Assembly (NCBI GenBank): GCA_022509205.1
Contig: JAFLTR010000009.1
Location: 1-56,978 of the forward strand
Direction of reading: 5' to 3'
Length of the DNA stretch: 56,978 nt
DNA from: Muribaculaceae bacterium
GTDB taxonomy: Bacteria > Bacteroidota > Bacteroidia > Bacteroidales > Muribaculaceae
How positions within the stretch are numbered: the stretch's first letter is position 1; each line of letters starts with the position of its first letter. Both the position numbers and the translations under genes were made by a program. Below the pieces are notes generated by a model, which saw nothing but the letters and a program-made list of their open reading frames with translations, had not been told where the DNA came from and searched no databases. Below are positions 1 through 56,978 of this stretch, piece after piece.

Positions 1-97
1 TGGTACAGATATTAATAGAATAAGAACTGATCTAATTCTCAAAAACTTTAATTTGAATTAGTTGCCGGGTTTATGGCATAATTATAAAAAATATTTT

Positions 98-105
98 TAA
101 ATTTG
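98..105 (+). promoter_or_regulatory. Candidate distal -7 box for glnN
   Basis: TAAATTTG is an exact match to the Bacteroidota -7 consensus TAnnTTTG. No TTTG -33 element lies 19-21 nt upstream, so the call rests on the -7 box alone. It would give a leader of about 245 nt. Confidence 0.35.
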
Positions 106-256
106 CAGAAATTTATTCCCACGCCCAAAAGAATGAATCAAGGCGGCAGCTCCTAAGTACCTGGCTGCATAACGGCAAAAAGCTACGGGAATCGAAATAA
201 ATCAGAAGATTATAAAGCAATAATAGCAAGAAGAGAAATATCGACAATACATATTA

Positions 257-264
257 TATATTTG
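257..264 (+). promoter_or_regulatory. Candidate proximal -7 box for glnN
   Basis: TATATTTG matches TAnnTTTG exactly. No clear -33 TTTG is present. The predicted leader would be about 85 nt. Two possible start sites would suit a nitrogen-regulated gene, but this is inference. Confidence 0.4.
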
Positions 265-358
265 GACTGACAAGAACATTTTGACCCCGATGATTGGAAA
301 CAATTAGAGAGATCGAAAATTTCAATACACAATCACAAACCGTTAAAGCTAACGTAAA

Positions 359-2542
359 ATGTCAACACTCAGATTCAAAGCAGTGGATGAAGCCATGAGG
401 CGCAAAGCTGTGCCTGTGGAAGTTCCGGCAGAACGTCCGGAAACCTTGTACGGTAAACAAGTATTTAACCGTCAAAAAATGTTTGAATATCTGCCAAAAG
501 AGACCTATGATGTCCTGGTAGATGCAATCGACAACAGAAAACCGTTGCCACGAGATTATGCCGACAGCGTGGCAGCAGGCATGAAAAAATGGGCTATCGA
601 CAATGGCGCCCGACATTACACTCACTGGTTCCAGCCTCTCACTGACGGAACTGCAGAAAAACACGATTCCTTTATAGAACATGACGGCAAAGGTGGAGTA
701 GTGGAAAAATTCACCGGCAAGATGCTCGTGCAGCAGGAACCGGACGCTTCCAGTTTCCCAAGCGGTGGAATTCGCAACACCTTCGAAGCCCGTGGCTATT
801 CAGCCTGGGACATTTCTTCTCCGGCTTTCCTCATAGGAGAAACCCTTTGTATTCCTACAGTATTTATTTCTTACACCGGGGAGAGCCTTGATTACAAGAC
901 TCCTCTTCTTCGTGCTTTAAACGCAGTGGATAAGGCAGCAACGAGAGTTGCACGTTTTTTCGATCCCGAAGTGAAGCACGTGAATGCTTATCTCGGATGG
1001 GAACAGGAATACTTTCTTGTAGATGAGGCCCTGTATTCGGCCCGACCCGATCTTGCATTAACGGGACGAACCCTTATGGGCCACGAAAGCGCCAAAAACC
1101 AGCAATTGGAAGATCATTATTTCGGGGCTATCCCATCAAGAGTGGAGGCTTTCATGCTGGATCTGGAACTTGAAGGGCACAAACTCGGCATACCTGTTAA
1201 GACAAGACATAATGAGGTGGCTCCCAATCAGTTTGAGCTTGCTCCCGTTTTTGAGGAGGCAAATCTTGCAAATGACCACAACCTCCTTATCATGTCGGTT
1301 ATGAAGGAAGTGGGACGCAAGCATAATTTCCGTGTGCTTCTTCATGAGAAACCCTTTGCAGGTATAAACGGCTCCGGAAAACATAACAACTGGAGTCTCG
1401 GCACAGATAAGGGAGTGCTTCTGTTCAGTCCCGGAAAGACCCAAAGAGCAAATCTTCAGTTTATCACTTTCGTGGCCAATGTGATGGCTGCCGTGCATAA
1501 ACACAACGCCTTGATAAAAGCCTCTATCTCATCTGCCACCAACGCCCATCGTCTCGGCGCAAATGAGGCTCCCCCGGCCATCATCTCAATCTTCCTGGGC
1601 AACCAATTGAGTGACTTGCTTCAAAATATTGTCGAGGGGAAAGTCAATCTCGAACTAAGCGACAAGGAGAGTGTCACAGTCGGAGTAAACCAGATTCCTG
1701 AAATCTTGATGGACAGCACCGACCGTAACCGAACCTCCCCGTTTGCCTTCGTAGGGAATAGGTTTGAGTTCAGGGCCATGGGTTCCTCCACAAATTGCGC
1801 GGCATCGATGCTTGCCCTCAATGCCGCTGTGGCCGACCAGCTGGATATCTTTGCGAATGCGGTAGAAAAACGGATGAAAGAAGGTGAAGAGCTTGACAAG
1901 GCTATCCTTGAAGAAGTGAAATCGTTGATTGTCAAATCCAAGGCTATCCATTTCGATGGCAACGGCTACTCCGAGGAATGGAAAGAGGAGGCGGAACGCA
2001 GAGGGCTTGATTGCGAAACCTCTGTTCCAAAGATTTTCGATGCTTACCTAAGTCCTGAATCTAAAGAGATGTTCAGCCGCACCGGGGTCTTATCCGACAT
2101 CGAATTGGAAGCCCGTAACGAGGTGAAATGGGAGATGTACACCAAGAAAATCCAGATTGAGGCCCGTGTGCTTGGTGACCTTGCGATAAATCACATACTT
2201 CCTGTGGCCAAACGCTACGAACTCACTTTGCTTGAATGTGTCAAGAAGACTCGGGAGCTATTCCCCGAAGATGAGGCAAAAGAGCTTACCAATGATGATA
2301 TGGAAGTGATCAAAAAGATAGTGGAGCATTCAAGGATGATCCGGAAGGAAGTATCGGAGATGGTGAATGACCGCCGTATCGCCAACAAGATTACCGACGA
2401 GAGGGAGAAAGCCATCGCTTACCATGACAAAGTTTTGCCACACATGGATTTGATCAGATATCATATCGACAAACTCGAGCTTATGGTCGACAATGAAATC
2501 TGGCCCCTTCCCAAATACCGCGAACTGCTCTTTATCCGATAA
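359..2542 (+). CDS. glnN: Glutamine synthetase type III
   Basis: This enzyme makes glutamine from glutamate, ammonia and ATP in the cytoplasm. At 727 residues the protein has the length typical of the large GSIII family rather than the roughly 450-470 residues of GSI/GSII. GSIII-like stretches include HWFQPLTDGTAEKHD near residue 90, the catalytic-core segment ending NEVAPNQFE near residue 290, and HEKPFAGINGSGKHNNWS near residue 335, which holds nucleotide and glutamate contacts. The ATG at 359 follows an A-rich leader without a Shine-Dalgarno, as is usual in this phylum. The gene is monocistronic and ends at a strong terminator shared with the convergent xylose operon. Ammonia from the urease encoded 23 kb away would be an obvious substrate source (inference). 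No frameshift or truncation is seen. Confidence 0.96.
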   Translation: MSTLRFKAVDEAMRRKAVPVEVPAERPETLYGKQVFNRQKMFEYLPKETYDVLVDAIDNRKPLPRDYADSVAAGMKKWAIDNGARHYTHWFQPLTDGTAEKHDSFIEHDGKGGVVEKFTGKMLVQQEPDASSFPSGGIRNTFEARGYSAWDISSPAFLIGETLCIPTVFISYTGESLDYKTPLLRALNAVDKAATRVARFFDPEVKHVNAYLGWEQEYFLVDEALYSARPDLALTGRTLMGHESAKNQQLEDHYFGAIPSRVEAFMLDLELEGHKLGIPVKTRHNEVAPNQFELAPVFEEANLANDHNLLIMSVMKEVGRKHNFRVLLHEKPFAGINGSGKHNNWSLGTDKGVLLFSPGKTQRANLQFITFVANVMAAVHKHNALIKASISSATNAHRLGANEAPPAIISIFLGNQLSDLLQNIVEGKVNLELSDKESVTVGVNQIPEILMDSTDRNRTSPFAFVGNRFEFRAMGSSTNCAASMLALNAAVADQLDIFANAVEKRMKEGEELDKAILEEVKSLIVKSKAIHFDGNGYSEEWKEEAERRGLDCETSVPKIFDAYLSPESKEMFSRTGVLSDIELEARNEVKWEMYTKKIQIEARVLGDLAINHILPVAKRYELTLLECVKKTRELFPEDEAKELTNDDMEVIKKIVEHSRMIRKEVSEMVNDRRIANKITDEREKAIAYHDKVLPHMDLIRYHIDKLELMVDNEIWPLPKYRELLFIR

Positions 2543-2566
2543 TCGTCAACTAAACCATATAACTTG

Positions 2567-2605
2567 AAAAAAAATAACGGGATCTCTGGATCCCGTTATT
2601 TTTTT
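2567..2605. terminator. Bidirectional intrinsic terminator between glnN and xylE
   Basis: A perfect stem with arms GGGATC and GATCCC around a TCTG loop extends outwards through AACG/CGTT and is flanked by an A-tract on the left and a T-tract on the right. It can therefore terminate transcription in both directions. It sits between two convergent stop codons (2542 and 2634). Confidence 0.92.
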
Positions 2606-2633
2606 ATTAACCGACACAAGATTCAACTGAATC

Positions 2634-4145
2634 TCAGACGCTGCCTTCGAGTTCGAGTTTCTTCGCCTTCTTGCTCTTGGAAGCCCACAAAGCAGACATC
2701 TGTTCGAGCGACTTTCCTTTGGTTTCAGGCACGAGAGCCGATACAAACCAAGCTGCCAGGATACAGATACCGCCGTAAAGGGCATATACGAAGAAATGTC
2801 CGAAACTTTCTCCCATATCGCCGAGGGTCATGTTGTACATCGGCACGAAAGAAGAAGACACGATAAAGTTGAATATCCATTGGAATGCAACAGCTATCGC
2901 CATCGCCCCGCTTCGTATCGTATTGGGGAATATTTCGGAAATCAAAACCCAGCAGATCGGACCCCATGAGAACATGAAGCTTGCCGAGTAAACCATAATA
3001 CTTACAACCGGAACCAACGGGGAAACTGCTATTACATTACTTACAGCAACACCGATTGCGCCGATTGCCATACCGAAGGAACCATAGATAAGCAAGGGTT
3101 TGCGGCCCCATTTCTCCACTGTGAAGATAGCAACAAGGGTGAACGCTATATTTACGATACCCATTATCACAGTCTGCACCATCGGATTGCCCATGCCCAT
3201 GGAATCAAAGATACGCGGAGCATAATAGAGCACGGCGTTGATACCTACTGCCTGTTGGAAAACGGAAAGCATAATACCGATGAAGATCACCAAAACGCCG
3301 AAAGAAAGCAGACTGCCTTTCTCCTCCTTGAGAGTGGCTTTCACATTCTCGAGAATCTCCCGACCTTTCAGCTTACCGTTGATCTTCTCAAGCACTGAAA
3401 GCGCTTTGTTGTCTTTACCTTTCAAGGCAAGATAACGGGGAGATTCCGGCACGAAGCAAACCATGAGCGTAAACACTGCAGCCACGAAAGCTTCGCTACC
3501 GAACATATATCTCCAGCCGGTCTGGATAGTCCATTGATCGGAAGCGGAGCTAACCTGATAGACGGTCTCTCCTATTTTCTCTATTATAGGGTTGGTGTGT
3601 TCGCCAAGAATCAGGAAGTTGACAAAATAAACCACCAATTGTCCGAAGATGATGGCAAACTGGTTCCATGACACCAGCTTACCGCGGATTTCAGCGGGAG
3701 AAACCTCGGCGATATACATCGGGCAGATTGCAGAAGCGAGACCTACGCCTACACCACCGATCACACGATAGATATTAAACACTATAAGGAGGCCGAAATG
3801 GGGCACACCTTTTTCATACACCATAAATTCGGGCCAGAACGAGCCAAGGGCGGAAAGCAGGAAGAGGACGCCGGCCACAAAAAGGCTCTTTTTTCTACCG
3901 ATACGGGCTGCGAAGATTCCCGAAAGGGCACTTCCGATAATACATCCTATCAGAGCGCTGGAAGATGTGAGGCCATGGATGATATCCGTGTAGACGAAAT
4001 CATGAGCTCCCAGGAAGAAGGCCTGAAGACCCTTTTCAGCCCCGGAGATCACAGCCGTGTCGTAGCCGAATAGCAAGCCGCCACACACCGCCACCAAAAC
4101 AATCATAAATAGGAACGTGCGGTTGCCTGTGTCTTTGTTTGTCAT
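2634..4145 (-). CDS. xylE: D-xylose:H+ symporter (MFS sugar porter)
   Basis: This inner-membrane sugar porter probably imports xylose with protons. The 503-residue protein shows sugar-porter hallmarks: GGLLFGYDTAVISGA in the first membrane segment, the GRKK loop after helix 2, PESPRYL in the central loop near residue 235, and PETKGKSLEQM after the last helix. About twelve hydrophobic segments are visible. It is the last gene of the xylA-tkt-xylB-xylE operon, starting 27 nt after xylB. Specificity for xylose rather than arabinose or glucose is inferred from the operon. Confidence 0.92.
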   Translation of the reverse strand: MTNKDTGNRTFLFMIVLVAVCGGLLFGYDTAVISGAEKGLQAFFLGAHDFVYTDIIHGLTSSSALIGCIIGSALSGIFAARIGRKKSLFVAGVLFLLSALGSFWPEFMVYEKGVPHFGLLIVFNIYRVIGGVGVGLASAICPMYIAEVSPAEIRGKLVSWNQFAIIFGQLVVYFVNFLILGEHTNPIIEKIGETVYQVSSASDQWTIQTGWRYMFGSEAFVAAVFTLMVCFVPESPRYLALKGKDNKALSVLEKINGKLKGREILENVKATLKEEKGSLLSFGVLVIFIGIMLSVFQQAVGINAVLYYAPRIFDSMGMGNPMVQTVIMGIVNIAFTLVAIFTVEKWGRKPLLIYGSFGMAIGAIGVAVSNVIAVSPLVPVVSIMVYSASFMFSWGPICWVLISEIFPNTIRSGAMAIAVAFQWIFNFIVSSSFVPMYNMTLGDMGESFGHFFVYALYGGICILAAWFVSALVPETKGKSLEQMSALWASKSKKAKKLELEGSV

Positions 4146-4172
4146 AGGTTAGGGATTTGTAAATTGTAATAT

Positions 4173-5666
4173 TTATAAGACTTTTTTCAAAATTTCTTTC
4201 CATCTGGAATAAGCGTCGGCATATTCCTGGGAGTGACTCCTGTCGGGTTCGATAACCGCTAATTTCTTTAACGATCCGAAGGCCTCATTATTGTCTTTAT
4301 AAAGCCCGCATCCCATGCCGGCTCCCTTGGCAGCGCCGGCAGCGCCGTCGGTCTCATAAAGCTCTATTGTGGCTCCGCTCGTTCCGGCAAGTGTGTTTCT
4401 GAAGATATCCGACAGGAACATATTGGCTTTTCCGGCATGGATCTTGTTGATTTCCATGCCCATACCTTTCATGATATCCATTCCGTAGCAGAAAGAGAAT
4501 ACGATGCCTTCCTGAGCGGCCCTCATCAGATGGGCCTTCCCGTGCTTATTGAAGTTTATACCATGGAAAGAGCAGTCGGTCTCCTTGTTCTGGAGCAGTC
4601 GTTCGGCACCGTTTCCGAAAGGTATGACGGTGACACCCTCGCTTCCTATTCCCACAGAAGCCATCATACGGTTCATATCTTCGTATGAAGCTCCCTCAGG
4701 AGCCACTGTGCGACGCATCCAGGCATTCATGATACCTGTGCCGTTGATACATGCAAGGATTCCAAGCCTTGTCACTTCCGGGGTGTAATTCACATGGGCG
4801 AAAGTATTCACACGGCTTTTAGGATCGTATTCCACTTTTCCCGACACACCATACACCACACCGCTCGTGCCGGCTGTAGAGGCAATCTCACCCGGATTGA
4901 ACACATTTAGCGACAAGGCGTTGTTGGGTTGGTCGCCGGCTCTATAAGAGATCGGCGTGCCTTTCTTTAGGCCCAGTTCCCGAGCCGCTGATTCCGACAC
5001 TTCCGATTGCACCGCAAAAGTCGGCACAAGGTCAGCAATCAACGATTCGTCGATTCCGAAATAGTCAAGAAGGAAAGTAGCGGGTTTCTTCTCCTTGAAA
5101 TCCCATAGCATCCCTTCGGAGAGTCCTTCGATAGTGGTGTTCACCTCTCCGCTCAGACGCATGGCGATATAATCGCCCGGAAGCATAAACTTATGTATCC
5201 GGGAATATATCTCCGGCTCATTCTCCTTTACCCAGGCAAGTTTGCAGGCTGTGAAATTTCCCGGGGAATTAAGAAGATGTGAAAGACATTTCTCCTCTCC
5301 AATCTCCTTGAATGCCTTTTCTCCGAATGGCACTGCACGCGAGTCACACCATATTATAGAGGGTCTGAGCACATTCAGATCCTTGTCGACACACACGAGA
5401 CCATGCATCTGATAGGAAATACCTATAGCCGCTATATCCTCTCCGGACGCACCGCTTTGTTTCATCACTGCTGCGAGGGCAAGTTTCATATTGTCCCACC
5501 ACATTCCCGGGTCCTGTTCGGCCCATCCGGCCTTATGGGCGATGATTGGGGCTTCTGTCTTGGGATAGAATTCGGAGGCAACACATTCCCCGGTCTCGGC
5601 ATTCACCAGTGATGCCTTCACTGAGGAGCTGCCAATGTCTAAACCTAATAGATATGAGTTTTTCAT
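4173..5666 (-). CDS. xylB: Xylulokinase
   Basis: The enzyme phosphorylates D-xylulose to xylulose-5-phosphate with ATP. It is a 497-residue FGGY-family sugar kinase, the usual length. The N-terminal phosphate-binding loop LGLDIGSSSVKASLV (residues 6-20) and the ISYQMHGLV segment near residue 87, which contains the MHG motif typical of xylulokinases, are visible. The C-terminal half has the GTSGVVYG-type nucleotide-binding loop near residue 265. It follows tkt by 17 nt and precedes xylE by 27 nt, which indicates one transcript. Confidence 0.94.
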   Translation of the reverse strand: MKNSYLLGLDIGSSSVKASLVNAETGECVASEFYPKTEAPIIAHKAGWAEQDPGMWWDNMKLALAAVMKQSGASGEDIAAIGISYQMHGLVCVDKDLNVLRPSIIWCDSRAVPFGEKAFKEIGEEKCLSHLLNSPGNFTACKLAWVKENEPEIYSRIHKFMLPGDYIAMRLSGEVNTTIEGLSEGMLWDFKEKKPATFLLDYFGIDESLIADLVPTFAVQSEVSESAARELGLKKGTPISYRAGDQPNNALSLNVFNPGEIASTAGTSGVVYGVSGKVEYDPKSRVNTFAHVNYTPEVTRLGILACINGTGIMNAWMRRTVAPEGASYEDMNRMMASVGIGSEGVTVIPFGNGAERLLQNKETDCSFHGINFNKHGKAHLMRAAQEGIVFSFCYGMDIMKGMGMEINKIHAGKANMFLSDIFRNTLAGTSGATIELYETDGAAGAAKGAGMGCGLYKDNNEAFGSLKKLAVIEPDRSHSQEYADAYSRWKEILKKVL

Positions 5667-5683
5667 AAGTTTTCCTGCGAAGA

Positions 5684-7717
5684 TTATTTCAAAAGGTCTT
5701 TCACTTGCTTCTCCACATTTTCAGCCGTAAAGCCGAGTTTTTCATCGAGCACTTTGTAAGGAGCGGAAAATCCGAAACTTTCGAGACCCCAGATCTTGCC
5801 GTCGTCTCTTACGAGCCCTTCGAGAGTCACGGGCAACCCGGCTGTGAGGCCGAATTTCTTCTTACCTTTGGGGAGCACTTCTTCCTGATATGCCTTATCC
5901 TGATTACGGAATAGGCCTTCAGAGGGCACACTGACCACCCTTACTTTAATTCCATCTTTTCTAAGCAGTTTGGCACCGGCCTCAAGAGTTGACACTTCCG
6001 AACCGGAAGCTATCAGGATCACGTCGAAATCGGGGTCGGAACCGGCCACGATATAAGCACCCTTGGCGGCTTTGGAATAATCATTGCCTTCGGGAAGCTT
6101 TTCGATATTCTGGCGCGACAGAATCAAGGCTGTAGGCGTCGACATATTCTCCATTGCGAGTTTCCAGCAGATGGTGGTTTCTTCCGCATCAGCCGGACGC
6201 AACACGAGCACTGAATTACGCCCATGATGGTTCAGAAGTTTCTCCATCAATCTGATCTGAGCTTCCTGTTCCACCGGCTCATGAGTCGGGCCATCCTCCC
6301 CAACCCGGAATGCATCATGGGTCCAGATAAATTTCACCGGCACTTCCATAAGGGCAGCCATTCTGACAGCCGGCTTCATATAGTCGGAGAACACGAAGAA
6401 AGTGCCGCAAGCCGTGATTATACCTCCATGTAGAGCCATACCTATGCAGCAGCAGGCCATTGTCAACTCGGAGACACCTGCCTGGAAGAACGCTCCGCTA
6501 AAATCGCCTCGCACAATATTGTGGGTCTTTTTCAGGAAACCGTCTGTCTTGTCGGAGTTGCTAAGGTCGGCCGAAGCCACAATCATGTTGGGCACTTGCT
6601 CGGCCAGCACGCTCAATACAGCTGCTCCGGCATTTCTTGTGGCATCGTTTTCTTTCTGAACAACCTTACTCCAGTCGATTGTAGGAGCAACATTGGAGAA
6701 CCATTCTTTCATCAACTTTGCCTTTTCCGGATTCTCGGTCGCCCATTCATTCTCGATCTTGTATCTTTCTGCTACAATTTTTTTGAGTTCCTCTTTCCGG
6801 CGAGTGTAAAGTTCTTTCACTTCTGAAAAAATCTGGAAAGGATTATCGGGGTCTACACCCAGATTTTCCATAGTCTTTCGGAAATTGTCGCCGCCAAGTG
6901 GTGCGCCATGAGTGGCACAGTTGCTTTCATAGCTTGAGCCGTCGGCCTTGCGGGCACCTTTACCCATCACACAGTTACCGATGATGAGACTTGGACGGTT
7001 TTTCTCCGCCTTTGCATTAATGATAGCGCGACGAATTTCCTCCACATCGTTGCCGTCTATAATCTGCACATACCATCCCCAGGCCTCATATTTCATGGCA
7101 GTGTTCTCGTTAGTCACCACCTCGGTGCGGGTGGAAAGCTGGATCTGGTTGGAATCATAAAACATTATAAGATTGTCGAGGCCGAGTGTTCCTGCGATTC
7201 TTCCGGCGCCCTGCGATATCTCTTCCTGCACACCGCCGTCGGAGATATAGGCATAGATTGTCTGGTTCATCACGGCATCGGCATATTTTCCTTCACCGGC
7301 GAGCCGTGTTTTCAAAAATTTTGCGGCTATAGCGGCTCCGACTGCGAAAGTGTGACCCTGTCCAAGCGGACCGCTGGTGTTCTCAATGCCTCTCTCCAGG
7401 TTCCTTTCAGGATGTCCGGGTGTGACGCTGCCCCACTGGCGTAGTTGCTTCAGGTCTTCCAATGAGAATTTGTCGATAAGGGCCAGTTGAGAATAAAGCA
7501 TCGGAGCCATGTGTCCCGGGTCAAGGAAGAAACGGTCTCTGCTTTCCCAATTCGGATTTTCAGGGTCGTAAACCAGGAACTCGCTATAAAGAGTGTTTAT
7601 GAAGTCGGCACCACCCATTGCACCGCCGGGATGGCCGCTCTTTGCCTTTTCCACCATAGCTGCCGCCAATATTCGGATATTGTCAGCTGCTTTATTCATT
7701 ACCTTGATGTCGTTCAT
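5684..7717 (-). CDS. tkt: Transketolase
   Basis: This thiamine-diphosphate enzyme transfers two-carbon units and channels xylulose-5-phosphate into the non-oxidative pentose phosphate pathway. The 677-residue protein has the full transketolase layout. HPGGAMGG lies near residue 29, GPLGQG near 116, and a ThDP-binding segment SDGGVQEE near 158 ends at a DSNQ, with S in place of the first G of the usual GDG. The pyrimidine-binding part lies near residues 365-400. A transketolase between xylA and xylB links xylose uptake to the central pathway, so this copy may be a xylose-induced isozyme (inference). A stable hairpin separates it from xylA. Confidence 0.94.
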   Translation of the reverse strand: MNDIKVMNKAADNIRILAAAMVEKAKSGHPGGAMGGADFINTLYSEFLVYDPENPNWESRDRFFLDPGHMAPMLYSQLALIDKFSLEDLKQLRQWGSVTPGHPERNLERGIENTSGPLGQGHTFAVGAAIAAKFLKTRLAGEGKYADAVMNQTIYAYISDGGVQEEISQGAGRIAGTLGLDNLIMFYDSNQIQLSTRTEVVTNENTAMKYEAWGWYVQIIDGNDVEEIRRAIINAKAEKNRPSLIIGNCVMGKGARKADGSSYESNCATHGAPLGGDNFRKTMENLGVDPDNPFQIFSEVKELYTRRKEELKKIVAERYKIENEWATENPEKAKLMKEWFSNVAPTIDWSKVVQKENDATRNAGAAVLSVLAEQVPNMIVASADLSNSDKTDGFLKKTHNIVRGDFSGAFFQAGVSELTMACCCIGMALHGGIITACGTFFVFSDYMKPAVRMAALMEVPVKFIWTHDAFRVGEDGPTHEPVEQEAQIRLMEKLLNHHGRNSVLVLRPADAEETTICWKLAMENMSTPTALILSRQNIEKLPEGNDYSKAAKGAYIVAGSDPDFDVILIASGSEVSTLEAGAKLLRKDGIKVRVVSVPSEGLFRNQDKAYQEEVLPKGKKKFGLTAGLPVTLEGLVRDDGKIWGLESFGFSAPYKVLDEKLGFTAENVEKQVKDLLK

Positions 7718-7744
7718 AGTATAAATTGGTTATTATGTTTGGCG

Positions 7745-7773
7745 CCCCTTCGCCGGAGCAACCGGCGGAGGGG
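7745..7773 (-). promoter_or_regulatory. Stable stem-loop between xylA and tkt
   Basis: A 12-bp stem pairs 7745-7756 with 7762-7773 (one T-G wobble) around a 5-nt AGCAA loop. On the transcribed minus strand no U-tract follows, so it is more likely an mRNA-stabilising or processing element protecting the xylA 3' end than a terminator. Confidence 0.6.
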
Positions 7774-7785
7774 AGAAATGTGGGA

Positions 7786-9102
7786 TTAAGCGTACATATT
7801 TACGATTGCCTCGTAGAGTTCCTGCTTGCCGGAAGTCTGTTTCGGTTCGCCGTTCTCCTTAGCGTATTTCACGAGGTCTTCAAGAGTAAGTTTACCCTCT
7901 TCGAATTCCTTGCCCTTGCCGGAGTCGTAGGAAGCGTAGCGTTCAGCCAGCATCTTCTTGTAGGGAGATTTCTCGAGCACGTCAGCGGCACTGAGAAGTG
8001 CACGTGCCATAGCGTCCATACCGGCGATGTGGGCAATGAAGATATCCTCGAGGTCTGTGGAGTTCCTGCGGGTCTTGGCGTCGAAGTTGGTACCGCCGTT
8101 TCCGAGACCTCCGTTACGGATCACCTGCATCATAGCCTGAGTGAGTTCATAGTTGTCGATCGGGAACTGGTCGGTGTCCCAGCCGTTCTGATAGTCTCCA
8201 CGGTTGGCATCGATACTGCCGAGCATATCGTTGTCGACTGCCACTGCGAGCTCATGTTCGAAAGTGTGGCCGGCAAGAGTTGCATGGTTCACCTCGATGT
8301 TCACCTTGAAATCTTTGTCAAGGTTGTGGGCTTTGAGGAATCCGATCACAGTTTCAGTGTCTACGTCATACTGATGCTTGGAAGGCTCCATAGGTTTGGG
8401 TTCGATGAGGAATGTGCCCTTGAATCCCTTAGCGCGTGCATAGTCGCGGGCCATCGTGAGGATTCTTGCGAGGTGTTCCTTCTCACGCTTCTGGTCGGTG
8501 TTCAGGAGGCTCATGTATCCTTCTCGGCCACCCCAGAACACGTAATTTTGGCCTCCCAATGCTATAGTGGCGTCGATAGCGTTCTTGAGCTGCACGGCAG
8601 CGCGGGCCACAACGTCGAAGTCAGGGTTGGTGGCAGCCCCGTTCATATAGCGGGCATTGCTGAAAACATTGGCTGTACCCCATAGGTTCTTGATGCCGGT
8701 TGCGGCCATCTTCTCCTTGAGATATTCCACAATCTCCTTCAGGTTTTTCTCATACTCCTCAATTGAGTTGCCCTCATCTACAAGGTCAACATCATGGAAG
8801 CAGAAATATTCGATACCCATTTTCTGCATGAATTCGAAACCGGCGTCAGCTTTATCCTTAGCTCTCTGCACAGGGTCAGTGGCACAGTTCCAGGGGAATT
8901 TCTTTGTGCCGCCGCCAAACTGGTCGCCACCCTCCGCACAAAGAGTGTGCCACCAGGCCATGGCAAACTTGAACCAGTCTTTCATCTTTTTACCGAGCAC
9001 CACTTTCTCGGCATCGTAGTAACGGTAAGCGAGAGGGTTATAGCTTGAGGTGCCCTCGAATTTGATTTTCCCTATCCCGGGAAAATATTCTTTTGTAGCC
9101 AT
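7786..9102 (-). CDS. xylA: Xylose isomerase
   Basis: The enzyme interconverts D-xylose and D-xylulose, the first step of this catabolic operon. I start at the ATG at 9102 (protein [11 protein letters not shown]..., 438 residues, the usual length of Bacteroides XylA). The frame is open 12 codons further, but the extra [12 protein letters not shown] does not look like the family. Visible signatures include [17 protein letters not shown] near residue 50, the metal-site segment [13 protein letters not shown] near 232, [13 protein letters not shown] near 270 and [16 protein letters not shown] near 296. It is first in the operon xylA-tkt-xylB-xylE. No dedicated regulator gene is adjacent in this window. 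Confidence 0.96.
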
Positions 9103-9440
9103 ATTAAAATAATTATGTTGTTTATTAAGTTTTATCAAACCATGATATCATAGATTCCCGCTTTCCACGTCTTGGGAGGTGAGAGATTGATAACCAAGCC
9201 AAAGTTAACAAAATTATCGCAAATCACCCAATGTTAGTTTTTTCTTCAGCCGTAACCCTCATTTACACCCTTAATCAACTTGTATCATTCCATACGAAAT
9301 CCGCACCCACAATTTTCACAAAATTATGCCAGGGATCCAAAAATTCGGAATTATTAATCCCATGATTATTACTTATCACTCAATCTTTGTCGGATTCTAT
9401 TAAAAAATGTTAAGATTGAATTTTAGAATAAATAAATTAT

Positions 9441-9448
9441 TAATTTTG
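9441..9448 (+). promoter_or_regulatory. Candidate -7 box of the fimbrillin operon
   Basis: TAATTTTG matches TAnnTTTG exactly. The nearest -33-like sequence is ATTG at 9415-9418 (22-nt spacing), so it is a weak partner. Transcription would begin near 9455 and give a leader of about 150 nt containing the 9497-9527 hairpin. Confidence 0.45.
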
Positions 9449-9496
9449 TGTGGGCTAAAGGGCTCAAATTATGTCAGAATCCAATTTTCAATTTGT

Positions 9497-9527
9497 CAAG
9501 GCAAACGATAATTGGCTTGCTTTTTTT
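9497..9527 (+). terminator. Candidate leader terminator/attenuator of the fimbrillin operon
   Basis: CAAG (9497-9500) pairs with CTTG (9516-9519); after a 1x1 mismatch CAA (9502-9504) pairs with TTG (9512-9514). The hairpin is followed by C and seven T. No plus-strand gene lies upstream, so it would end either a short leader RNA of about 70 nt or act as an attenuator of the operon. Confidence 0.4.
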
Positions 9528-9604
9528 ACACAAAACCCTTGAAGCATAGGGGAAAAAGCCATATTTAGAAAACCTAACCCAATGAAGATTTAAAATTATA
9601 TCAA

Positions 9605-11992
9605 TTGAAAACTCAAGTGAATCGTCATACGTGTTTATCTTTGATAACGGCCTTAGTCGCTATCTCTTTATTGATGTCATTACAGTCATGCGTCGCCGAT
9701 ACTCTCACCCCCGACATCCCCTCACCGGATGCACCGACGGTCCACGCCCCTAACCGCTTCGCCGCTTTCCGTCTAGTCATAAACGACGACACTTCAACCC
9801 GTGCAGTCTACGACTCCGACTATGACGACTATAACACTCACTTCAACAAAGGTTTGCCCTTCGAAAGCGCTCTATATTTCCCTGAAAATGCCTCTCCCGA
9901 GGAAGATCTCATCGTGGCCGATGACGAAGACCCTGACCTTGTAGTGCCAAAATTTCCGGACCTTTACCATTTCGCTATATTGGCTGATGAAAATGAGGAG
10001 GTGGAAAAGGCTCTTTTCCCTATCATCCTGGATAGCACTCCAGATAAAGAAAATAATGAAAATTGGTACACGGCTTACACTTACTTTTACTCCACGGATG
10101 ATGGCGACAATCCTTATAATGAATTCAAGGATAAAACCATATATGTCGTGCTCAACGCAAGCCCGTCACTCTCCAATGCAATATCTGACTTATTTGAAAA
10201 AGCCGAGGACCCGGTAACTATCGACCAAATCACAAAAATTCAACTTAAAAACACTGCCTTAAATGGTGATTTCCTGTTCCTCAAAGACAAGAAAGGAAAT
10301 TTTATCACTTCCGATAAAGTCCACCCTTACTTCACCATGTCTTCCTCTCTTATAGTTGATGATAATAAAAACATTATCCCCGCTCAAGTGGGTAATTTCA
10401 CGCTCTATAATACAAAAAAGGAGGCAGAAGATAACCCCACCACCCTTTATGTAGAACGCCTTCAGGCTAAATACACCGTGCTTTTCAAAGGTTATGAAAA
10501 TTATCAGGTATCAGGCCAAAAAACTTTGAACGAAGGTAGTACGGGCAACGGCTCAAAACAATATTATTTCTACACTGAACCGCCAAAAGAGGATGGTGAT
10601 CAATCCGCCCCATCGACCGGTACCTCTTCACCATTTGTCCCCGTGCAAAGACTAATCGTATGGCCGCAACCTCAGGATGGTCAGACTGAAATAAAGGAAA
10701 TCAAATATGTGGATTCTTATCACGAAGCAAGTCCCGATATCAATAATAGAATCCCAGTCGATGTTAAGTCCACAACCAACTGGAAAGTGAATATCATTGG
10801 CTGGGATATCAACGGTATCGAACAGGACCAATACCTTTTCAAAAACTATGATAAAACAGATAACCATTACTGGGGCCAGACCTGGTTCTTTGACAATACC
10901 AAAAACTACTATTTCACTTTCTGGGCCGAGGATCCCCATTATAAAAAGACTGAATATCCCCACCAGTATCGATCCGCAAGACAATTGTCTAACGATCCTT
11001 CAGGCGGTTATTTTACAATAAACGAAAACATCCCGCATTGGGAGAAAGATCCCAACTTCCCCGATGAAGACAACTCTACACTTTCGGATGACGATAAGAT
11101 CCTGAATTATAAAAGTTTTAACGACCTTTCAGTCAAGGAACCCCGCAGATATGTTCCGGAGCATACTTTCAGCTTGACTTCTTTGGGGTCAAACCCTTAC
11201 GATACAAACGCACAGCTGAGAGTAGGTTCTCACCTCGTTATTACAGCACAATTGCTCATTGACGGTTTTGAATTTAACAACGTTTTCAATTCCGGAAGAT
11301 TCGATAACGCCGGTCTTATTATAAATCAGTCAGGCAATGCGGTCAGAACTAAATATCTTATGAACGACATCTATTGGGATGAAGTGTCATATATCACCTA
11401 CGCAATGGAATATCTCGGCTACTGGATGCTCGCTGATGAAAATAAAGATATTTTCAAGAGCGGCGATGGTAAATTCTATACCAATACCCGCGGTGCTAAA
11501 GCGGAATGGGGTGATTTCATAATTGATGAAGCACACATGGATGGAGGCGATGCCCTCGTTTGGGTGAAACCCGCTGTAGATCTTTATGCTTTCGACCCGA
11601 ATGGCGACGACCCCGATACCCCTGAAGATGAACGTTACACCCCGATAGAATTAGATAAGTTTAGAAAGCTTGCTTACGAGCACCAGAACTATATGGCCCA
11701 GAGGCTTATGGACGGCAGAATGTATTATGCTACCGGCTCGCGTCACCGCACTGATGCCGAAAGCACTCTCTCTCCTGCTAAAGTTGGGGATTTCGGAACT
11801 GTCAGAAACAACTGGTATTATTTCACAATTGATAAAATTACTGCTCCCGGCACACCTGTTTCTGTCGAAACTCAGCCGATAATTCCGAATCATGAACCGG
11901 CACAGACAGGCCTGGGAGTTAGTTTGAAAATTTTAGACTGGCATCAGGAAGTGATTGATGTGGATGTTGCCGATCAGAACCGCCCTAAATAA
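9605..11992 (+). CDS. Fimbrillin-superfamily surface lipoprotein, module A1
   Basis: A 795-residue predicted lipoprotein with lipobox LQSC (Cys29). After Cys, acidic residues appear only further on (VADTLTPD). The start is a TTG at 9605 or a GTG at 9617; the frame is closed upstream by a TAA at 9575 and no ATG precedes the signal peptide. A beta strand (FAAFRLVIN) followed by STRAV at residues 64-68 resembles the N-terminal strand and arginine cleavage site of type V pilins. The C-terminal end (TVRNNWYYFTI ... LKILDW) is clearly related to the protein at 14561, so the two are paralogues. It is the first gene of a five-gene operon, with 13 nt to the next. Role is probably a pilus subunit or tip component; the exact position in the fibre is unknown. 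Confidence 0.7.
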   Translation: MKTQVNRHTCLSLITALVAISLLMSLQSCVADTLTPDIPSPDAPTVHAPNRFAAFRLVINDDTSTRAVYDSDYDDYNTHFNKGLPFESALYFPENASPEEDLIVADDEDPDLVVPKFPDLYHFAILADENEEVEKALFPIILDSTPDKENNENWYTAYTYFYSTDDGDNPYNEFKDKTIYVVLNASPSLSNAISDLFEKAEDPVTIDQITKIQLKNTALNGDFLFLKDKKGNFITSDKVHPYFTMSSSLIVDDNKNIIPAQVGNFTLYNTKKEAEDNPTTLYVERLQAKYTVLFKGYENYQVSGQKTLNEGSTGNGSKQYYFYTEPPKEDGDQSAPSTGTSSPFVPVQRLIVWPQPQDGQTEIKEIKYVDSYHEASPDINNRIPVDVKSTTNWKVNIIGWDINGIEQDQYLFKNYDKTDNHYWGQTWFFDNTKNYYFTFWAEDPHYKKTEYPHQYRSARQLSNDPSGGYFTINENIPHWEKDPNFPDEDNSTLSDDDKILNYKSFNDLSVKEPRRYVPEHTFSLTSLGSNPYDTNAQLRVGSHLVITAQLLIDGFEFNNVFNSGRFDNAGLIINQSGNAVRTKYLMNDIYWDEVSYITYAMEYLGYWMLADENKDIFKSGDGKFYTNTRGAKAEWGDFIIDEAHMDGGDALVWVKPAVDLYAFDPNGDDPDTPEDERYTPIELDKFRKLAYEHQNYMAQRLMDGRMYYATGSRHRTDAESTLSPAKVGDFGTVRNNWYYFTIDKITAPGTPVSVETQPIIPNHEPAQTGLGVSLKILDWHQEVIDVDVADQNRPK

Positions 11993-12005
11993 TAAATAAA
12001 CCGAC

Positions 12006-14543
12006 ATGCGGAAAAAACATAAAATATATCTTTCTCTGTTTTCTTTCCTCGCGGGATTAACGAACTTTTCCTGTGTTGACGATAAGCTCGTTCAAGAAGA
12101 CCCTCTGGGACCCATGCAGGATGGCGATTGCATCGCTTTCACCATGAGTCTCCCGGTTATGACTCGTGCCGGTGAGGCCACTACCTTTGAAAAATGGGAA
12201 GATTATATTGACCCTCAGAAGATAAACCTCCTGTTTTTCTATGCAGACCCGAATAATGATGATGCGGCCCATGATTACACAAATACCCTTATCAAGGAAT
12301 TCACGGGCGATAAACTTTCAATGATTCCTATTGAGGATACAGAGGAGGGAACTCTGAAAAACTGGTATGTAAAATTGCCTATTCTTGAAGGGGATGCAGA
12401 GTTGGAAAATTTTGCCAAACAACTGCGCAATCACGACTTTAAGGTAGCCGCGGCTGTAAACTGGCAAGAGGCATCTCTTGGCTTGAAGGAAGCTACAATT
12501 GTAAATGGTAAAGCTGTTGAACCCGGTGATCATATTAAGAAGCTACATCATCTTGAAAATGACAATAAATACAAGGAAGGTTCTATCTATGAATTCTTGT
12601 TAGATGGTTATCCTGATAAAATGATGGGCAGAAGGTTCAACTGGGTTGAGAACACTCATAAAAAAGCTACCTTTGCAGATGAAGAAAACATTGCTAATGG
12701 GTGTGCCGAAAGATGGATCCGTACTGAATGGTGTAAAAGTTATCAAGATAACGTAGCTAAATACGGAAATGCTTGGCTTGTCTGGAATTTCGAAGGTGCT
12801 AAAAAAACCACCAAAAGCGGAAATACTTACGGATGCGCCACTCAAGGCTATGACACTGATAATACCAAATGGGTAACAGCGTATGGCCTGAAAGACAAGA
12901 CATATATTCCGGCTGCTACGGGTATTGACTTTCAAGATAATGCCGAAGTTTGGGCTGCTAAAAACTATGATGACCTGCACACTTGGATTGCTAAGGATGA
13001 GGAGAATGGAACTATCGAAAGCATGGAAAATGCCGTTAATTCTGATAAAGATAAAGGGAATTTCAAATTCACCGGCACCGGTAAATTAGAAACAAGGACT
13101 AATGGCCGTGTAGGTATCAACCCATCTCCAGGCACTTTCGAAAATAATGTCTTCACTTTCAATCTTATAGCTTCCGGTACAATCTATGTCAAGTGGGGAG
13201 CCAAAGACACTTCTAAAGAAGCTCAGATAAAACTGGAAAGAAGAAACTCCACATCAGACAGTCAAGCAAAAAAGGAGGATTCAAAGTTGACAATGGATCC
13301 TAAAACAAAAGAAGAATTTACATATTCTTGCTGGGATTTAGGCGTCACCGGTAATTCCGAATTTATGTATCTTTATGCTAAGGATGATAATGTAGTTATT
13401 TATGAAATAGAATACATTGCTTCTGATTATCTCTACGGTATTGAAAGATCCGGAGTTGTGCCTTCGAAAGATCAGGGGATTCAGATGTACGGAATTCAAC
13501 AGTATCGTAAGCTGGGTTCATATTGGAAAGAGGGTACTTTATTTAATCTTTCCGACTTCAACAATCTTAGTCTCACGGAATCAGGGTATCCTGATTATGA
13601 AAAAATCTTTTTGCTACGCTCGGTGGCTAAAGTCGAGTTGAGACTTCCTAAAACATTTAATGCTCATCACATATATCTAAGAGCCCTCAACAGATATGCC
13701 CGCATGGAACCGATGGACGTGGCAACCCCTACCAACCTTATATGGCATGACAATGACCCCAATTCCAATAAGCACCCTAACGACTGCGAAGCAAAAGTAT
13801 TGATAGGTCATGATCCCACTTGGAAGAATACTCTTAAAGATTACCAAAGTGAATTAGCTTGGTATTATGGTTCCTGGAAAGATTCAAATGGAAAAATTGG
13901 CTCTCAGGGTGTTCCAGAAAACAATGCTTATGGCAACACTGTCACTGTGAGCCCCATAAATAAAGCTACAGGTGAGAAAGACCTTAATTGGGACGGATAT
14001 CCTCATATTCTCAACCCCCGTATCGAGCGTTCCGACTTCGCGGAGTTCAATTATGCTAATGAATCTGAAGGTATTTATAACAGATACGTTCTTTATGTTC
14101 CTGAGAAATTCGTTGATGATCCAAACAACGATTCAAAAAAAAGCGAAGAAATGTGTGACCAAATCCCGAAGGTTTGCCATATAGAATTCCGGAGAGGGGA
14201 AATGAACGGTGTGGATCCCGACCCCTTCGATAATGTGGATGATGATTATTGCTACCGTATTTACTTCACTGAAAACGGTTTCTATAAAAAACCCGGTAAA
14301 GATTATCCTACTTTTGAAAAACCTAAAATAGGCGAAGTGGATGGTAAACCTATATATGCTGATGATTACGACACTTGGGAGAATTCATACGAGCAAGACC
14401 CTGAAATCTTGAAAAAACACTGGCCAATCGTGAGAAACCATGTCTATTCTTTCGTGGTGGAAGATGCAAATCAAGCCCTGATGGTGTGTCGGCTCGAAGT
14501 GCTCCCCTGGAAAGAAGTGAAGCAGAATAGTTATAAATGGTAA
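12006..14543 (+). CDS. Fimbrillin-superfamily surface lipoprotein, module B1
   Basis: An 845-residue lipoprotein with signal peptide ending FSC (Cys23). The following VDDK fits the Bacteroidota lipoprotein surface-export signal. A first strand (CIAFTMSLPV) is followed by MTRAGE, a candidate arginine maturation site at residue 54. The segments IQMYGIQQY, LLRSVAKVELRLP near residue 540, and the end VRNHVYSFVV ... LEVLPW are typical of fimbrillin-like proteins of this phylum. The same segments recur in the protein at 17051, its paralogue. The middle part (residues about 120-450) is not recognised and could be the variable or ligand-binding part. It lies second in the operon, 17 nt before the next likely start. 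Confidence 0.72.
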   Translation: MRKKHKIYLSLFSFLAGLTNFSCVDDKLVQEDPLGPMQDGDCIAFTMSLPVMTRAGEATTFEKWEDYIDPQKINLLFFYADPNNDDAAHDYTNTLIKEFTGDKLSMIPIEDTEEGTLKNWYVKLPILEGDAELENFAKQLRNHDFKVAAAVNWQEASLGLKEATIVNGKAVEPGDHIKKLHHLENDNKYKEGSIYEFLLDGYPDKMMGRRFNWVENTHKKATFADEENIANGCAERWIRTEWCKSYQDNVAKYGNAWLVWNFEGAKKTTKSGNTYGCATQGYDTDNTKWVTAYGLKDKTYIPAATGIDFQDNAEVWAAKNYDDLHTWIAKDEENGTIESMENAVNSDKDKGNFKFTGTGKLETRTNGRVGINPSPGTFENNVFTFNLIASGTIYVKWGAKDTSKEAQIKLERRNSTSDSQAKKEDSKLTMDPKTKEEFTYSCWDLGVTGNSEFMYLYAKDDNVVIYEIEYIASDYLYGIERSGVVPSKDQGIQMYGIQQYRKLGSYWKEGTLFNLSDFNNLSLTESGYPDYEKIFLLRSVAKVELRLPKTFNAHHIYLRALNRYARMEPMDVATPTNLIWHDNDPNSNKHPNDCEAKVLIGHDPTWKNTLKDYQSELAWYYGSWKDSNGKIGSQGVPENNAYGNTVTVSPINKATGEKDLNWDGYPHILNPRIERSDFAEFNYANESEGIYNRYVLYVPEKFVDDPNNDSKKSEEMCDQIPKVCHIEFRRGEMNGVDPDPFDNVDDDYCYRIYFTENGFYKKPGKDYPTFEKPKIGEVDGKPIYADDYDTWENSYEQDPEILKKHWPIVRNHVYSFVVEDANQALMVCRLEVLPWKEVKQNSYKW

Positions 14544-14560
14544 AATCGGAGCTTGACATT

Positions 14561-17035
14561 ATGAAAATTTTCAATTCTATAAACCATAAATTACTGTTGT
14601 CGGCTTCGCTGATTTTGACTTTTCTGGCTTCAGCTTGTGTCGACGACGGTTTCTCGGTGAAGGAGGATAATTATGATCCTTCTAAAGATCCCGATATGAT
14701 GTGTCTGGTTTTCAATGTCGGTTACGGTGTCTCCGCTTCTACAAGAGACGAGGCTCAAGAGGGTTCTACTCAGGCTGAGGAACCAGGTTTTGTTGACGGT
14801 AATCCAGATGAACACAAAATGGACTTTGACACCCCGGGAGAATGTTTCGCTATTTTCTTCGAGGAAGTTACACCTGAAGGGTCCTCAACCCCAAGAGATA
14901 AAGTGAAATATATCAAACGTCTTTATCTCTCCGACATTTTAGGGAAGGGAGGGAAAGTTGAGGGTTCGTCCACTGAGTTCACAGTCCCCGTAATTTGCTA
15001 TATCCCTAAAAAGGATGTAGACCAGGAAACCTATAAGCCGAAGCTCTCAAAGATGCTGGTGGTGCTGAATGGAGGCCCGATTTATAAAAAGATCCATAAA
15101 GCCGTTTATGGGAGTGAAACTGATGATTCTGAAGTATTGGATGATGTCTATCTCTCCAATATACTTGAATTGACTTGGGATAACCCGGCAGAATACGAAG
15201 AAGGCCACATGAACGCCGACGCTCCCGGCAGCGACGGTCGTATCGGTTTTAATTCCAACGAGCTATACACAATGACCAACGCTGCTTATTGGAAAGTAGA
15301 AAATAATAAGGCAAAGTTGATGACAGCCACTCCTATTACCGGGAAGGCATTCCATAACCTCAATGAATATCTTAATCAGGGAGAGGATGATGATGCAAAT
15401 AAAATAATAGAACCCACTGCCGTTGTTTATGTGGAAAGAATGGTCTCGAAATTTTCGGCCCCTACCTTCCAGACTGAAGTAATCGGTTCCCAACGTGTTT
15501 TCCGTCCCGACCAGAACTCAATGGCGCTTTTGGTGTATCAATTCGATGAAAACGGGAACCCGGTCTCTACCCCTAAAAACTGGCGTATCCACCTTTTGGG
15601 TTGGGCAATCAATGGCGATGAATCTTCAAGCTATATCTTTAAGAATATAGGTAACGTAGGAATGACCGACCTCGATAATGTTGCTTCCTACTTAATAGAG
15701 AGAAAAAATTTCCCGGAGTGGAATAATGAGCAAGAAGGAAGAAGCTTCTGGAGCATCGACCCTCACTATGATTCTGATATAAGAAGTAACGGTTTGTATG
15801 ATTTCTATCCCTGGCAGTTCCGTAAAGCTGCCGACCGCACCGATATAATCTCCATTCAAGGTGGTCTGAGCCAAAAATCATCCGACCACAGGCATCCCGT
15901 GTTAAGATACAATTCTTTTTATGATGTGCTTAACCAATGGAAATGGAGAACTACACTCCATGTCCATGAAAACACTTTTGCCCCGGAGGGTCAATGGTAT
16001 AATGGCTATAACAGTGAAGAGGAAACAGATGAAAACAGAAACCCCACTTTCCTCGACAATAGAGCTCCTATATTGGCAGGCCCTCACCTCCTTATTGCCG
16101 GGGAACTGTATCTTGAAGACGTTGACAATATCAAATATTCATCTTCGGGCGTTAACTTCGGCACTGTAGACCATATTTATAGCGATAGAACAAGGCGTTT
16201 TTATCTCGATGAAACTGAATGGGTTAAGATGTTCCTTAGAGAATTCAACCGTTCGCTCGAAACCCAGGAACACATGTATTTCAATGTCTACGACTGGGAC
16301 GAAACTTCTGCCGGGATGGCCGGACATCAATATATAGCTTACCCTACAGGACTTTGTCGCTTATTCCTTAGGCAAAATGCTGAGAAGTTCGTAAATTATG
16401 ATACTTCCGTTACTACTATTGACGGCGAAAGCCATACTTATGAAGATAAAAACAAGACTGTTGACGACAGAGATGTAGGCTATAAGTTCACTCCTCTCAC
16501 AAATACCGTAATCGATAAACTCTTTGCCGACCCTAATGTCAGTATTTCTGCTCCCGCTAATGTGAGAAACGGTGATGGTCGTCTAATACCATGGGTTGAG
16601 AAAAAAAACACTAAATGGGAAGATTTCGGTTTGGTGGTGAGATCTCCCGATGGAAAACGCCTCAAATATAAATTGGAATCTGAATCTGACGACCCCACAT
16701 ATCTTCAAAAATACACCGACTGGGGCTACGATATGTATAAATCTTTCTTCTATGAGTGGTTCGGTCCTATCGACCATTATTTTAATGGATATATGTATTA
16801 TGCAGGGGATATCAGACATCAAGAATCAAGCAACAAGTCATTGCATGATTTCTACGGCACAGTCAGAAACCATTGGTATAAATTCCATGTGGAAGCAATT
16901 AACTCTCTTGGAGTACCTGTAGACGACCCCGACCAGTTAATTATCCCCGGTCATTATAACTATAACGATATGATTGTGGTTTATCTCGACATCATCAGCT
17001 GGCATTCAAGAGAATCTATTGTGGATATTGAATAA
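14561..17035 (+). CDS. Fimbrillin-superfamily surface lipoprotein, module A2
   Basis: An 824-residue lipoprotein. I choose the ATG at 14561 (MKIFNSINHK...), since the open frame starting at 14537 overlaps the previous stop and adds eight residues that do not fit a signal peptide. The lipobox gives Cys26 followed by VDDG. The strand MMCLVFNVGYGV is followed by ASTRDE (arginine 62), a likely maturation site. The C-terminal TVRNHWYKFHV ... LDIISW matches the protein at 9605, so this is the second copy of module A. An NWRIHLLGWAINGDESSSY segment matches NWKVNIIGWDINGIEQDQY of A1. It probably has a pilus-related role; specificity is unknown. Confidence 0.7.
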   Translation: MKIFNSINHKLLLSASLILTFLASACVDDGFSVKEDNYDPSKDPDMMCLVFNVGYGVSASTRDEAQEGSTQAEEPGFVDGNPDEHKMDFDTPGECFAIFFEEVTPEGSSTPRDKVKYIKRLYLSDILGKGGKVEGSSTEFTVPVICYIPKKDVDQETYKPKLSKMLVVLNGGPIYKKIHKAVYGSETDDSEVLDDVYLSNILELTWDNPAEYEEGHMNADAPGSDGRIGFNSNELYTMTNAAYWKVENNKAKLMTATPITGKAFHNLNEYLNQGEDDDANKIIEPTAVVYVERMVSKFSAPTFQTEVIGSQRVFRPDQNSMALLVYQFDENGNPVSTPKNWRIHLLGWAINGDESSSYIFKNIGNVGMTDLDNVASYLIERKNFPEWNNEQEGRSFWSIDPHYDSDIRSNGLYDFYPWQFRKAADRTDIISIQGGLSQKSSDHRHPVLRYNSFYDVLNQWKWRTTLHVHENTFAPEGQWYNGYNSEEETDENRNPTFLDNRAPILAGPHLLIAGELYLEDVDNIKYSSSGVNFGTVDHIYSDRTRRFYLDETEWVKMFLREFNRSLETQEHMYFNVYDWDETSAGMAGHQYIAYPTGLCRLFLRQNAEKFVNYDTSVTTIDGESHTYEDKNKTVDDRDVGYKFTPLTNTVIDKLFADPNVSISAPANVRNGDGRLIPWVEKKNTKWEDFGLVVRSPDGKRLKYKLESESDDPTYLQKYTDWGYDMYKSFFYEWFGPIDHYFNGYMYYAGDIRHQESSNKSLHDFYGTVRNHWYKFHVEAINSLGVPVDDPDQLIIPGHYNYNDMIVVYLDIISWHSRESIVDIE

Positions 17036-17050
17036 AACCCCCTCTCGAAT

Positions 17051-19096
17051 ATGAAAAGATTTAATTATATTTTATATACTGTACTTTTATCATTCTCTGC
17101 AGGGTTGGTGGCTTGTGTGGATGATAAGATACCCGAGGAACCCCAACCCGCCCAAGGTTTCCTGGATGATACGGATCCAACCCTCCCCGACGAAATAAAA
17201 AACGGATATTCTATCTCCTTTAAAATGGGATTAGACCAAATGGGGGGAAAGAAATTCACAAGAGACGTCTCGAATGCAGACATGATGGAAATCGATAATT
17301 TTATCGACCTGGAAAAAGTCCGTATCCTTTTCTTCGTTTGTGCTGATGAAGGGACTGAAGGGAAAACCACCAAGGCGGACACTGCTTACACAAACATTGA
17401 TAATGTAAAAGGAAAACCATACTTTACCGGAGTAAACGACCATTTCCTTTTCGAATCAAAATCAAGATGGGTATCTTTGCTCAACGATGATGAGTCTACC
17501 ACTGCCAACTGGCAGATTACTGCTCCTGTCTTCACCTATGGTAATAATGATGAATACCGATGGGAGGATATACGTAAAACTTTGGAAACATATCCTTTCA
17601 AGATAGTGATTTTGGCCAACCGTCCAGACGTAGAGGATTTCGGTAACTTCGATAGTAAATTTGCTCAAACTGTTCCTTTCCCAACCGGTCGTGGACCAAA
17701 TTGGGGTCCTGATGACTCATGGCTCCCTTACGAATTTAGAACAGATGAGGAAAAGCGAAACCTTAAATATACAGAAGAAAGATATACAATAAATGATCTC
17801 CATCATTGCCAATGGGATATGGTTTATTCAAGTAAGAATAGCGGGGATAAGGAAACGGATTCTCCCGCCTGGGGAGGAGAGCAAGGCACCGGCGTATATT
17901 CTTTTATCATGAAAAATCCTACTCCGACAAAAAGAGGACCCGTTCCTATGCCTGATTTTGACAATATGAAAGATCCTACACATGAAGAAAACATGATGGG
18001 AGCCGTAGCTTCTTGGAGCACAAAGGGTGATGTCGGTTTTGGCGAGGAAAATATTGCTGTGATGCCTTCCAGAACGCAAGGTATACCGATGTATGGTGTC
18101 CAGGTCTTTGACAACATTATCGGCTGGGTGAAAGGTACTCCTTATAATATCTCTGACCGTACTCACGGGCAATCCGGCGAATTCTACCGTAAGACTATTT
18201 ATATGCTCCGGTCAGTGGCTAAAGTGGAACTTAAGATTCCAAGAAAAATGAAACTCAAGGATGGCACCGACGTGGAAATCGTGGATATTGTTAGACCAAT
18301 GTTTTGTTATTCAAATGTAATGTCACGCTGCGAACCTCTCGATGTTGCTACTCCTATGGAAAGACTCTGGAAGGAGGAAAACTGGCTGAAGGAGGACTAT
18401 TGTGAATGGAAAAACATAGCCGACTATGGGCCTATTATCGATCAGGATTATGGAAACGGTAATCGTGCTAAATTCCATGAAAGAATGTGCTGGTTTTATG
18501 GCGCTTGGAGAGATTGGTGGGACTTTAACAAAACAAGGGATGATTGCAAGGATATTCAGGATAGTTGGTTTGAATGGGAGGGAAAACCCAATCCCAGGAT
18601 ATATAATCCTGTAATCCAGAGAAATCAACAGGTTGCTATTAATCCTTGTAAAATAGATGACGAAGATTTCCATTATTATGTTATATACACCGGGGAAAGA
18701 AATATCAATGACCCCACTAAATTCGGTACAGATAATGCTTTCAATACTGATCAGGCCCATGTCGCTTTTCTTAGTTTCAGTATTGTTGATGATACGGGCA
18801 AACAGGGTGGTCCTTATTGTGTAGCTATTACTGATTATTCTACTAATAGCTTGATAAAAAATAAGGATATTTATGGTGTTGATCCAAACAGTAAAAATGG
18901 TCTTGAATTAACTAGTAAATACCGAGATCAAATGGGAGAAAACAAAACCCCGGGCAATTGGAACTGGCCTCTAATGCGTAATCATGTTTACACTTTTACG
19001 GTAAACAGTATCGGGGACTATTCCGACCGTGGTGGCATCGATGTTTATGTGGTGTCTTCTGAAGAGAGAAATGCTCCCGGGTATTGGTTCGAATAA
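17051..19096 (+). CDS. Fimbrillin-superfamily surface lipoprotein, module B2
   Basis: A 681-residue lipoprotein with lipobox LVAC (Cys22) and export signal VDDK. The first strand YSISFKMGL is followed by KFTRDVS (arginine 71), a probable processing site. The GIPMYGVQVF, MLRSVAKVELKIP and PLDVATPMERLW segments and the end LMRNHVYTFTV parallel the protein at 12006, so this is the second module B member. It is shorter than B1 by about 160 residues, mostly in the central part. It follows A2 by 15 nt and precedes the last gene by 27 nt. Confidence 0.72.
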   Translation: MKRFNYILYTVLLSFSAGLVACVDDKIPEEPQPAQGFLDDTDPTLPDEIKNGYSISFKMGLDQMGGKKFTRDVSNADMMEIDNFIDLEKVRILFFVCADEGTEGKTTKADTAYTNIDNVKGKPYFTGVNDHFLFESKSRWVSLLNDDESTTANWQITAPVFTYGNNDEYRWEDIRKTLETYPFKIVILANRPDVEDFGNFDSKFAQTVPFPTGRGPNWGPDDSWLPYEFRTDEEKRNLKYTEERYTINDLHHCQWDMVYSSKNSGDKETDSPAWGGEQGTGVYSFIMKNPTPTKRGPVPMPDFDNMKDPTHEENMMGAVASWSTKGDVGFGEENIAVMPSRTQGIPMYGVQVFDNIIGWVKGTPYNISDRTHGQSGEFYRKTIYMLRSVAKVELKIPRKMKLKDGTDVEIVDIVRPMFCYSNVMSRCEPLDVATPMERLWKEENWLKEDYCEWKNIADYGPIIDQDYGNGNRAKFHERMCWFYGAWRDWWDFNKTRDDCKDIQDSWFEWEGKPNPRIYNPVIQRNQQVAINPCKIDDEDFHYYVIYTGERNINDPTKFGTDNAFNTDQAHVAFLSFSIVDDTGKQGGPYCVAITDYSTNSLIKNKDIYGVDPNSKNGLELTSKYRDQMGENKTPGNWNWPLMRNHVYTFTVNSIGDYSDRGGIDVYVVSSEERNAPGYWFE

Positions 19097-19123
19097 CGTT
19101 TCTTCAATTGAGTTTTCTTAAAT

Positions 19124-22100
19124 ATGAAACAAAGTCTTAAAATATTTATATACTGTTTTCTTGCTGCAGTTCTTTGGAGTTGCAAGGATGATTTGTGGGT
19201 GGAGAAGTCAGGTTCCGACAATTCGTTCGGCGGTGATAACGGGGTTTATTCCTTCAACCTTCAGGTTGACGCGCCGGAAATCAGAAGCAGAGCTGTTGAC
19301 TTCAACTCCGCAACTTCTATTCGTCTTAACCAGGTCTGGATTGGTATCTTTGATAAAACGTCCGGAAAGATAATAGATTATAAGGCCAAACCTATGGATT
19401 ATAAGACGGTAGCTACAAATATGAGACATGATAAAATTATCAAACTGGAGTTCGATCCCCCAACAGATAATGAAGAATCTCAAGATTATATTGTTGTCTG
19501 TCTTGCCAATTATGTCGGTGTGCTGGATGACAAAGGGGAAGACATTGAGACTCGTTTGAGCAATGTTCAAACATGGCAGGAATTCAATGACATTGCTATT
19601 GACGCCGTTTCTGCTTATTCTTCTCCTCATAACACCACTACTCCTGTATTGGCCGGTTTCCTCTATAATAATAAAGTAGTTAAAGATGATACGGGTAAAG
19701 AGGAGTTCGTTTATGAAACTACTCATATAAAAATCGATCAGTTTGAGGAGGCTTTTCCTCCGGAGGATAGGTCAAAAGATGAAATTTTTCTCTCTCCGGC
19801 CACAAGAGTGCCTGACGTCTGTATAAAGGGAAATAAGGATGGATATTCGATAAATGAACAAACTGTTTTGAAATTGCGTCGTCTTGTTGCCAACATAAAT
19901 GTCAACATCACTAAGACGGATAACGCAAGAGATCTTTTGCTCACTGACGTGACTTATAAAAGATTCAATATGCCCAAGGCCGTATATATAATCGAAAGGA
20001 AAACCACCGATTGTCAATGGCCGGGAGGAAATACTCTCACCCCCGGAAACTTTCCGCGTCCCGATGGCATAAATCCATTGAATGGCTCTAAATACGGAGA
20101 GAAAGCTAATACTCTTACGGCTAATTTCGCCGACTTAGACCCCGCCAATTGGTATTATGACGATACGGATTGGCAATATGGAAATATTTCAGGTTTCTCT
20201 TTTCAGCATTTTGCTAATAAGCACTGGTCTAATTTAAAACTCAAGGAAGATCTTACGTCTCAAACTTATTCTCTGGTGGATTCCGAAGATCATGAAGTTA
20301 ATCGTGCACAAAGAAATAAGAAGGGAGCTTTCACTGCTCTGGTGGGAGAAAATGGTGAACCCACCGACTATAACAACTATGCTTCATATTTCGTGGTCAA
20401 GATGCACTTTGTAGATGCCAAAAATGGCCGGGCTTACGAGGCTGAATACACTATCCTGGAAGGTAACACTTCTGATGAGTTGGGTGAAGCGGTGGCTAAT
20501 ACCTGGGATGAGGAATACAAGGAAATTTCCGTGAATGGGGAAACGATAAAAGTTAAAAATTACAAAGGTAATCCTAAAGATTTCGTCTGCGCACGTAATC
20601 TTAATTACACCTATAATATTTATATCGATGGAGTGAACAATATTTGGCATAATGTGGAACCTCAATACGCGGATGATGACTTTCATGCCGAAGGGCAGGG
20701 CGGGCGCGTTTGGAATATCCATTATATGAACGACCAATATAACAGTAAACATGATATAGACCCATGTAGATATGATCATGCAACCGGAAGTTTCTATAAT
20801 GCAGTTAGCTATGAAGGAGGTATGTTTGAAAATGCATTGGTGGTAGATAACATAAACCCTGATATGGCTTTCCGTCTATATGGTTATAACACTGAGTCAG
20901 GCCACATCGAAGGTTTTAACTATAACTTCCCCGACCAGTCTTTCCAATGGCTGAATACCCTCTGGCCTGAGTCGGCCGGTAGTTACAGCCATTATTTCAA
21001 AAATTATGACGAACTCGTAAATCCTACGATTGCTCAAGAGAAGGATATCCCGGCAAATATTATTGACGGGTTAAGGATTATCGACCCGACTAATGCAGAA
21101 CATATGAAATACCAAGAAGTATTTGATGATGAAGATCGGGAAAATGATGAAATAAAGAGAATCGAATATATCCGAGAACACACATGGTCGATTAAGGATT
21201 TCATTGCTCAATGTTATGTAAATGAAAAAGCTCCGGATTATACTAATGAGAAACGTAAAGAATTTAATAATAGGACGTTTCATGTTTGGATTGGAAAATC
21301 GCCTATAGATAAACAAAATTATTTTGAACTGAATAAATTTGTTAGGGTTATTTATATAGCCGACAGGAAAGGGCATACCGATAAGGATGATTGTACTACA
21401 CGAGTCGATATTTATTCTATTGCCCAATATCCTGACTTCATAGATGGTACTGATAAAATAAAATCTAAGTTCGAAGTCCCCGATTGGGATATTAAATGCG
21501 ATAAGAATTATAACATTATTGATCAATATCTTGCTGATTTCTCCATAGACAATCTCCGAAACGGAACAATCCCCGTAACAGATTATTCCTACAAACTCTC
21601 AATCGGTGATGTTGATGTAACTTCCTATGGGAAATACAATGCCCAAACAGGTTATTTCACATTCGCCAAGGTACCCATCAGCCTCATCAAAGGAACTGAA
21701 GCCTCCATCACCCTTCAGGTCATCTCCAATAACGAAAATTGGGACAACTCTGAACTCAAATATATCGGCAAAGTAACCCTCAAAGACCCCAACATCATAC
21801 TATCCCAAGACTGGAACAAAGCATATGATTTCTATAGCGTACCCAGTCAAACAACTTTTGATGAGTCACAAGGAAGTAATTACTTAAAATTTATGGTGGA
21901 TAAGGAAATTAGAGGAGTTATTGGTAATTCTAAGGATAATTCTAATACAATTAGTGATGGAACTATCGAAGTCGTTTCAGAAAATAATTCAAAATTAATT
22001 AAATTTAATGGAGGCTCCAGGATTATGTATTTAGATATATATAAACCTTGCCAAATAACGGTTACGGCTCGTACAACAGATATTACAAATGGTAATAAGG

Positions 22101-22387
22101 CATATCTTAGGTATCTCTCAGTATTATTGAATAAATATAGATATCCCGAAAATATCCCTATCTATACTGAACTGTTAAATACGACTCCGCAGAGTTCAGG
22201 CTCTGTCATAGGAATATGGGATGAGAAGAAATTTATTATAACGCCGGATATAAATTTATTAGATCCCACAACTCTTCAACGTAGCAATAACTCAGCCGGT
22301 TGGAAAGATGGTGAAGCTAATCGGGTTTATATCCATTCTGATGGTGGCGCCATCCATCTCAAATCCATATCGATCGAACCCTTGTAA
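19124..22387 (+). CDS. Large fimbrial tip-like lipoprotein, operon-terminal (DUF4906-like)
   Basis: At 1087 residues this is the largest of the five. The signal peptide ends LWSC (Cys20), followed by KDDL, a good surface-export signal. The strand VYSFNLQVD is followed by EIRSRAVDF (arginines 54 and 56). The IRLNQVWIGIFDKTSGKIID segment and LRRLVANINVNI near residue 245 recall the large last proteins of Bacteroidales fimbrial operons, often annotated with DUF4906; this assignment is from memory. The last 250 residues (after about 830) look like a separate beta-rich, possibly carbohydrate-binding or adhesin domain. Its size and last position suggest the tip adhesin (inference). A hairpin terminator follows at 22558. 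Confidence 0.65.
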   Translation: MKQSLKIFIYCFLAAVLWSCKDDLWVEKSGSDNSFGGDNGVYSFNLQVDAPEIRSRAVDFNSATSIRLNQVWIGIFDKTSGKIIDYKAKPMDYKTVATNMRHDKIIKLEFDPPTDNEESQDYIVVCLANYVGVLDDKGEDIETRLSNVQTWQEFNDIAIDAVSAYSSPHNTTTPVLAGFLYNNKVVKDDTGKEEFVYETTHIKIDQFEEAFPPEDRSKDEIFLSPATRVPDVCIKGNKDGYSINEQTVLKLRRLVANINVNITKTDNARDLLLTDVTYKRFNMPKAVYIIERKTTDCQWPGGNTLTPGNFPRPDGINPLNGSKYGEKANTLTANFADLDPANWYYDDTDWQYGNISGFSFQHFANKHWSNLKLKEDLTSQTYSLVDSEDHEVNRAQRNKKGAFTALVGENGEPTDYNNYASYFVVKMHFVDAKNGRAYEAEYTILEGNTSDELGEAVANTWDEEYKEISVNGETIKVKNYKGNPKDFVCARNLNYTYNIYIDGVNNIWHNVEPQYADDDFHAEGQGGRVWNIHYMNDQYNSKHDIDPCRYDHATGSFYNAVSYEGGMFENALVVDNINPDMAFRLYGYNTESGHIEGFNYNFPDQSFQWLNTLWPESAGSYSHYFKNYDELVNPTIAQEKDIPANIIDGLRIIDPTNAEHMKYQEVFDDEDRENDEIKRIEYIREHTWSIKDFIAQCYVNEKAPDYTNEKRKEFNNRTFHVWIGKSPIDKQNYFELNKFVRVIYIADRKGHTDKDDCTTRVDIYSIAQYPDFIDGTDKIKSKFEVPDWDIKCDKNYNIIDQYLADFSIDNLRNGTIPVTDYSYKLSIGDVDVTSYGKYNAQTGYFTFAKVPISLIKGTEASITLQVISNNENWDNSELKYIGKVTLKDPNIILSQDWNKAYDFYSVPSQTTFDESQGSNYLKFMVDKEIRGVIGNSKDNSNTISDGTIEVVSENNSKLIKFNGGSRIMYLDIYKPCQITVTARTTDITNGNKAYLRYLSVLLNKYRYPENIPIYTELLNTTPQSSGSVIGIWDEKKFIITPDINLLDPTTLQRSNNSAGWKDGEANRVYIHSDGGAIHLKSISIEPL

Positions 22388-22498
22388 TAATATGAAATCA
22401 ATCTTATAGAGACCAGCAATTAATTGCCCTCCTTAGTTGCAATGTTTAATTGGCCAGTTTCTATAATTACCCTTTCCCCTTTCATACTCTCCCATATC

Positions 22499-22541
22499 CC
22501 CCCTCCCTGCTAGGGGAGGGGCCAGGGGTGGGGCTTTCCCC
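22499..22541. repeat. C/G-rich inverted repeat, probable dispersed element
   Basis: CCCCTCCC and GGGGAGGGG arms flank a TGCTA loop, followed by a second G-rich run (CCAGGGGTGGGG). Its base composition stands out from the AT-rich surroundings. The G-runs could form a four-stranded structure; whether it recurs elsewhere cannot be seen from this window. Confidence 0.5.
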
Positions 22542-22557
22542 TTTCCTTCATAACATC

Positions 22558-22610
22558 GGAGGCTGAAGCTCCCCAAACTTCAGCCTCCCTTCCTTTCCTC
22601 CTCCCTTTTT
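22558..22610 (+). terminator. Terminator of the fimbrillin operon
   Basis: A perfect 11-bp stem (GGAGGCTGAAG 22558-22568 with CTTCAGCCTCC 22578-22588) has a 9-nt loop. A pyrimidine-rich stretch and T5 (22606-22610) follow. The T-run is displaced, so it may work with Rho or as a 3' stabiliser. Confidence 0.65.
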
Positions 22611-22630
22611 AAACTTAGGGGCTTGGAAAT

Positions 22631-22672
22631 TAAAAAATGGGACTCAATAGCATTAAACCTGCCATTGAGCCC
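22631..22672 (-). terminator. Terminator of the urease operon
   Basis: On the minus strand GGGCTCAAT pairs with ATTGAG-CCC (one bulged base) and is followed by A then six T. It lies 111 nt past the ureD stop and is oriented correctly for that operon. Confidence 0.75.
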
Positions 22673-22782
22673 GGTAAATTTATTGTTTTCGATTTTTATC
22701 GGACAACAATAATGCTCTATTTTAAAATTGCACCACAGTTGCCCGGAAAGGAAGGGAGGAGGAGATCCCGAATTTCAGGAGG

Positions 22783-23736
22783 TCATCGCCAAGGGAATTC
22801 AGGGGGCACTTTCTTGTTCTTTACCACCTGTCTCACCTGGCTACAGAATTCTCTCACAATTTTCTTTACAGGTCCCGGCTCCATACCGAGAACCTTATAA
22901 AGCAATCCGGCTTTGTTGGGCAATCGGGTGATACCACAGGCAATTTTCTTCCTCTTGTCGAGATAGACATCCGTGTTCTTATAAATTTCTTCAGCGTGTT
23001 CCTCAGGGGTCATGACTATAACGTTTGCAAAAACGTCAAAATCTGACATCACTCCCAAATTACGCGGATTCTCCACCCTGGGATCGATCACAAATTTCTC
23101 CCGGAACAGCATTTCTCCGTCCGGACGTTCGCCATGGCTGCACACGGACAAGACGTCATACTCAAACAACTCTCCGTCTTTATAATACTTCCGTCCCCCC
23201 ATATAGATTTCCGAATAGAAAACGGTAGCTGTCTTATCAACCACAAGACGGGTGTCGGAAATAAACCGGGTATGTTTGCATGGGATCACGGGTTCGGGCA
23301 TGAATTCCAGATAGGCATTCTCCTCAAGCACGATGTTCTGAACCAATCCGGAATAGTTGTATCTCATCTCGGCGAGTTTTGTGGCAGCCCCTGTCGACAC
23401 CCATGCGTAAGCATCCTTCTTCACGGTGATATCCTGACGGTAGCGGTCGCCGTCTACGTTCGGACCCCCCGATGAAAGGATATAGACGCAAGGCATCTCA
23501 GGCATTTCCTCGTCGAAATAAAGTTCCTGCTGCACAATCAGAGGTGCACGCCTCTCAAGATCACGCATTATGCTTTTACCCCACTTGTCGAGCTCAAAAC
23601 CCATACGGAGATAGCCATGTTTTCCGGGGGCTCCCACATACATGGCCTCCGGCTCGCGCAGATAAGGGTGCATCTCTCTTGCCGCGTCGAAATTCACTTC
23701 CGGCGTCGGCAGTTTTTCCTTTTTCTGATTAAGCAT
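22783..23736 (-). CDS. ureD: Urease accessory protein UreD (UreH)
   Basis: UreD binds the urease apoenzyme and, with UreF and UreG, delivers nickel and promotes carbamylation of the active-site lysine. The 317-residue protein has the UreD pattern: [33 protein letters not shown] split around residue 90, and [15 protein letters not shown] near residue 150, matching the family's PxPxIPF-type segment. It overlaps ureG by 8 nt, indicating translational coupling. It is last in the operon, as in some other Bacteroidota and unlike Klebsiella, where ureD is first. Confidence 0.93.
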
Positions 23737-24367
23737 CTATCTCGGTTATTTGGGCCTTGTCGAAAAGAGCCATCTTGAATATAAGGTCTACAAGCTCATC
23801 GATTCCTTCACCGGTCATGCAGTTGGTGAATACAAACGGTTTGCCGGGACGCATGAGCTTGGAGTCATGATCCATCACTTCAAGGCTTGCATGCACGTAA
23901 GGCGCAAGGTCGGTCTTGTTAATCACGAGGATATCGCTCTGGGAGATGCCCGGACCATCCTTTCTTGGAATCTTGTCGCCGGCTGCCACGTCTATCACAT
24001 AGATGAAGAAATCCACAAGTGCCGGCGAGAAAGTGAGTGTGAGATTGTCGCCTCCGCTCTCTATCAAAACGATATCAGTGTCGGGGAATTTGGCTTCCAT
24101 CTCCTCCACTGCCGCGATATTCATCGAGGGGTCTTCACGCACTGCAGTGTGAGGACATGCACCGGTCTCTACGCCTATAATCTTATCTTCCACCAGAATA
24201 CCTTTCAAGGTTTTTCTGACATGTTTGGCATCTTCAGTGGTGACTATATCGTTGGTGATGATCAATACTTTCTGTCCTAATTGAAGCAATTTGGGAGTGA
24301 TGGCCTCGATCAGTGCAGTCTTTCCGGAACCAACCGGACCGCCTACTCCTATTCTACAGGTTGACAT
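23729..24367 (-). CDS. ureG: Urease accessory GTPase UreG
   Basis: A 212-residue SIMIBI-class GTPase that powers nickel insertion. The P-loop [16 protein letters not shown] occupies residues 7-22. The nickel-site CPH motif ([13 protein letters not shown]) is present near residue 73, [13 protein letters not shown] near 102 and the guanine-specifying NKTD near 151. All these are complete, so the protein should be active. It is separated from ureF by 113 nt and overlaps ureD by 8 nt. Confidence 0.96.
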
Positions 24368-24480
24368 AATTGGGGTGGTTATTGTTGTTAATTTTTTTTG
24401 TTGTCAGGGTTCTTCTCGTTGTTATTGCCCGGGACTATTGGGGCTGTGAAAAACAACATTGATATCCCTAACGTCTAACT

Positions 24481-25161
24481 TTAGTTCATAAACATTCTCA
24501 TGTTGCCCTTTTCATGCAGGGAAGCCAGGATATCGAGCACAGGATAAAAGGCGTTCATATCCTGGAGTTCCATCTGCCGGGCCTCTTCATAAAGGCCCAT
24601 GGTTTCCTCGGAAAGTTTTTCCAGTATGAGCTGGGTGTCGTAGTGCGAAACTTTCACGCATCTCAACGCGGCTCCAAGTACCATATTGATCACGCCATAC
24701 TGATGGCTGCAGAAGATGTCAACCTCCGAGAGCCCGGCGAGGGCAAACATAATGCCCTGCGTCACAGGATACATCCCCGGAGTAGCATTGCTATTTATAT
24801 GGTCGAGCCATTGTCTGATCTTTTCGTCGGAATATAGCCTCACACCGAGTTCGGCAAGTTTCTTACCCATCCTCGTGGCCATCTGGCGTGCCTCGTCGTT
24901 CATCTTGAAGGCATAGAGATATTTGTCTATCTCAAGACATTTCTCAATACTTCCGGTTTTGAAAGCCCTGAAAGCATGGAGGGCAGCCACTCCATCACTG
25001 TAGGCAGCCTGATGGCTCTGCGACCTGGTGAAAGCCTCAAGGCTCTTGGCATCGGTCACCACCTTTTCAAACGATGCTGTCTCAAGTCCGTTGGAAAAGG
25101 TGAAAGTGCCCACCGGAAAGGCCGAATCGGTGAACTGCAGAAGGCGCATCACCTTCATCAT
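24481..25161 (-). CDS. ureF: Urease accessory protein UreF
   Basis: An all-helical protein of 226 residues that couples UreG to the UreD-urease complex. The family start is recognised as MRLLQFTDSAFPVGTFTFSNGLE split over the first 25 residues; DSAFPxGxFxxSxGLE is the UreF signature. I therefore start at the ATG at 25161, 4 nt after the ureE stop. The frame is open to 25329, but that extension is the complement-frame reading of the ureE histidine repeat and is not real. GVINMVLGAALRCVKVSHYDTQ near residue 165 is also family-like. Confidence 0.88.
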   Translation of the reverse strand: MMKVMRLLQFTDSAFPVGTFTFSNGLETASFEKVVTDAKSLEAFTRSQSHQAAYSDGVAALHAFRAFKTGSIEKCLEIDKYLYAFKMNDEARQMATRMGKKLAELGVRLYSDEKIRQWLDHINSNATPGMYPVTQGIMFALAGLSEVDIFCSHQYGVINMVLGAALRCVKVSHYDTQLILEKLSEETMGLYEEARQMELQDMNAFYPVLDILASLHEKGNMRMFMN

Positions 25162-25165
25162 ATCG

Positions 25166-25864
25166 TTAGCAGTGCCCATGTTCGTGTTCGTGATCGTGAT
25201 CGTGGTCGTGGTCGTGGGGATGATTATGACTATGTTCGTGGCTATGACTGTGGGAATGACCGTGATTATGTTCATGTTCATGCGCATGCACGATACGCCC
25301 GTGGTCATGTTCATGAGAATGGCTCTCATGCCCTGCTCCGCCGAAGAGTCTCCGGATCTCGTGAGGAGCCAGATATGGTATCACTTCAACTCCTTTCTGG
25401 AAATCATATTTTATCCCCTCTATATGGTGGGTTTCCATCACGGAGAGCATCACTTTCTTATCCACCGTGAGCGGCACGTAAACTTTTGTGCCTTTCACGA
25501 CAGCCGGCCAGTGTTGGTTGCCTATTGCATGGCCCAGCTCAAGACTGATGCGGATGATGTCTTCGGGCTTACTCCCGGAGATGCCTCCTAAATCCACCAC
25601 AAGAACCGGGCTCAGTTCTATCTTCAGAACCACGGCGGTGTTTGTGGCGGGGTCGTAGTCCACTATGTCGCCGTCCACAATCTGGGTGTGGCGTGCAAGG
25701 GCTATAGGATATTCCGTGCCGCTTAATCCTTTACCCAGAAAACGAGATTTCTGGGCAGTCCATTGGTCGAGGAATACATAATCTATATTTGCTTCGGCAA
25801 GCTTGGCTTTCCATTCGTCGGAAAGATTCATATTGCCCAAGACTTCATTATATACTGTCTTCAT
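25166..25864 (-). CDS. ureE: Urease nickel metallochaperone UreE with long His-rich tail
   Basis: UreE carries nickel to the UreD-F-G complex. The N-terminal peptide-binding-like domain is followed by the C-terminal metal domain with LGHAIGNQHWP (residues about 113-123) and METHHIEG. The last 54 residues contain about 25 histidines in HxH patterns with Asp/Glu/Ser/Gly, ending HGHC. This is longer than the classic Klebsiella tail and suggests nickel storage or buffering. I choose ATG 25864 (MKTVYNEVL); an ATG five codons earlier (25879) is also open and cannot be excluded. A hairpin with a T-rich flank lies directly upstream. Confidence 0.92.
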   Translation of the reverse strand: MKTVYNEVLGNMNLSDEWKAKLAEANIDYVFLDQWTAQKSRFLGKGLSGTEYPIALARHTQIVDGDIVDYDPATNTAVVLKIELSPVLVVDLGGISGSKPEDIIRISLELGHAIGNQHWPAVVKGTKVYVPLTVDKKVMLSVMETHHIEGIKYDFQKGVEVIPYLAPHEIRRLFGGAGHESHSHEHDHGRIVHAHEHEHNHGHSHSHSHEHSHNHPHDHDHDHDHEHEHGHC

Positions 25865-25876
25865 ATCAAAAACAAA

Positions 25877-25912
25877 CAAGACAGGTGGAATCCAAAAATC
25901 CCCCCTGTCTTG
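25877..25912 (-). promoter_or_regulatory. Hairpin between ureC and ureE, possible partial terminator
   Basis: CAAGACAGG (25877-25885) and CCTGTCTTG (25904-25912) form a perfect 9-bp stem with an 18-nt loop. On the transcribed strand it is followed by TTTGTTTTTG and then the ureE start 12 nt later. It resembles an imperfect intrinsic terminator dividing structural from accessory genes. Confidence 0.55.
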
Positions 25913-25991
25913 AATTTAAGTGAAAAATTAACTTTCGTATGTTTTCAACCGTTTTCCCGATATCCGTTTAAGATCATCGGTCTACGGTTTT

Positions 25992-27710
25992 TTAGCTGAA
26001 CCAATAAAGTTGTGCGAGAGGAAGCTCCTTGGCTGGCGGAACATAGGCATGGATACCGTCTACGAACACTTCGAATGTCTCGGGATTAACCTCGATAAAC
26101 GGCATGGCTGTATTGCGCACCATGTCTTCCTTGGTGAGTTGACGCACACCATGTACAGGATACAAGGTTGATTCGAGTCCCAATTTCTCTTTCAAGCCGG
26201 CTTCGTATGAAGCTCTTGAAACAAACTGCAGACGTGTTGCGGCAGTTTCTTTACCTGTGTAACCAAACATCGGACGCATGATCTTGGGTTGAGGAGTCGG
26301 CAATGATGAGTTCGGGTCGCCCATGTTGGCCCAGTTTACGAGACCGCCCTTAAGCACCATTTTCGGCTTGGTGCCGAAGAATGCAGGTTCCCAAAGAACG
26401 AGGTCGGCCATCTTGCCAACTGCGATTGAACCAAGCACTTCACTGATACCATAACAGATAGCCGGGTTGAGGGTGATCTGAGCGAGGTAACGGAGCACGC
26501 GGAAGTTGTCGTTACTGTCGGAATCTTCAGGCAATTTGCCTCTCACTTGCTTCATATATGAAGCCATCTGGAATGTACGCATGAAGGATTCGCCTACACG
26601 GCCCATAGCCTGTGAGTCGGAAGATACCATTGAGATGATACCGAGATCGTGGAATACGTTTTCAGCAGCCTGAGTTTCCGGACGTACACGGCTCTCAGCG
26701 AATGCTACGTCTGAAGGAATGGTCGGGTTGAGGTTGTGGCATACCATGATCATATCAAACAACTCTGCCTGTGAGTTGATACCGAACGGAAGAGTCGGGT
26801 TGGTTGACGACGGGAGTACGTTGGGCAATGATGCCACCTTGATAAGGTCGGGTGCGTGACCTCCACCGGCTCCTTCAGTGTGATAGGTATGGATGGTGCG
26901 GCCATCAATAGCTGCGATTGAATCCTCTACATATCCGCTTTCATTCAATGTGTCGGTGTGAATGGCTACCTGGATGTCATATCTGTCGGCGCATGACATG
27001 GCTGTGCGGATAGCGGCGGGAGTGGTTCCCCAGTCTTCGTGGATCTTAAGACCGCACGCTCCGTTTTCAAGTTGGTCGTTGATATTCTGCGCCACTGAGC
27101 AGTTTCCTTTGGCGAGAAGACCTATGTTGATGGGCATACCTTCGCAAGCCTTCAACATCTGGTGAAGATTCCAGCGACCTGATGTAATGGTAGTACCGTT
27201 AGTTCCGTCCACCGGACCGATACCACCACCGATTAGTGTTGTGATACCGTTAGAAAGGCAATTGATAGCTTGTTGAGGTGATACAAAGTGTACGTGACCG
27301 TCGATACCCGCTGCAGTAAGGATAAGATGTTCACCTGAAATAGCGTCGGTTGAAGGACCTGTCACGATGGTAGGAGTAACCTTGTCCATGATATTGGGGT
27401 TACCTGCCTTACCGATACCGGAAATTTTACCGTCTTTGATACCCACGTCAGCCTTAACAACGCCTAAAATCGGGTCAAGGATGGTAACGTTGGTGATAAC
27501 GAGATCTACGCTGCCGGCATCTGAGGTGCATTCGTTGGCGAGACCCATACCGTCGCGAAGGGTTTTACCACCGCCATACACCACCTCGTCACCGAAATAA
27601 CGAAGGTCTTTTTCGATTTCTACATAAAGGTCGGTATTGCCGAGCCTAATCTTATCGCCCACGGTTGGGCCGAAAAGATTATTATATTCTTTTCTTGATA
27701 TTGTTGCCAT
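25992..27710 (-). CDS. ureC: Urease alpha subunit
   Basis: The catalytic subunit, which hydrolyses urea to ammonia and carbamate. At 572 residues it is close to full family length. Using a +5 offset to Klebsiella numbering, nickel ligands His139/His141 (GIDGHVH), carbamylated Lys222 and His224 (GLKIHEDWG), His251 (AIHTDTLNE), His277 (HTEGAGGGH) and Asp365 (SSDSQAMGR) are all present, as are flap Cys324 and catalytic His325. The residue after it, usually His, is Asn326 (VCHNL). Arg341 in AESRVR is kept. The gene follows ureB by 15 nt. The protein should be active. Confidence 0.97.
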   Translation of the reverse strand: MATISRKEYNNLFGPTVGDKIRLGNTDLYVEIEKDLRYFGDEVVYGGGKTLRDGMGLANECTSDAGSVDLVITNVTILDPILGVVKADVGIKDGKISGIGKAGNPNIMDKVTPTIVTGPSTDAISGEHLILTAAGIDGHVHFVSPQQAINCLSNGITTLIGGGIGPVDGTNGTTITSGRWNLHQMLKACEGMPINIGLLAKGNCSVAQNINDQLENGACGLKIHEDWGTTPAAIRTAMSCADRYDIQVAIHTDTLNESGYVEDSIAAIDGRTIHTYHTEGAGGGHAPDLIKVASLPNVLPSSTNPTLPFGINSQAELFDMIMVCHNLNPTIPSDVAFAESRVRPETQAAENVFHDLGIISMVSSDSQAMGRVGESFMRTFQMASYMKQVRGKLPEDSDSNDNFRVLRYLAQITLNPAICYGISEVLGSIAVGKMADLVLWEPAFFGTKPKMVLKGGLVNWANMGDPNSSLPTPQPKIMRPMFGYTGKETAATRLQFVSRASYEAGLKEKLGLESTLYPVHGVRQLTKEDMVRNTAMPFIEVNPETFEVFVDGIHAYVPPAKELPLAQLYWFS

Positions 27711-27725
27711 AACTGTGAGTGATAT

Positions 27726-28262
27726 TTATTTTTCTGTTTGAGTATAACCTGCCTCGGCTTCGTCTTCGCTTACGCTCTTGAAGCCATATTCTTTAACCCT
27801 GCGGAGGGCTTCAATATGTTTGGGATAGAAGGTCGGTTTGTCTTCAAGGCCTGCATATCCGTTAACGAGGTCGTTGAAACCGATAACGCGAGTCTTTCCT
27901 CCGAATTGCACTAATTCCACTTCTTTCTCCTCACCCGGTTCGAAACGGATGGCAGTGGTGGCAGGAATATTGAGGTGGTAGCCGAAAGCTTTGGCACGAT
28001 CAAATTCCATATAGCGGTTCACTTCAAAGAAATGGAAGTGGGAACCTACTTGCACTGGACGGTCGCCCGTGTTATGAACGGTTATTTTCACTGTGCGACG
28101 ATAAGCGTTGTATGTCACGTCTTCATCCTTCAGGATAACTCCTCCTACAGGCACATATTCTGAGGGAGTGAAACCCGGAGTATTGGGATATGCAATAGGC
28201 GGCTGACCCGGGAAAATGCCCTTGATGCCTGCATAGGTCTCGTCTGTATTGTTCTGAGCCAT
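27726..28262 (-). CDS. ureB: Urease beta subunit, extended form
   Basis: The beta subunit packs against UreC in the (alpha-beta-gamma)3 assembly. The core, residues about 38-140, carries GGVILKDEDV, VTVHNTGDRPVQVGSHFHFFEVN (as seen around residues 60-82, with I for V) and GYHLNIPATTAIRFEPGE. At 178 residues it is longer than the usual 100-110, with about 37 extra N-terminal residues (Pro/Gly-rich) and a C-terminal tail of about 40 ending in acidic/Gln-rich sequence. It lies between ureA (32-nt gap) and ureC (15-nt gap). Confidence 0.95.
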   Translation of the reverse strand: MAQNNTDETYAGIKGIFPGQPPIAYPNTPGFTPSEYVPVGGVILKDEDVTYNAYRRTVKITVHNTGDRPVQVGSHFHFFEVNRYMEFDRAKAFGYHLNIPATTAIRFEPGEEKEVELVQFGGKTRVIGFNDLVNGYAGLEDKPTFYPKHIEALRRVKEYGFKSVSEDEAEAGYTQTEK

Positions 28263-28294
28263 AATTTTTGTTTTGTTAAGGTTAAACTCCGGTT

Positions 28295-28597
28295 TTATTT
28301 AATCGGCTGGTGGATACTTACAAGACGGCTGCCATCTGTGAAAACGGCCTCCACTTGTAGCAATGAAATCATGTCGGCAACACCGTCCATAACTTGCTCT
28401 TTGGTGAGCACGTTGGCTGCCTGATGCATAACTTCTTCAACTGTTTTTCCTTCTCTCGCCATCTCGAGTGCAGAGCTTGTGATATAAGCCACCGCCTCCG
28501 GATAGTTGAGCTTCAGACCCTTGTTGAGCCTGCGCTCTGCTATCAGTCCTACTGTCAGCAGAGTCAGTTTGTCTTGTTCTTTCGGGGTAAAATGCAT
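28295..28597 (-). CDS. ureA: Urease gamma subunit
   Basis: The 100-residue small subunit, standard length. It begins [13 protein letters not shown], with [10 protein letters not shown] near residue 30 and the end segment [24 protein letters not shown] matching the usual VQVEATFPDGTKLVTVHxPI pattern. It is the first gene of the urease operon, with a near-ideal promoter 36-66 nt upstream of its ATG. Confidence 0.97.
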
Positions 28598-28632
28598 AAT
28601 AATTTTGTTTTGGTATTAGTTATCTTATTTCT

Positions 28633-28663
28633 CAAAATTACCCCCTTTTTCATAATATCCAAA
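28633..28663 (-). promoter_or_regulatory. Promoter of the urease operon
   Basis: On the minus strand TTTG (28663-28660) is followed by exactly 19 nt and TAATTTTG (28640-28633). This is the full Bacteroidota consensus. Transcription would start near 28626, giving a leader of about 30 nt before ureA. Confidence 0.85.
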
Positions 28664-28932
28664 ATTTTTTCAAATTATTTTTTATATTTTTTTCTGCCCC
28701 CTCTCGGATCTTAATTCAAAAATCCGTCTCATTAAACTAATATTCAAATCTTTCTCCCGTCATGAAAATAATAAATAAATCCCCTCTTTAAATCCTTTTA
28801 TACAAAAATTTCATACAGAAAGACATCCCGATATTCCCATCGACGGAATATGCGTTCACGTATAGATTCCCCACATCAACTTAATTTTGAAAAAGGATAC
28901 AGTATCAAGCTGGGTATTAAGGTAACACACTA

Positions 28933-28965
28933 AGAGGGTGAGCCAATTTTTTTGACTCACCCTCT
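28933..28965 (-). terminator. Hairpin terminator of the secreted adhesin operon
   Basis: AGAGGGTGAG and CTCACCCTCT form a perfect 10-bp stem that can extend by CAA/TTG across one mismatch. It lies 22 nt beyond the stop of the minus-strand gene at 28987. No T-run follows on the minus strand, so the call is moderate. Confidence 0.55.
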
Positions 28966-28986
28966 CAATTATGGATTTACGGGATT

Positions 28987-31437
28987 TTATTTTACAAATT
29001 TAAAGGCTTTTGAACCGTTGACAATTACATAGACATCTGAATTCCATGAAGAAATGTCAATGACAACGGAAGAGCCCTTACCATCAAAGACCTTCTGTCC
29101 CTTGAGGGAATATACCTCAACCGGGAAATCGATAGAACACCCGGACACTGTGAGGATATCACCATTACGTACAACTGAGAACTGATCTTGAACAATTGAC
29201 TCAACCCCGGCATCCGGATCTTCAATTGGATCATTCCCGGGTTCAGGATCTTCAGGCTCGGGGATTACATCTTGTTCGGGGTCCTCGTCATCGGGATCCG
29301 GAGTCACTTCGGGTTCGGGAGTTTTACCGTCTACAGTTTGAGTCACGGTCAAGACGAGTGTAGAGGCTCCATCAGTGAAAGTGATGTGTCCGGTTCGCTC
29401 CGTCAAAACATCGGGCAAAGCATCGAAAGAGATCTCAATCTCATCTACCGTATATTCACCCGGCGCACTTGTGACACGTAGCCACCCACAATCAATTTCA
29501 GGAGTGTCGGTTCTTCCGAGGTATGAGAAAATCTCGAAGTTGGTTTTCCCTGCTGCCTTACCAATGGTGATGTTGCCGGAATCATTGGTGAGAGGTGCCA
29601 TCACAGAATGATAAATCTGAGGCATCACATAGAAAGATGTGTGATTTTTCCCTGCAGGGAAATAATCGGCAGCCTCGATCCATTTCTCGTCTTTATACAT
29701 AAGGGCCGTGTTTCCTTCTGCCCGGAAAGGTGCCATTAAGAATGTCACGAGAGTTCGGCCAGTGTCTGACGTGGCTTCTTTATAGCTTGGAATACCGTCT
29801 ATAACAATGAAAAACTCATCATCGACGAAAGGACAATCGGTGAACGGGAATGCTGTGCCGACAGCTTCACCATAAGCATTTTTGGTGTCAAGTTCATAGA
29901 CCGACCACCAGAAAGAGTCAATTTTTTGGTCAGGCAGGCCATCCTTAGAAGAATACAGGTGCACCCCCACGTTGGAAATCTGGTCGACAAGTTCGCCCGC
30001 CTCGGCACGGTCGAAGAAGACATAAGCACCTGTCACCATAACGGGTCTTGAGGGTTTACTGAAACGTTCAGCATATTTAGTAATCTTTACGCTTTCAATT
30101 GTGCTTCCCGGGAAAACACCCCAATTACCCATATCGAAGTTTGTTCCCGCTGTGCCGTCGGAAGTGCGGAGATTGTTAATAACCCCTTCATATTCCACTG
30201 TGAAATCCAGAGTGGCAGAAGACTTACCGTGAGAGTTTTCCACTTCGAGAGCTGCATATTGATTATGCAGGAACATGAAATTCACTTCCGGGTTGGCCTC
30301 CGATGTTTCATACAGTTTGGTGTTATCAGGATCTACCCCGGTGAAAGTCCACTTATGGGAAGATGGGAAACCGTCAGAACCGTCGAAGAATGTAACATTT
30401 GCCAAAGGGGCCACGAGAGGAAGACGATTTGAACTAAGATGGAAAGAAGCCGGCGGAGTTATTTTGGCCACGGGTGCCGTACCCGTCACTGAAATAAATT
30501 TGGAAATAGTCTTAGTGTCGCTATTGCCATTTTTATCGGTGACAGTGAGGGAAACATCGTAGTCGCCGTCGGTGGTATAATAAATCGAGGGATTAACCTC
30601 TGTGGAGGTAGAAGGGGTTGCACCTGGGAAATTCCAGACTCTTGATGTGACGTCACCCGGGGTAATATCCACCAAAGTGATCACTTCGCCTGTGGTAGCA
30701 TCGATATGGTCGATTGAAGCACGTGTGGAGATTCTGATATCATCGATAGCGAAATCGCCGAGATAGCCGCCGGTTTTGAAAATCTCATCACCGGATCCGT
30801 AAGTGTAAAGCAGACGCATTTTCACCTTCTTGCCGGCATATTCCGATAGATCTGCGGATACCGAATGCCACCGGGCCTGTTTCTCGCCTGTTTCATTTCC
30901 GGAATTCCAGAGCACGATATTTTCATCCTGGAAACCATCTGACGAAATTGAAAGCTCAAGCCGGCAACAATCATCAAAGTTCAGACTGTAATAAACATAC
31001 ATTGAAAGCACTGCATTGGCGGGCAGAGTAAGTTCAGGTGATACGGCCCCCGATTTTTCACGATTGTAGACCCTATAGTCTCCTTCTACATAAAGTGAGG
31101 ATTTGTCGGCCGGATTGATTTCGGAGAAATTTTTGTTTTCCACCGACCATGCCACGTGAGTGGTTTTGTCGATGGTCCAACCCTGAAGCCCGTTGTCGAA
31201 ATTATAATTATAGACTTCCTGAAGCGAATCGTCCAGACCGTCTACCGAGAAATTGGCTTTCAGGGAAGAATCTGAAGCATAGAGCGCCGGGCCACTGACC
31301 GTTTTGACGGGCACCGAGGCAATCTCTCCTTTTTTGGGCGCCGAAGGGGAGATCACCTTTAAATGAGGCATGGGAACCTGTGAAAATCCACAGGTTCCAA
31401 TTGCCAAAGCTATAAGTGATATTGCTAATTTCTTCAT
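28987..31437 (-). CDS. Secreted PKD/BACON-domain protein with type IX secretion sorting domain
   Basis: An 816-residue exported protein. A Sec signal peptide occupies residues 1-19 (ending CGFSQ). A jelly-roll domain of the cleaved-adhesin/choice-of-anchor J type follows (NFDNGLQGWT ... residues about 75-240), then a PKD domain (VWNFPGATPS ... DGDYDVSLTVTD, about 245-330). A BACON-like segment (CGWLRVTSAPG ... GHITFTDG) lies near residue 650, then an acidic Pro/Glu/Asp linker and a C-terminal VYSLKGQKVFDG...FKFVK domain typical of type IX substrates. It probably sits on the cell surface or is released; function may be adhesion or glycan binding, with no catalytic motif seen. It overlaps the upstream gene by ATGA (4 nt). 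Confidence 0.72.
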   Translation of the reverse strand: MKKLAISLIALAIGTCGFSQVPMPHLKVISPSAPKKGEIASVPVKTVSGPALYASDSSLKANFSVDGLDDSLQEVYNYNFDNGLQGWTIDKTTHVAWSVENKNFSEINPADKSSLYVEGDYRVYNREKSGAVSPELTLPANAVLSMYVYYSLNFDDCCRLELSISSDGFQDENIVLWNSGNETGEKQARWHSVSADLSEYAGKKVKMRLLYTYGSGDEIFKTGGYLGDFAIDDIRISTRASIDHIDATTGEVITLVDITPGDVTSRVWNFPGATPSTSTEVNPSIYYTTDGDYDVSLTVTDKNGNSDTKTISKFISVTGTAPVAKITPPASFHLSSNRLPLVAPLANVTFFDGSDGFPSSHKWTFTGVDPDNTKLYETSEANPEVNFMFLHNQYAALEVENSHGKSSATLDFTVEYEGVINNLRTSDGTAGTNFDMGNWGVFPGSTIESVKITKYAERFSKPSRPVMVTGAYVFFDRAEAGELVDQISNVGVHLYSSKDGLPDQKIDSFWWSVYELDTKNAYGEAVGTAFPFTDCPFVDDEFFIVIDGIPSYKEATSDTGRTLVTFLMAPFRAEGNTALMYKDEKWIEAADYFPAGKNHTSFYVMPQIYHSVMAPLTNDSGNITIGKAAGKTNFEIFSYLGRTDTPEIDCGWLRVTSAPGEYTVDEIEISFDALPDVLTERTGHITFTDGASTLVLTVTQTVDGKTPEPEVTPDPDDEDPEQDVIPEPEDPEPGNDPIEDPDAGVESIVQDQFSVVRNGDILTVSGCSIDFPVEVYSLKGQKVFDGKGSSVVIDISSWNSDVYVIVNGSKAFKFVK

Positions 31438-34400
31438 TTCTTATTGAATTTTAAGGTAATTACCTTTCCATCTTTATCAATGAAACGTGCGATATAAGGA
31501 GAAGGAGCAAGGCCGGTGACATTCACTTTAGTTGTTGCGGCAACAGCCAAAACTCTCCTTCCGGCCATGGAGAACACCTCGAGTGTACCCTCTTCCGGAA
31601 CATAGATTTCACCCATACGGCTATCGTAAACCAGGTTACCCGCCATGGCGAGACGATGCAGTGTGTCAGAATCCTCTGTCTTAGTCATCTTCAAGGAATA
31701 GAGTTTAACCATGGAGTCTGTGTCGGGTGTTTCAGCTTCGAAACATATACGGGCAACTCCTTGATATTCTTCAGGAAGTTCACAGAAAGATACGATCTCC
31801 TCCTTAGCTGAAGGAAGTTTAAGCTCCTGTATCTTATATCCTTTCACATTCTTCACATTGCTTGCGAGATCTACATCTTTCTCTTTTATTATATATATAT
31901 GGAGAATATGATCGTTTGCAACTGCCGATGGAGCTTCAGCCACGATATCGATTTGTGCAGCAAAAGTGTCGATGACTACCGGAGGACTCATAAGCAATGT
32001 CTCCCCATCTGAAGTGAAGAAATATGCTTCATCTTCCTCATCGTTATATTGCCAGCCTGCAAGTTGCGTTGAAGTTCCATTTACATGCCAGATTTCATTA
32101 TCATTGGCGAAGTCGTGGGCATACTCCATTTCAAACGGATTGCCGAAATAAACCGGATCGGCATCTGCGATTTCACTTCTGAAATCTTCAAAGAGAGCTT
32201 CAACGGAATAAATAAATTTAGCATATACAAAGCCCTCTTCCTCGTCGGTATAGGTGGTTACGGATATCGGCTGCTCTGTCAGCAATACATCATTACGATA
32301 GATGTTATAAGTGACATTTTCTATAGCCAAGCCGTTGATGTCTTCAGAAACTTCTGAGAAAGAAATTAGACGGGAACCATCACTTTGGATAGATGCTGTC
32401 ACGTTGGCGGGAGCCAAAGGAGCTTCCGGTCTGGGAGCAAGTTCTACCAATACTACATCAGCCTGGGTAAGATTGAGTTCCCATGGGTCGGATGTTGCTT
32501 CTACATATCCTATATAATATACCCCATCCTTATCCACCTCAAATTCAACATCAGTTGTGTTAGGGAAGCTTACACTTGTAATTTCCTTTTCATGAAGTTT
32601 ATTCTTCAGCGTTGCTTCATGACTGGGAGCATCTGTAAGATAAATTTCAATATTGGAAGTATATCTTGCGCTATAGCATGTAGCTTTATATTGCACCTTG
32701 TATTTACCGGCAAGAAGTTTTAAGGGAGGAGTCAAAGCCCATGGATGGTTAGACACGAAAGATGTCTTAAGTGATTGGCTTGAAGAGTTGTATTTCCACA
32801 GACCTGTGCCCTCTCCACCATTAGTCATTGTCCATAATTCGAAATCATCTTCGGTAGAGAAATCGGGGCGGTAGGAGTTTTCTTCGGTAACAGCGATAGC
32901 ATCGCCGAGTTGCACTTTATCAGTAACCGCTGCTTCCATTTCCGGATATTGGCTTGCAATAATGGTGTAGAAATACATACCGAGGGAGGCATCATCGGCG
33001 GGATCAATAGCACTTGTAGCCGATATTTCTGAGGCAATCACTTTATTATCGGGCATACGCACCACATTATAAGACACATTTTGGGTGTCAACATAGCCAC
33101 CGTTTTGTCCTACCTCTTCCATAGCATCCCAAGAGATTGTAACGGCTCCGGAAGTTTCATCTTTCACAGCTGAGGCATTAGCGAGGGGTTGCGGGGTGTC
33201 TGTGCCAACCCAAGTTGTGGTAGCCTCAACGGCTGAGGAAGCATTGTCGCCAAGATAGAGCGTGACACTATATTTATAGATACCCGGGGCAGTTACATTA
33301 GAATCGGTATAAGTGTATTCTTCTCCCGGGGTCAGACCTGTCGTGACAGTGGCCAGTTCGCTTCCTCCTCTCTTGATGATAGCCTTATCAATTTTGGAGA
33401 GACTTCCACCTGCGTTATTTTCAGTAGGATTGGTCCATTTTAGAATAACCTTCATTTCCCCACCTTCAGCGGGAGTAGCTGTCAGGTCAACAGCCTCAAG
33501 AGGTGCCACCGGAATTTCCTTTAAACTGATATTATCTACATAAATATCGTTACTGTTTACTGTGCCTTGACAATGGAATCCAAGGTAATACACTCCATCT
33601 TCTTCTACAGAGAAATCGATCTCCTTTGTTGAATCGAAGGTGCTCGATATAGTTTCAGTAAATAATTCCTGATTTAATCCTGCTGCTGTAGCTGCTTTCC
33701 CAATAATCACACGTAGGGGTTTTTCACTACCTGAAGAAGATGAAGAAATCCTGGTTGAGAAACTTAATTTGTAAGCAGCACCTGCTTTCAGATTGATACC
33801 CGGAGAAACAGCATAGGCGTCAGCCGGATTACCCCAATATTGAAGTCTGCTGCTTGAGACACTCCAGTCTCTGGTAGCATCCGGGCCATGGAAGAATGAG
33901 AAGAAATGATTGGAAGTGCTGAAATCCTGAGAATAGGGAAGATCGATAGCACCGCCGAGAGTCACGGCATTGGATGAAGAACCGGCCCAAGCAGTCGAAC
34001 CGTTGTAAATATGGTAGACCTTATAAGTATATGAATTCAGCCCGTTTACATTTCTGTCGTAATAAGGCAGTTCTCCTTTATAAGCTTCTTCTAAAGTTAT
34101 TTCCGAGTCGGAACCGGCTTTACGTGTAATCTTGTATGATATCTCAGAAGGGTCTACATATCCACCATTACTTCCACCGGGGATATCGAAATTAATGGCA
34201 ACTGTGTGATCATCAATGACAGTAGCCACTACATTCGACAAGCTGCCCAAAGATGTGTCTTTCCCAATCCAGTTTGACTGAATTTTTTGAGTGGCGGATG
34301 TGGATGCACCATCGGAGTTGAAAGGAATCACCTGATAATAATATTTTCCGGGTGATGGGATACTATTATCCACGAAAGAGCCTGTTGCACCTTGGTCTCC

Positions 34401-35117
34401 CAAAGGTATGGAGCCGATCAAACATGACGAAAGATCGGAGGGGAAAGAGGAAGAGGTGGATCGGTATATGTTAGCACCCATTTCTCCAATAAATACTCCT
34501 CCCTGATCAGAAGCTGTAGGCCAGGTCCAGGTGAGAGTAGCCTCCATAACTCCTTGTTCTGCCGGAGTGACCGTTAGATTTGTAACAGCTCCCGGATGTA
34601 CCGCCACTTTCTCTAACACAAACTTTTGGAATTTGAAATCTCCATTATAGCCGTCCGAATAGCAATGGATAGCAAAATAATATGTGCCGGCATCCGTGGT
34701 ATTGAAAGTTCCGTCATAATTGTTGTAAAAACTACCTCTGGTTAAACTTTCATTTTTATATATTTGAGTAGAGAGGGCACCTACTGAAGGGGCTGTACCT
34801 CCATTGATAGTGAATTTCTGTTTATCTGAGCTAAATGTGGTAGCATTATAAACATAGGCACTTACTTTATAACAGGCATCCCCTTCAAGTTGAACTCCGG
34901 GAGAGATCAACCAATCGTCAGCCGCTTTAGTCTTATTTTGGTTGTATATGGCATCTTCATCGTCATAATGCCACATATTGTCGCCACCGTCACCATTTGC
35001 ATCGATGACGGTCCAGTTTGCAAATTGATCCGCACTTGGGATGTCTAAAGTAATGGTGTCCGCTATAACTGTAAAGGCATAGCAAACTGCCATTGCAGAA
35101 AGTAAAAATTTCCTCAT
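31434..35117 (-). CDS. Giant secreted cleaved-adhesin/fibronectin III repeat protein with type IX sorting domain
   Basis: A 1227-residue protein with signal peptide 1-19 (cleavage after VIA). It has a repeated layout: jelly-roll domains of the gingipain/HagA cleaved-adhesin type begin near residues 20, 386, 738 and 988. Between them lie fibronectin III-like domains starting with PGAVTNLTVTPAEQG (about 175), PLEAVDLTATPAEGGE (about 538) and PLAPANVTASIQSDG (about 895), plus two further FN3s with the NGGYVD insert. The end (LEVFSMAGRRVLAV ... ITLKFNKK) is a type IX sorting domain. No protease domain is present, so it is a stand-alone adhesin. It is first in a two-gene operon with its own strong promoter. 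Confidence 0.72.
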   Translation of the reverse strand: MRKFLLSAMAVCYAFTVIADTITLDIPSADQFANWTVIDANGDGGDNMWHYDDEDAIYNQNKTKAADDWLISPGVQLEGDACYKVSAYVYNATTFSSDKQKFTINGGTAPSVGALSTQIYKNESLTRGSFYNNYDGTFNTTDAGTYYFAIHCYSDGYNGDFKFQKFVLEKVAVHPGAVTNLTVTPAEQGVMEATLTWTWPTASDQGGVFIGEMGANIYRSTSSSFPSDLSSCLIGSIPLGDQGATGSFVDNSIPSPGKYYYQVIPFNSDGASTSATQKIQSNWIGKDTSLGSLSNVVATVIDDHTVAINFDIPGGSNGGYVDPSEISYKITRKAGSDSEITLEEAYKGELPYYDRNVNGLNSYTYKVYHIYNGSTAWAGSSSNAVTLGGAIDLPYSQDFSTSNHFFSFFHGPDATRDWSVSSSRLQYWGNPADAYAVSPGINLKAGAAYKLSFSTRISSSSSGSEKPLRVIIGKAATAAGLNQELFTETISSTFDSTKEIDFSVEEDGVYYLGFHCQGTVNSNDIYVDNISLKEIPVAPLEAVDLTATPAEGGEMKVILKWTNPTENNAGGSLSKIDKAIIKRGGSELATVTTGLTPGEEYTYTDSNVTAPGIYKYSVTLYLGDNASSAVEATTTWVGTDTPQPLANASAVKDETSGAVTISWDAMEEVGQNGGYVDTQNVSYNVVRMPDNKVIASEISATSAIDPADDASLGMYFYTIIASQYPEMEAAVTDKVQLGDAIAVTEENSYRPDFSTEDDFELWTMTNGGEGTGLWKYNSSSQSLKTSFVSNHPWALTPPLKLLAGKYKVQYKATCYSARYTSNIEIYLTDAPSHEATLKNKLHEKEITSVSFPNTTDVEFEVDKDGVYYIGYVEATSDPWELNLTQADVVLVELAPRPEAPLAPANVTASIQSDGSRLISFSEVSEDINGLAIENVTYNIYRNDVLLTEQPISVTTYTDEEEGFVYAKFIYSVEALFEDFRSEIADADPVYFGNPFEMEYAHDFANDNEIWHVNGTSTQLAGWQYNDEEDEAYFFTSDGETLLMSPPVVIDTFAAQIDIVAEAPSAVANDHILHIYIIKEKDVDLASNVKNVKGYKIQELKLPSAKEEIVSFCELPEEYQGVARICFEAETPDTDSMVKLYSLKMTKTEDSDTLHRLAMAGNLVYDSRMGEIYVPEEGTLEVFSMAGRRVLAVAATTKVNVTGLAPSPYIARFIDKDGKVITLKFNKK

Positions 35118-35211
35118 AAGCGTTATGGTTTTTTGAATATGATGAAATGTTAATTAATTGCTATTTATGCAAAAGAAGGTATTGCACTATAGAAAAAACC
35201 GAAATAATTTG

Positions 35212-35243
35212 CAAATTTACATATTTTTGGTTAAAAAGGCAAA
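35212..35243 (-). promoter_or_regulatory. Promoter of the secreted adhesin operon
   Basis: On the minus strand TTTG (35243-35240), 20 nt, TAAATTTG (35219-35212). This is a full consensus match and lies about 95 nt upstream of the ATG at 35117. Confidence 0.8.
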
Positions 35244-35384
35244 TATCGGTCAGAAGTAAAGAAGAATATAGCATTTTGTTGATTTTTGCCAACAGCATCC
35301 TCGCCAAAACAAGACTGAGGCTATCCTGTTTTTTCCTATTTCTGAAGACATAAAAATTTTTATCAAAAACGTAAAAAATTTTTT

Positions 35385-35407
35385 ACTACGCATATTCTTT
35401 GCGTAGT
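35385..35407. repeat. Inverted repeat ACTACGC-N9-GCGTAGT
   Basis: A perfect 7-bp inverted repeat with 9-nt spacer, preceded by two A5-6T5-6 palindromic runs. It could be a protein-binding operator or an RNA hairpin; nothing in the sequence decides which. Confidence 0.5.
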
Positions 35408-35455
35408 GGCATATTTATTTTGCAACGTGAAAGCATAAGTCACACGACATGAATT

Positions 35456-35534
35456 TATATAAACCGATGTCAATTTAAACTAAAAATAATGTATATAAAC
35501 CATAAACCAATATCATGTATATAAACCGATGTCA
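35456..35534. repeat. Three direct repeats TATATAAACC(GATGTCA)
   Basis: Copies at 35456-35472 and 35518-35534 are identical over 17 nt (TATATAAACCGATGTCA). A shorter copy at 35492-35501 shares TATATAAACC. Starts are 36 and 26 nt apart. The array ends about 100 nt before the ATPase -7 box and may be an operator array. Confidence 0.65.
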
Positions 35535-35631
35535 GGTGACAATGCCGGGGAAACCCAAACAAAAAAATCATCCACATCAACAAAAAATCAAAAAGAAAAA
35601 AGCTGTATCGGCAAATGAGACACCTGTAATC

Positions 35632-35639
35632 TAAATTTG
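35632..35639 (+). promoter_or_regulatory. -7 box of the AAA+ ATPase gene
   Basis: TAAATTTG is an exact -7 match 33 nt upstream of the ATG. No TTTG is found 19-21 nt further upstream, so activation through the direct repeats upstream is possible. Confidence 0.5.
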
Positions 35640-35671
35640 CAGCGTAAACACAAAACCAAATCCTTATTGCT

Positions 35672-37372
35672 ATGAGAAGATTGAGTTCAGATGACGAAAA
35701 AACTAAAAAGAAAAGGAACGTGGCCGTGAAAAACTCTCCCAAATCCATCCTCGAAGCTTTCGAGGGCATCGTGGAACTTGTACACGACTCCCGGCTCAGC
35801 CAGGAATTCTTCAAAAAGGCCGAGCCTTGCATCAGATATGCCTCACGCAAACTGGGTCTGTCAAAAATACAGACCGTATTGCTCGCTATTTTTGTAGACA
35901 AGAGCGAAGACACCCGTATCCGTCAGTCGGAAATCGCTTCTTTCATCGATGTCAGGACTATACGCATACTTCAACTGGCCAATGAAATCGATCACCTCGT
36001 AGACCTTCATTATCTGAAGTCTTCAAAGAGAAGCGACGACCTGACTTACCGCGTGCCACCTCAGGTGCTCACAGCCCTAAGGGAAAACAAACCATACGTC
36101 TACACCCAGCCACCGGTCATTGATATCAATGACTTCTTCGACCTCTTCCGCAAATTCATGAAAGAGAAAGACGAAAATGAGCTCACCTACGAACTTCTCG
36201 AAAAACAGACTTTCGAAGCTCTCGACGAAATCAGCGACTCCCTCTTCGTAAAGAGGTTGAACCGTTACAACATTTCGGAATGCAACAAATTGCTCTTCAT
36301 CTATATGGCCCATCTCTATGTTGAAAACCGAGATGACAATATCCAGTTTCACGACATCGAGAATATCTACGACGACGATGAGATACCAAGCTGGGTAAAG
36401 CGTTCACTACGCGACCGCACCAACGAACTCTTCTGCAAAAATATGATCGAAAACGTCAACGAAGACGGTATGGCTCGTAGCGACGCTTTCAAACTGACAG
36501 AAAACATAAAGGAGGAACTCCTGGAGGAGCTGAAAATCTCCTCTGTCGGTCGTGGCGAGAAAGATCTGATCAAGCATATATCCCTCACCGGGAAAACCCT
36601 TATTTATAACGCCACGGAGCAATCACAAATCTCCGAACTCTCCTCAATCCTTTCAGACAAAAGATTTAAGGAGGTGCAGAAACGCCTGAAAGATAACGGA
36701 ATGAGAGAAGGGTTCTGTTGTCTGTTTTACGGACAACCGGGGACAGGCAAGACAGAAACAGTCTATCAGCTTGCCTTGCAGACCGGGAGAGATATCCTGA
36801 GGGTTGATGTAGATAAGGTGAAGAGTTGCTGGGTAGGGGAAAGTGAGAAGAATATCAAAGGTCTGTTCGACCGCTACCGCAATATCTGCAGGGAGAGAGT
36901 CAAAAACGGGCAATTGGCCCCGATACTTCTCTTCAATGAGGCCGACGCTGTGCTCGGCGTCAGGATGGAAGGCGCCTCTCGCGCAGTAGACAAAATGGAG
37001 AATTCAATCCAGAATATAATACTTCAGGAGATGGAAACACTGGAGGGGATAATGCTCGCCACCACCAACCTCACCACCAATCTTGACAAAGCTTTCGAGA
37101 GAAGATTCCTTTACAAGGTGAAATTCGAGAAGCCCACCGTTGAATCGCGTGCCGAAATATGGAGAGCCATGTTGCCGGGTCTCAAGAAGAAAGATGCATT
37201 GACTCTGGCAGCCAAATTCGATCTTTCCGGTGGTGAAATCGAAAATGTGGTGAGACGCCATACGGTCAATACCATCCTTTCCGGGGCACGGAAGATCGAC
37301 ATCGAGGCAATCGAAGAGTCGTGCAAACTCGAAAGACTCTCAAACTCCCAACATCGTCCGGTAGGATTCTGA
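35672..37372 (+). CDS. AAA+ ATPase with N-terminal winged-helix-like region
   Basis: A 566-residue cytoplasmic protein of unknown role. Residues about 63-135 (LSKIQTVLLAIFV ... SEIASFIDVRTIRILQLA ... LTYRVPP) look like a winged-helix fold. The C-terminal third is an AAA+ domain with Walker A GQPGTGKT at 354-361, VGESEKNIKGLF near 388, Walker B ILLFNEADAV near 418-427 (Asn replaces the usual Asp before Glu), sensor 1 TTN at 464-466 and an arginine finger pair at 477-478. AAA+ proteins of this kind remodel protein or DNA complexes; the partner is unknown. It stands alone, convergent with lpxB, the two stops being 1 nt apart. Confidence 0.8.
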   Translation: MRRLSSDDEKTKKKRNVAVKNSPKSILEAFEGIVELVHDSRLSQEFFKKAEPCIRYASRKLGLSKIQTVLLAIFVDKSEDTRIRQSEIASFIDVRTIRILQLANEIDHLVDLHYLKSSKRSDDLTYRVPPQVLTALRENKPYVYTQPPVIDINDFFDLFRKFMKEKDENELTYELLEKQTFEALDEISDSLFVKRLNRYNISECNKLLFIYMAHLYVENRDDNIQFHDIENIYDDDEIPSWVKRSLRDRTNELFCKNMIENVNEDGMARSDAFKLTENIKEELLEELKISSVGRGEKDLIKHISLTGKTLIYNATEQSQISELSSILSDKRFKEVQKRLKDNGMREGFCCLFYGQPGTGKTETVYQLALQTGRDILRVDVDKVKSCWVGESEKNIKGLFDRYRNICRERVKNGQLAPILLFNEADAVLGVRMEGASRAVDKMENSIQNIILQEMETLEGIMLATTNLTTNLDKAFERRFLYKVKFEKPTVESRAEIWRAMLPGLKKKDALTLAAKFDLSGGEIENVVRRHTVNTILSGARKIDIEAIEESCKLERLSNSQHRPVGF

Positions 37373-37373
37373 T

Positions 37374-38516
37374 TTATCGGCGTCCACGCAGGCTGTCGAC
37401 TATAAGTTCAGCCACATAATCAGAAGCCACGCTATTACCCAGGCGACGACGCATATTCCGGTAACCGTTTATCTGCCACTCCCGTTTGGGAGAATGTTGA
37501 AGGAGGGGGCCCAATTCCCGGGCCACCTTCTCGACTGTGCAGTTATGCACAAGAAGCTCGGGAACTATCGAGTTGTTGACAATCAGATTGGGCAATGACA
37601 CATATTTCACTTTCAAAAGTTTCTCCATTATCTTATAGGAAAGCTTCACGCCATTGGCACGATAGCACACCACCTGCGGCGTGCCGATCAGAGCTGTCTC
37701 GAGTGTGGCGGTTCCCGAGGTCACCAGGGCTGCCTGTGAATATTTAAGAAGGGTCGGAGTCGCTCCGAACACTACTTGCAGACCGGGATCCTGAGCCACC
37801 TCACGATAGAATTTCTCCGGGATTGCAGGAGCGGCAGCCACCGCAAACTGAAATTCCGGATATCTCTTGGCCGCCTCAATCATGATCGGAAGGTTGTTAC
37901 GTATCTCCCCCTTACGACTTCCCGGCAAAAGGGCAATCAGAGGTTTCTCCCAGTCGGCAAACCCCTGTCGCTCCATAAAATGTTTCTTCGGCGGAAGATG
38001 CGACAGGGCATAATCTATCTCCTGGACTGACGGATTCCCGACATATTTCACGCTATAGCCGTGACGAGAATAAAACTGCTCCTCAAATGGAAGGATAGAA
38101 TATAGATTGTCGACATATTTTTTTATCCCTTTTACCCTCCATTCTTTCCAGGCCCATACCTTCGGGGAGATGAAATAATCCACTCTCACTCCTCGCTTGT
38201 GGGCATATTCCGCAAGTTTGAGATTAAAACCGGGATAATCCACCAGTATCAATACATCAGGGCGATATTCCCTCAAAATCCTCTTTGCCGCCTTAAGGTT
38301 GGTGAGCAATGCCGGGAGTTTCCGGATCACCTCCGAAAACCCCATCACGTTTAATTTGTCGTAATGTATATCAGGAGTTTTTCGCGAGGCTTTCTGCATA
38401 AGGTCGCCTCCTATAAAACGGAATTCCGCCTCCTGATCGAGTTTTTTAATCGATTCAATCACATTTGAGGCATGAAGGTCGCCGGATGCCTCTCCGGCTA
38501 CAAGCATATATTTCAT
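37374..38516 (-). CDS. lpxB: Lipid-A-disaccharide synthase
   Basis: This peripheral membrane GT19 glycosyltransferase joins UDP-2,3-diacylglucosamine and lipid X to form the lipid A disaccharide. It has 380 residues from the ATG at 38516 (MKYMLVAGEASGDLHASNV); an ATG two codons earlier (38522) is possible. Visible family segments are GEASGDLH at residues 8-15, DYPGFNLKLAEYAHKRG near 93, YFISPKVWAWKEWR near 116 and LPGSRKGEI near 195. It diverges from the lipoprotein gene at 38553 with 30-36 nt between starts. Confidence 0.96.
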   Translation of the reverse strand: MKYMLVAGEASGDLHASNVIESIKKLDQEAEFRFIGGDLMQKASRKTPDIHYDKLNVMGFSEVIRKLPALLTNLKAAKRILREYRPDVLILVDYPGFNLKLAEYAHKRGVRVDYFISPKVWAWKEWRVKGIKKYVDNLYSILPFEEQFYSRHGYSVKYVGNPSVQEIDYALSHLPPKKHFMERQGFADWEKPLIALLPGSRKGEIRNNLPIMIEAAKRYPEFQFAVAAAPAIPEKFYREVAQDPGLQVVFGATPTLLKYSQAALVTSGTATLETALIGTPQVVCYRANGVKLSYKIMEKLLKVKYVSLPNLIVNNSIVPELLVHNCTVEKVARELGPLLQHSPKREWQINGYRNMRRRLGNSVASDYVAELIVDSLRGRR

Positions 38517-38552
38517 GTGCAATATTGCAGTTAGAGCAGTCGTTTCTATAAT

Positions 38553-39956
38553 ATGAACGCGCTCCTTAAAATAATATTATTGTCGATCATTCTGGGTATA
38601 GCCCTACCCTCCTGTATCAATGACGATATCACCGATTCCCCCTCCGCCACTCTGACATTCTCGACGGATACGGTGAGTTTCGGTGCAATTTTCACAGACC
38701 TCACCACTCCGACGGCTCGACTGCAGGTATTCAACCGCAACAGCAAAGGGGTGAATATATCCTCTATCGGATTCAAGGATCCTGCCACGCCTTTCCGGCT
38801 GAATGTCGACGGGGTCTCGGGTCAGACGTTCTCGGATATAGAGATCAGGGGGAATGACTCTATCTACATCTTTCTGGAGTGTTTCATCGATGCCAATAAA
38901 ATATTGGAGCCTTTCAGAGTATCCGATCAACTGGAATTTGTCACCAACGGCGTAACCCAGGATGTGGAGGTGGAAGCATGGGCATGGAATGTGACAAGAC
39001 TTAACGCCGTGACAGTGGCTGAAGACATGACCCTGACAGCAATGAGGCCTTACGTGATTTTCGACACGCTGCGGATTGAGCCGGGAGCTACCCTTAATAT
39101 CGAACCGGGAGCCTGGCTCCTCTTCCACGACAAAGCCGCAATGGAGGTGAAAGGCACGCTCTCCGCTATCGGGAACCCCGACAATTTCATCCGCATGAGC
39201 GGCGACCGGCTCGACGATATCCTTCCCGATGTGGCCTACGACCAGTTGGCAGGACAATGGGGAGGAATCGACATTGCCCCGGAATCTTTCGGAAACAGGA
39301 TGGAATATGTAAACATGCGTTCCACCGTGTCGGGTCTACGTGTCGACTCATGCGGAGATCTCTCGAAAAATAAGCTCACACTTGTGAACAGTTGGCTACA
39401 TAATTCCCAAGGCAACGTGCTCAGTTCGAAATACGCGGCAGTTGATGCCTACGGCTGCTGCTTCTCAGAGGCTGCCGCTTCAGTGGTGAGTCTCACCGGA
39501 GGCAAACACAACTTCGTGCAGTGCACTATTGCCAACGCATATTTATTCTCCTCTTTCAATGCGCCCAATCTCTATCTGAGCCATTGTATGCCGGATGATT
39601 CGGAAGACAACGGACATCCTCTCATGGTGGCCAACTTTGAAAACGGTATAGTGTGGGGAGATATAGGCTCGCCCCTCTATCCCGGCGACCTGATCGGCTC
39701 CAATGTGTTCATGCTCAATATGCTTTTCAAGGCTACCGGCACCGACGATGAGAATTTCATCAACTGTGTATGGAATGAAGACCCTCTCTTCTATACGATT
39801 AGAGAGGATTATTATTTCGACTATCGACTTCAACCCGAATCTCCGGCTTTTGGGCGTGGGAATCCGGCTTACCTGACTCCCGAATGTCTCTACGACATGG
39901 ATGGTCTCTACCGCCTGGCCGACGGAATGCCTGCTCTCGGGGCCTACGCCGACTGA
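38553..39956 (+). CDS. Surface lipoprotein with right-handed beta-helix fold
   Basis: A 467-residue lipoprotein. The signal peptide ends ALPSC (Cys21) and is followed by INDDITDS, a surface-export signal. Residues about 30-150 resemble an immunoglobulin-like region (TLTFSTDTVSFGAIF). From about 170 onward repeats such as LRIEPGATLNIEPGAWLLF, MEVKGTLSAIGNPDNFI and WGGIDIAPESFGNRMEYVNM suggest a pectate-lyase-like parallel beta-helix. No catalytic residues can be assigned. A conserved outer-membrane protein of Bacteroidales with unknown function is the best call. Its promoter would lie within lpxB. Confidence 0.75.
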   Translation: MNALLKIILLSIILGIALPSCINDDITDSPSATLTFSTDTVSFGAIFTDLTTPTARLQVFNRNSKGVNISSIGFKDPATPFRLNVDGVSGQTFSDIEIRGNDSIYIFLECFIDANKILEPFRVSDQLEFVTNGVTQDVEVEAWAWNVTRLNAVTVAEDMTLTAMRPYVIFDTLRIEPGATLNIEPGAWLLFHDKAAMEVKGTLSAIGNPDNFIRMSGDRLDDILPDVAYDQLAGQWGGIDIAPESFGNRMEYVNMRSTVSGLRVDSCGDLSKNKLTLVNSWLHNSQGNVLSSKYAAVDAYGCCFSEAAASVVSLTGGKHNFVQCTIANAYLFSSFNAPNLYLSHCMPDDSEDNGHPLMVANFENGIVWGDIGSPLYPGDLIGSNVFMLNMLFKATGTDDENFINCVWNEDPLFYTIREDYYFDYRLQPESPAFGRGNPAYLTPECLYDMDGLYRLADGMPALGAYAD

Positions 39957-39986
39957 TAACAATAAAAATAATTGTCGGCTTTTTAT

Positions 39987-40017
39987 TTTGGGGATTACAG
40001 ATTTTTTTCTAATTTTG
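39987..40017 (+). promoter_or_regulatory. Promoter of tRNA-Pro (and possibly metK)
   Basis: TTTG (39987-39990), 19 nt, TAATTTTG (40010-40017). This is a perfect consensus located 28 nt before the tRNA. No comparably complete promoter exists between the tRNA and metK. Confidence 0.88.
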
Positions 40018-40044
40018 CATTCGCAAAAGCGAAAGCTTGCATCT

Positions 40045-40118
40045 CGGGGTGTAGCACAGTTGGTTAGCGCGCTACGTTCGGGACGTAGAGGTCGGAAGTT
40101 CGAGTCTTCTCACCCCGA
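40045..40118 (+). tRNA. tRNA-Pro(CGG)
   Basis: The cloverleaf folds with acceptor CGGGGTG (40045-40051) with CACCCCG (40111-40117), D arm GCAC/GCGC (40054-40057, 40067-40070), anticodon stem CTACG/CGTAG with loop TTCGGGA (40077-40083), and T arm GGAAG/CTTCT with loop TTCGAGT. The anticodon CGG reads the proline codon CCG. The D stem has one A-C mismatch (40056 with 40068). No CCA is encoded; the discriminator base is A. Confidence 0.95.
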
Positions 40119-40127
40119 CTAACCAGG

Positions 40128-40181
40128 AAAGTGGATAAATTTGGCTGCTTGCAACCACTTTAAAAAATGCTAAAACTGCAA
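40128..40181 (+). promoter_or_regulatory. SAM-II-like riboswitch candidate upstream of metK
   Basis: A 7-bp stem pairs AAAGTGG (40128-40134) with CCACTTT (40155-40161) around a 20-nt loop ending CTTGCAA. Downstream come an A-rich linker and GCTAAAA (40169-40175). From memory, the SAM-II aptamer has the same order: P1 stem, U-rich loop, UUGCA at the loop end, an A-rich joint and GCUAAA forming the pseudoknot. The next gene makes SAM, the expected target. The aptamer begins 10 nt after the tRNA. A competing reading is that TAAATTTG at 40136-40143 is a promoter -7 box. The call is tentative. Confidence 0.5.
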
Positions 40182-40183
40182 TA

Positions 40184-40204
40184 TATCCCTTAAGTTACGG
40201 GATA
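40184..40204 (+). promoter_or_regulatory. Second leader stem of metK
   Basis: TATCCC (40184-40189) pairs with GGGATA (40199-40204) around a 9-nt loop. It lies between the aptamer candidate and the terminator and could be part of the switching mechanism or a plain spacer helix. Confidence 0.4.
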
Positions 40205-40215
40205 ACGCATAGAGG

Positions 40216-40247
40216 CATTCTGATTTACGCAGTCAGAATGTTTTTTT
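40216..40247 (+). terminator. Intrinsic terminator in front of metK
   Basis: CATTCTGA (40216-40223) pairs perfectly with TCAGAATG (40233-40240) around a 9-nt loop, followed by seven T. It ends the tRNA transcript or serves as the expression platform of the riboswitch candidate, 95 nt before the metK start. Confidence 0.85.
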
Positions 40248-40342
40248 ATTTATAACAATCATAAAATTTCATGCTTCACGCAGTAGAACAATACCAGAAA
40301 ACTTAACATCTCCAACAATAACAAAACCTACATACTCCAAAT

Positions 40343-41665
40343 ATGAACTATCTATTTACATCAGAATCAGTATCTGAGGGACACCCTGACAAAGTGGCCG
40401 ACCAGATCAGCGATACATTATTAGATGAATTCCTTGCCCGCGACCCGCAGAGCCATGTGGCAGTGGAGACATTATGCACTACCGGGCAGGTTGTCGTGGC
40501 CGGCGAAGTGTCTTCCGAAGCCTACGTCGATATACATTCTTCTGTGCGCGAGCTTATCAAGCAAATCGGCTATGACCGTGGCGCCTACCGCTTTGACGGT
40601 GACTCCGTTGGGATACTTTCAGCCCTGCATGAACAGAGTCCTGATATCGAAAGGGGTGTAGACCGCGGAGAACTCTCCCAGCAGGGAGCCGGTGATCAGG
40701 GCATGATGTTCGGCTATGCCGTGGATGAAACGGAAAACTACATGCCCCTGACCCTGGATCTTTCCCACATGCTGCTTAAGGAATTGGCTGAAATCCGAAA
40801 AGAGGGAAAAGAGATGACCTACTATCGCAAGGGGAAACAGAGAACCTATCTTCGTCCCGACTCAAAGAGCCAGGTGACTGTGGAATATGACGAAAACCGT
40901 CGCCCGGTGAGGATACACACAATTGTGATCTCCACACAGCATGATGAGTTTGTGGCTCCGCTCAATGACTCGGAACATGCTCAGGTGGCAGCCGACACCA
41001 AGATGATGGAGACAATACGCGAAGACATAAAGCATGTGTTGCTCCCCCGCGTGATTGAAAAACTGCCTGACAATATCAAGAAACTGTTTGATGACAAGCT
41101 GATACTCCACGTTAACCCCACCGGCAAATTCGTATTGGGTGGACCGCACGCCGATACAGGTCTGACAGGCCGCAAAATCATTGTAGACACCTACGGAGGC
41201 CGGGGCGCACATGGCGGAGGTGCTTTCTCAGGGAAAGACCCGTCGAAAGTAGACCGCTCGGCAGCCTACGCATGCCGCCATATCGCAAAAAATCTTGTGG
41301 CTGCCGGAGTGGCCGGGGAAGTGCTCGTGCAGGTTAGCTACGCTATCGGAGTGGCCGAACCGATCAATCTGTTTGTCAACACTTTCGGCACAGCCAAAGT
41401 GAACTTGAGCGACTCGGAAATAGCTGAAAAAGTGACAGAACTGTTCGACCTGCGGCCCGGAGCGATAGAGCAATCACTGGGATTAAGAAATCCGATTTAC
41501 AGTGAGACCGCTGCCTACGGGCACATGGGGAGAACACCCGAAAAGAAACTAAAGGTCTTCACCTCCAAATATGACGGTGAAGAAATCGTAAGGGAAGTGG
41601 AACTGTTCACATGGGAGAAGCTCGACAGAGTGGAAGATATCAGGAAAGCTTTCAATATCGATTGA
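40343..41665 (+). CDS. metK: S-adenosylmethionine synthase
   Basis: Makes SAM from methionine and ATP. It has 440 residues, slightly longer than the usual 380-400 of Proteobacteria but typical for the Bacteroidales form. The family segments are complete: ATP-binding [14 protein letters not shown] at residues 10-23, [12 protein letters not shown] near 116, KSQVTVEY near 175, and [21 protein letters not shown] near 268 (as split segments). The product is the methyl donor for the neighbouring rlmN and trmD enzymes. The gene lies behind a terminator with no promoter of its own seen downstream of it. Confidence 0.97.
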
Positions 41666-41675
41666 TTAAACACAA

Positions 41676-41707
41676 TTTGCTCAATTCCTTATTTTATATT
41701 AATTTTG
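41676..41707 (+). promoter_or_regulatory. Promoter of the PpiD-like gene
   Basis: TTTG (41676-41679), 20 nt, TAATTTTG (41700-41707). It begins 11 nt after the metK stop, so the PpiD-like gene is transcribed on its own. Confidence 0.85.
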
Positions 41708-41770
41708 CGTGATAAACGCGCGATTGGGCAAATTGCGCCCTAAAATATGTAAAATTAACAACTCCATAGA

Positions 41771-43900
41771 ATGGCAACTTTAGAAAAAATCAGAAGCAAA
41801 TCGGTGCTATTGATCGTAGTGATCGGCGTGGCTTTGCTCGCTTTCATCATCGGCGATGCTATCACCAACAGCCGTAACCTATTCGGCGACCAGACCACGG
41901 TGGCAAAAGTGGGTGGTTCAAAAATCGATTACATGGATTATCAGAGAAAGAGAGAAGAATTGAATTCACAGCTTGAGAATGCCCGCAGACAGAATCCGGC
42001 TCAATTCGCCAACTACGACACCCAGGTGCTCCCGCAGATGGCAGTAGACCAGCTGATGGGCGACGCTCTGCTCGACCAGGCCGTGGCTGACGCCGGGATC
42101 CGCACTTCTCCCACTCAGTTGTCTTATTATATTTTCGATCAGCCGATCAACCCGAGATTGGGTGAAATCATGCAGCAACTCCAGGCTTCCAATATAATGG
42201 TGTCAAGTCCTCGCGAAGCTTATCAATATATCACCAATCCCACCCAGTATGGTCTGACAGAAGCCGAGATGGCTCCTTTCCAGCAGTATTGGGTTGTGAT
42301 GCAGAATGAAACTGCTAAATTGGTGAACCGCAACACCTATCAGAGATTGCTCATGGGTACGGTAAGAGCCAACGATCTTGACAAGAAAGCCCTTTATAAC
42401 GACTATGTTGGCACACGCAATGTAGATGTTGCCTATAAACCCTACGGAAATGTAAGCGATGAAAAATACGCTCCCTCCGAGAAGGAAATACGTGAAGAAT
42501 ACAACAATGTGAAAGGTCAATACAAAGTTGACGAGCTCACAAAAGAAATCGCCTTCATTGCTGTGACTATCGCTCCCTCGGATGCTGACAAAGAGGCTGC
42601 TTCTCAATTGGCACGCCAGACTGCCGAAGCAATGCGCGCCGGAGATGCTTCCTCCAACAAAGAGCTCAGGAAAGAAGGTGTGGTTGTAACTCATCGCAAA
42701 GTGCGTGAAAAAGACATGAATAACGGTGCAGTCAAAGATTTCGTCACTACAGCTCCGAAAGATTCCGTAGAGATCGTGACTGACAATATCAAAGGTTTCA
42801 CTGTAGTGAAAGTAGGTCCGCGTAAAGTTGAGGTTGACTCCCTTCAGTTGAATATCGTGCAGGTAGCCGGCGAAGGTCTTGCCACCACTACACTCGCAAG
42901 CCTTAACTCAGGCCTTTCGATCGACTCCGTTTCTTCCACATCTCCCGACAGCATCTTTGTGCAGAAAGAGCAATGGATTTCTCTTTACAATGCCAACGGC
43001 GCCACCGGCGCTCTGGATGCTTCTCAGGTTGACTCGCTCGTGAATGCTAATGGCAAATATATCACACTTGTCACCTCCCCCAACGGTTCTGTCCTGGCTA
43101 CGGTGACAGAGAAGAGCGCCCCGAAGACCATCTATGAATTCGACGAGGTGAACTACGAACTCAAACCGAGCACAACCACTATTAATGAGGCGCGAGTGAA
43201 ACTTGAAGACTTCCTGACCGCCAACGAGACCGCCAAACTGTTTGAAGAGAATGCCCCCAAAGAGGGTTATACAGTTAAGAATGTCGACCTCAATGCCTCC
43301 ACTCCGGCAGTGCCGAGGATGGCAGGAATGCAGAGTTTCTATCCCGACAGCCGTCAGGTGGTGCGCTGGGTTATGATCGATGGGAAACCGGGTGCAGTGA
43401 GTCATGTGTATGAGTCGAAAGACGCTATGAGTCCTGCTTTATATGCAGCTGCAGTGTTGTCATCTTATGATGATTATGTGCCTCTGAACAATCAGGAAGT
43501 GCTCAATTCCGTATCCGACCGCGTCAGAAAATCTAAAGCAGCCGAAGAGATGATGGGTGAATACAGTAGCCAGACTTCTTCAGTGGCAAGCGCAGCAACC
43601 GCCATGGGAGTTGAGCCGCGCAACAACGCTTCCTTCCGCTTTGCAAGAAATCCTCAGGTTAGAGATGCAGCCGTGGTAGGTCAGATTGCAGGCAGCAAAC
43701 CGGGCGAAGTTGTGCTCGTGAAAGGCGATTCAGGTGTGTATGCCTTCCAGGTAGTGTCGGAAAACACTGAGAATTTCCCCTACACCGACTCACAGTATGA
43801 GCAACAGTACTTCCAATTGGTTAACCCCAATCTTGGAGAGATGTTGAAAGGCGCCAAGAAGTATAAGAACAATATCTACAAATTCGAAGCCGGCGACTAA
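41771..43900 (+). CDS. SurA/PpiD-like periplasmic peptidyl-prolyl isomerase
   Basis: A 709-residue inner-membrane-anchored foldase for outer-membrane proteins. A single transmembrane segment (SVLLIVVIGVALLAFIIGDAI) occupies residues 10-30, and the rest is periplasmic. Residues 40-190 form the SurA N-terminal chaperone region (VGGSKIDYMDYQRKREELN, then VLPQMAVDQLMGDALL). Residues about 240-360 hold the parvulin-like part, which is poorly conserved and could be inactive. Length and layout match the 700-residue PpiD proteins common in Bacteroidales. It has its own promoter and terminator. Confidence 0.85.
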   Translation: MATLEKIRSKSVLLIVVIGVALLAFIIGDAITNSRNLFGDQTTVAKVGGSKIDYMDYQRKREELNSQLENARRQNPAQFANYDTQVLPQMAVDQLMGDALLDQAVADAGIRTSPTQLSYYIFDQPINPRLGEIMQQLQASNIMVSSPREAYQYITNPTQYGLTEAEMAPFQQYWVVMQNETAKLVNRNTYQRLLMGTVRANDLDKKALYNDYVGTRNVDVAYKPYGNVSDEKYAPSEKEIREEYNNVKGQYKVDELTKEIAFIAVTIAPSDADKEAASQLARQTAEAMRAGDASSNKELRKEGVVVTHRKVREKDMNNGAVKDFVTTAPKDSVEIVTDNIKGFTVVKVGPRKVEVDSLQLNIVQVAGEGLATTTLASLNSGLSIDSVSSTSPDSIFVQKEQWISLYNANGATGALDASQVDSLVNANGKYITLVTSPNGSVLATVTEKSAPKTIYEFDEVNYELKPSTTTINEARVKLEDFLTANETAKLFEENAPKEGYTVKNVDLNASTPAVPRMAGMQSFYPDSRQVVRWVMIDGKPGAVSHVYESKDAMSPALYAAAVLSSYDDYVPLNNQEVLNSVSDRVRKSKAAEEMMGEYSSQTSSVASAATAMGVEPRNNASFRFARNPQVRDAAVVGQIAGSKPGEVVLVKGDSGVYAFQVVSENTENFPYTDSQYEQQYFQLVNPNLGEMLKGAKKYKNNIYKFEAGD

Positions 43901-43927
43901 TTCTCCGGTCAGACTGAATTCATAAAT

Positions 43928-43953
43928 AAGGAGGCGACCACAGCCTCCTTTTT
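43928..43953 (+). terminator. Terminator of the PpiD-like gene
   Basis: AAGGAGGC (43928-43935) and GCCTCCTT (43943-43950) pair perfectly around GACCACA, and T5 overlaps the stem end. It lies 27 nt after the stop codon. Confidence 0.85.
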
Positions 43954-44007
43954 AAATTTTTTAGGGTTTAAATTTTTAAGCCCCTATATCATCCTTAGGT
44001 TTCAGAT

Positions 44008-45054
44008 ATGGCATCAAACGACAACCCGACTATCCTACTTGGGATGGATCTTGAAGAATTGAAGCGGCTTGCAGTTTCGGGAGGGATGCCGGCTTTTACC
44101 GGCAAACAGCTCGCGGAATGGATATATAAGAAACGGGCTACCTCCTTTTCGGTAATGAACAACATTTCGAAAAAAGGTAGGGAATGGCTTGAGGAGAATT
44201 GCGTGATCGGAAGAGAAGGAGCCGCCGCGAAATTCAAATCAGCCGATGGCACCGTGAAATATCTCTTCAATGCCCCGAAAGGAAAGAAGATTGAATCAGT
44301 GATGATTCCCGACCACGACCGCGCGACCCTCTGCGTCTCCTCTCAAATAGGCTGCCGGATGAATTGTTATTTCTGCGCCACCGGTAGAAGCGGCTTTTCC
44401 GGCAACCTCAGCGCCGCTCAAATCCTCAACCAGATACTGACAGTCGGAGCAGAGATCAACATCGATGGCGACGAAGACCTCACAAACATAGTATTTATGG
44501 GGATGGGGGAACCGCTTGACAATTTTCCGGAAGTTAAGAGAGCCATAAGAGTACTGACCGAGCCTTGGGGTCTGGCCTGGAGTCCGAAAAGGATAACGGT
44601 GTCAAGTGTAGGTAAACTTCCACAATTGAAGGAATTGCTTGATGAGACTAAAGTGCATGTGGCCATTAGTCTCCACACTCCGAATCCCACGTTAAGACAG
44701 CAGATGATGCCGGCTCAAAAGGCCTTCCCGATTGCATCGGTCATAAAGGTGCTGAAAGCTTACGATTTCTCACATCAGCGCCGCCTCTCATTTGAGTATA
44801 TAATGTGGCGAGGTGTGAACGATGATATCGAGCACGCAAAGGCATTGGTGGCACTTATCGAGGGACTGGATTGCAGGGTTAACCTCATCCGATTCCACAA
44901 AATTCCGGGAGTGGACTTGCAACCTGCTACAGAGGAAAGGATGATAATGTTCCGCAATTATCTTAACAGTCATGGCATCATCAGTACGATCCGTGCCTCC
45001 CGGGGAGAGGATATAATGGCTGCCTGCGGAATGTTGGCCGGCAAAGAGTGTTAA
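44008..45054 (+). CDS. rlmN: 23S rRNA (adenine-C2)-methyltransferase
   Basis: A radical-SAM enzyme that methylates C2 of A2503 in 23S rRNA and of A37 in some tRNAs. It has 348 residues, family length. The iron-sulfur motif CxxxCxxC is at Cys116, Cys120 and Cys123 (GCRMNCYFCATG). MGMGEPLDNF near residue 168 and RITVSSVGKLP near 195 are also typical, and the C-terminal conserved cysteine (AACGML) is present. It is the first gene of an apparent transcript with pdxA (39-nt gap). A weak TAAATTTT box at 43968 is the only promoter-like sequence. Confidence 0.96.
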   Translation: MASNDNPTILLGMDLEELKRLAVSGGMPAFTGKQLAEWIYKKRATSFSVMNNISKKGREWLEENCVIGREGAAAKFKSADGTVKYLFNAPKGKKIESVMIPDHDRATLCVSSQIGCRMNCYFCATGRSGFSGNLSAAQILNQILTVGAEINIDGDEDLTNIVFMGMGEPLDNFPEVKRAIRVLTEPWGLAWSPKRITVSSVGKLPQLKELLDETKVHVAISLHTPNPTLRQQMMPAQKAFPIASVIKVLKAYDFSHQRRLSFEYIMWRGVNDDIEHAKALVALIEGLDCRVNLIRFHKIPGVDLQPATEERMIMFRNYLNSHGIISTIRASRGEDIMAACGMLAGKEC

Positions 45055-45063
45055 AACATATAA

Positions 45064-45082
45064 CCGGGAAAATCATTCCCGG
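45064..45082 (+). promoter_or_regulatory. Intercistronic hairpin between rlmN and pdxA
   Basis: CCGGGAA and TTCCCGG form a 7-bp stem with an AATCA loop directly before the pdxA start. No T-run follows, so it is more likely a stability or translation-control element. Confidence 0.4.
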
Positions 45083-45093
45083 GGACAACAAGA

Positions 45094-46167
45094 ATGAAAC
45101 AGATGGATAGACCGATAAGAGTGGGTATAACCCATGGCGATATAAATGGAGTGGGCTATGAAGTGATCTTTAAGACCTTGGCAGAGGATGGTATCACGGA
45201 ACTGTTCACCCCCATTGTATTCGGATTGCCCGGGATAGCTGAAAAAGCAAAAGAAAGTTTCGGGCTTGGAGCACTTAAAATAAATGTTGTGGCAGATGCC
45301 TCGGAAGCACGCGACGGGAGAGTCAATCTCGTGGAACTAACTGAAACCAAACCTGAACTACACCCGGGGGAAGTGAGGAGAGATGCCGGAGAAAGTGCCG
45401 TGGAAGCGCTTGAAAAAGCTGTGGAGGCATTGAAAGATGAAGATATAGACGTGCTCGTCACTGCTCCTATATCCAAGGAAGCCGTTCATTCGGAAAAGTT
45501 CAATTTTCCCGGCCACACCGAATTTCTCAGCGAACGTTTGGGCGACGGTGAAGAGGCCACAATGATTTTATGTAACGATAATCTGAGAGTGGCACTTCTG
45601 ACAAAGCATATTCCGGTTGCTAACATACCGGAATACATCACGGAGGAAAACATCACAACGGCCGTAGAAAAATTCTCTAATACCCTTAAAAAGGATTTCG
45701 GAATTGTAAGGCCCTCGATTGCAGTGCTCAGTCTGAATCCTCACGCCGGCGACGGGGGAATATTGGGGAAAGAGGAGGAAGAGATTATAAAACCGGCCCT
45801 TGCTAAATTGATGCACAAAGGTATAATAGCCTTAGGCCCTTATCCGTCAGACGGATTCTTCGGACATGCCACCTACAAGAAATTCGACGGCGTGCTTGCT
45901 ATCTATCATGACCAGGGGCTCGCTCCTTTCAAGACAATAGCCAATGACGGAGGGGTTAATTTCAGTGCCTCGCTTCCTTTTGTGAGAACCTCGCCCGACC
46001 ATGGAACAGCTTTTGATATCGCCTGGAAAGGGGAAGCCGACCCTAAATCCATGAGGGAGGCTATTTATATGGCTATCGATATTTTCAGAAGAAGAAAAAC
46101 ATTCGAGGAGGCTGCAGCAAATCCGTTAAGGAAACATGTGCAGGAGAAGCCTGAAAGAACGGAGTAA
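45094..46167 (+). CDS. pdxA: 4-hydroxythreonine-4-phosphate dehydrogenase
   Basis: An NAD-dependent, metal-dependent enzyme of the DXP-dependent pyridoxal phosphate pathway. It has 357 residues, near family length. Visible segments are VGITHGDINGVGYEV at the N-terminus, APISKEAVH near residue 126, FPGHTEFL near 140, LNPHAGDGG near 213, and YHDQGLAPFK near 273; these include the metal-binding histidines. The start at 45094 (MKQMDRPIR) has an ATG four codons in as an alternative. Only 4 nt separate it from the nucleotidyltransferase, suggesting co-transcription though the functions are unrelated. Confidence 0.95.
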   Translation: MKQMDRPIRVGITHGDINGVGYEVIFKTLAEDGITELFTPIVFGLPGIAEKAKESFGLGALKINVVADASEARDGRVNLVELTETKPELHPGEVRRDAGESAVEALEKAVEALKDEDIDVLVTAPISKEAVHSEKFNFPGHTEFLSERLGDGEEATMILCNDNLRVALLTKHIPVANIPEYITEENITTAVEKFSNTLKKDFGIVRPSIAVLSLNPHAGDGGILGKEEEEIIKPALAKLMHKGIIALGPYPSDGFFGHATYKKFDGVLAIYHDQGLAPFKTIANDGGVNFSASLPFVRTSPDHGTAFDIAWKGEADPKSMREAIYMAIDIFRRRKTFEEAAANPLRKHVQEKPERTE

Positions 46168-46171
46168 GAAT

Positions 46172-46882
46172 ATGATTGATTTTGGAATCATAGCGGCCGG
46201 CGATGGCAAGAGGATAATGCAGGAAGGGTCTCCCTTCCCTAAGCCATTGGTGGAAATTGAAGGCAAACCGATGATAGGCCGGCTCATCGAATTAATGGAG
46301 GAGGCCGGGGCTCGCTCTGTCAGTATAGTTGTGAATGAGGATATGACTCGGGTGATTGAGTATCTGCAGGAATTCCTGCCATCGGCAAAATGTGAACTCA
46401 AATTCGAGTCAATAAAAACTCCCTCTTCTTTTCATAGTTTCTACCGAATCATGCAACTGATGAAGCCGACCGGTAAATTCATTGTTGCCACAGTAGATTC
46501 TGTCTGCCGGGCTGAAGATTTCAAGAATTATGTCGACTACTTTCTCAATGTCCCCCATGGCATCGACGGAGTTATGGGAGTCACCACTAATATTGATGAT
46601 GAAAAACCTCTCTATGTCGAGACAGAGGGCCGGCATCGGATAGTGGCCTTCCGCGATGAGGCTTTCGACGGGGTGAAATATGTTAGTGCCGGATATTACG
46701 GACTTCAGACATCAGTCTTTCCCATTCTTCAGGAGTGTGTGACACAAAATGTGAGCCGGATGAGAAATTTCCAAAGGAAACTTTTGGAACAAGGTCTGAA
46801 TCTTGATGCTTTCCCGATGGGGAAGGTGGTGGATGTAGATCATCTCGACGATATCGCGAAAGCCAATTCGATTCTTGGATGA
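46172..46882 (+). CDS. Sugar/polyol-phosphate nucleotidyltransferase
   Basis: A 236-residue NTP-transferase fold enzyme that activates a phosphorylated sugar or polyol. I start at the ATG at 46172 (MIDFGIIAAGDGKRIM); the frame is open into pdxA, but the upstream part is out-of-frame pdxA sequence. The nucleotide loop AAGDGKRIM and the PKPLVEIEGKPMI segment (residues about 25-37) are the family signature; ATVDSVC near 110 takes the metal-site position. It overlaps the ATP-grasp gene by 4 nt. In this context a good candidate reaction is CTP plus inositol phosphate giving CDP-inositol, but other sugar phosphates are equally possible from sequence alone. Confidence 0.75.
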   Translation: MIDFGIIAAGDGKRIMQEGSPFPKPLVEIEGKPMIGRLIELMEEAGARSVSIVVNEDMTRVIEYLQEFLPSAKCELKFESIKTPSSFHSFYRIMQLMKPTGKFIVATVDSVCRAEDFKNYVDYFLNVPHGIDGVMGVTTNIDDEKPLYVETEGRHRIVAFRDEAFDGVKYVSAGYYGLQTSVFPILQECVTQNVSRMRNFQRKLLEQGLNLDAFPMGKVVDVDHLDDIAKANSILG

Positions 46883-47733
46883 GCCTTAAGATCCTTGCCA
46901 TATCGAGGGCACCGAAGTTTTCTCCGGGAAACGTGGAGAATGATGCTGCCATCTTGAGAGAAGTGGCTGATTGTCTCACTCGGGAAGGACATGATCTTAA
47001 ACTTATCTCGGAGGAGGAATTCCTTAAGTTTCCGACTGATTGCAAGGTCATAATCAATATGTGCCGTGGAGAAGACTCTGTAAGGAAACTCCGGCAGTTG
47101 GAGAAAGAAGGTTGCATCGTTATAAATTCAACTCAAGGAATAGAAAACAGCAGAAGAAAAAATATGACGAGGCTTATGGAGCGGGCCGCAATCCCTTCTG
47201 CCGACAATATCCTGTTGAGCCGTGAAAATCTGTCCGTTATTCCTGGAGATGAAAATTGGAGCCCATCGGTAAAGCGGCTTTTGGAAAAACATGAGATAGA
47301 AAAGTGCTGGATAAAAAAGGGTGACGGCTACACCACTGATAAAAATGACATCTGCTTCTGCAACAATCCTGCAGAGGTAGAAGCAGCACTCAGGGAAATG
47401 TTTGAGAGGGGGGAAGAGGGAGCTATTCTAAGCAGACATATAGAGGGAGACCTTGTAAAGTTTTATGGAATCGCCGGTCAACCCTTTTTCCATTGGTATT
47501 ATCCGGAAGGAGGTCAGAATAAATTTGACGTAAAAGAATTAGAAGCTACATCAAGTATGCTTGCAAAGATATTCGGGCTGACAATCTACGGAGGCGATTG
47601 TATAGTGAGGGAGGATGGATCGTATGCAGTCATAGATTTCAATGACTGGCCAAGTTTCAAGGTTTGCAGGGAGGAAGCGGCCCCTCATATTACGGCTGCA
47701 ATAATTTCAGAGATTAAGACCCGTATCCCCTAA
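46879..47733 (+). CDS. ATP-grasp enzyme of unknown substrate
   Basis: A 284-residue protein with ATP-grasp architecture: an N-terminal Rossmann-like part (KILAISRAPKFSPGN), the region IINSTQGIENSRRKNM near residues 80-95, WIKKGDGY near 138 (ATP-lysine region), AILSRHIEGDLVKFYGI near 178, and the metal-binding end YAVIDFNDWPSF near 253. ATP-grasp enzymes ligate carboxylates to amines or phosphorylate sugars and inositols. It lies between a nucleotidyltransferase (4-nt overlap) and a CDP-alcohol phosphatidyltransferase (18-nt gap), so its substrate is probably the same head group. No family name can be given. Confidence 0.72.
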   Translation: MSLKILAISRAPKFSPGNVENDAAILREVADCLTREGHDLKLISEEEFLKFPTDCKVIINMCRGEDSVRKLRQLEKEGCIVINSTQGIENSRRKNMTRLMERAAIPSADNILLSRENLSVIPGDENWSPSVKRLLEKHEIEKCWIKKGDGYTTDKNDICFCNNPAEVEAALREMFERGEEGAILSRHIEGDLVKFYGIAGQPFFHWYYPEGGQNKFDVKELEATSSMLAKIFGLTIYGGDCIVREDGSYAVIDFNDWPSFKVCREEAAPHITAAIISEIKTRIP

Positions 47734-47751
47734 CCCATTTTTTTCTAAAAG

Positions 47752-48717
47752 ATGTCGGATAAGCTACCCAGTAAGAAGAATCGAGGCGGATATAGGGATT
47801 CATTGAAGTCGATGGACACTGAAGAGACCTTCGACCTGCTATTCTACCGGCCTATCGGCTATCTGCAGGCAATCGGAGCTCATAAACTTGGGATAACACC
47901 CAACGCTATAACCATCTTTTCAATTTTCCTGGGAATAGGTTCGGGAGTCTGCTTTTATTTCAAAGATTTATGGATAAATCTGGCCGGAGTGTTCCTTTTA
48001 GTGTGGGCTGATTCTCTCGACAGCGCCGACGGTCAGTTGGCCAGAATCACAGGTCAGTATTCCCGTTTGGGAAGGATACTCGACGGTATCAGCAGTGAAA
48101 CCTGGTTTATTTCAATTTATTTCTTCATCTGCCTTCGGGAAACGCTGACACCCGGATTTTTTCATACATACTGGTGGTCGATATGGGTGTTTGCTGCCAT
48201 CACCGGATTTTTCCACGCATGGCAGGCTTCGATGGCCGATTATTACCGGCAATTCCATCTTTTCATGCTGAAGGGAAAAGACGGGAGTGAACTTGAGGAC
48301 TCGGCAAAACCTCTATGGGAAAAATTTCATGCTCTCTCCTGGAGAAAAAATTTCTTTCAGAAAGGGATGCTGATGTTTTATGCCGATTACACTGAGACAC
48401 AGCAGAAACGCACTCCCTGGATGCAGAAATTACGTAGGGCATTGAGGGAAAAATACGGCAACGATATCCCCCGAAGTTTCCGTGAGGCGTTTCGCAAGAA
48501 GAGTCTCCCCTTGATGAAATATACAAATATCCTTAGCTTCAACACCCGAAGTTTCGCCCTTTTTGCCGCTATTCTTATTTTTCAGCAGCCATGGCTCTAT
48601 TTTGCTTTCGAATGCACCGTGCTCAACCTTGTGCTCGTCTATATGATGTTGAGACACGAGAGGATTTGCCGATATTTCATAAATCAACTCGACAAAGAGG
48701 CCGGCAGACAGGATTGA
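47752..48717 (+). CDS. CDP-alcohol phosphatidyltransferase, paralogue 1
   Basis: A 321-residue integral membrane enzyme joining a CDP-activated alcohol to an acceptor alcohol. The signature DxxDGxxARx8GxxxDxxxD is seen at residues 90-111: D90, D93, G94, A97-R98, G107 and D111. The last acid of the consensus (position 115) is Ser, with Glu116 one residue later. Several hydrophobic segments span the rest. It is a clear paralogue of the protein at 52773: both have TPNxITIxSIFLG near the first helix and a WRKNFFQK/WKRNFFQK stretch. Substrates are unknown; the CDP-polyol made by neighbouring cytidylyltransferases is likely. Confidence 0.85.
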   Translation: MSDKLPSKKNRGGYRDSLKSMDTEETFDLLFYRPIGYLQAIGAHKLGITPNAITIFSIFLGIGSGVCFYFKDLWINLAGVFLLVWADSLDSADGQLARITGQYSRLGRILDGISSETWFISIYFFICLRETLTPGFFHTYWWSIWVFAAITGFFHAWQASMADYYRQFHLFMLKGKDGSELEDSAKPLWEKFHALSWRKNFFQKGMLMFYADYTETQQKRTPWMQKLRRALREKYGNDIPRSFREAFRKKSLPLMKYTNILSFNTRSFALFAAILIFQQPWLYFAFECTVLNLVLVYMMLRHERICRYFINQLDKEAGRQD

Positions 48718-48722
48718 GTGTT

Positions 48723-48754
48723 GTTGCATTTTATCCAAACTGTCTGTATCTTTG
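48723..48754 (+). promoter_or_regulatory. Promoter of the HAD hydrolase gene
   Basis: GTTG (48723-48726), 20 nt, TATCTTTG (48747-48754). The -7 box is exact and the -33 has one mismatch. The ATG is 27 nt downstream. Confidence 0.6.
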
Positions 48755-48781
48755 TTATAACATAAAGCTAACATTAGAATT

Positions 48782-49492
48782 ATGGGAATAAAAGGAATAA
48801 TACTGGATTTTGGAGGCACTCTCGACACCGGAGGCGACCATTGGAGCACAGTGATCCGTGACGGGTGGAATAAAGCAGGAGTTGTAGCGGATGATGCTCT
48901 TTTCAGGGAAGCATACGTTTTCGGGGAACAAGGCATGGAAAAAGCATTGAATATATTGCCTACCCACACTTTCTCCGATATCCTGAACATGAAACTGCAG
49001 CTGGAATTGCAATATCTTGCCCAAAACGGCCATTTCCCCCCGCAACAGATACAGCCTAAGGCTGCGGAGATTGCAGAATACTGCTACGGAGTGGCAAAAG
49101 AGGAAACCGCTAAGATCATCCCGATTCTTGAAGAATTGGAGAAAAAATATCCTATGGTGATGGTTTCCAATTTCTATGGGAATTTAGACACAGTGCTTGA
49201 AGAGTTCGGGTTGTCAAAATTATTTAAGAAAGTGATAGAAAGTGCAAAGGTAAAAGTAAGAAAACCTGACACTGCTATCATGCAACTTGGAATAAAGGCA
49301 CTTGGCATGCAGCCCGCGGAGGTGCTGGTGGTAGGCGACAGTATTAAAAACGATATTGAGCCGGCAAAAAAATTAGGATGCCACACCCTTTTGCTGAACG
49401 GAAGAAAATGGGGAGAGGATGGTCTCACCGATGAGGAGATCGATACAATTGAAAACCTTGATGAAATATTAGGCTTCCTGGAGATTATGTAA
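48782..49492 (+). CDS. HAD-superfamily phosphatase-like hydrolase
   Basis: A 236-residue cytoplasmic protein. Motif I is LDFGGTLD (Asp9), where the second acidic residue of DxD is Gly11, a variant found in some HAD proteins. Thr/Ser motif II lies near VMVSNF, motif III Lys in VRKPD and motif IV is VGDSIKNDI near residue 184. A cap domain is inserted at about 15-90. In this cluster it could dephosphorylate a phosphorylated head group or lipid intermediate, as in phosphatidylinositol-phosphate pathways, but the missing second Asp means phosphatase activity is not certain. Confidence 0.78.
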   Translation: MGIKGIILDFGGTLDTGGDHWSTVIRDGWNKAGVVADDALFREAYVFGEQGMEKALNILPTHTFSDILNMKLQLELQYLAQNGHFPPQQIQPKAAEIAEYCYGVAKEETAKIIPILEELEKKYPMVMVSNFYGNLDTVLEEFGLSKLFKKVIESAKVKVRKPDTAIMQLGIKALGMQPAEVLVVGDSIKNDIEPAKKLGCHTLLLNGRKWGEDGLTDEEIDTIENLDEILGFLEIM

Positions 49493-49542
49493 GAAACTTA
49501 AAACCGCAAAGTGGTCTAAGCATGAAGGCATAATCAAAAGAT

Positions 49543-49573
49543 TTTGAGAGTTGGGGAATAATTTTTAAATTTG
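49543..49573 (+). promoter_or_regulatory. Promoter of the cytidylyltransferase-dehydrogenase-epimerase operon
   Basis: TTTG (49543-49546), 19 nt, TAAATTTG (49566-49573), a full consensus match. A 9-bp hairpin (GGGGAGACC at 49581-49589 with GGTCTTCTC at 49597-49605) starts at about the predicted transcript 5' end and may protect it. Confidence 0.85.
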
Positions 49574-49626
49574 CGATGTAGGGGAGACCGTAAAATGGTC
49601 TTCTCTGCCCTTTTAATTTTCAGGCT

Positions 49627-50349
49627 ATGAAAAACACTGGGAGTCGAATAGCTGTGATATTGGCAGGAGGCACCGGCACGCGAATGGGGCACAAGCTGCC
49701 AAAACAATATATCGAGGTGGATGGCGAACCAATCATCCACTATACATTGCTACCCTTTATTAAAAGCGGACTTTTTGAAAATGTGGTGGTTTGTGCCGAT
49801 GACCTCTGGCACGATTATATACTCGAACATTTACCCCAAAATGCAGAGACCGCTAACAGGAAAATATCCCTCACTTTTTCACGACCGGGAGAGACGCGCC
49901 AACTCACAATCTTTAACGCGCTGAAAAAGATTAAAGAAGAATTCCCTGATTGTAAAGAAGTCCTGATTCACGATGCGGCACGACCTTTGGTTACTATTGA
50001 TCTGCTATCAAGATGCATTGAGGGACTAAAGGAGACTGACGGTGTGCTTCCGGTGGTGAAAGTAAAAGACACCATCTATCAATCGCACGACGGGAAAGAT
50101 ATCGATTCACTCCTTGACCGCTCCACATTATACGCGGGCCAATCACCTGAATCCTTCAAATTTTTACCATATCTTCACGCACATCTTGAATCCTCAGAAA
50201 AAGAGCTCATGAAAATCAACGGGAGCTCTGAATTAGCTATGCTCAAGGGTATGAAAGTGGGGATGATTCCGGGAGAGGAAGACAACTTTAAGATCACTAC
50301 CCGTGAAGACCTTGAAAGATTCAAGCAGTTTTTAGAGAGCAACCGTTGA
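49627..50349 (+). CDS. IspD/TarI-family cytidylyltransferase
   Basis: A 240-residue enzyme moving CMP from CTP to a polyol phosphate. Segments are LAGGTGTRMGHKLPKQY near residues 12-28, HDAARPLV near 118, VKVKDTIYQ near 145, and GEEDNFKITTREDL near 218. The family includes IspD (methylerythritol phosphate, isoprenoid pathway) and TarI/Bcs1 (ribitol phosphate). The DRSTLYAGQSPESF stretch and NFKITT look closer to the TarI branch by eye, and the following dehydrogenase and epimerase genes favour CDP-ribitol or another CDP-pentitol. A housekeeping IspD role cannot be excluded. It is first in an operon with a strong promoter. Confidence 0.72.
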   Translation: MKNTGSRIAVILAGGTGTRMGHKLPKQYIEVDGEPIIHYTLLPFIKSGLFENVVVCADDLWHDYILEHLPQNAETANRKISLTFSRPGETRQLTIFNALKKIKEEFPDCKEVLIHDAARPLVTIDLLSRCIEGLKETDGVLPVVKVKDTIYQSHDGKDIDSLLDRSTLYAGQSPESFKFLPYLHAHLESSEKELMKINGSSELAMLKGMKVGMIPGEEDNFKITTREDLERFKQFLESNR

Positions 50350-50418
50350 AAAAATGGAACAATAAAACTGCACTCCATGATAGAACCAGAGTCAAAGGGG
50401 ATGAAAGAACGGAAAAAG

Positions 50419-51462
50419 ATGAAAGCAAACAGATTATACGGCATAAAGGATTTGAGGTTCGAAGAGGTTGACATGCCCGAGCTTAAGGAGGATGAAGTCC
50501 TCGTAAAGGTAAAGGCTTGCGGAATATGCGGCTCGGATGTCAATAGATATTTCACAAGCGGCACATATCATTATCCCACTATCATAGGCCATGAGTTCTC
50601 CGGAGTAGTGGCAGGAGTGCAAAATAAAGAGGATGAACCCCTCTTAGGACAACGAGTGGGAGTATTTCCCTTGAAACCATGTTTCAGTTGTGATCAATGC
50701 AAGAAAGGCAACTATGAATTATGCAGCCATTATGATTATTTGGGTTCGAGGTGCGACGGGGGATTCGCGGAATATGTGGCTGTGCCCAAATGGAATCTAA
50801 TAAAACTTCCGGAAAAAGTGACCTTTAAAGAGGGGGCAATGCTTGAACCGGCATCTGTAGCCCTTCATGTTTTAAAGAGATTGGATGATCTCGAAGGGGA
50901 AAATGTTTTGATCACAGGACCCGGTCCAATCGGTATCATCCTGGCCAAACTTGCTAAAATAAAAGGAGCCGCAAAAGTAATTTTAGTGGGTCGTTCAGAT
51001 GATAAGTTGACATTTGCCAAACAACATGGAATAGAATTTACGCTCAACAGCAATGATGGGGAATTTGACTCCAAATTAAATGCAATCACGGAAGGAAAGG
51101 GATTTAAGTTTGGACTTGAAGGGACAGGGGCATCGAGTTGCATTGAAATGATTCTCGACCGTATCAATGCAGAGGGCTCGGTAGTGCTTTATGGGAACCC
51201 TCATGGCGATATTGCCATCCGGAAAGATTCCTATTGGAAAATCTTGCGAAAGCAATTAATTTTACAGGGCACCTGGAATTCCTCTTTCGGTGGAGAAAAG
51301 AATGACTGGAAAGAGATATTAGATTTGATAGACCGGGGTCGGTTGAAAATTTCAGACCTTATCACCCATACCTTGCCGCTTGAAGGGCTGCTCGAAGGGC
51401 TTCAGAAGATGAACGACACAGATTGTTTCACGTGTAAAGTAATGATCACAGAGGATGACTGA
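50419..51462 (+). CDS. Zinc-dependent polyol(-phosphate) dehydrogenase
   Basis: A 347-residue medium-chain dehydrogenase. The start ATG 50419 (MKANRLYGIKDLRFEEV) fits the family; open ATGs at 50377 and 50401 add charged residues without family likeness. Catalytic zinc ligands lie in ACGICGSD and IGHEFSG (residues about 33 and 55), structural zinc cysteines in CFSCDQCKKGNYELC near 87-101, and the Rossmann loop is GPGPIGIILA near 163. It resembles galactitol/sorbitol-type and TarJ-type reductases. Next to a CDP-polyol cytidylyltransferase it would reduce ribulose-5-phosphate to ribitol-5-phosphate, or a related ketose phosphate (inference). It overlaps the epimerase by 8 nt. Confidence 0.78.
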   Translation: MKANRLYGIKDLRFEEVDMPELKEDEVLVKVKACGICGSDVNRYFTSGTYHYPTIIGHEFSGVVAGVQNKEDEPLLGQRVGVFPLKPCFSCDQCKKGNYELCSHYDYLGSRCDGGFAEYVAVPKWNLIKLPEKVTFKEGAMLEPASVALHVLKRLDDLEGENVLITGPGPIGIILAKLAKIKGAAKVILVGRSDDKLTFAKQHGIEFTLNSNDGEFDSKLNAITEGKGFKFGLEGTGASSCIEMILDRINAEGSVVLYGNPHGDIAIRKDSYWKILRKQLILQGTWNSSFGGEKNDWKEILDLIDRGRLKISDLITHTLPLEGLLEGLQKMNDTDCFTCKVMITEDD

Positions 51463-52132
51463 ACGTAAGAATAAAATATCGGCCTCAATAATGTGTGCAG
51501 ATCTGCTCAACCTCTCGGGACAAATCAAAGAACTTGAGGAATCCGGGATAGATATGCTTCATATCGACATAATGGATGGTTCGTTTGTGCCGAATCTGAC
51601 CTTTGGGCCCGACTTTGTTAACGCAATCAAGAAGATAACAAAGTTGCCTCTGGATATCCATCTGTTGATGGACCATCCAAGGGTGATTTTACGGTCGATG
51701 AATTTTGACAGCAGAGACATTGTCACCATCCACGCCGAATGTAAGGAAAGCATAATGGAGAATGCAGCATTTGTGAAGCAAAGAGGGGCACGCTTCGGAC
51801 TTGCCCTTAACCCTGACAGCTCCATTGAAGAGATAAAGAAATACTTGCCATATATCGATGTAGTGCTCTTGATGCTCATCATACCCGGGTTCGCGGGTAG
51901 TTCTCTGATCCATGGTATAATGGAAAAGGTAGGAGAGACAAGAAGATTTCTCGACACTCACCATTTCGATAATATAGAGATTGCGGTGGATGGGAGCGTA
52001 AGCCCGGAGAGAGCCAGATATATGAGAGATCTTGGAGCCACAATATTTGTGGGTGGCACAGCAGGTATATTTAAAAAAGAAAAGGCATTGAAGGAAACGG
52101 TAAAGAATTTTAATTTGCAGATAAACGATTAG
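51455..52132 (+). CDS. Ribulose-phosphate 3-epimerase family protein
   Basis: A 225-residue TIM-barrel epimerase. Metal and catalytic residues are visible: the start ISASIMCADLLNL, HIDIMDGSFVPNLTFGPDF near residue 36, DIHLLMDHP near 69 and AVDGSVS near 178. The usual SVxPGFGGQ loop reads LIIPGFAGSS, so specificity may differ from housekeeping Rpe. It would supply ribulose-5-phosphate (from xylulose-5-phosphate) to the neighbouring dehydrogenase, or epimerise another ketose phosphate. The 8-nt overlap with the dehydrogenase argues for a shared pathway. Confidence 0.8.
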   Translation: MTERKNKISASIMCADLLNLSGQIKELEESGIDMLHIDIMDGSFVPNLTFGPDFVNAIKKITKLPLDIHLLMDHPRVILRSMNFDSRDIVTIHAECKESIMENAAFVKQRGARFGLALNPDSSIEEIKKYLPYIDVVLLMLIIPGFAGSSLIHGIMEKVGETRRFLDTHHFDNIEIAVDGSVSPERARYMRDLGATIFVGGTAGIFKKEKALKETVKNFNLQIND

Positions 52133-52162
52133 GATACCGCGGAAAATAGTTGAAGAGTTCTG

Positions 52163-52705
52163 ATGAATTTTTTTGCCAAGATAGCAAATAATTTAGTCCA
52201 CAGCGAGAATTTAGCCTACACAGCGATACGTTCGACGATATCGGCACAATTTTCGGGATGGCTTGATTTTGCCACAGCCTTTGCAATGTTTTCCTGGGTG
52301 GGACTGAGACCTGTGTATGCCACTGCAATCGGTGCAGTGGTAGGGGGATTGTCTAACTGTTTCATCAATTATAAATTCACCTATCCGAATCAGGCTTGTG
52401 CCTGGAATATCGTGATCATCAAATTTTTCATGGTGTGGCTTGGCGCAGTATTGCTCAATTCATTCGGCACTCAATTGCTCTACGGATTATTGACAAAATG
52501 GACGTTCCTTGCAGAGATAGGTTTTAAACCCGACGGATATTTCACTGCAGCCCGACTCTCTACAGCTCTTATTGTATCTGTGTTCTGGATATTCCTATTG
52601 CAGAAAAACTTTGTGTATAAACAAGTTTCATTCGATAAATACGCTGAAAAAATATCTGATTTTCTATTCCCGTCGATACTCAAGCAAAAGAGTAAAAACT
52701 TTTGA
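52163..52705 (+). CDS. GtrA-family membrane protein
   Basis: A 180-residue protein with four hydrophobic segments (about 35-50, 55-75, 85-110 and 135-160), the usual GtrA topology. SNCFINYKFTY near residue 68 matches the conserved NFxxNRxWVF-like segment loosely. GtrA proteins are thought to flip or handle polyprenyl-phosphate sugars in cell-surface glycan and lipid modification. Placement between the epimerase and a phosphatidyltransferase supports a role in exporting the CDP-polyol-derived product (inference). Its start follows the epimerase stop by 30 nt. Confidence 0.75.
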   Translation: MNFFAKIANNLVHSENLAYTAIRSTISAQFSGWLDFATAFAMFSWVGLRPVYATAIGAVVGGLSNCFINYKFTYPNQACAWNIVIIKFFMVWLGAVLLNSFGTQLLYGLLTKWTFLAEIGFKPDGYFTAARLSTALIVSVFWIFLLQKNFVYKQVSFDKYAEKISDFLFPSILKQKSKNF

Positions 52706-52731
52706 AAACATATCTTAATTATGTAAATTTG
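52701..52731 (+). promoter_or_regulatory. Promoter of phosphatidyltransferase 2 / inositol phosphate synthase operon
   Basis: TTTG (52701-52704), 19 nt, TAAATTTG (52724-52731), a full match overlapping the end of the GtrA gene. The leader that follows contains two hairpins, TTGCACG/CGTGCAA (52729-52750) and ACGTC/GACGT (52751-52764). Confidence 0.85.
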
Positions 52732-52772
52732 CACGGTAATAAACGTGCAAACGTCTTATGACGTAATATTGT

Positions 52773-53708
52773 ATGCTAAAAAATATAAAAGAAGAATATA
52801 GCAAATCGATAAAATCATTTGACACGGAGGAAAATTATGACCTCTGTTTCACTCGACCGGTAGGTTTTGCCTGGGCTCTATTTTTCCGCAAAATAAAAGT
52901 GACCCCGAATGTCATCACCATTATCTCGATATTTCTTGGAGTGGCCGGGGGAATCTGCTTTTATTTCCCTAATCTATACATAAACATTGCAGGCATACTG
53001 CTGTTGGTGTGGGCCGGAATTTACGATTGCACCGACGGTATGCTGGCACGCCTGACGGGCCAGAAATCAGAACTTGGAAGATTTCTTGACGGCATAGCCG
53101 GTGATTTCTGGTTTGTGGCCATATATCTGTCGATTGTGTTGCGTTCCAACAACGACATCACCTTTTTTAGCGATCATAAATGGATATTATGGATAGGGAT
53201 GGCGGCAGCAGCCATCTGCCATAGCGCCCAGGCCGCAGTGGCCGACAGGTATCGCCAGATGCATCTTTTGATTGTGAACGGTTCGAGTGGCAGTGAGCTG
53301 GATTCCTACGACGTGCTCAAAAAAAGATATCATAGCCTAAACTGGAAAAGAAATTTTTTCCAAAAACTATATCTGTTCTTATATTCAAATTATACAGGGC
53401 TCCAGGAACGTCTGTCGCCTAAAATGGAGGCTCTTTATCAAGTGTGGGGTAAGAAATATCCTAATTTCCAACTTCCCGCTGAACTGAGGCAAGAATTCAG
53501 AATGATGAGTTTCCCGTTTTGTAAATGGGAAAACTTTATGACATATAATTGGCGGGCACTGTTTCTCTACACCACTGTGTTGATTGGATATCCATGGGTC
53601 TATCTACTTGTCGAGCTGACTATTTTTAATGTAGTATTGGTTACGACAGTGGCCAATCATGAGAAAACATGTGCAAAGATGATGCAGATACTTGAAAAAC
53701 ACGACTGA
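52773..53708 (+). CDS. CDP-alcohol phosphatidyltransferase, paralogue 2
   Basis: A 311-residue membrane enzyme of the same family as the one at 47752. The motif is D85, D88, G89, A92-R93, G102 and D106. The consensus last acid position (110) is Gly and Asp111 is one residue later, the same one-residue shift as in paralogue 1. Hydrophobic segments start near residues 44, 70, 112 and 135. It has its own promoter and is followed 4 nt later by myo-inositol-1-phosphate synthase, so inositol (phosphate) is the most likely head group: it could make a phosphatidylinositol-type lipid. Confidence 0.87.
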   Translation: MLKNIKEEYSKSIKSFDTEENYDLCFTRPVGFAWALFFRKIKVTPNVITIISIFLGVAGGICFYFPNLYINIAGILLLVWAGIYDCTDGMLARLTGQKSELGRFLDGIAGDFWFVAIYLSIVLRSNNDITFFSDHKWILWIGMAAAAICHSAQAAVADRYRQMHLLIVNGSSGSELDSYDVLKKRYHSLNWKRNFFQKLYLFLYSNYTGLQERLSPKMEALYQVWGKKYPNFQLPAELRQEFRMMSFPFCKWENFMTYNWRALFLYTTVLIGYPWVYLLVELTIFNVVLVTTVANHEKTCAKMMQILEKHD

Positions 53709-53712
53709 CGCT

Positions 53713-55047
53713 ATGACACAATGCAAATCTAATACCAAAGGCAAAACTTCGGGAGTGCAGCCCGTTCAAGGGAAACTCGGAGTGATGGTGGTAGGTCTCG
53801 GGGCTGTAGCCACGACTTTCATCAGCGGTGTGTTTTTGGTCAGAAAGGGTCTCGGCAAACCCATCGGGGCAATGACTCAGTATGACAGGATCCGGGTGGG
53901 TGAAGGCTCCGATGAGCAGCACCTGATGTATAGGGATATCGTGCCCTTGGCGTCGCTCGACGATCTTGTATTCGCTGCATGGGATCCATATCCGGCTAAT
54001 GCTTTCGAATCAGCCATCAATGCCGAAGTTCTGAGGGCAAAGGATCTGCTAAAGGTGCAGAAAGAACTTGAAGCCATCCGTCCTCTTCCGGCAGCATTCG
54101 ACAAGGATTATGTGGCCCGAATCGATGGCGACAATGTCAAAGCCGTGAAAGACCGTTGGGATATGACGAATCAGATTCGTGAAGATATCCGGAAATTTAA
54201 AGAGGATAACGGACTGGAGCGTGTCGTGGTGCTATGGGCTGCATCCACGGAGGTGTATGTGCCTGTCGATATGGAAGTGCACGGCACTTTGCAGTCTCTG
54301 GAAGAGGCCATGAAGAAGGACAACAAAGCCTTGATTCCCCCGTCGATGTGTTATGCCTACGCTGCCATAGCTGAGGGTTGTCCCTTTATAATGGGCGCTC
54401 CCAACACCACTGTGGATATACCGGCAATGTGGGAATTTGCCGAAAAGATGAGAGTGCCGATCGCCGGCAAAGACTTCAAGACCGGACAGACGCTGGTGAA
54501 GTCGGGATTCGCTCCCATACTGGGTGTGAGATGCCTGGGCCTCGAGGGCTGGTTCTCCACCAATATCCTCGGAAACAGAGACGGACTTGTGCTTGACGAG
54601 CCGGCAAATTTCCGCACAAAGGAGGTGAGCAAACTTTCCACCTTGGAAAGCATCCTTATGGCAGACAATCAACCGGATCTCTATTCAGATTATTACCATA
54701 AGGTCAGAATAAACTATTATCCTCCGAGGAAAGATAATAAGGAAAGTTGGGATAATATCGATATTTTCGGCTGGCTGGGCTATCCTATGCAGATAAAGAT
54801 TAATTTCTTGTGTAGGGATTCTATACTTGCCGCCCCTGTCTGTCTTGACCTGGTGCTTCTCATAGATATGGCTCAGAGAGCGGGTAATTACGGCATTCAA
54901 CGTTTCTTGAGTTTCTTCCTCAAGAGCCCGATGCACGATTACAGAGAGAAAGAAACCCCGGTCAACAATCTCTTCCAGCAATATATAATGCTCAAGAATG
55001 AATTGAGAAGACTGGGAGGATATAAGGCCGACGAACCTCTGGATTAA
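53713..55047 (+). CDS. ino1: myo-inositol-1-phosphate synthase
   Basis: Converts glucose-6-phosphate to inositol-1-phosphate with NAD in the cytoplasm. I use the ATG at 53713 (444 residues), 4 nt after the preceding stop; an ATG at 53692 overlapping it is an alternative. Visible features are the NAD loop [17 protein letters not shown] near residues 25-41, [16 protein letters not shown] near 228, and the active-site [10 protein letters not shown] near 253 with lysines in place. The short bacterial form of the family is expected. Its presence with two CDP-alcohol phosphatidyltransferases marks an inositol lipid pathway. trmD overlaps its stop by 1 nt. Confidence 0.94.
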
Positions 55048-55724
55048 TGAGAATAGATTTCATCACGGTTTTGCCGGAGATGTTTGAGTCAGTGCTCGGC
55101 ACCTCCATACTCAAGCGTGCCCAAACCAAGGGGCTTGCAGAACTTGTGGTGCATAATCTTCGGGATTACACTGACGACGCCTATAGGAAAGTGGATGACT
55201 ATCCTTTCGGGGGGGAAGCAGGAATGGTGATGAAAATAGAACCCGTCGACCGTTGTATTTCCCATTTACGGGAGCAGAGAAAATATGACGAGGTTATCTT
55301 CACCTCCCCTGATGGCGACACTTTAAATCAGCAGACGGCCAACCGGCTTTCACTTCTGGAAAATATCATAATCCTTTGCGGACATTATAAGGGAGTGGAT
55401 TATCGGATACGGGAACATCTTATTACAAAGGAAATATCCATAGGCGACTATGTGCTGACCGGTGGGGAATTGCCGGCCATGGTGATAGCGGATGCCATAG
55501 TGAGGCTTTTGCCCGGAGCCTTAGGTGATGAGCAGTCGGCTCTCACCGACTCTTTTCAGGATAACCTTCTTGCTCCTCCAATCTACACCCGCCCGGCTGA
55601 ATACAAGGGATGGAAAGTGCCCGAGATACTTTTATCGGGACACGAAGCAAAGATAGCCGAATGGCGCTATCAGCAATCCCTTGAGCGAACGCAGCGACTC
55701 CGCCCCGATCTCCTTGACGAATAA
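55047..55724 (+). CDS. trmD: tRNA (guanine-N1)-methyltransferase
   Basis: Methylates G37 of tRNAs next to the anticodon and prevents frameshifting. It has 225 residues, family length. The trefoil-knot SAM site is seen as [12 protein letters not shown] near residues 110-121 and [17 protein letters not shown] near 129-145; FPEMF-like [14 protein letters not shown] is at the start. tRNA-Pro(CGG), encoded in this same window, is a known TrmD-type substrate in other bacteria. The ATG shares one base with the inositol phosphate synthase stop (TAATG). Confidence 0.96.
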
Positions 55725-56091
55725 AGCCCCCGAACACCGAGCCGGCAAATAAGGGGAGGAAGTCAGCAAATAATGGACGGACTTTTTCAAAGTCCACATA
55801 ATTTTAGGACTTATAAAATAAGTCCTTCCCGTTAGAAACCGTCGCGTTAACAGCCAGTTAGCAAATAATGGGAAGAACTTTTTCAAAGTTCTAGTAAATG
55901 AGGACTTATAAAATAAGTCATTCCCGTTAGAAGTCCGGCTCGTTTAGGACTTAAAAATAAGTCCTTCCCGTTAAAGTCCTTCCCGTTAGAAAACAGGCCC
56001 GTTAACAGCGGGGGCCTACAGGGCAGCGGGCTTTGTATTAATTTGCAAATCCGGCTAATTCATCTTATATTTGTGAAACTAAACAACAACG
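55725..56091. repeat. Palindromic repeat array upstream of a nuclease gene
   Basis: A non-coding region with imperfect repeats. GCAAATAATGG plus a hairpin (GGACTTTTTCAAAGTCC or GAACTTTTTCAAAGTTC) occurs at about 55766 and 55861, a period of 95 nt. AGGACTTA...TAAGTCCT palindromes occur at 55806-55826, 55901-55921 (one mismatch) and 55946-55965. TTCCCGTTAGAA-type units recur four times. A promoter is at 56042-56073. The units look like a dispersed family, not CRISPR, since spacers and repeat lengths are irregular. Confidence 0.7.
56042..56073 (+). promoter_or_regulatory. Promoter of the Rpn-family nuclease gene
   Basis: TTTG (56042-56045), 20 nt, TATATTTG (56066-56073), a full consensus match, 18 nt before the ATG. 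Confidence 0.82.
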
Positions 56092-56978
56092 ATGAAATTC
56101 TCCGAATTTATTCCGCCCTTCTCTGACTTCGGTTTCAAAAACCTCTACGGTAAACCGAAACCGGAATCAAAGGAAAATCTAAGGTTTCTGCTGAATGCCA
56201 TAATAAAAGACTGGCCGGGCCTTGAACATGACCCCATAGTCGATCTTCAGTACCGCAACCCTGACCATCAGGGAGATAATCCGGAGAGGAAATCAACCAA
56301 GTTCGATGTCTATTGTGTCACGGAGTCGGGTAAACATTTCATTGTTGAGATGCAAAACCAGCCCGACCGTCATCTAAAACAGAGACTGATCTTTTATCTG
56401 TGTCAGGCGGTCACCGAACTTGACAGGCGCACAAACTCACAGGAACCATGGAATTATGATTTTCCACCGGTGCTGGTAATTATGATGTGCAACTTCATAG
56501 ACCCGGAGATAGACCATGCGGAAGTGAATTATTTCGGGTTGGTGAACCTAAAAACCCATAGGCCCCTGGGAGGATATATAGGACTCTCCTTTATCCAGAT
56601 ACCGTTGTTTCCGGAGAAGAGGGAGGATTGTAAGACAGAAATAGAAAGGATAGTTTTCAGTATGGACAATATGGAAGCAATAATCAACAACAAGGTGGAA
56701 TCTTTCTCTACCCGAGAGGGGGATTTCTACGACCGTATAAAGACGATGAGCCAGACAGCCGCACTATCTGAAAAAGAGTTGCATGCCTATCATCAATGGC
56801 TGAAAGTGGAGAATGATGAACGGCTACGCCTGAAGGAAGCCCGGGATGAGGGTATGGCCAGAGGGGAGCGGCAGCAAGCTTGGCGGAGTGCGGAGAGGAT
56901 GTTTGCCAAGCAATTGCCTCTTGAGGAGATATCCGAATTTACAGGCCTTACTGTAGAGGAACTCAAGAAACGTTTCAA
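56092..56978 (+). CDS. Rpn-family PD-(D/E)XK nuclease / transposase-like protein (3' truncated by window end)
   Basis: The frame from ATG 56092 stays open to the window end (295 codons) and so is partial. The N-terminus FIPPFSDFGFKNLYGKPKP and the nuclease motif Asp72 (FDVYC) with Glu86-x-Gln88 (IVEMQNQ) identify the PD-(D/E)XK nuclease fold of the Rpn/YhgA group, often annotated as putative transposase. Rpn proteins in E. coli promote RecA-independent recombination and some act in phage defence. A basic, charged tail with repeated Arg/Glu begins at about residue 235. It has its own promoter, next to the palindromic repeats. Confidence 0.85.
   Translation, partial: MKFSEFIPPFSDFGFKNLYGKPKPESKENLRFLLNAIIKDWPGLEHDPIVDLQYRNPDHQGDNPERKSTKFDVYCVTESGKHFIVEMQNQPDRHLKQRLIFYLCQAVTELDRRTNSQEPWNYDFPPVLVIMMCNFIDPEIDHAEVNYFGLVNLKTHRPLGGYIGLSFIQIPLFPEKREDCKTEIERIVFSMDNMEAIINNKVESFSTREGDFYDRIKTMSQTAALSEKELHAYHQWLKVENDERLRLKEARDEGMARGERQQAWRSAERMFAKQLPLEEISEFTGLTVEELKKRF

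What the first reader, a model, noticed from the sequence alone, without database searches (positions are those of the whole stretch)
46172..55047. CDP-polyol and inositol head-group cluster with two activation branches and a duplicated phosphatidyltransferase
Seen: a nucleotidyltransferase, ATP-grasp enzyme, CDP-alcohol phosphatidyltransferase, HAD hydrolase, then an IspD/TarI-like cytidylyltransferase, polyol dehydrogenase, ribulose-phosphate-epimerase homologue, GtrA protein, second phosphatidyltransferase and inositol-1-phosphate synthase, all on one strand. Known: gut Bacteroides carry inositol-lipid clusters built on inositol-1-phosphate synthase and a CDP-alcohol transferase. Inference: this version adds a CDP-pentitol branch and a possible CDP-inositol branch, so it may build a lipid or lipid-linked glycan with both an inositol and a pentitol, or two lipids. 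I do not recall this combination being described.
Basis: partly seen in the sequence, partly recalled or inferred. Interest (0 to 1): 0.85.

Follow-up and report, generated by a model that had tools for sequence, protein, structure and literature searches.

The report
Exchangeable head-group module in lipid operon
A gut bacterium's inositol-lipid operon carries an inserted set of genes that probably builds a second membrane lipid with a different sugar-alcohol head, and some relatives carry different sets there, as if lipid heads could be swapped like capsule sugars.

Summary
Half is known: nucleotidyltransferase (NTP), CDP-alcohol phosphotransferase (PT1), HAD and inositol-phosphate synthase (MIPS) form the 'alternative' inositol-lipid cluster of Heaver 2022. 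The new half is a block between HAD and MIPS: TarI/IspD-like cytidylyltransferase, Zn dehydrogenase, ketose-phosphate epimerase, GtrA and a second phosphotransferase, PT2. One same-genus relative lacks it, one keeps GtrA-PT2 with a different cytidylyltransferase plus SDR, one has a heptose-activation set there. Similar IspD-epimerase sets lie in capsule loci beside CDP-polyol transferases. PT residue 86 is Ser in 169 of 175, Cys in 5, Gly in 1; three Cys cases lack an NTP in the locus, two share it with PT1. A Parabacteroides PT beside a TagD-like cytidylyltransferase, checked afterwards, has Cys. Best reading: PT2 attaches polyol phosphate from a CDP-polyol to a lipid, beside the inositol branch. 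'Pentitol' is unproven; a hexitol is possible. The exact block was seen only here. Nothing is tested biochemically.

The parts
46172..46882 (+). NTP: small nucleotidyltransferase, proposed inositol-1-phosphate cytidylyltransferase (CDP-inositol)
   Evidence: PF12804/PF00483 over cut-off; weak similarity to NF041135, 35.4 bits against cut-off 580; same kind of gene in Heaver's alternative cluster
46879..47733 (+). ATP-grasp/RimK-like protein, conserved member of the core cluster, role unknown
   Evidence: TIGR00768 33.5 bits, cut-off 143.4; found beside PT1 in many relatives
47752..48717 (+). PT1: CDP-alcohol phosphotransferase of the inositol branch
   Evidence: PF01066 46.1 bits; same position in relatives; tree
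48782..49492 (+). HAD hydrolase of the core cluster
   Evidence: PF00702 64.7 bits
49627..50349 (+). TarI/IspD-family cytidylyltransferase, proposed CDP-polyol synthase
   Evidence: PF01128 138 bits; best PDB matches 2vsh, 3f1c, 6xhp, 4jis (the last two are labelled ribitol-5-phosphate cytidylyltransferase, the TarI nature of the first two is recalled); clade with the capsule-locus copy of G524, apart from the clade of the housekeeping copy
50377..51462 (+). Zn-dependent polyol-phosphate dehydrogenase (start uncertain, 50377 or about 50419)
   Evidence: PF08240/PF00107; closest solved relative galactitol-1-phosphate 5-dehydrogenase 4a2c
51455..52132 (+). ketose-phosphate 3-epimerase, RPE/AlsE family
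   Evidence: PF00834 165.4 bits; RPE 133.1 and AlsE 131.6 bits among PDB matches; AlsE-like loop motifs
52163..52705 (+). GtrA-family membrane protein, possible flippase of the product
   Evidence: PF04138 33.3 bits; 72% identical GtrA next to PT2 in G562
52773..53708 (+). PT2: second CDP-alcohol phosphotransferase, proposed CDP-polyol:lipid phosphotransferase
53713..55047 (+). [quoted passage not shown] ORF open from 53692
   Evidence: PF07994 330.1 bits; only match in the held genome, 88% complete

Best explanation
The locus is the ordinary Bacteroidales 'alternative' inositol-lipid operon (NTP, ATP-grasp, PT1, HAD, MIPS) into which a second head-group module has been inserted between HAD and MIPS. 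In the module a ketose phosphate (ribulose/xylulose-5-phosphate, or fructose/allulose-6-phosphate) is set by the epimerase, reduced to a polyol phosphate by the Zn dehydrogenase, and activated to a CDP-polyol by the TarI-like enzyme. PT2, a paralogue of PT1, then transfers the polyol phosphate from the CDP-polyol to a lipid alcohol (diacylglycerol or dihydroceramide) in a Kennedy-type reaction, and GtrA may move the product across the membrane. PT1 does the same with CDP-inositol. The cell would make two phospho-lipids with different polyol heads, and the module is exchangeable between species. Shown: gene content, insertion, cassette swap between sister species, kinship of the IspD-epimerase type with capsule loci, residue pattern. 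Inferred: every substrate and product.
For: (1) The same-genus genome G069 has rlmN-pdxA-NTP-ATPgrasp-PT1-HAD-MIPS-trmD with 363 bp between HAD and MIPS; the median HAD-MIPS gap over 79 locus rows, not deduplicated, is 284 bp; of 37 further genus loci HAD is followed directly by MIPS in 25, and in the other 12, where MIPS is not next or HAD is not recognised, no gene near the PT matched the IspD, dehydrogenase, SDR, epimerase or heptose queries. (2) The sister G562 has HAD-GtrA(72%)-PT2(75%)-IspD(31%)-SDR-MIPS at the same site; its IspD passes the NF001183 ribitol-5-phosphate cytidylyltransferase cut-off, 180.9 against 166. PT2 and GtrA are shared while the activation genes differ. (3) IspD-oxidoreductase-epimerase recurs in a capsule locus of the family member G524 (50/52/69% identity) with a Glyphos_transf gene nearby and in Parabacteroides distasonis (IspD 46%, an SDR 51% identical to the G562 SDR in place of the Zn dehydrogenase, epimerase 73%) beside two CDP-glycerol glycerophosphotransferases. 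IspD-SDR pairs elsewhere have a LicD match nearby in 11 of 17 genomes (four LicD confirmed by Pfam). In the window, G562 and G502 no LicD or Glyphos_transf match was seen near the IspD; a PT is there instead. (4) G502, of another family, has an independent PT-IspD neighbour pair with an IspD of another clade. (5) PT residue 86 is Ser in 169 of 175, Cys in 5 (window PT2, G562 PT2, G502, G052, L219), Gly in 1; G052 has no MIPS and no NTP match in its genome. Checked after the pattern was seen: a P. distasonis PT beside a TagD/ethanolamine-phosphate-type cytidylyltransferase has Cys86, and two NTP-paired PTs, one of them from the same P. distasonis strain, have Ser86. (6) PT2's predicted fold matches AF2299 and IPCT-DIPPS, the latter a CDP-inositol-using enzyme.
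Against: G781 has a PT2 relative (64-65%, Gly86) as its only PT match, in an otherwise inositol-type cluster with NTP and MIPS, so the PT2 lineage may still handle inositol. G052 has a Cys86 PT2 relative with no IspD beside it, so Cys86 came before the cassette in this lineage, and the window and G562 are not independent events. The lone PT of L219 also has Cys86 with no cytidylyltransferase match near. Many Ser86 PTs show no NTP in the fetched locus (42 of 145 PT loci had neither NTP nor IspD; many loci are short); the four such genomes tested (G088, G681, G672, G515) do have an NTP match elsewhere. The exact five-gene block was found only in G000. The cluster IspD, epimerase and NTP miss the curated equivalog cut-offs. 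Of 80 named PT loci none showed an IspD match. Whether G000 has LicD or Glyphos_transf genes elsewhere was not searched.
Confidence: 0.58

Rival explanations
1. The IspD-dehydrogenase-epimerase set makes a CDP-polyol for a capsule or other glycan polymer made elsewhere in the genome, and PT2 is only a second inositol (or other) phosphotransferase that happens to sit beside it.
For: The same kind of set sits in capsule loci of G524 and Parabacteroides distasonis; in G781 a PT2 relative is the only PT match, in an NTP-MIPS cluster.
Against: No LicD or Glyphos_transf in the ten genes; the sister G562 pairs PT2 with a different activation set at the same site; G502 shows an independent PT-IspD pair; PT2 has changed at motif positions 86 and 90 that are Ser and Gln in nearly all other PTs.
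Confidence: 0.22
2. One composite lipid: both branches act on the same molecule, for example PT2 adds polyol phosphate to an inositol lipid.
For: The module is inserted in the inositol operon rather than elsewhere, and MIPS follows PT2 by 4 bp.
Against: The cassette type also occurs outside inositol operons, and G052 keeps a PT2 relative with no MIPS or NTP match.
Confidence: 0.1
3. Roles reversed: PT2 makes the inositol lipid and PT1 handles the polyol.
For: PT2 is the PT next to MIPS, and G781 has a PT2 relative without PT1.
Against: PT1 holds the place between ATP-grasp and HAD that PT1 has in relatives and keeps Ser86; PT2 is absent from most of the genus (3 of 111 at E <= 1e-103).
Confidence: 0.07

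Closest known systems
Alternative inositol-lipid cluster of Bacteroides vulgatus / Prevotella (Heaver et al. 2022, PMC9246714)
   Same: NTP, CDP-alcohol phosphotransferase, HAD and MIPS in one cluster, proposed CDP-inositol Kennedy-type route
   Different: No IspD/TarI, epimerase or polyol branch is mentioned: ribitol, pentitol, TarI, epimerase and ATP-grasp have 0 occurrences in the main text
B. thetaiotaomicron BT_1522-1526 inositol-lipid cluster
   Same: MIPS and (recalled for BT_1524) a GtrA-family gene
   Different: The window cluster lacks the PIP-synthase, PgpA-like and PAP2/AUR1-like genes; PT1 and PT2 score 20.9 and 24.7 bits against a cut-off of 350 for NF052561
TarI/TarJ (CDP-ribitol) and Abp (CDP-arabinitol) cassettes of teichoic acids and capsules (known from recall and from passages of PMC4873967 and PMC10118250)
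   Same: IspD-family cytidylyltransferase plus polyol-phosphate dehydrogenase
   Different: Carries an epimerase and is followed by GtrA and a membrane CDP-alcohol phosphotransferase instead of a polymerase or LicD
IPCT-DIPPS (CDP-inositol) and AF2299 of Archaeoglobus
   Different: Low identity (18-21%), and the last Asp of the motif lies one residue later in the Bacteroidales group
Eukaryotic Kennedy pathway (CEPT1/CPT1)
   Different: Different cytidylyltransferase families and polyol heads

Membership tests
Heaver alternative inositol-lipid cluster | MIPS gene with NTP, CDP-alcohol phosphotransferase and HAD genes in its vicinity | tested here: met
Heaver alternative inositol-lipid cluster | produces inositol lipid through CDP-inositol | not testable with these tools
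   no biochemistry; the paper calls the functions unconfirmed
BT_1522-1526 type cluster | PIP synthase BT_1523 type (NF052561) | tested here: not met
   20.9 and 24.7 bits against cut-off 350
MEP-pathway IspD | passes TIGR00453 / NF001186 cut-offs | tested here: not met
   172.2 against 181.3 and 116.5 against 253; the housekeeping copy passes both
TarI ribitol-5-phosphate cytidylyltransferase | passes NF001183 cut-off | tested here: not met
   143.4 against 166; the G562 copy passes, 180.9
TarI ribitol-5-phosphate cytidylyltransferase | closest solved structures are TarI-type | tested here: inconclusive
   2vsh, 3f1c, 6xhp, 4jis rank above the other IspD entries; 6xhp and 4jis are so labelled, that 2vsh and 3f1c, deposited under MEP names, are TarI-type is recalled
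Ribulose-5-phosphate 3-epimerase | passes TIGR01163 equivalog cut-off | tested here: not met
   193.8 against 212.6; housekeeping copy 262.4; the broader subfamily NF004076 is met, 182.9 against 165
D-allulose-6-phosphate 3-epimerase | passes NF007266 cut-off | tested here: not met
   171.6 against 271; the housekeeping RPE scores 193.4 on the same model, so the score does not favour AlsE; only the loop motifs resemble 3ct7
CDP-alcohol phosphotransferase superfamily (PF01066) | Pfam cut-off | tested here: met
   PT1 46.1 and PT2 49 bits against 22
CDP-alcohol phosphotransferase superfamily (PF01066) | fold | tested here: met
CDP-alcohol phosphotransferase superfamily (PF01066) | motif with GX3DX3D, the last Asp at canonical spacing (motif as quoted) | tested here: not met
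   position 110 is Gly in 166 and Ser in 9 of 175; Asp one residue later in 162 of 175; so the canonical motif is not claimed, only homology by Pfam and fold

The most novel reading that the evidence does not exclude
Bacteroidales swap membrane-lipid head-group cassettes in a fixed chromosomal neighbourhood (after rlmN-pdxA) much as they swap capsule cassettes: a CDP-alcohol phosphotransferase is paired with different activation sets (NTP for inositol, IspD with dehydrogenase and epimerase, IspD with SDR, TagD-like with SDR, possibly heptose), yielding undescribed lipids such as phosphatidyl-pentitols or -hexitols; one active-site residue (Ser to Cys at 86) marks the switch away from inositol.
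Probability: 0.35. Interest if true: 0.82.

Novelty: new variant of a known kind. Interest (0 to 1): 0.62.

Why it matters
If true, gut Bacteroidales make phospho- or sphingo-lipids with linear polyol heads beside inositol lipids, and the head group would be encoded by an exchangeable cassette. It would also give a sequence marker for the head group of a large family of unassigned phosphotransferases and support the CDP-inositol route of Heaver 2022, because the phosphotransferase repeatedly sits beside a cytidylyltransferase of one family or another. A two-PT case in a named strain (Parabacteroides distasonis TSDC17.2-1.1) makes it testable by deletion and lipidomics.

Tried and rejected
Rejected: the idea that PT1 changed its active site (G110S, D111E) because PT2 took over. 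With 147 PTs the pair looked confined to the two double-PT genomes, but with 178 sequences (175 after collapsing at 97% identity) Glu111 also stands in single-PT relatives such as L274, L282, L284 and L301.

Rejected: GtrA as a pentitol-specific part. GtrA also sits with PgpA-like, PIP-synthase-like and PAP2 genes in relatives.

Rejected: IspD as the only MEP enzyme and the epimerase as the only RPE; separate copies exist.

Led nowhere: a viral-contig scan with the IspD protein found no relative. GC of the module genes (0.405-0.447) is only slightly below that of the neighbours (0.442-0.497), no clear foreign signal. Foldseek gave no match at E <= 0.001, best 1.5e-3; the second look with VIA-align was clear. 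Fisher's test on residue 86 (3 of 3 IspD-paired PTs against 3 of 144, P 3.9e-5) ignores the shared descent of the window and G562 copies and is given only as description. Of the five PT hits in plasmid records three were opened (H11, H13, H15), H12 and H14 not. MIPS and NTP elsewhere in G502 and in the genome of L219, and LicD/Glyphos_transf in G000, were not searched (genome search cap reached).

Dropped rows: 11 locus hits with an internal stop or unknown residue and 2 fragments were left out, and identical sequences were counted once. L122, a truncated copy of PT2, was left out of the tree. The PT-locus partner classes (100 NTP, 42 none, 3 IspD of 145) are limited by short loci.

Literature: names phosphatidyl-ribitol/-arabinitol/-xylitol: 0 papers in the held open-licence library; CDP-arabinitol/-xylitol/-arabitol: 1 (PMC10118250, passages read). 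Heaver 2022: section 10 read in full, other passages and outline. PMC10191378 and PMC4873967: passages. Other searches: listings only. None of these searches asked directly for phosphotransferases paired with different cytidylyltransferases.
Full report
What is there. The window is contig C94 of an unnamed 2.3 Mb genome. Its family includes a genome whose contig length equals that of Duncaniella muris DSM 103720, so it is Muribaculaceae (inference). Between pdxA and trmD lie ten genes on one strand: NTP, ATP-grasp, PT1, HAD, IspD-like, Zn dehydrogenase, epimerase, GtrA, PT2, MIPS. Intergenic gaps are -8 to 134 bp.

The known half. Heaver 2022 (PMC9246714, section 10 read) described an alternative inositol-lipid cluster (NTP, CDP-alcohol phosphotransferase, HAD, near MIPS) and proposed CDP-inositol plus diacylglycerol as the route, unconfirmed. 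PT relatives at E <= 1e-60 are in 324 of 397 family genomes and, by profile at E <= 1e-40, in 61 of 393 order genomes.

The inserted half. In the same-genus genome G069 the order is rlmN-pdxA-NTP-ATPgrasp-PT1-HAD-MIPS-trmD with 363 bp between HAD and MIPS (L047). Of 37 further genus loci HAD is followed directly by MIPS (no ORF of 110 aa or more between) in 25; in 3 HAD is present but MIPS is not next, and in 9 no HAD was recognised by PT1. Those 12 do not define the interval; no gene shown near their PT matched the cassette queries, but their other ORFs were not identified. Counting only genus loci where HAD and MIPS are both seen (the 25 plus G000, G562, G113, G781, G069, G086), 3 of 31 have an activation cassette between them: G000, G562 and G113.

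The cassette varies. G562 (L140) has GtrA (72%), PT2 (75%), an IspD of another clade (31%) and an extended SDR in that interval. G113 (L049) has a GH84 gene, a heptose kinase (3k85, 576.6 bits), a phosphoheptose isomerase, a nucleotidyltransferase fused to a heptose-bisphosphate-phosphatase-like HAD, a small CDP-alcohol phosphotransferase, GtrA and an acyltransferase. G781 (L141) has a PT2 relative there and no PT1. Among 111 genus genomes a PT2 relative at E <= 1e-103 is in 3: G000, G562, G781.

Where the cassette comes from. In 397 family genomes the IspD has one relative at 51%, in G524; the other rows listed at E <= 1e-23 are at 36% or less. In 393 order genomes the best identity listed apart from the window itself is 37%. 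In G524 the IspD-dehydrogenase-epimerase triad lies in a capsule-type locus (polysaccharide export, Wzz/AAA kinase-like, Polysacc_synt) with a Glyphos_transf gene. On a Parabacteroides distasonis record the order is IspD (46%), SDR (51% to that of G562), epimerase (73%), two CDP-glycerol glycerophosphotransferases, again with flippase and EpsG genes. So a Zn dehydrogenase and an SDR fill the same slot, and the G000 and G562 cassettes are plausibly equivalents (inference). IspD-SDR pairs elsewhere have a LicD match nearby in 11 of 17 genomes. [quoted passage not shown] In the window and G562 the candidate user in the locus is PT2.

The phosphotransferase. PT1 and PT2 are 44-45% identical. The tree puts PT1 among the phosphotransferases of the usual cluster and PT2 with G562, G781 and G052 on a long branch inside a second clade, other members of which sit beside a diverged NTP. 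Of 13 genomes with second-clade PTs given to (G052, G011, G020, G110, G089, G104, G626, G579, G637, G540, G653, G781, G562) 12 have MIPS, G052 not; G052 also has no NTP match. So the second clade as a whole is probably still inositol-linked and the change is in the subclade. The four subclade PTs have Met90 (Gln in the other 171 of 175), Gly82 (Asn or Asp in the other 171), Arg159 (Tyr in 154) and Cys or Gly at 86. At 86, Ser stands in 169 of 175 PTs, Cys in 5 and Gly in 1. The five Cys cases are window PT2 and G562 PT2 (IspD cassette; the locus NTP is shared with PT1), G502 (IspD next door), G052 (no NTP or MIPS match in the genome) and L219 (PT alone after pdxA, the rest of the cluster not found in the locus). 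After seeing this, three PTs outside the set were checked. The P. distasonis PT beside a TagD-like cytidylyltransferase (best PDB matches glycerol-3-phosphate and ethanolamine-phosphate cytidylyltransferases) and an SDR, after rlmN and pdxA, has Cys; NTP-paired PTs of the same P. distasonis strain and of Phocaeicola massiliensis have Ser. The PLSDB records used are called plasmids; two of them carry rplU or rlmN, pdxA and recF, so they are probably chromosome pieces (inference).

What remains open. Which polyol: the cassette epimerase has GFAG, VDGS and GTAG loops like 3ct7, the D-allulose-6-phosphate epimerase (alignment), where the housekeeping copy has GFGG, DGG and AGS, and the same loops are seen in the G524 and P. 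distasonis copies. That points to a hexulose phosphate as much as to a pentulose phosphate, although by model score neither family is met and the AlsE score is not higher than that of the housekeeping copy. The dehydrogenase is closest to a hexitol-phosphate enzyme. Which lipid: diacylglycerol or dihydroceramide, unknown. G781, G052 and L219 show that neither PT2 nor Cys86 is strictly tied to an IspD neighbour.

Verdict. The general pattern, phosphotransferases of one family beside at least three kinds of cytidylyltransferase, is the more interesting result; I saw no paper describing it in the searches listed under Tried and rejected, which cover open-licence papers only and did not ask for it directly.

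Noticed in passing
L049:436-8014: Same-genus genome G113 carries a heptose-activation gene set (heptose kinase, phosphoheptose isomerase, nucleotidyltransferase-phosphatase fusion) with a small CDP-alcohol phosphotransferase, GtrA and an acyltransferase in the HAD-MIPS interval.
   Followed up: partly
L314:5786-8719: Parabacteroides distasonis has, after rlmN and pdxA, a TagD-like cytidylyltransferase, an SDR, a CDP-alcohol phosphotransferase with Cys86 and an acyltransferase: a second head-group set in a named strain.
   Followed up: partly
L145, L196, L202, L278, L280 and others: Hybrid clusters hold both BT-type genes (PIP-synthase-like, PgpA-like, PAP2, GtrA) and PT1 of the alternative type; 10 of 37 genus loci. 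Heaver describes the two cluster types as alternatives.
   Followed up: no
window:47752-48717 and 52773-53708 and 173 relatives: The whole phosphotransferase group lacks the last motif Asp at canonical spacing; an Asp lies one residue later in 162 of 175 sequences.
   Followed up: no
L219:9968-10906: A PT1-like gene with Cys86 stands alone after pdxA; NTP, ATP-grasp, HAD and MIPS were not found in the locus.
   Followed up: partly
L116:11627-12632: An acyltransferase gene beside the capsule-type IspD-dehydrogenase-epimerase set is split over two overlapping frames.
   Followed up: no
window:22783-27710: Urease genes: UreD, UreG-like, UreF and the alpha subunit.
   Followed up: no
window:35672-37372: AAA ATPase with weak similarity to the anti-phage ATPase IteA (92.2 bits, cut-off 510).
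   Followed up: no
window:56092-56976: PD-(D/E)XK transposase-family gene running off the window just after the cluster and trmD.
   Followed up: no
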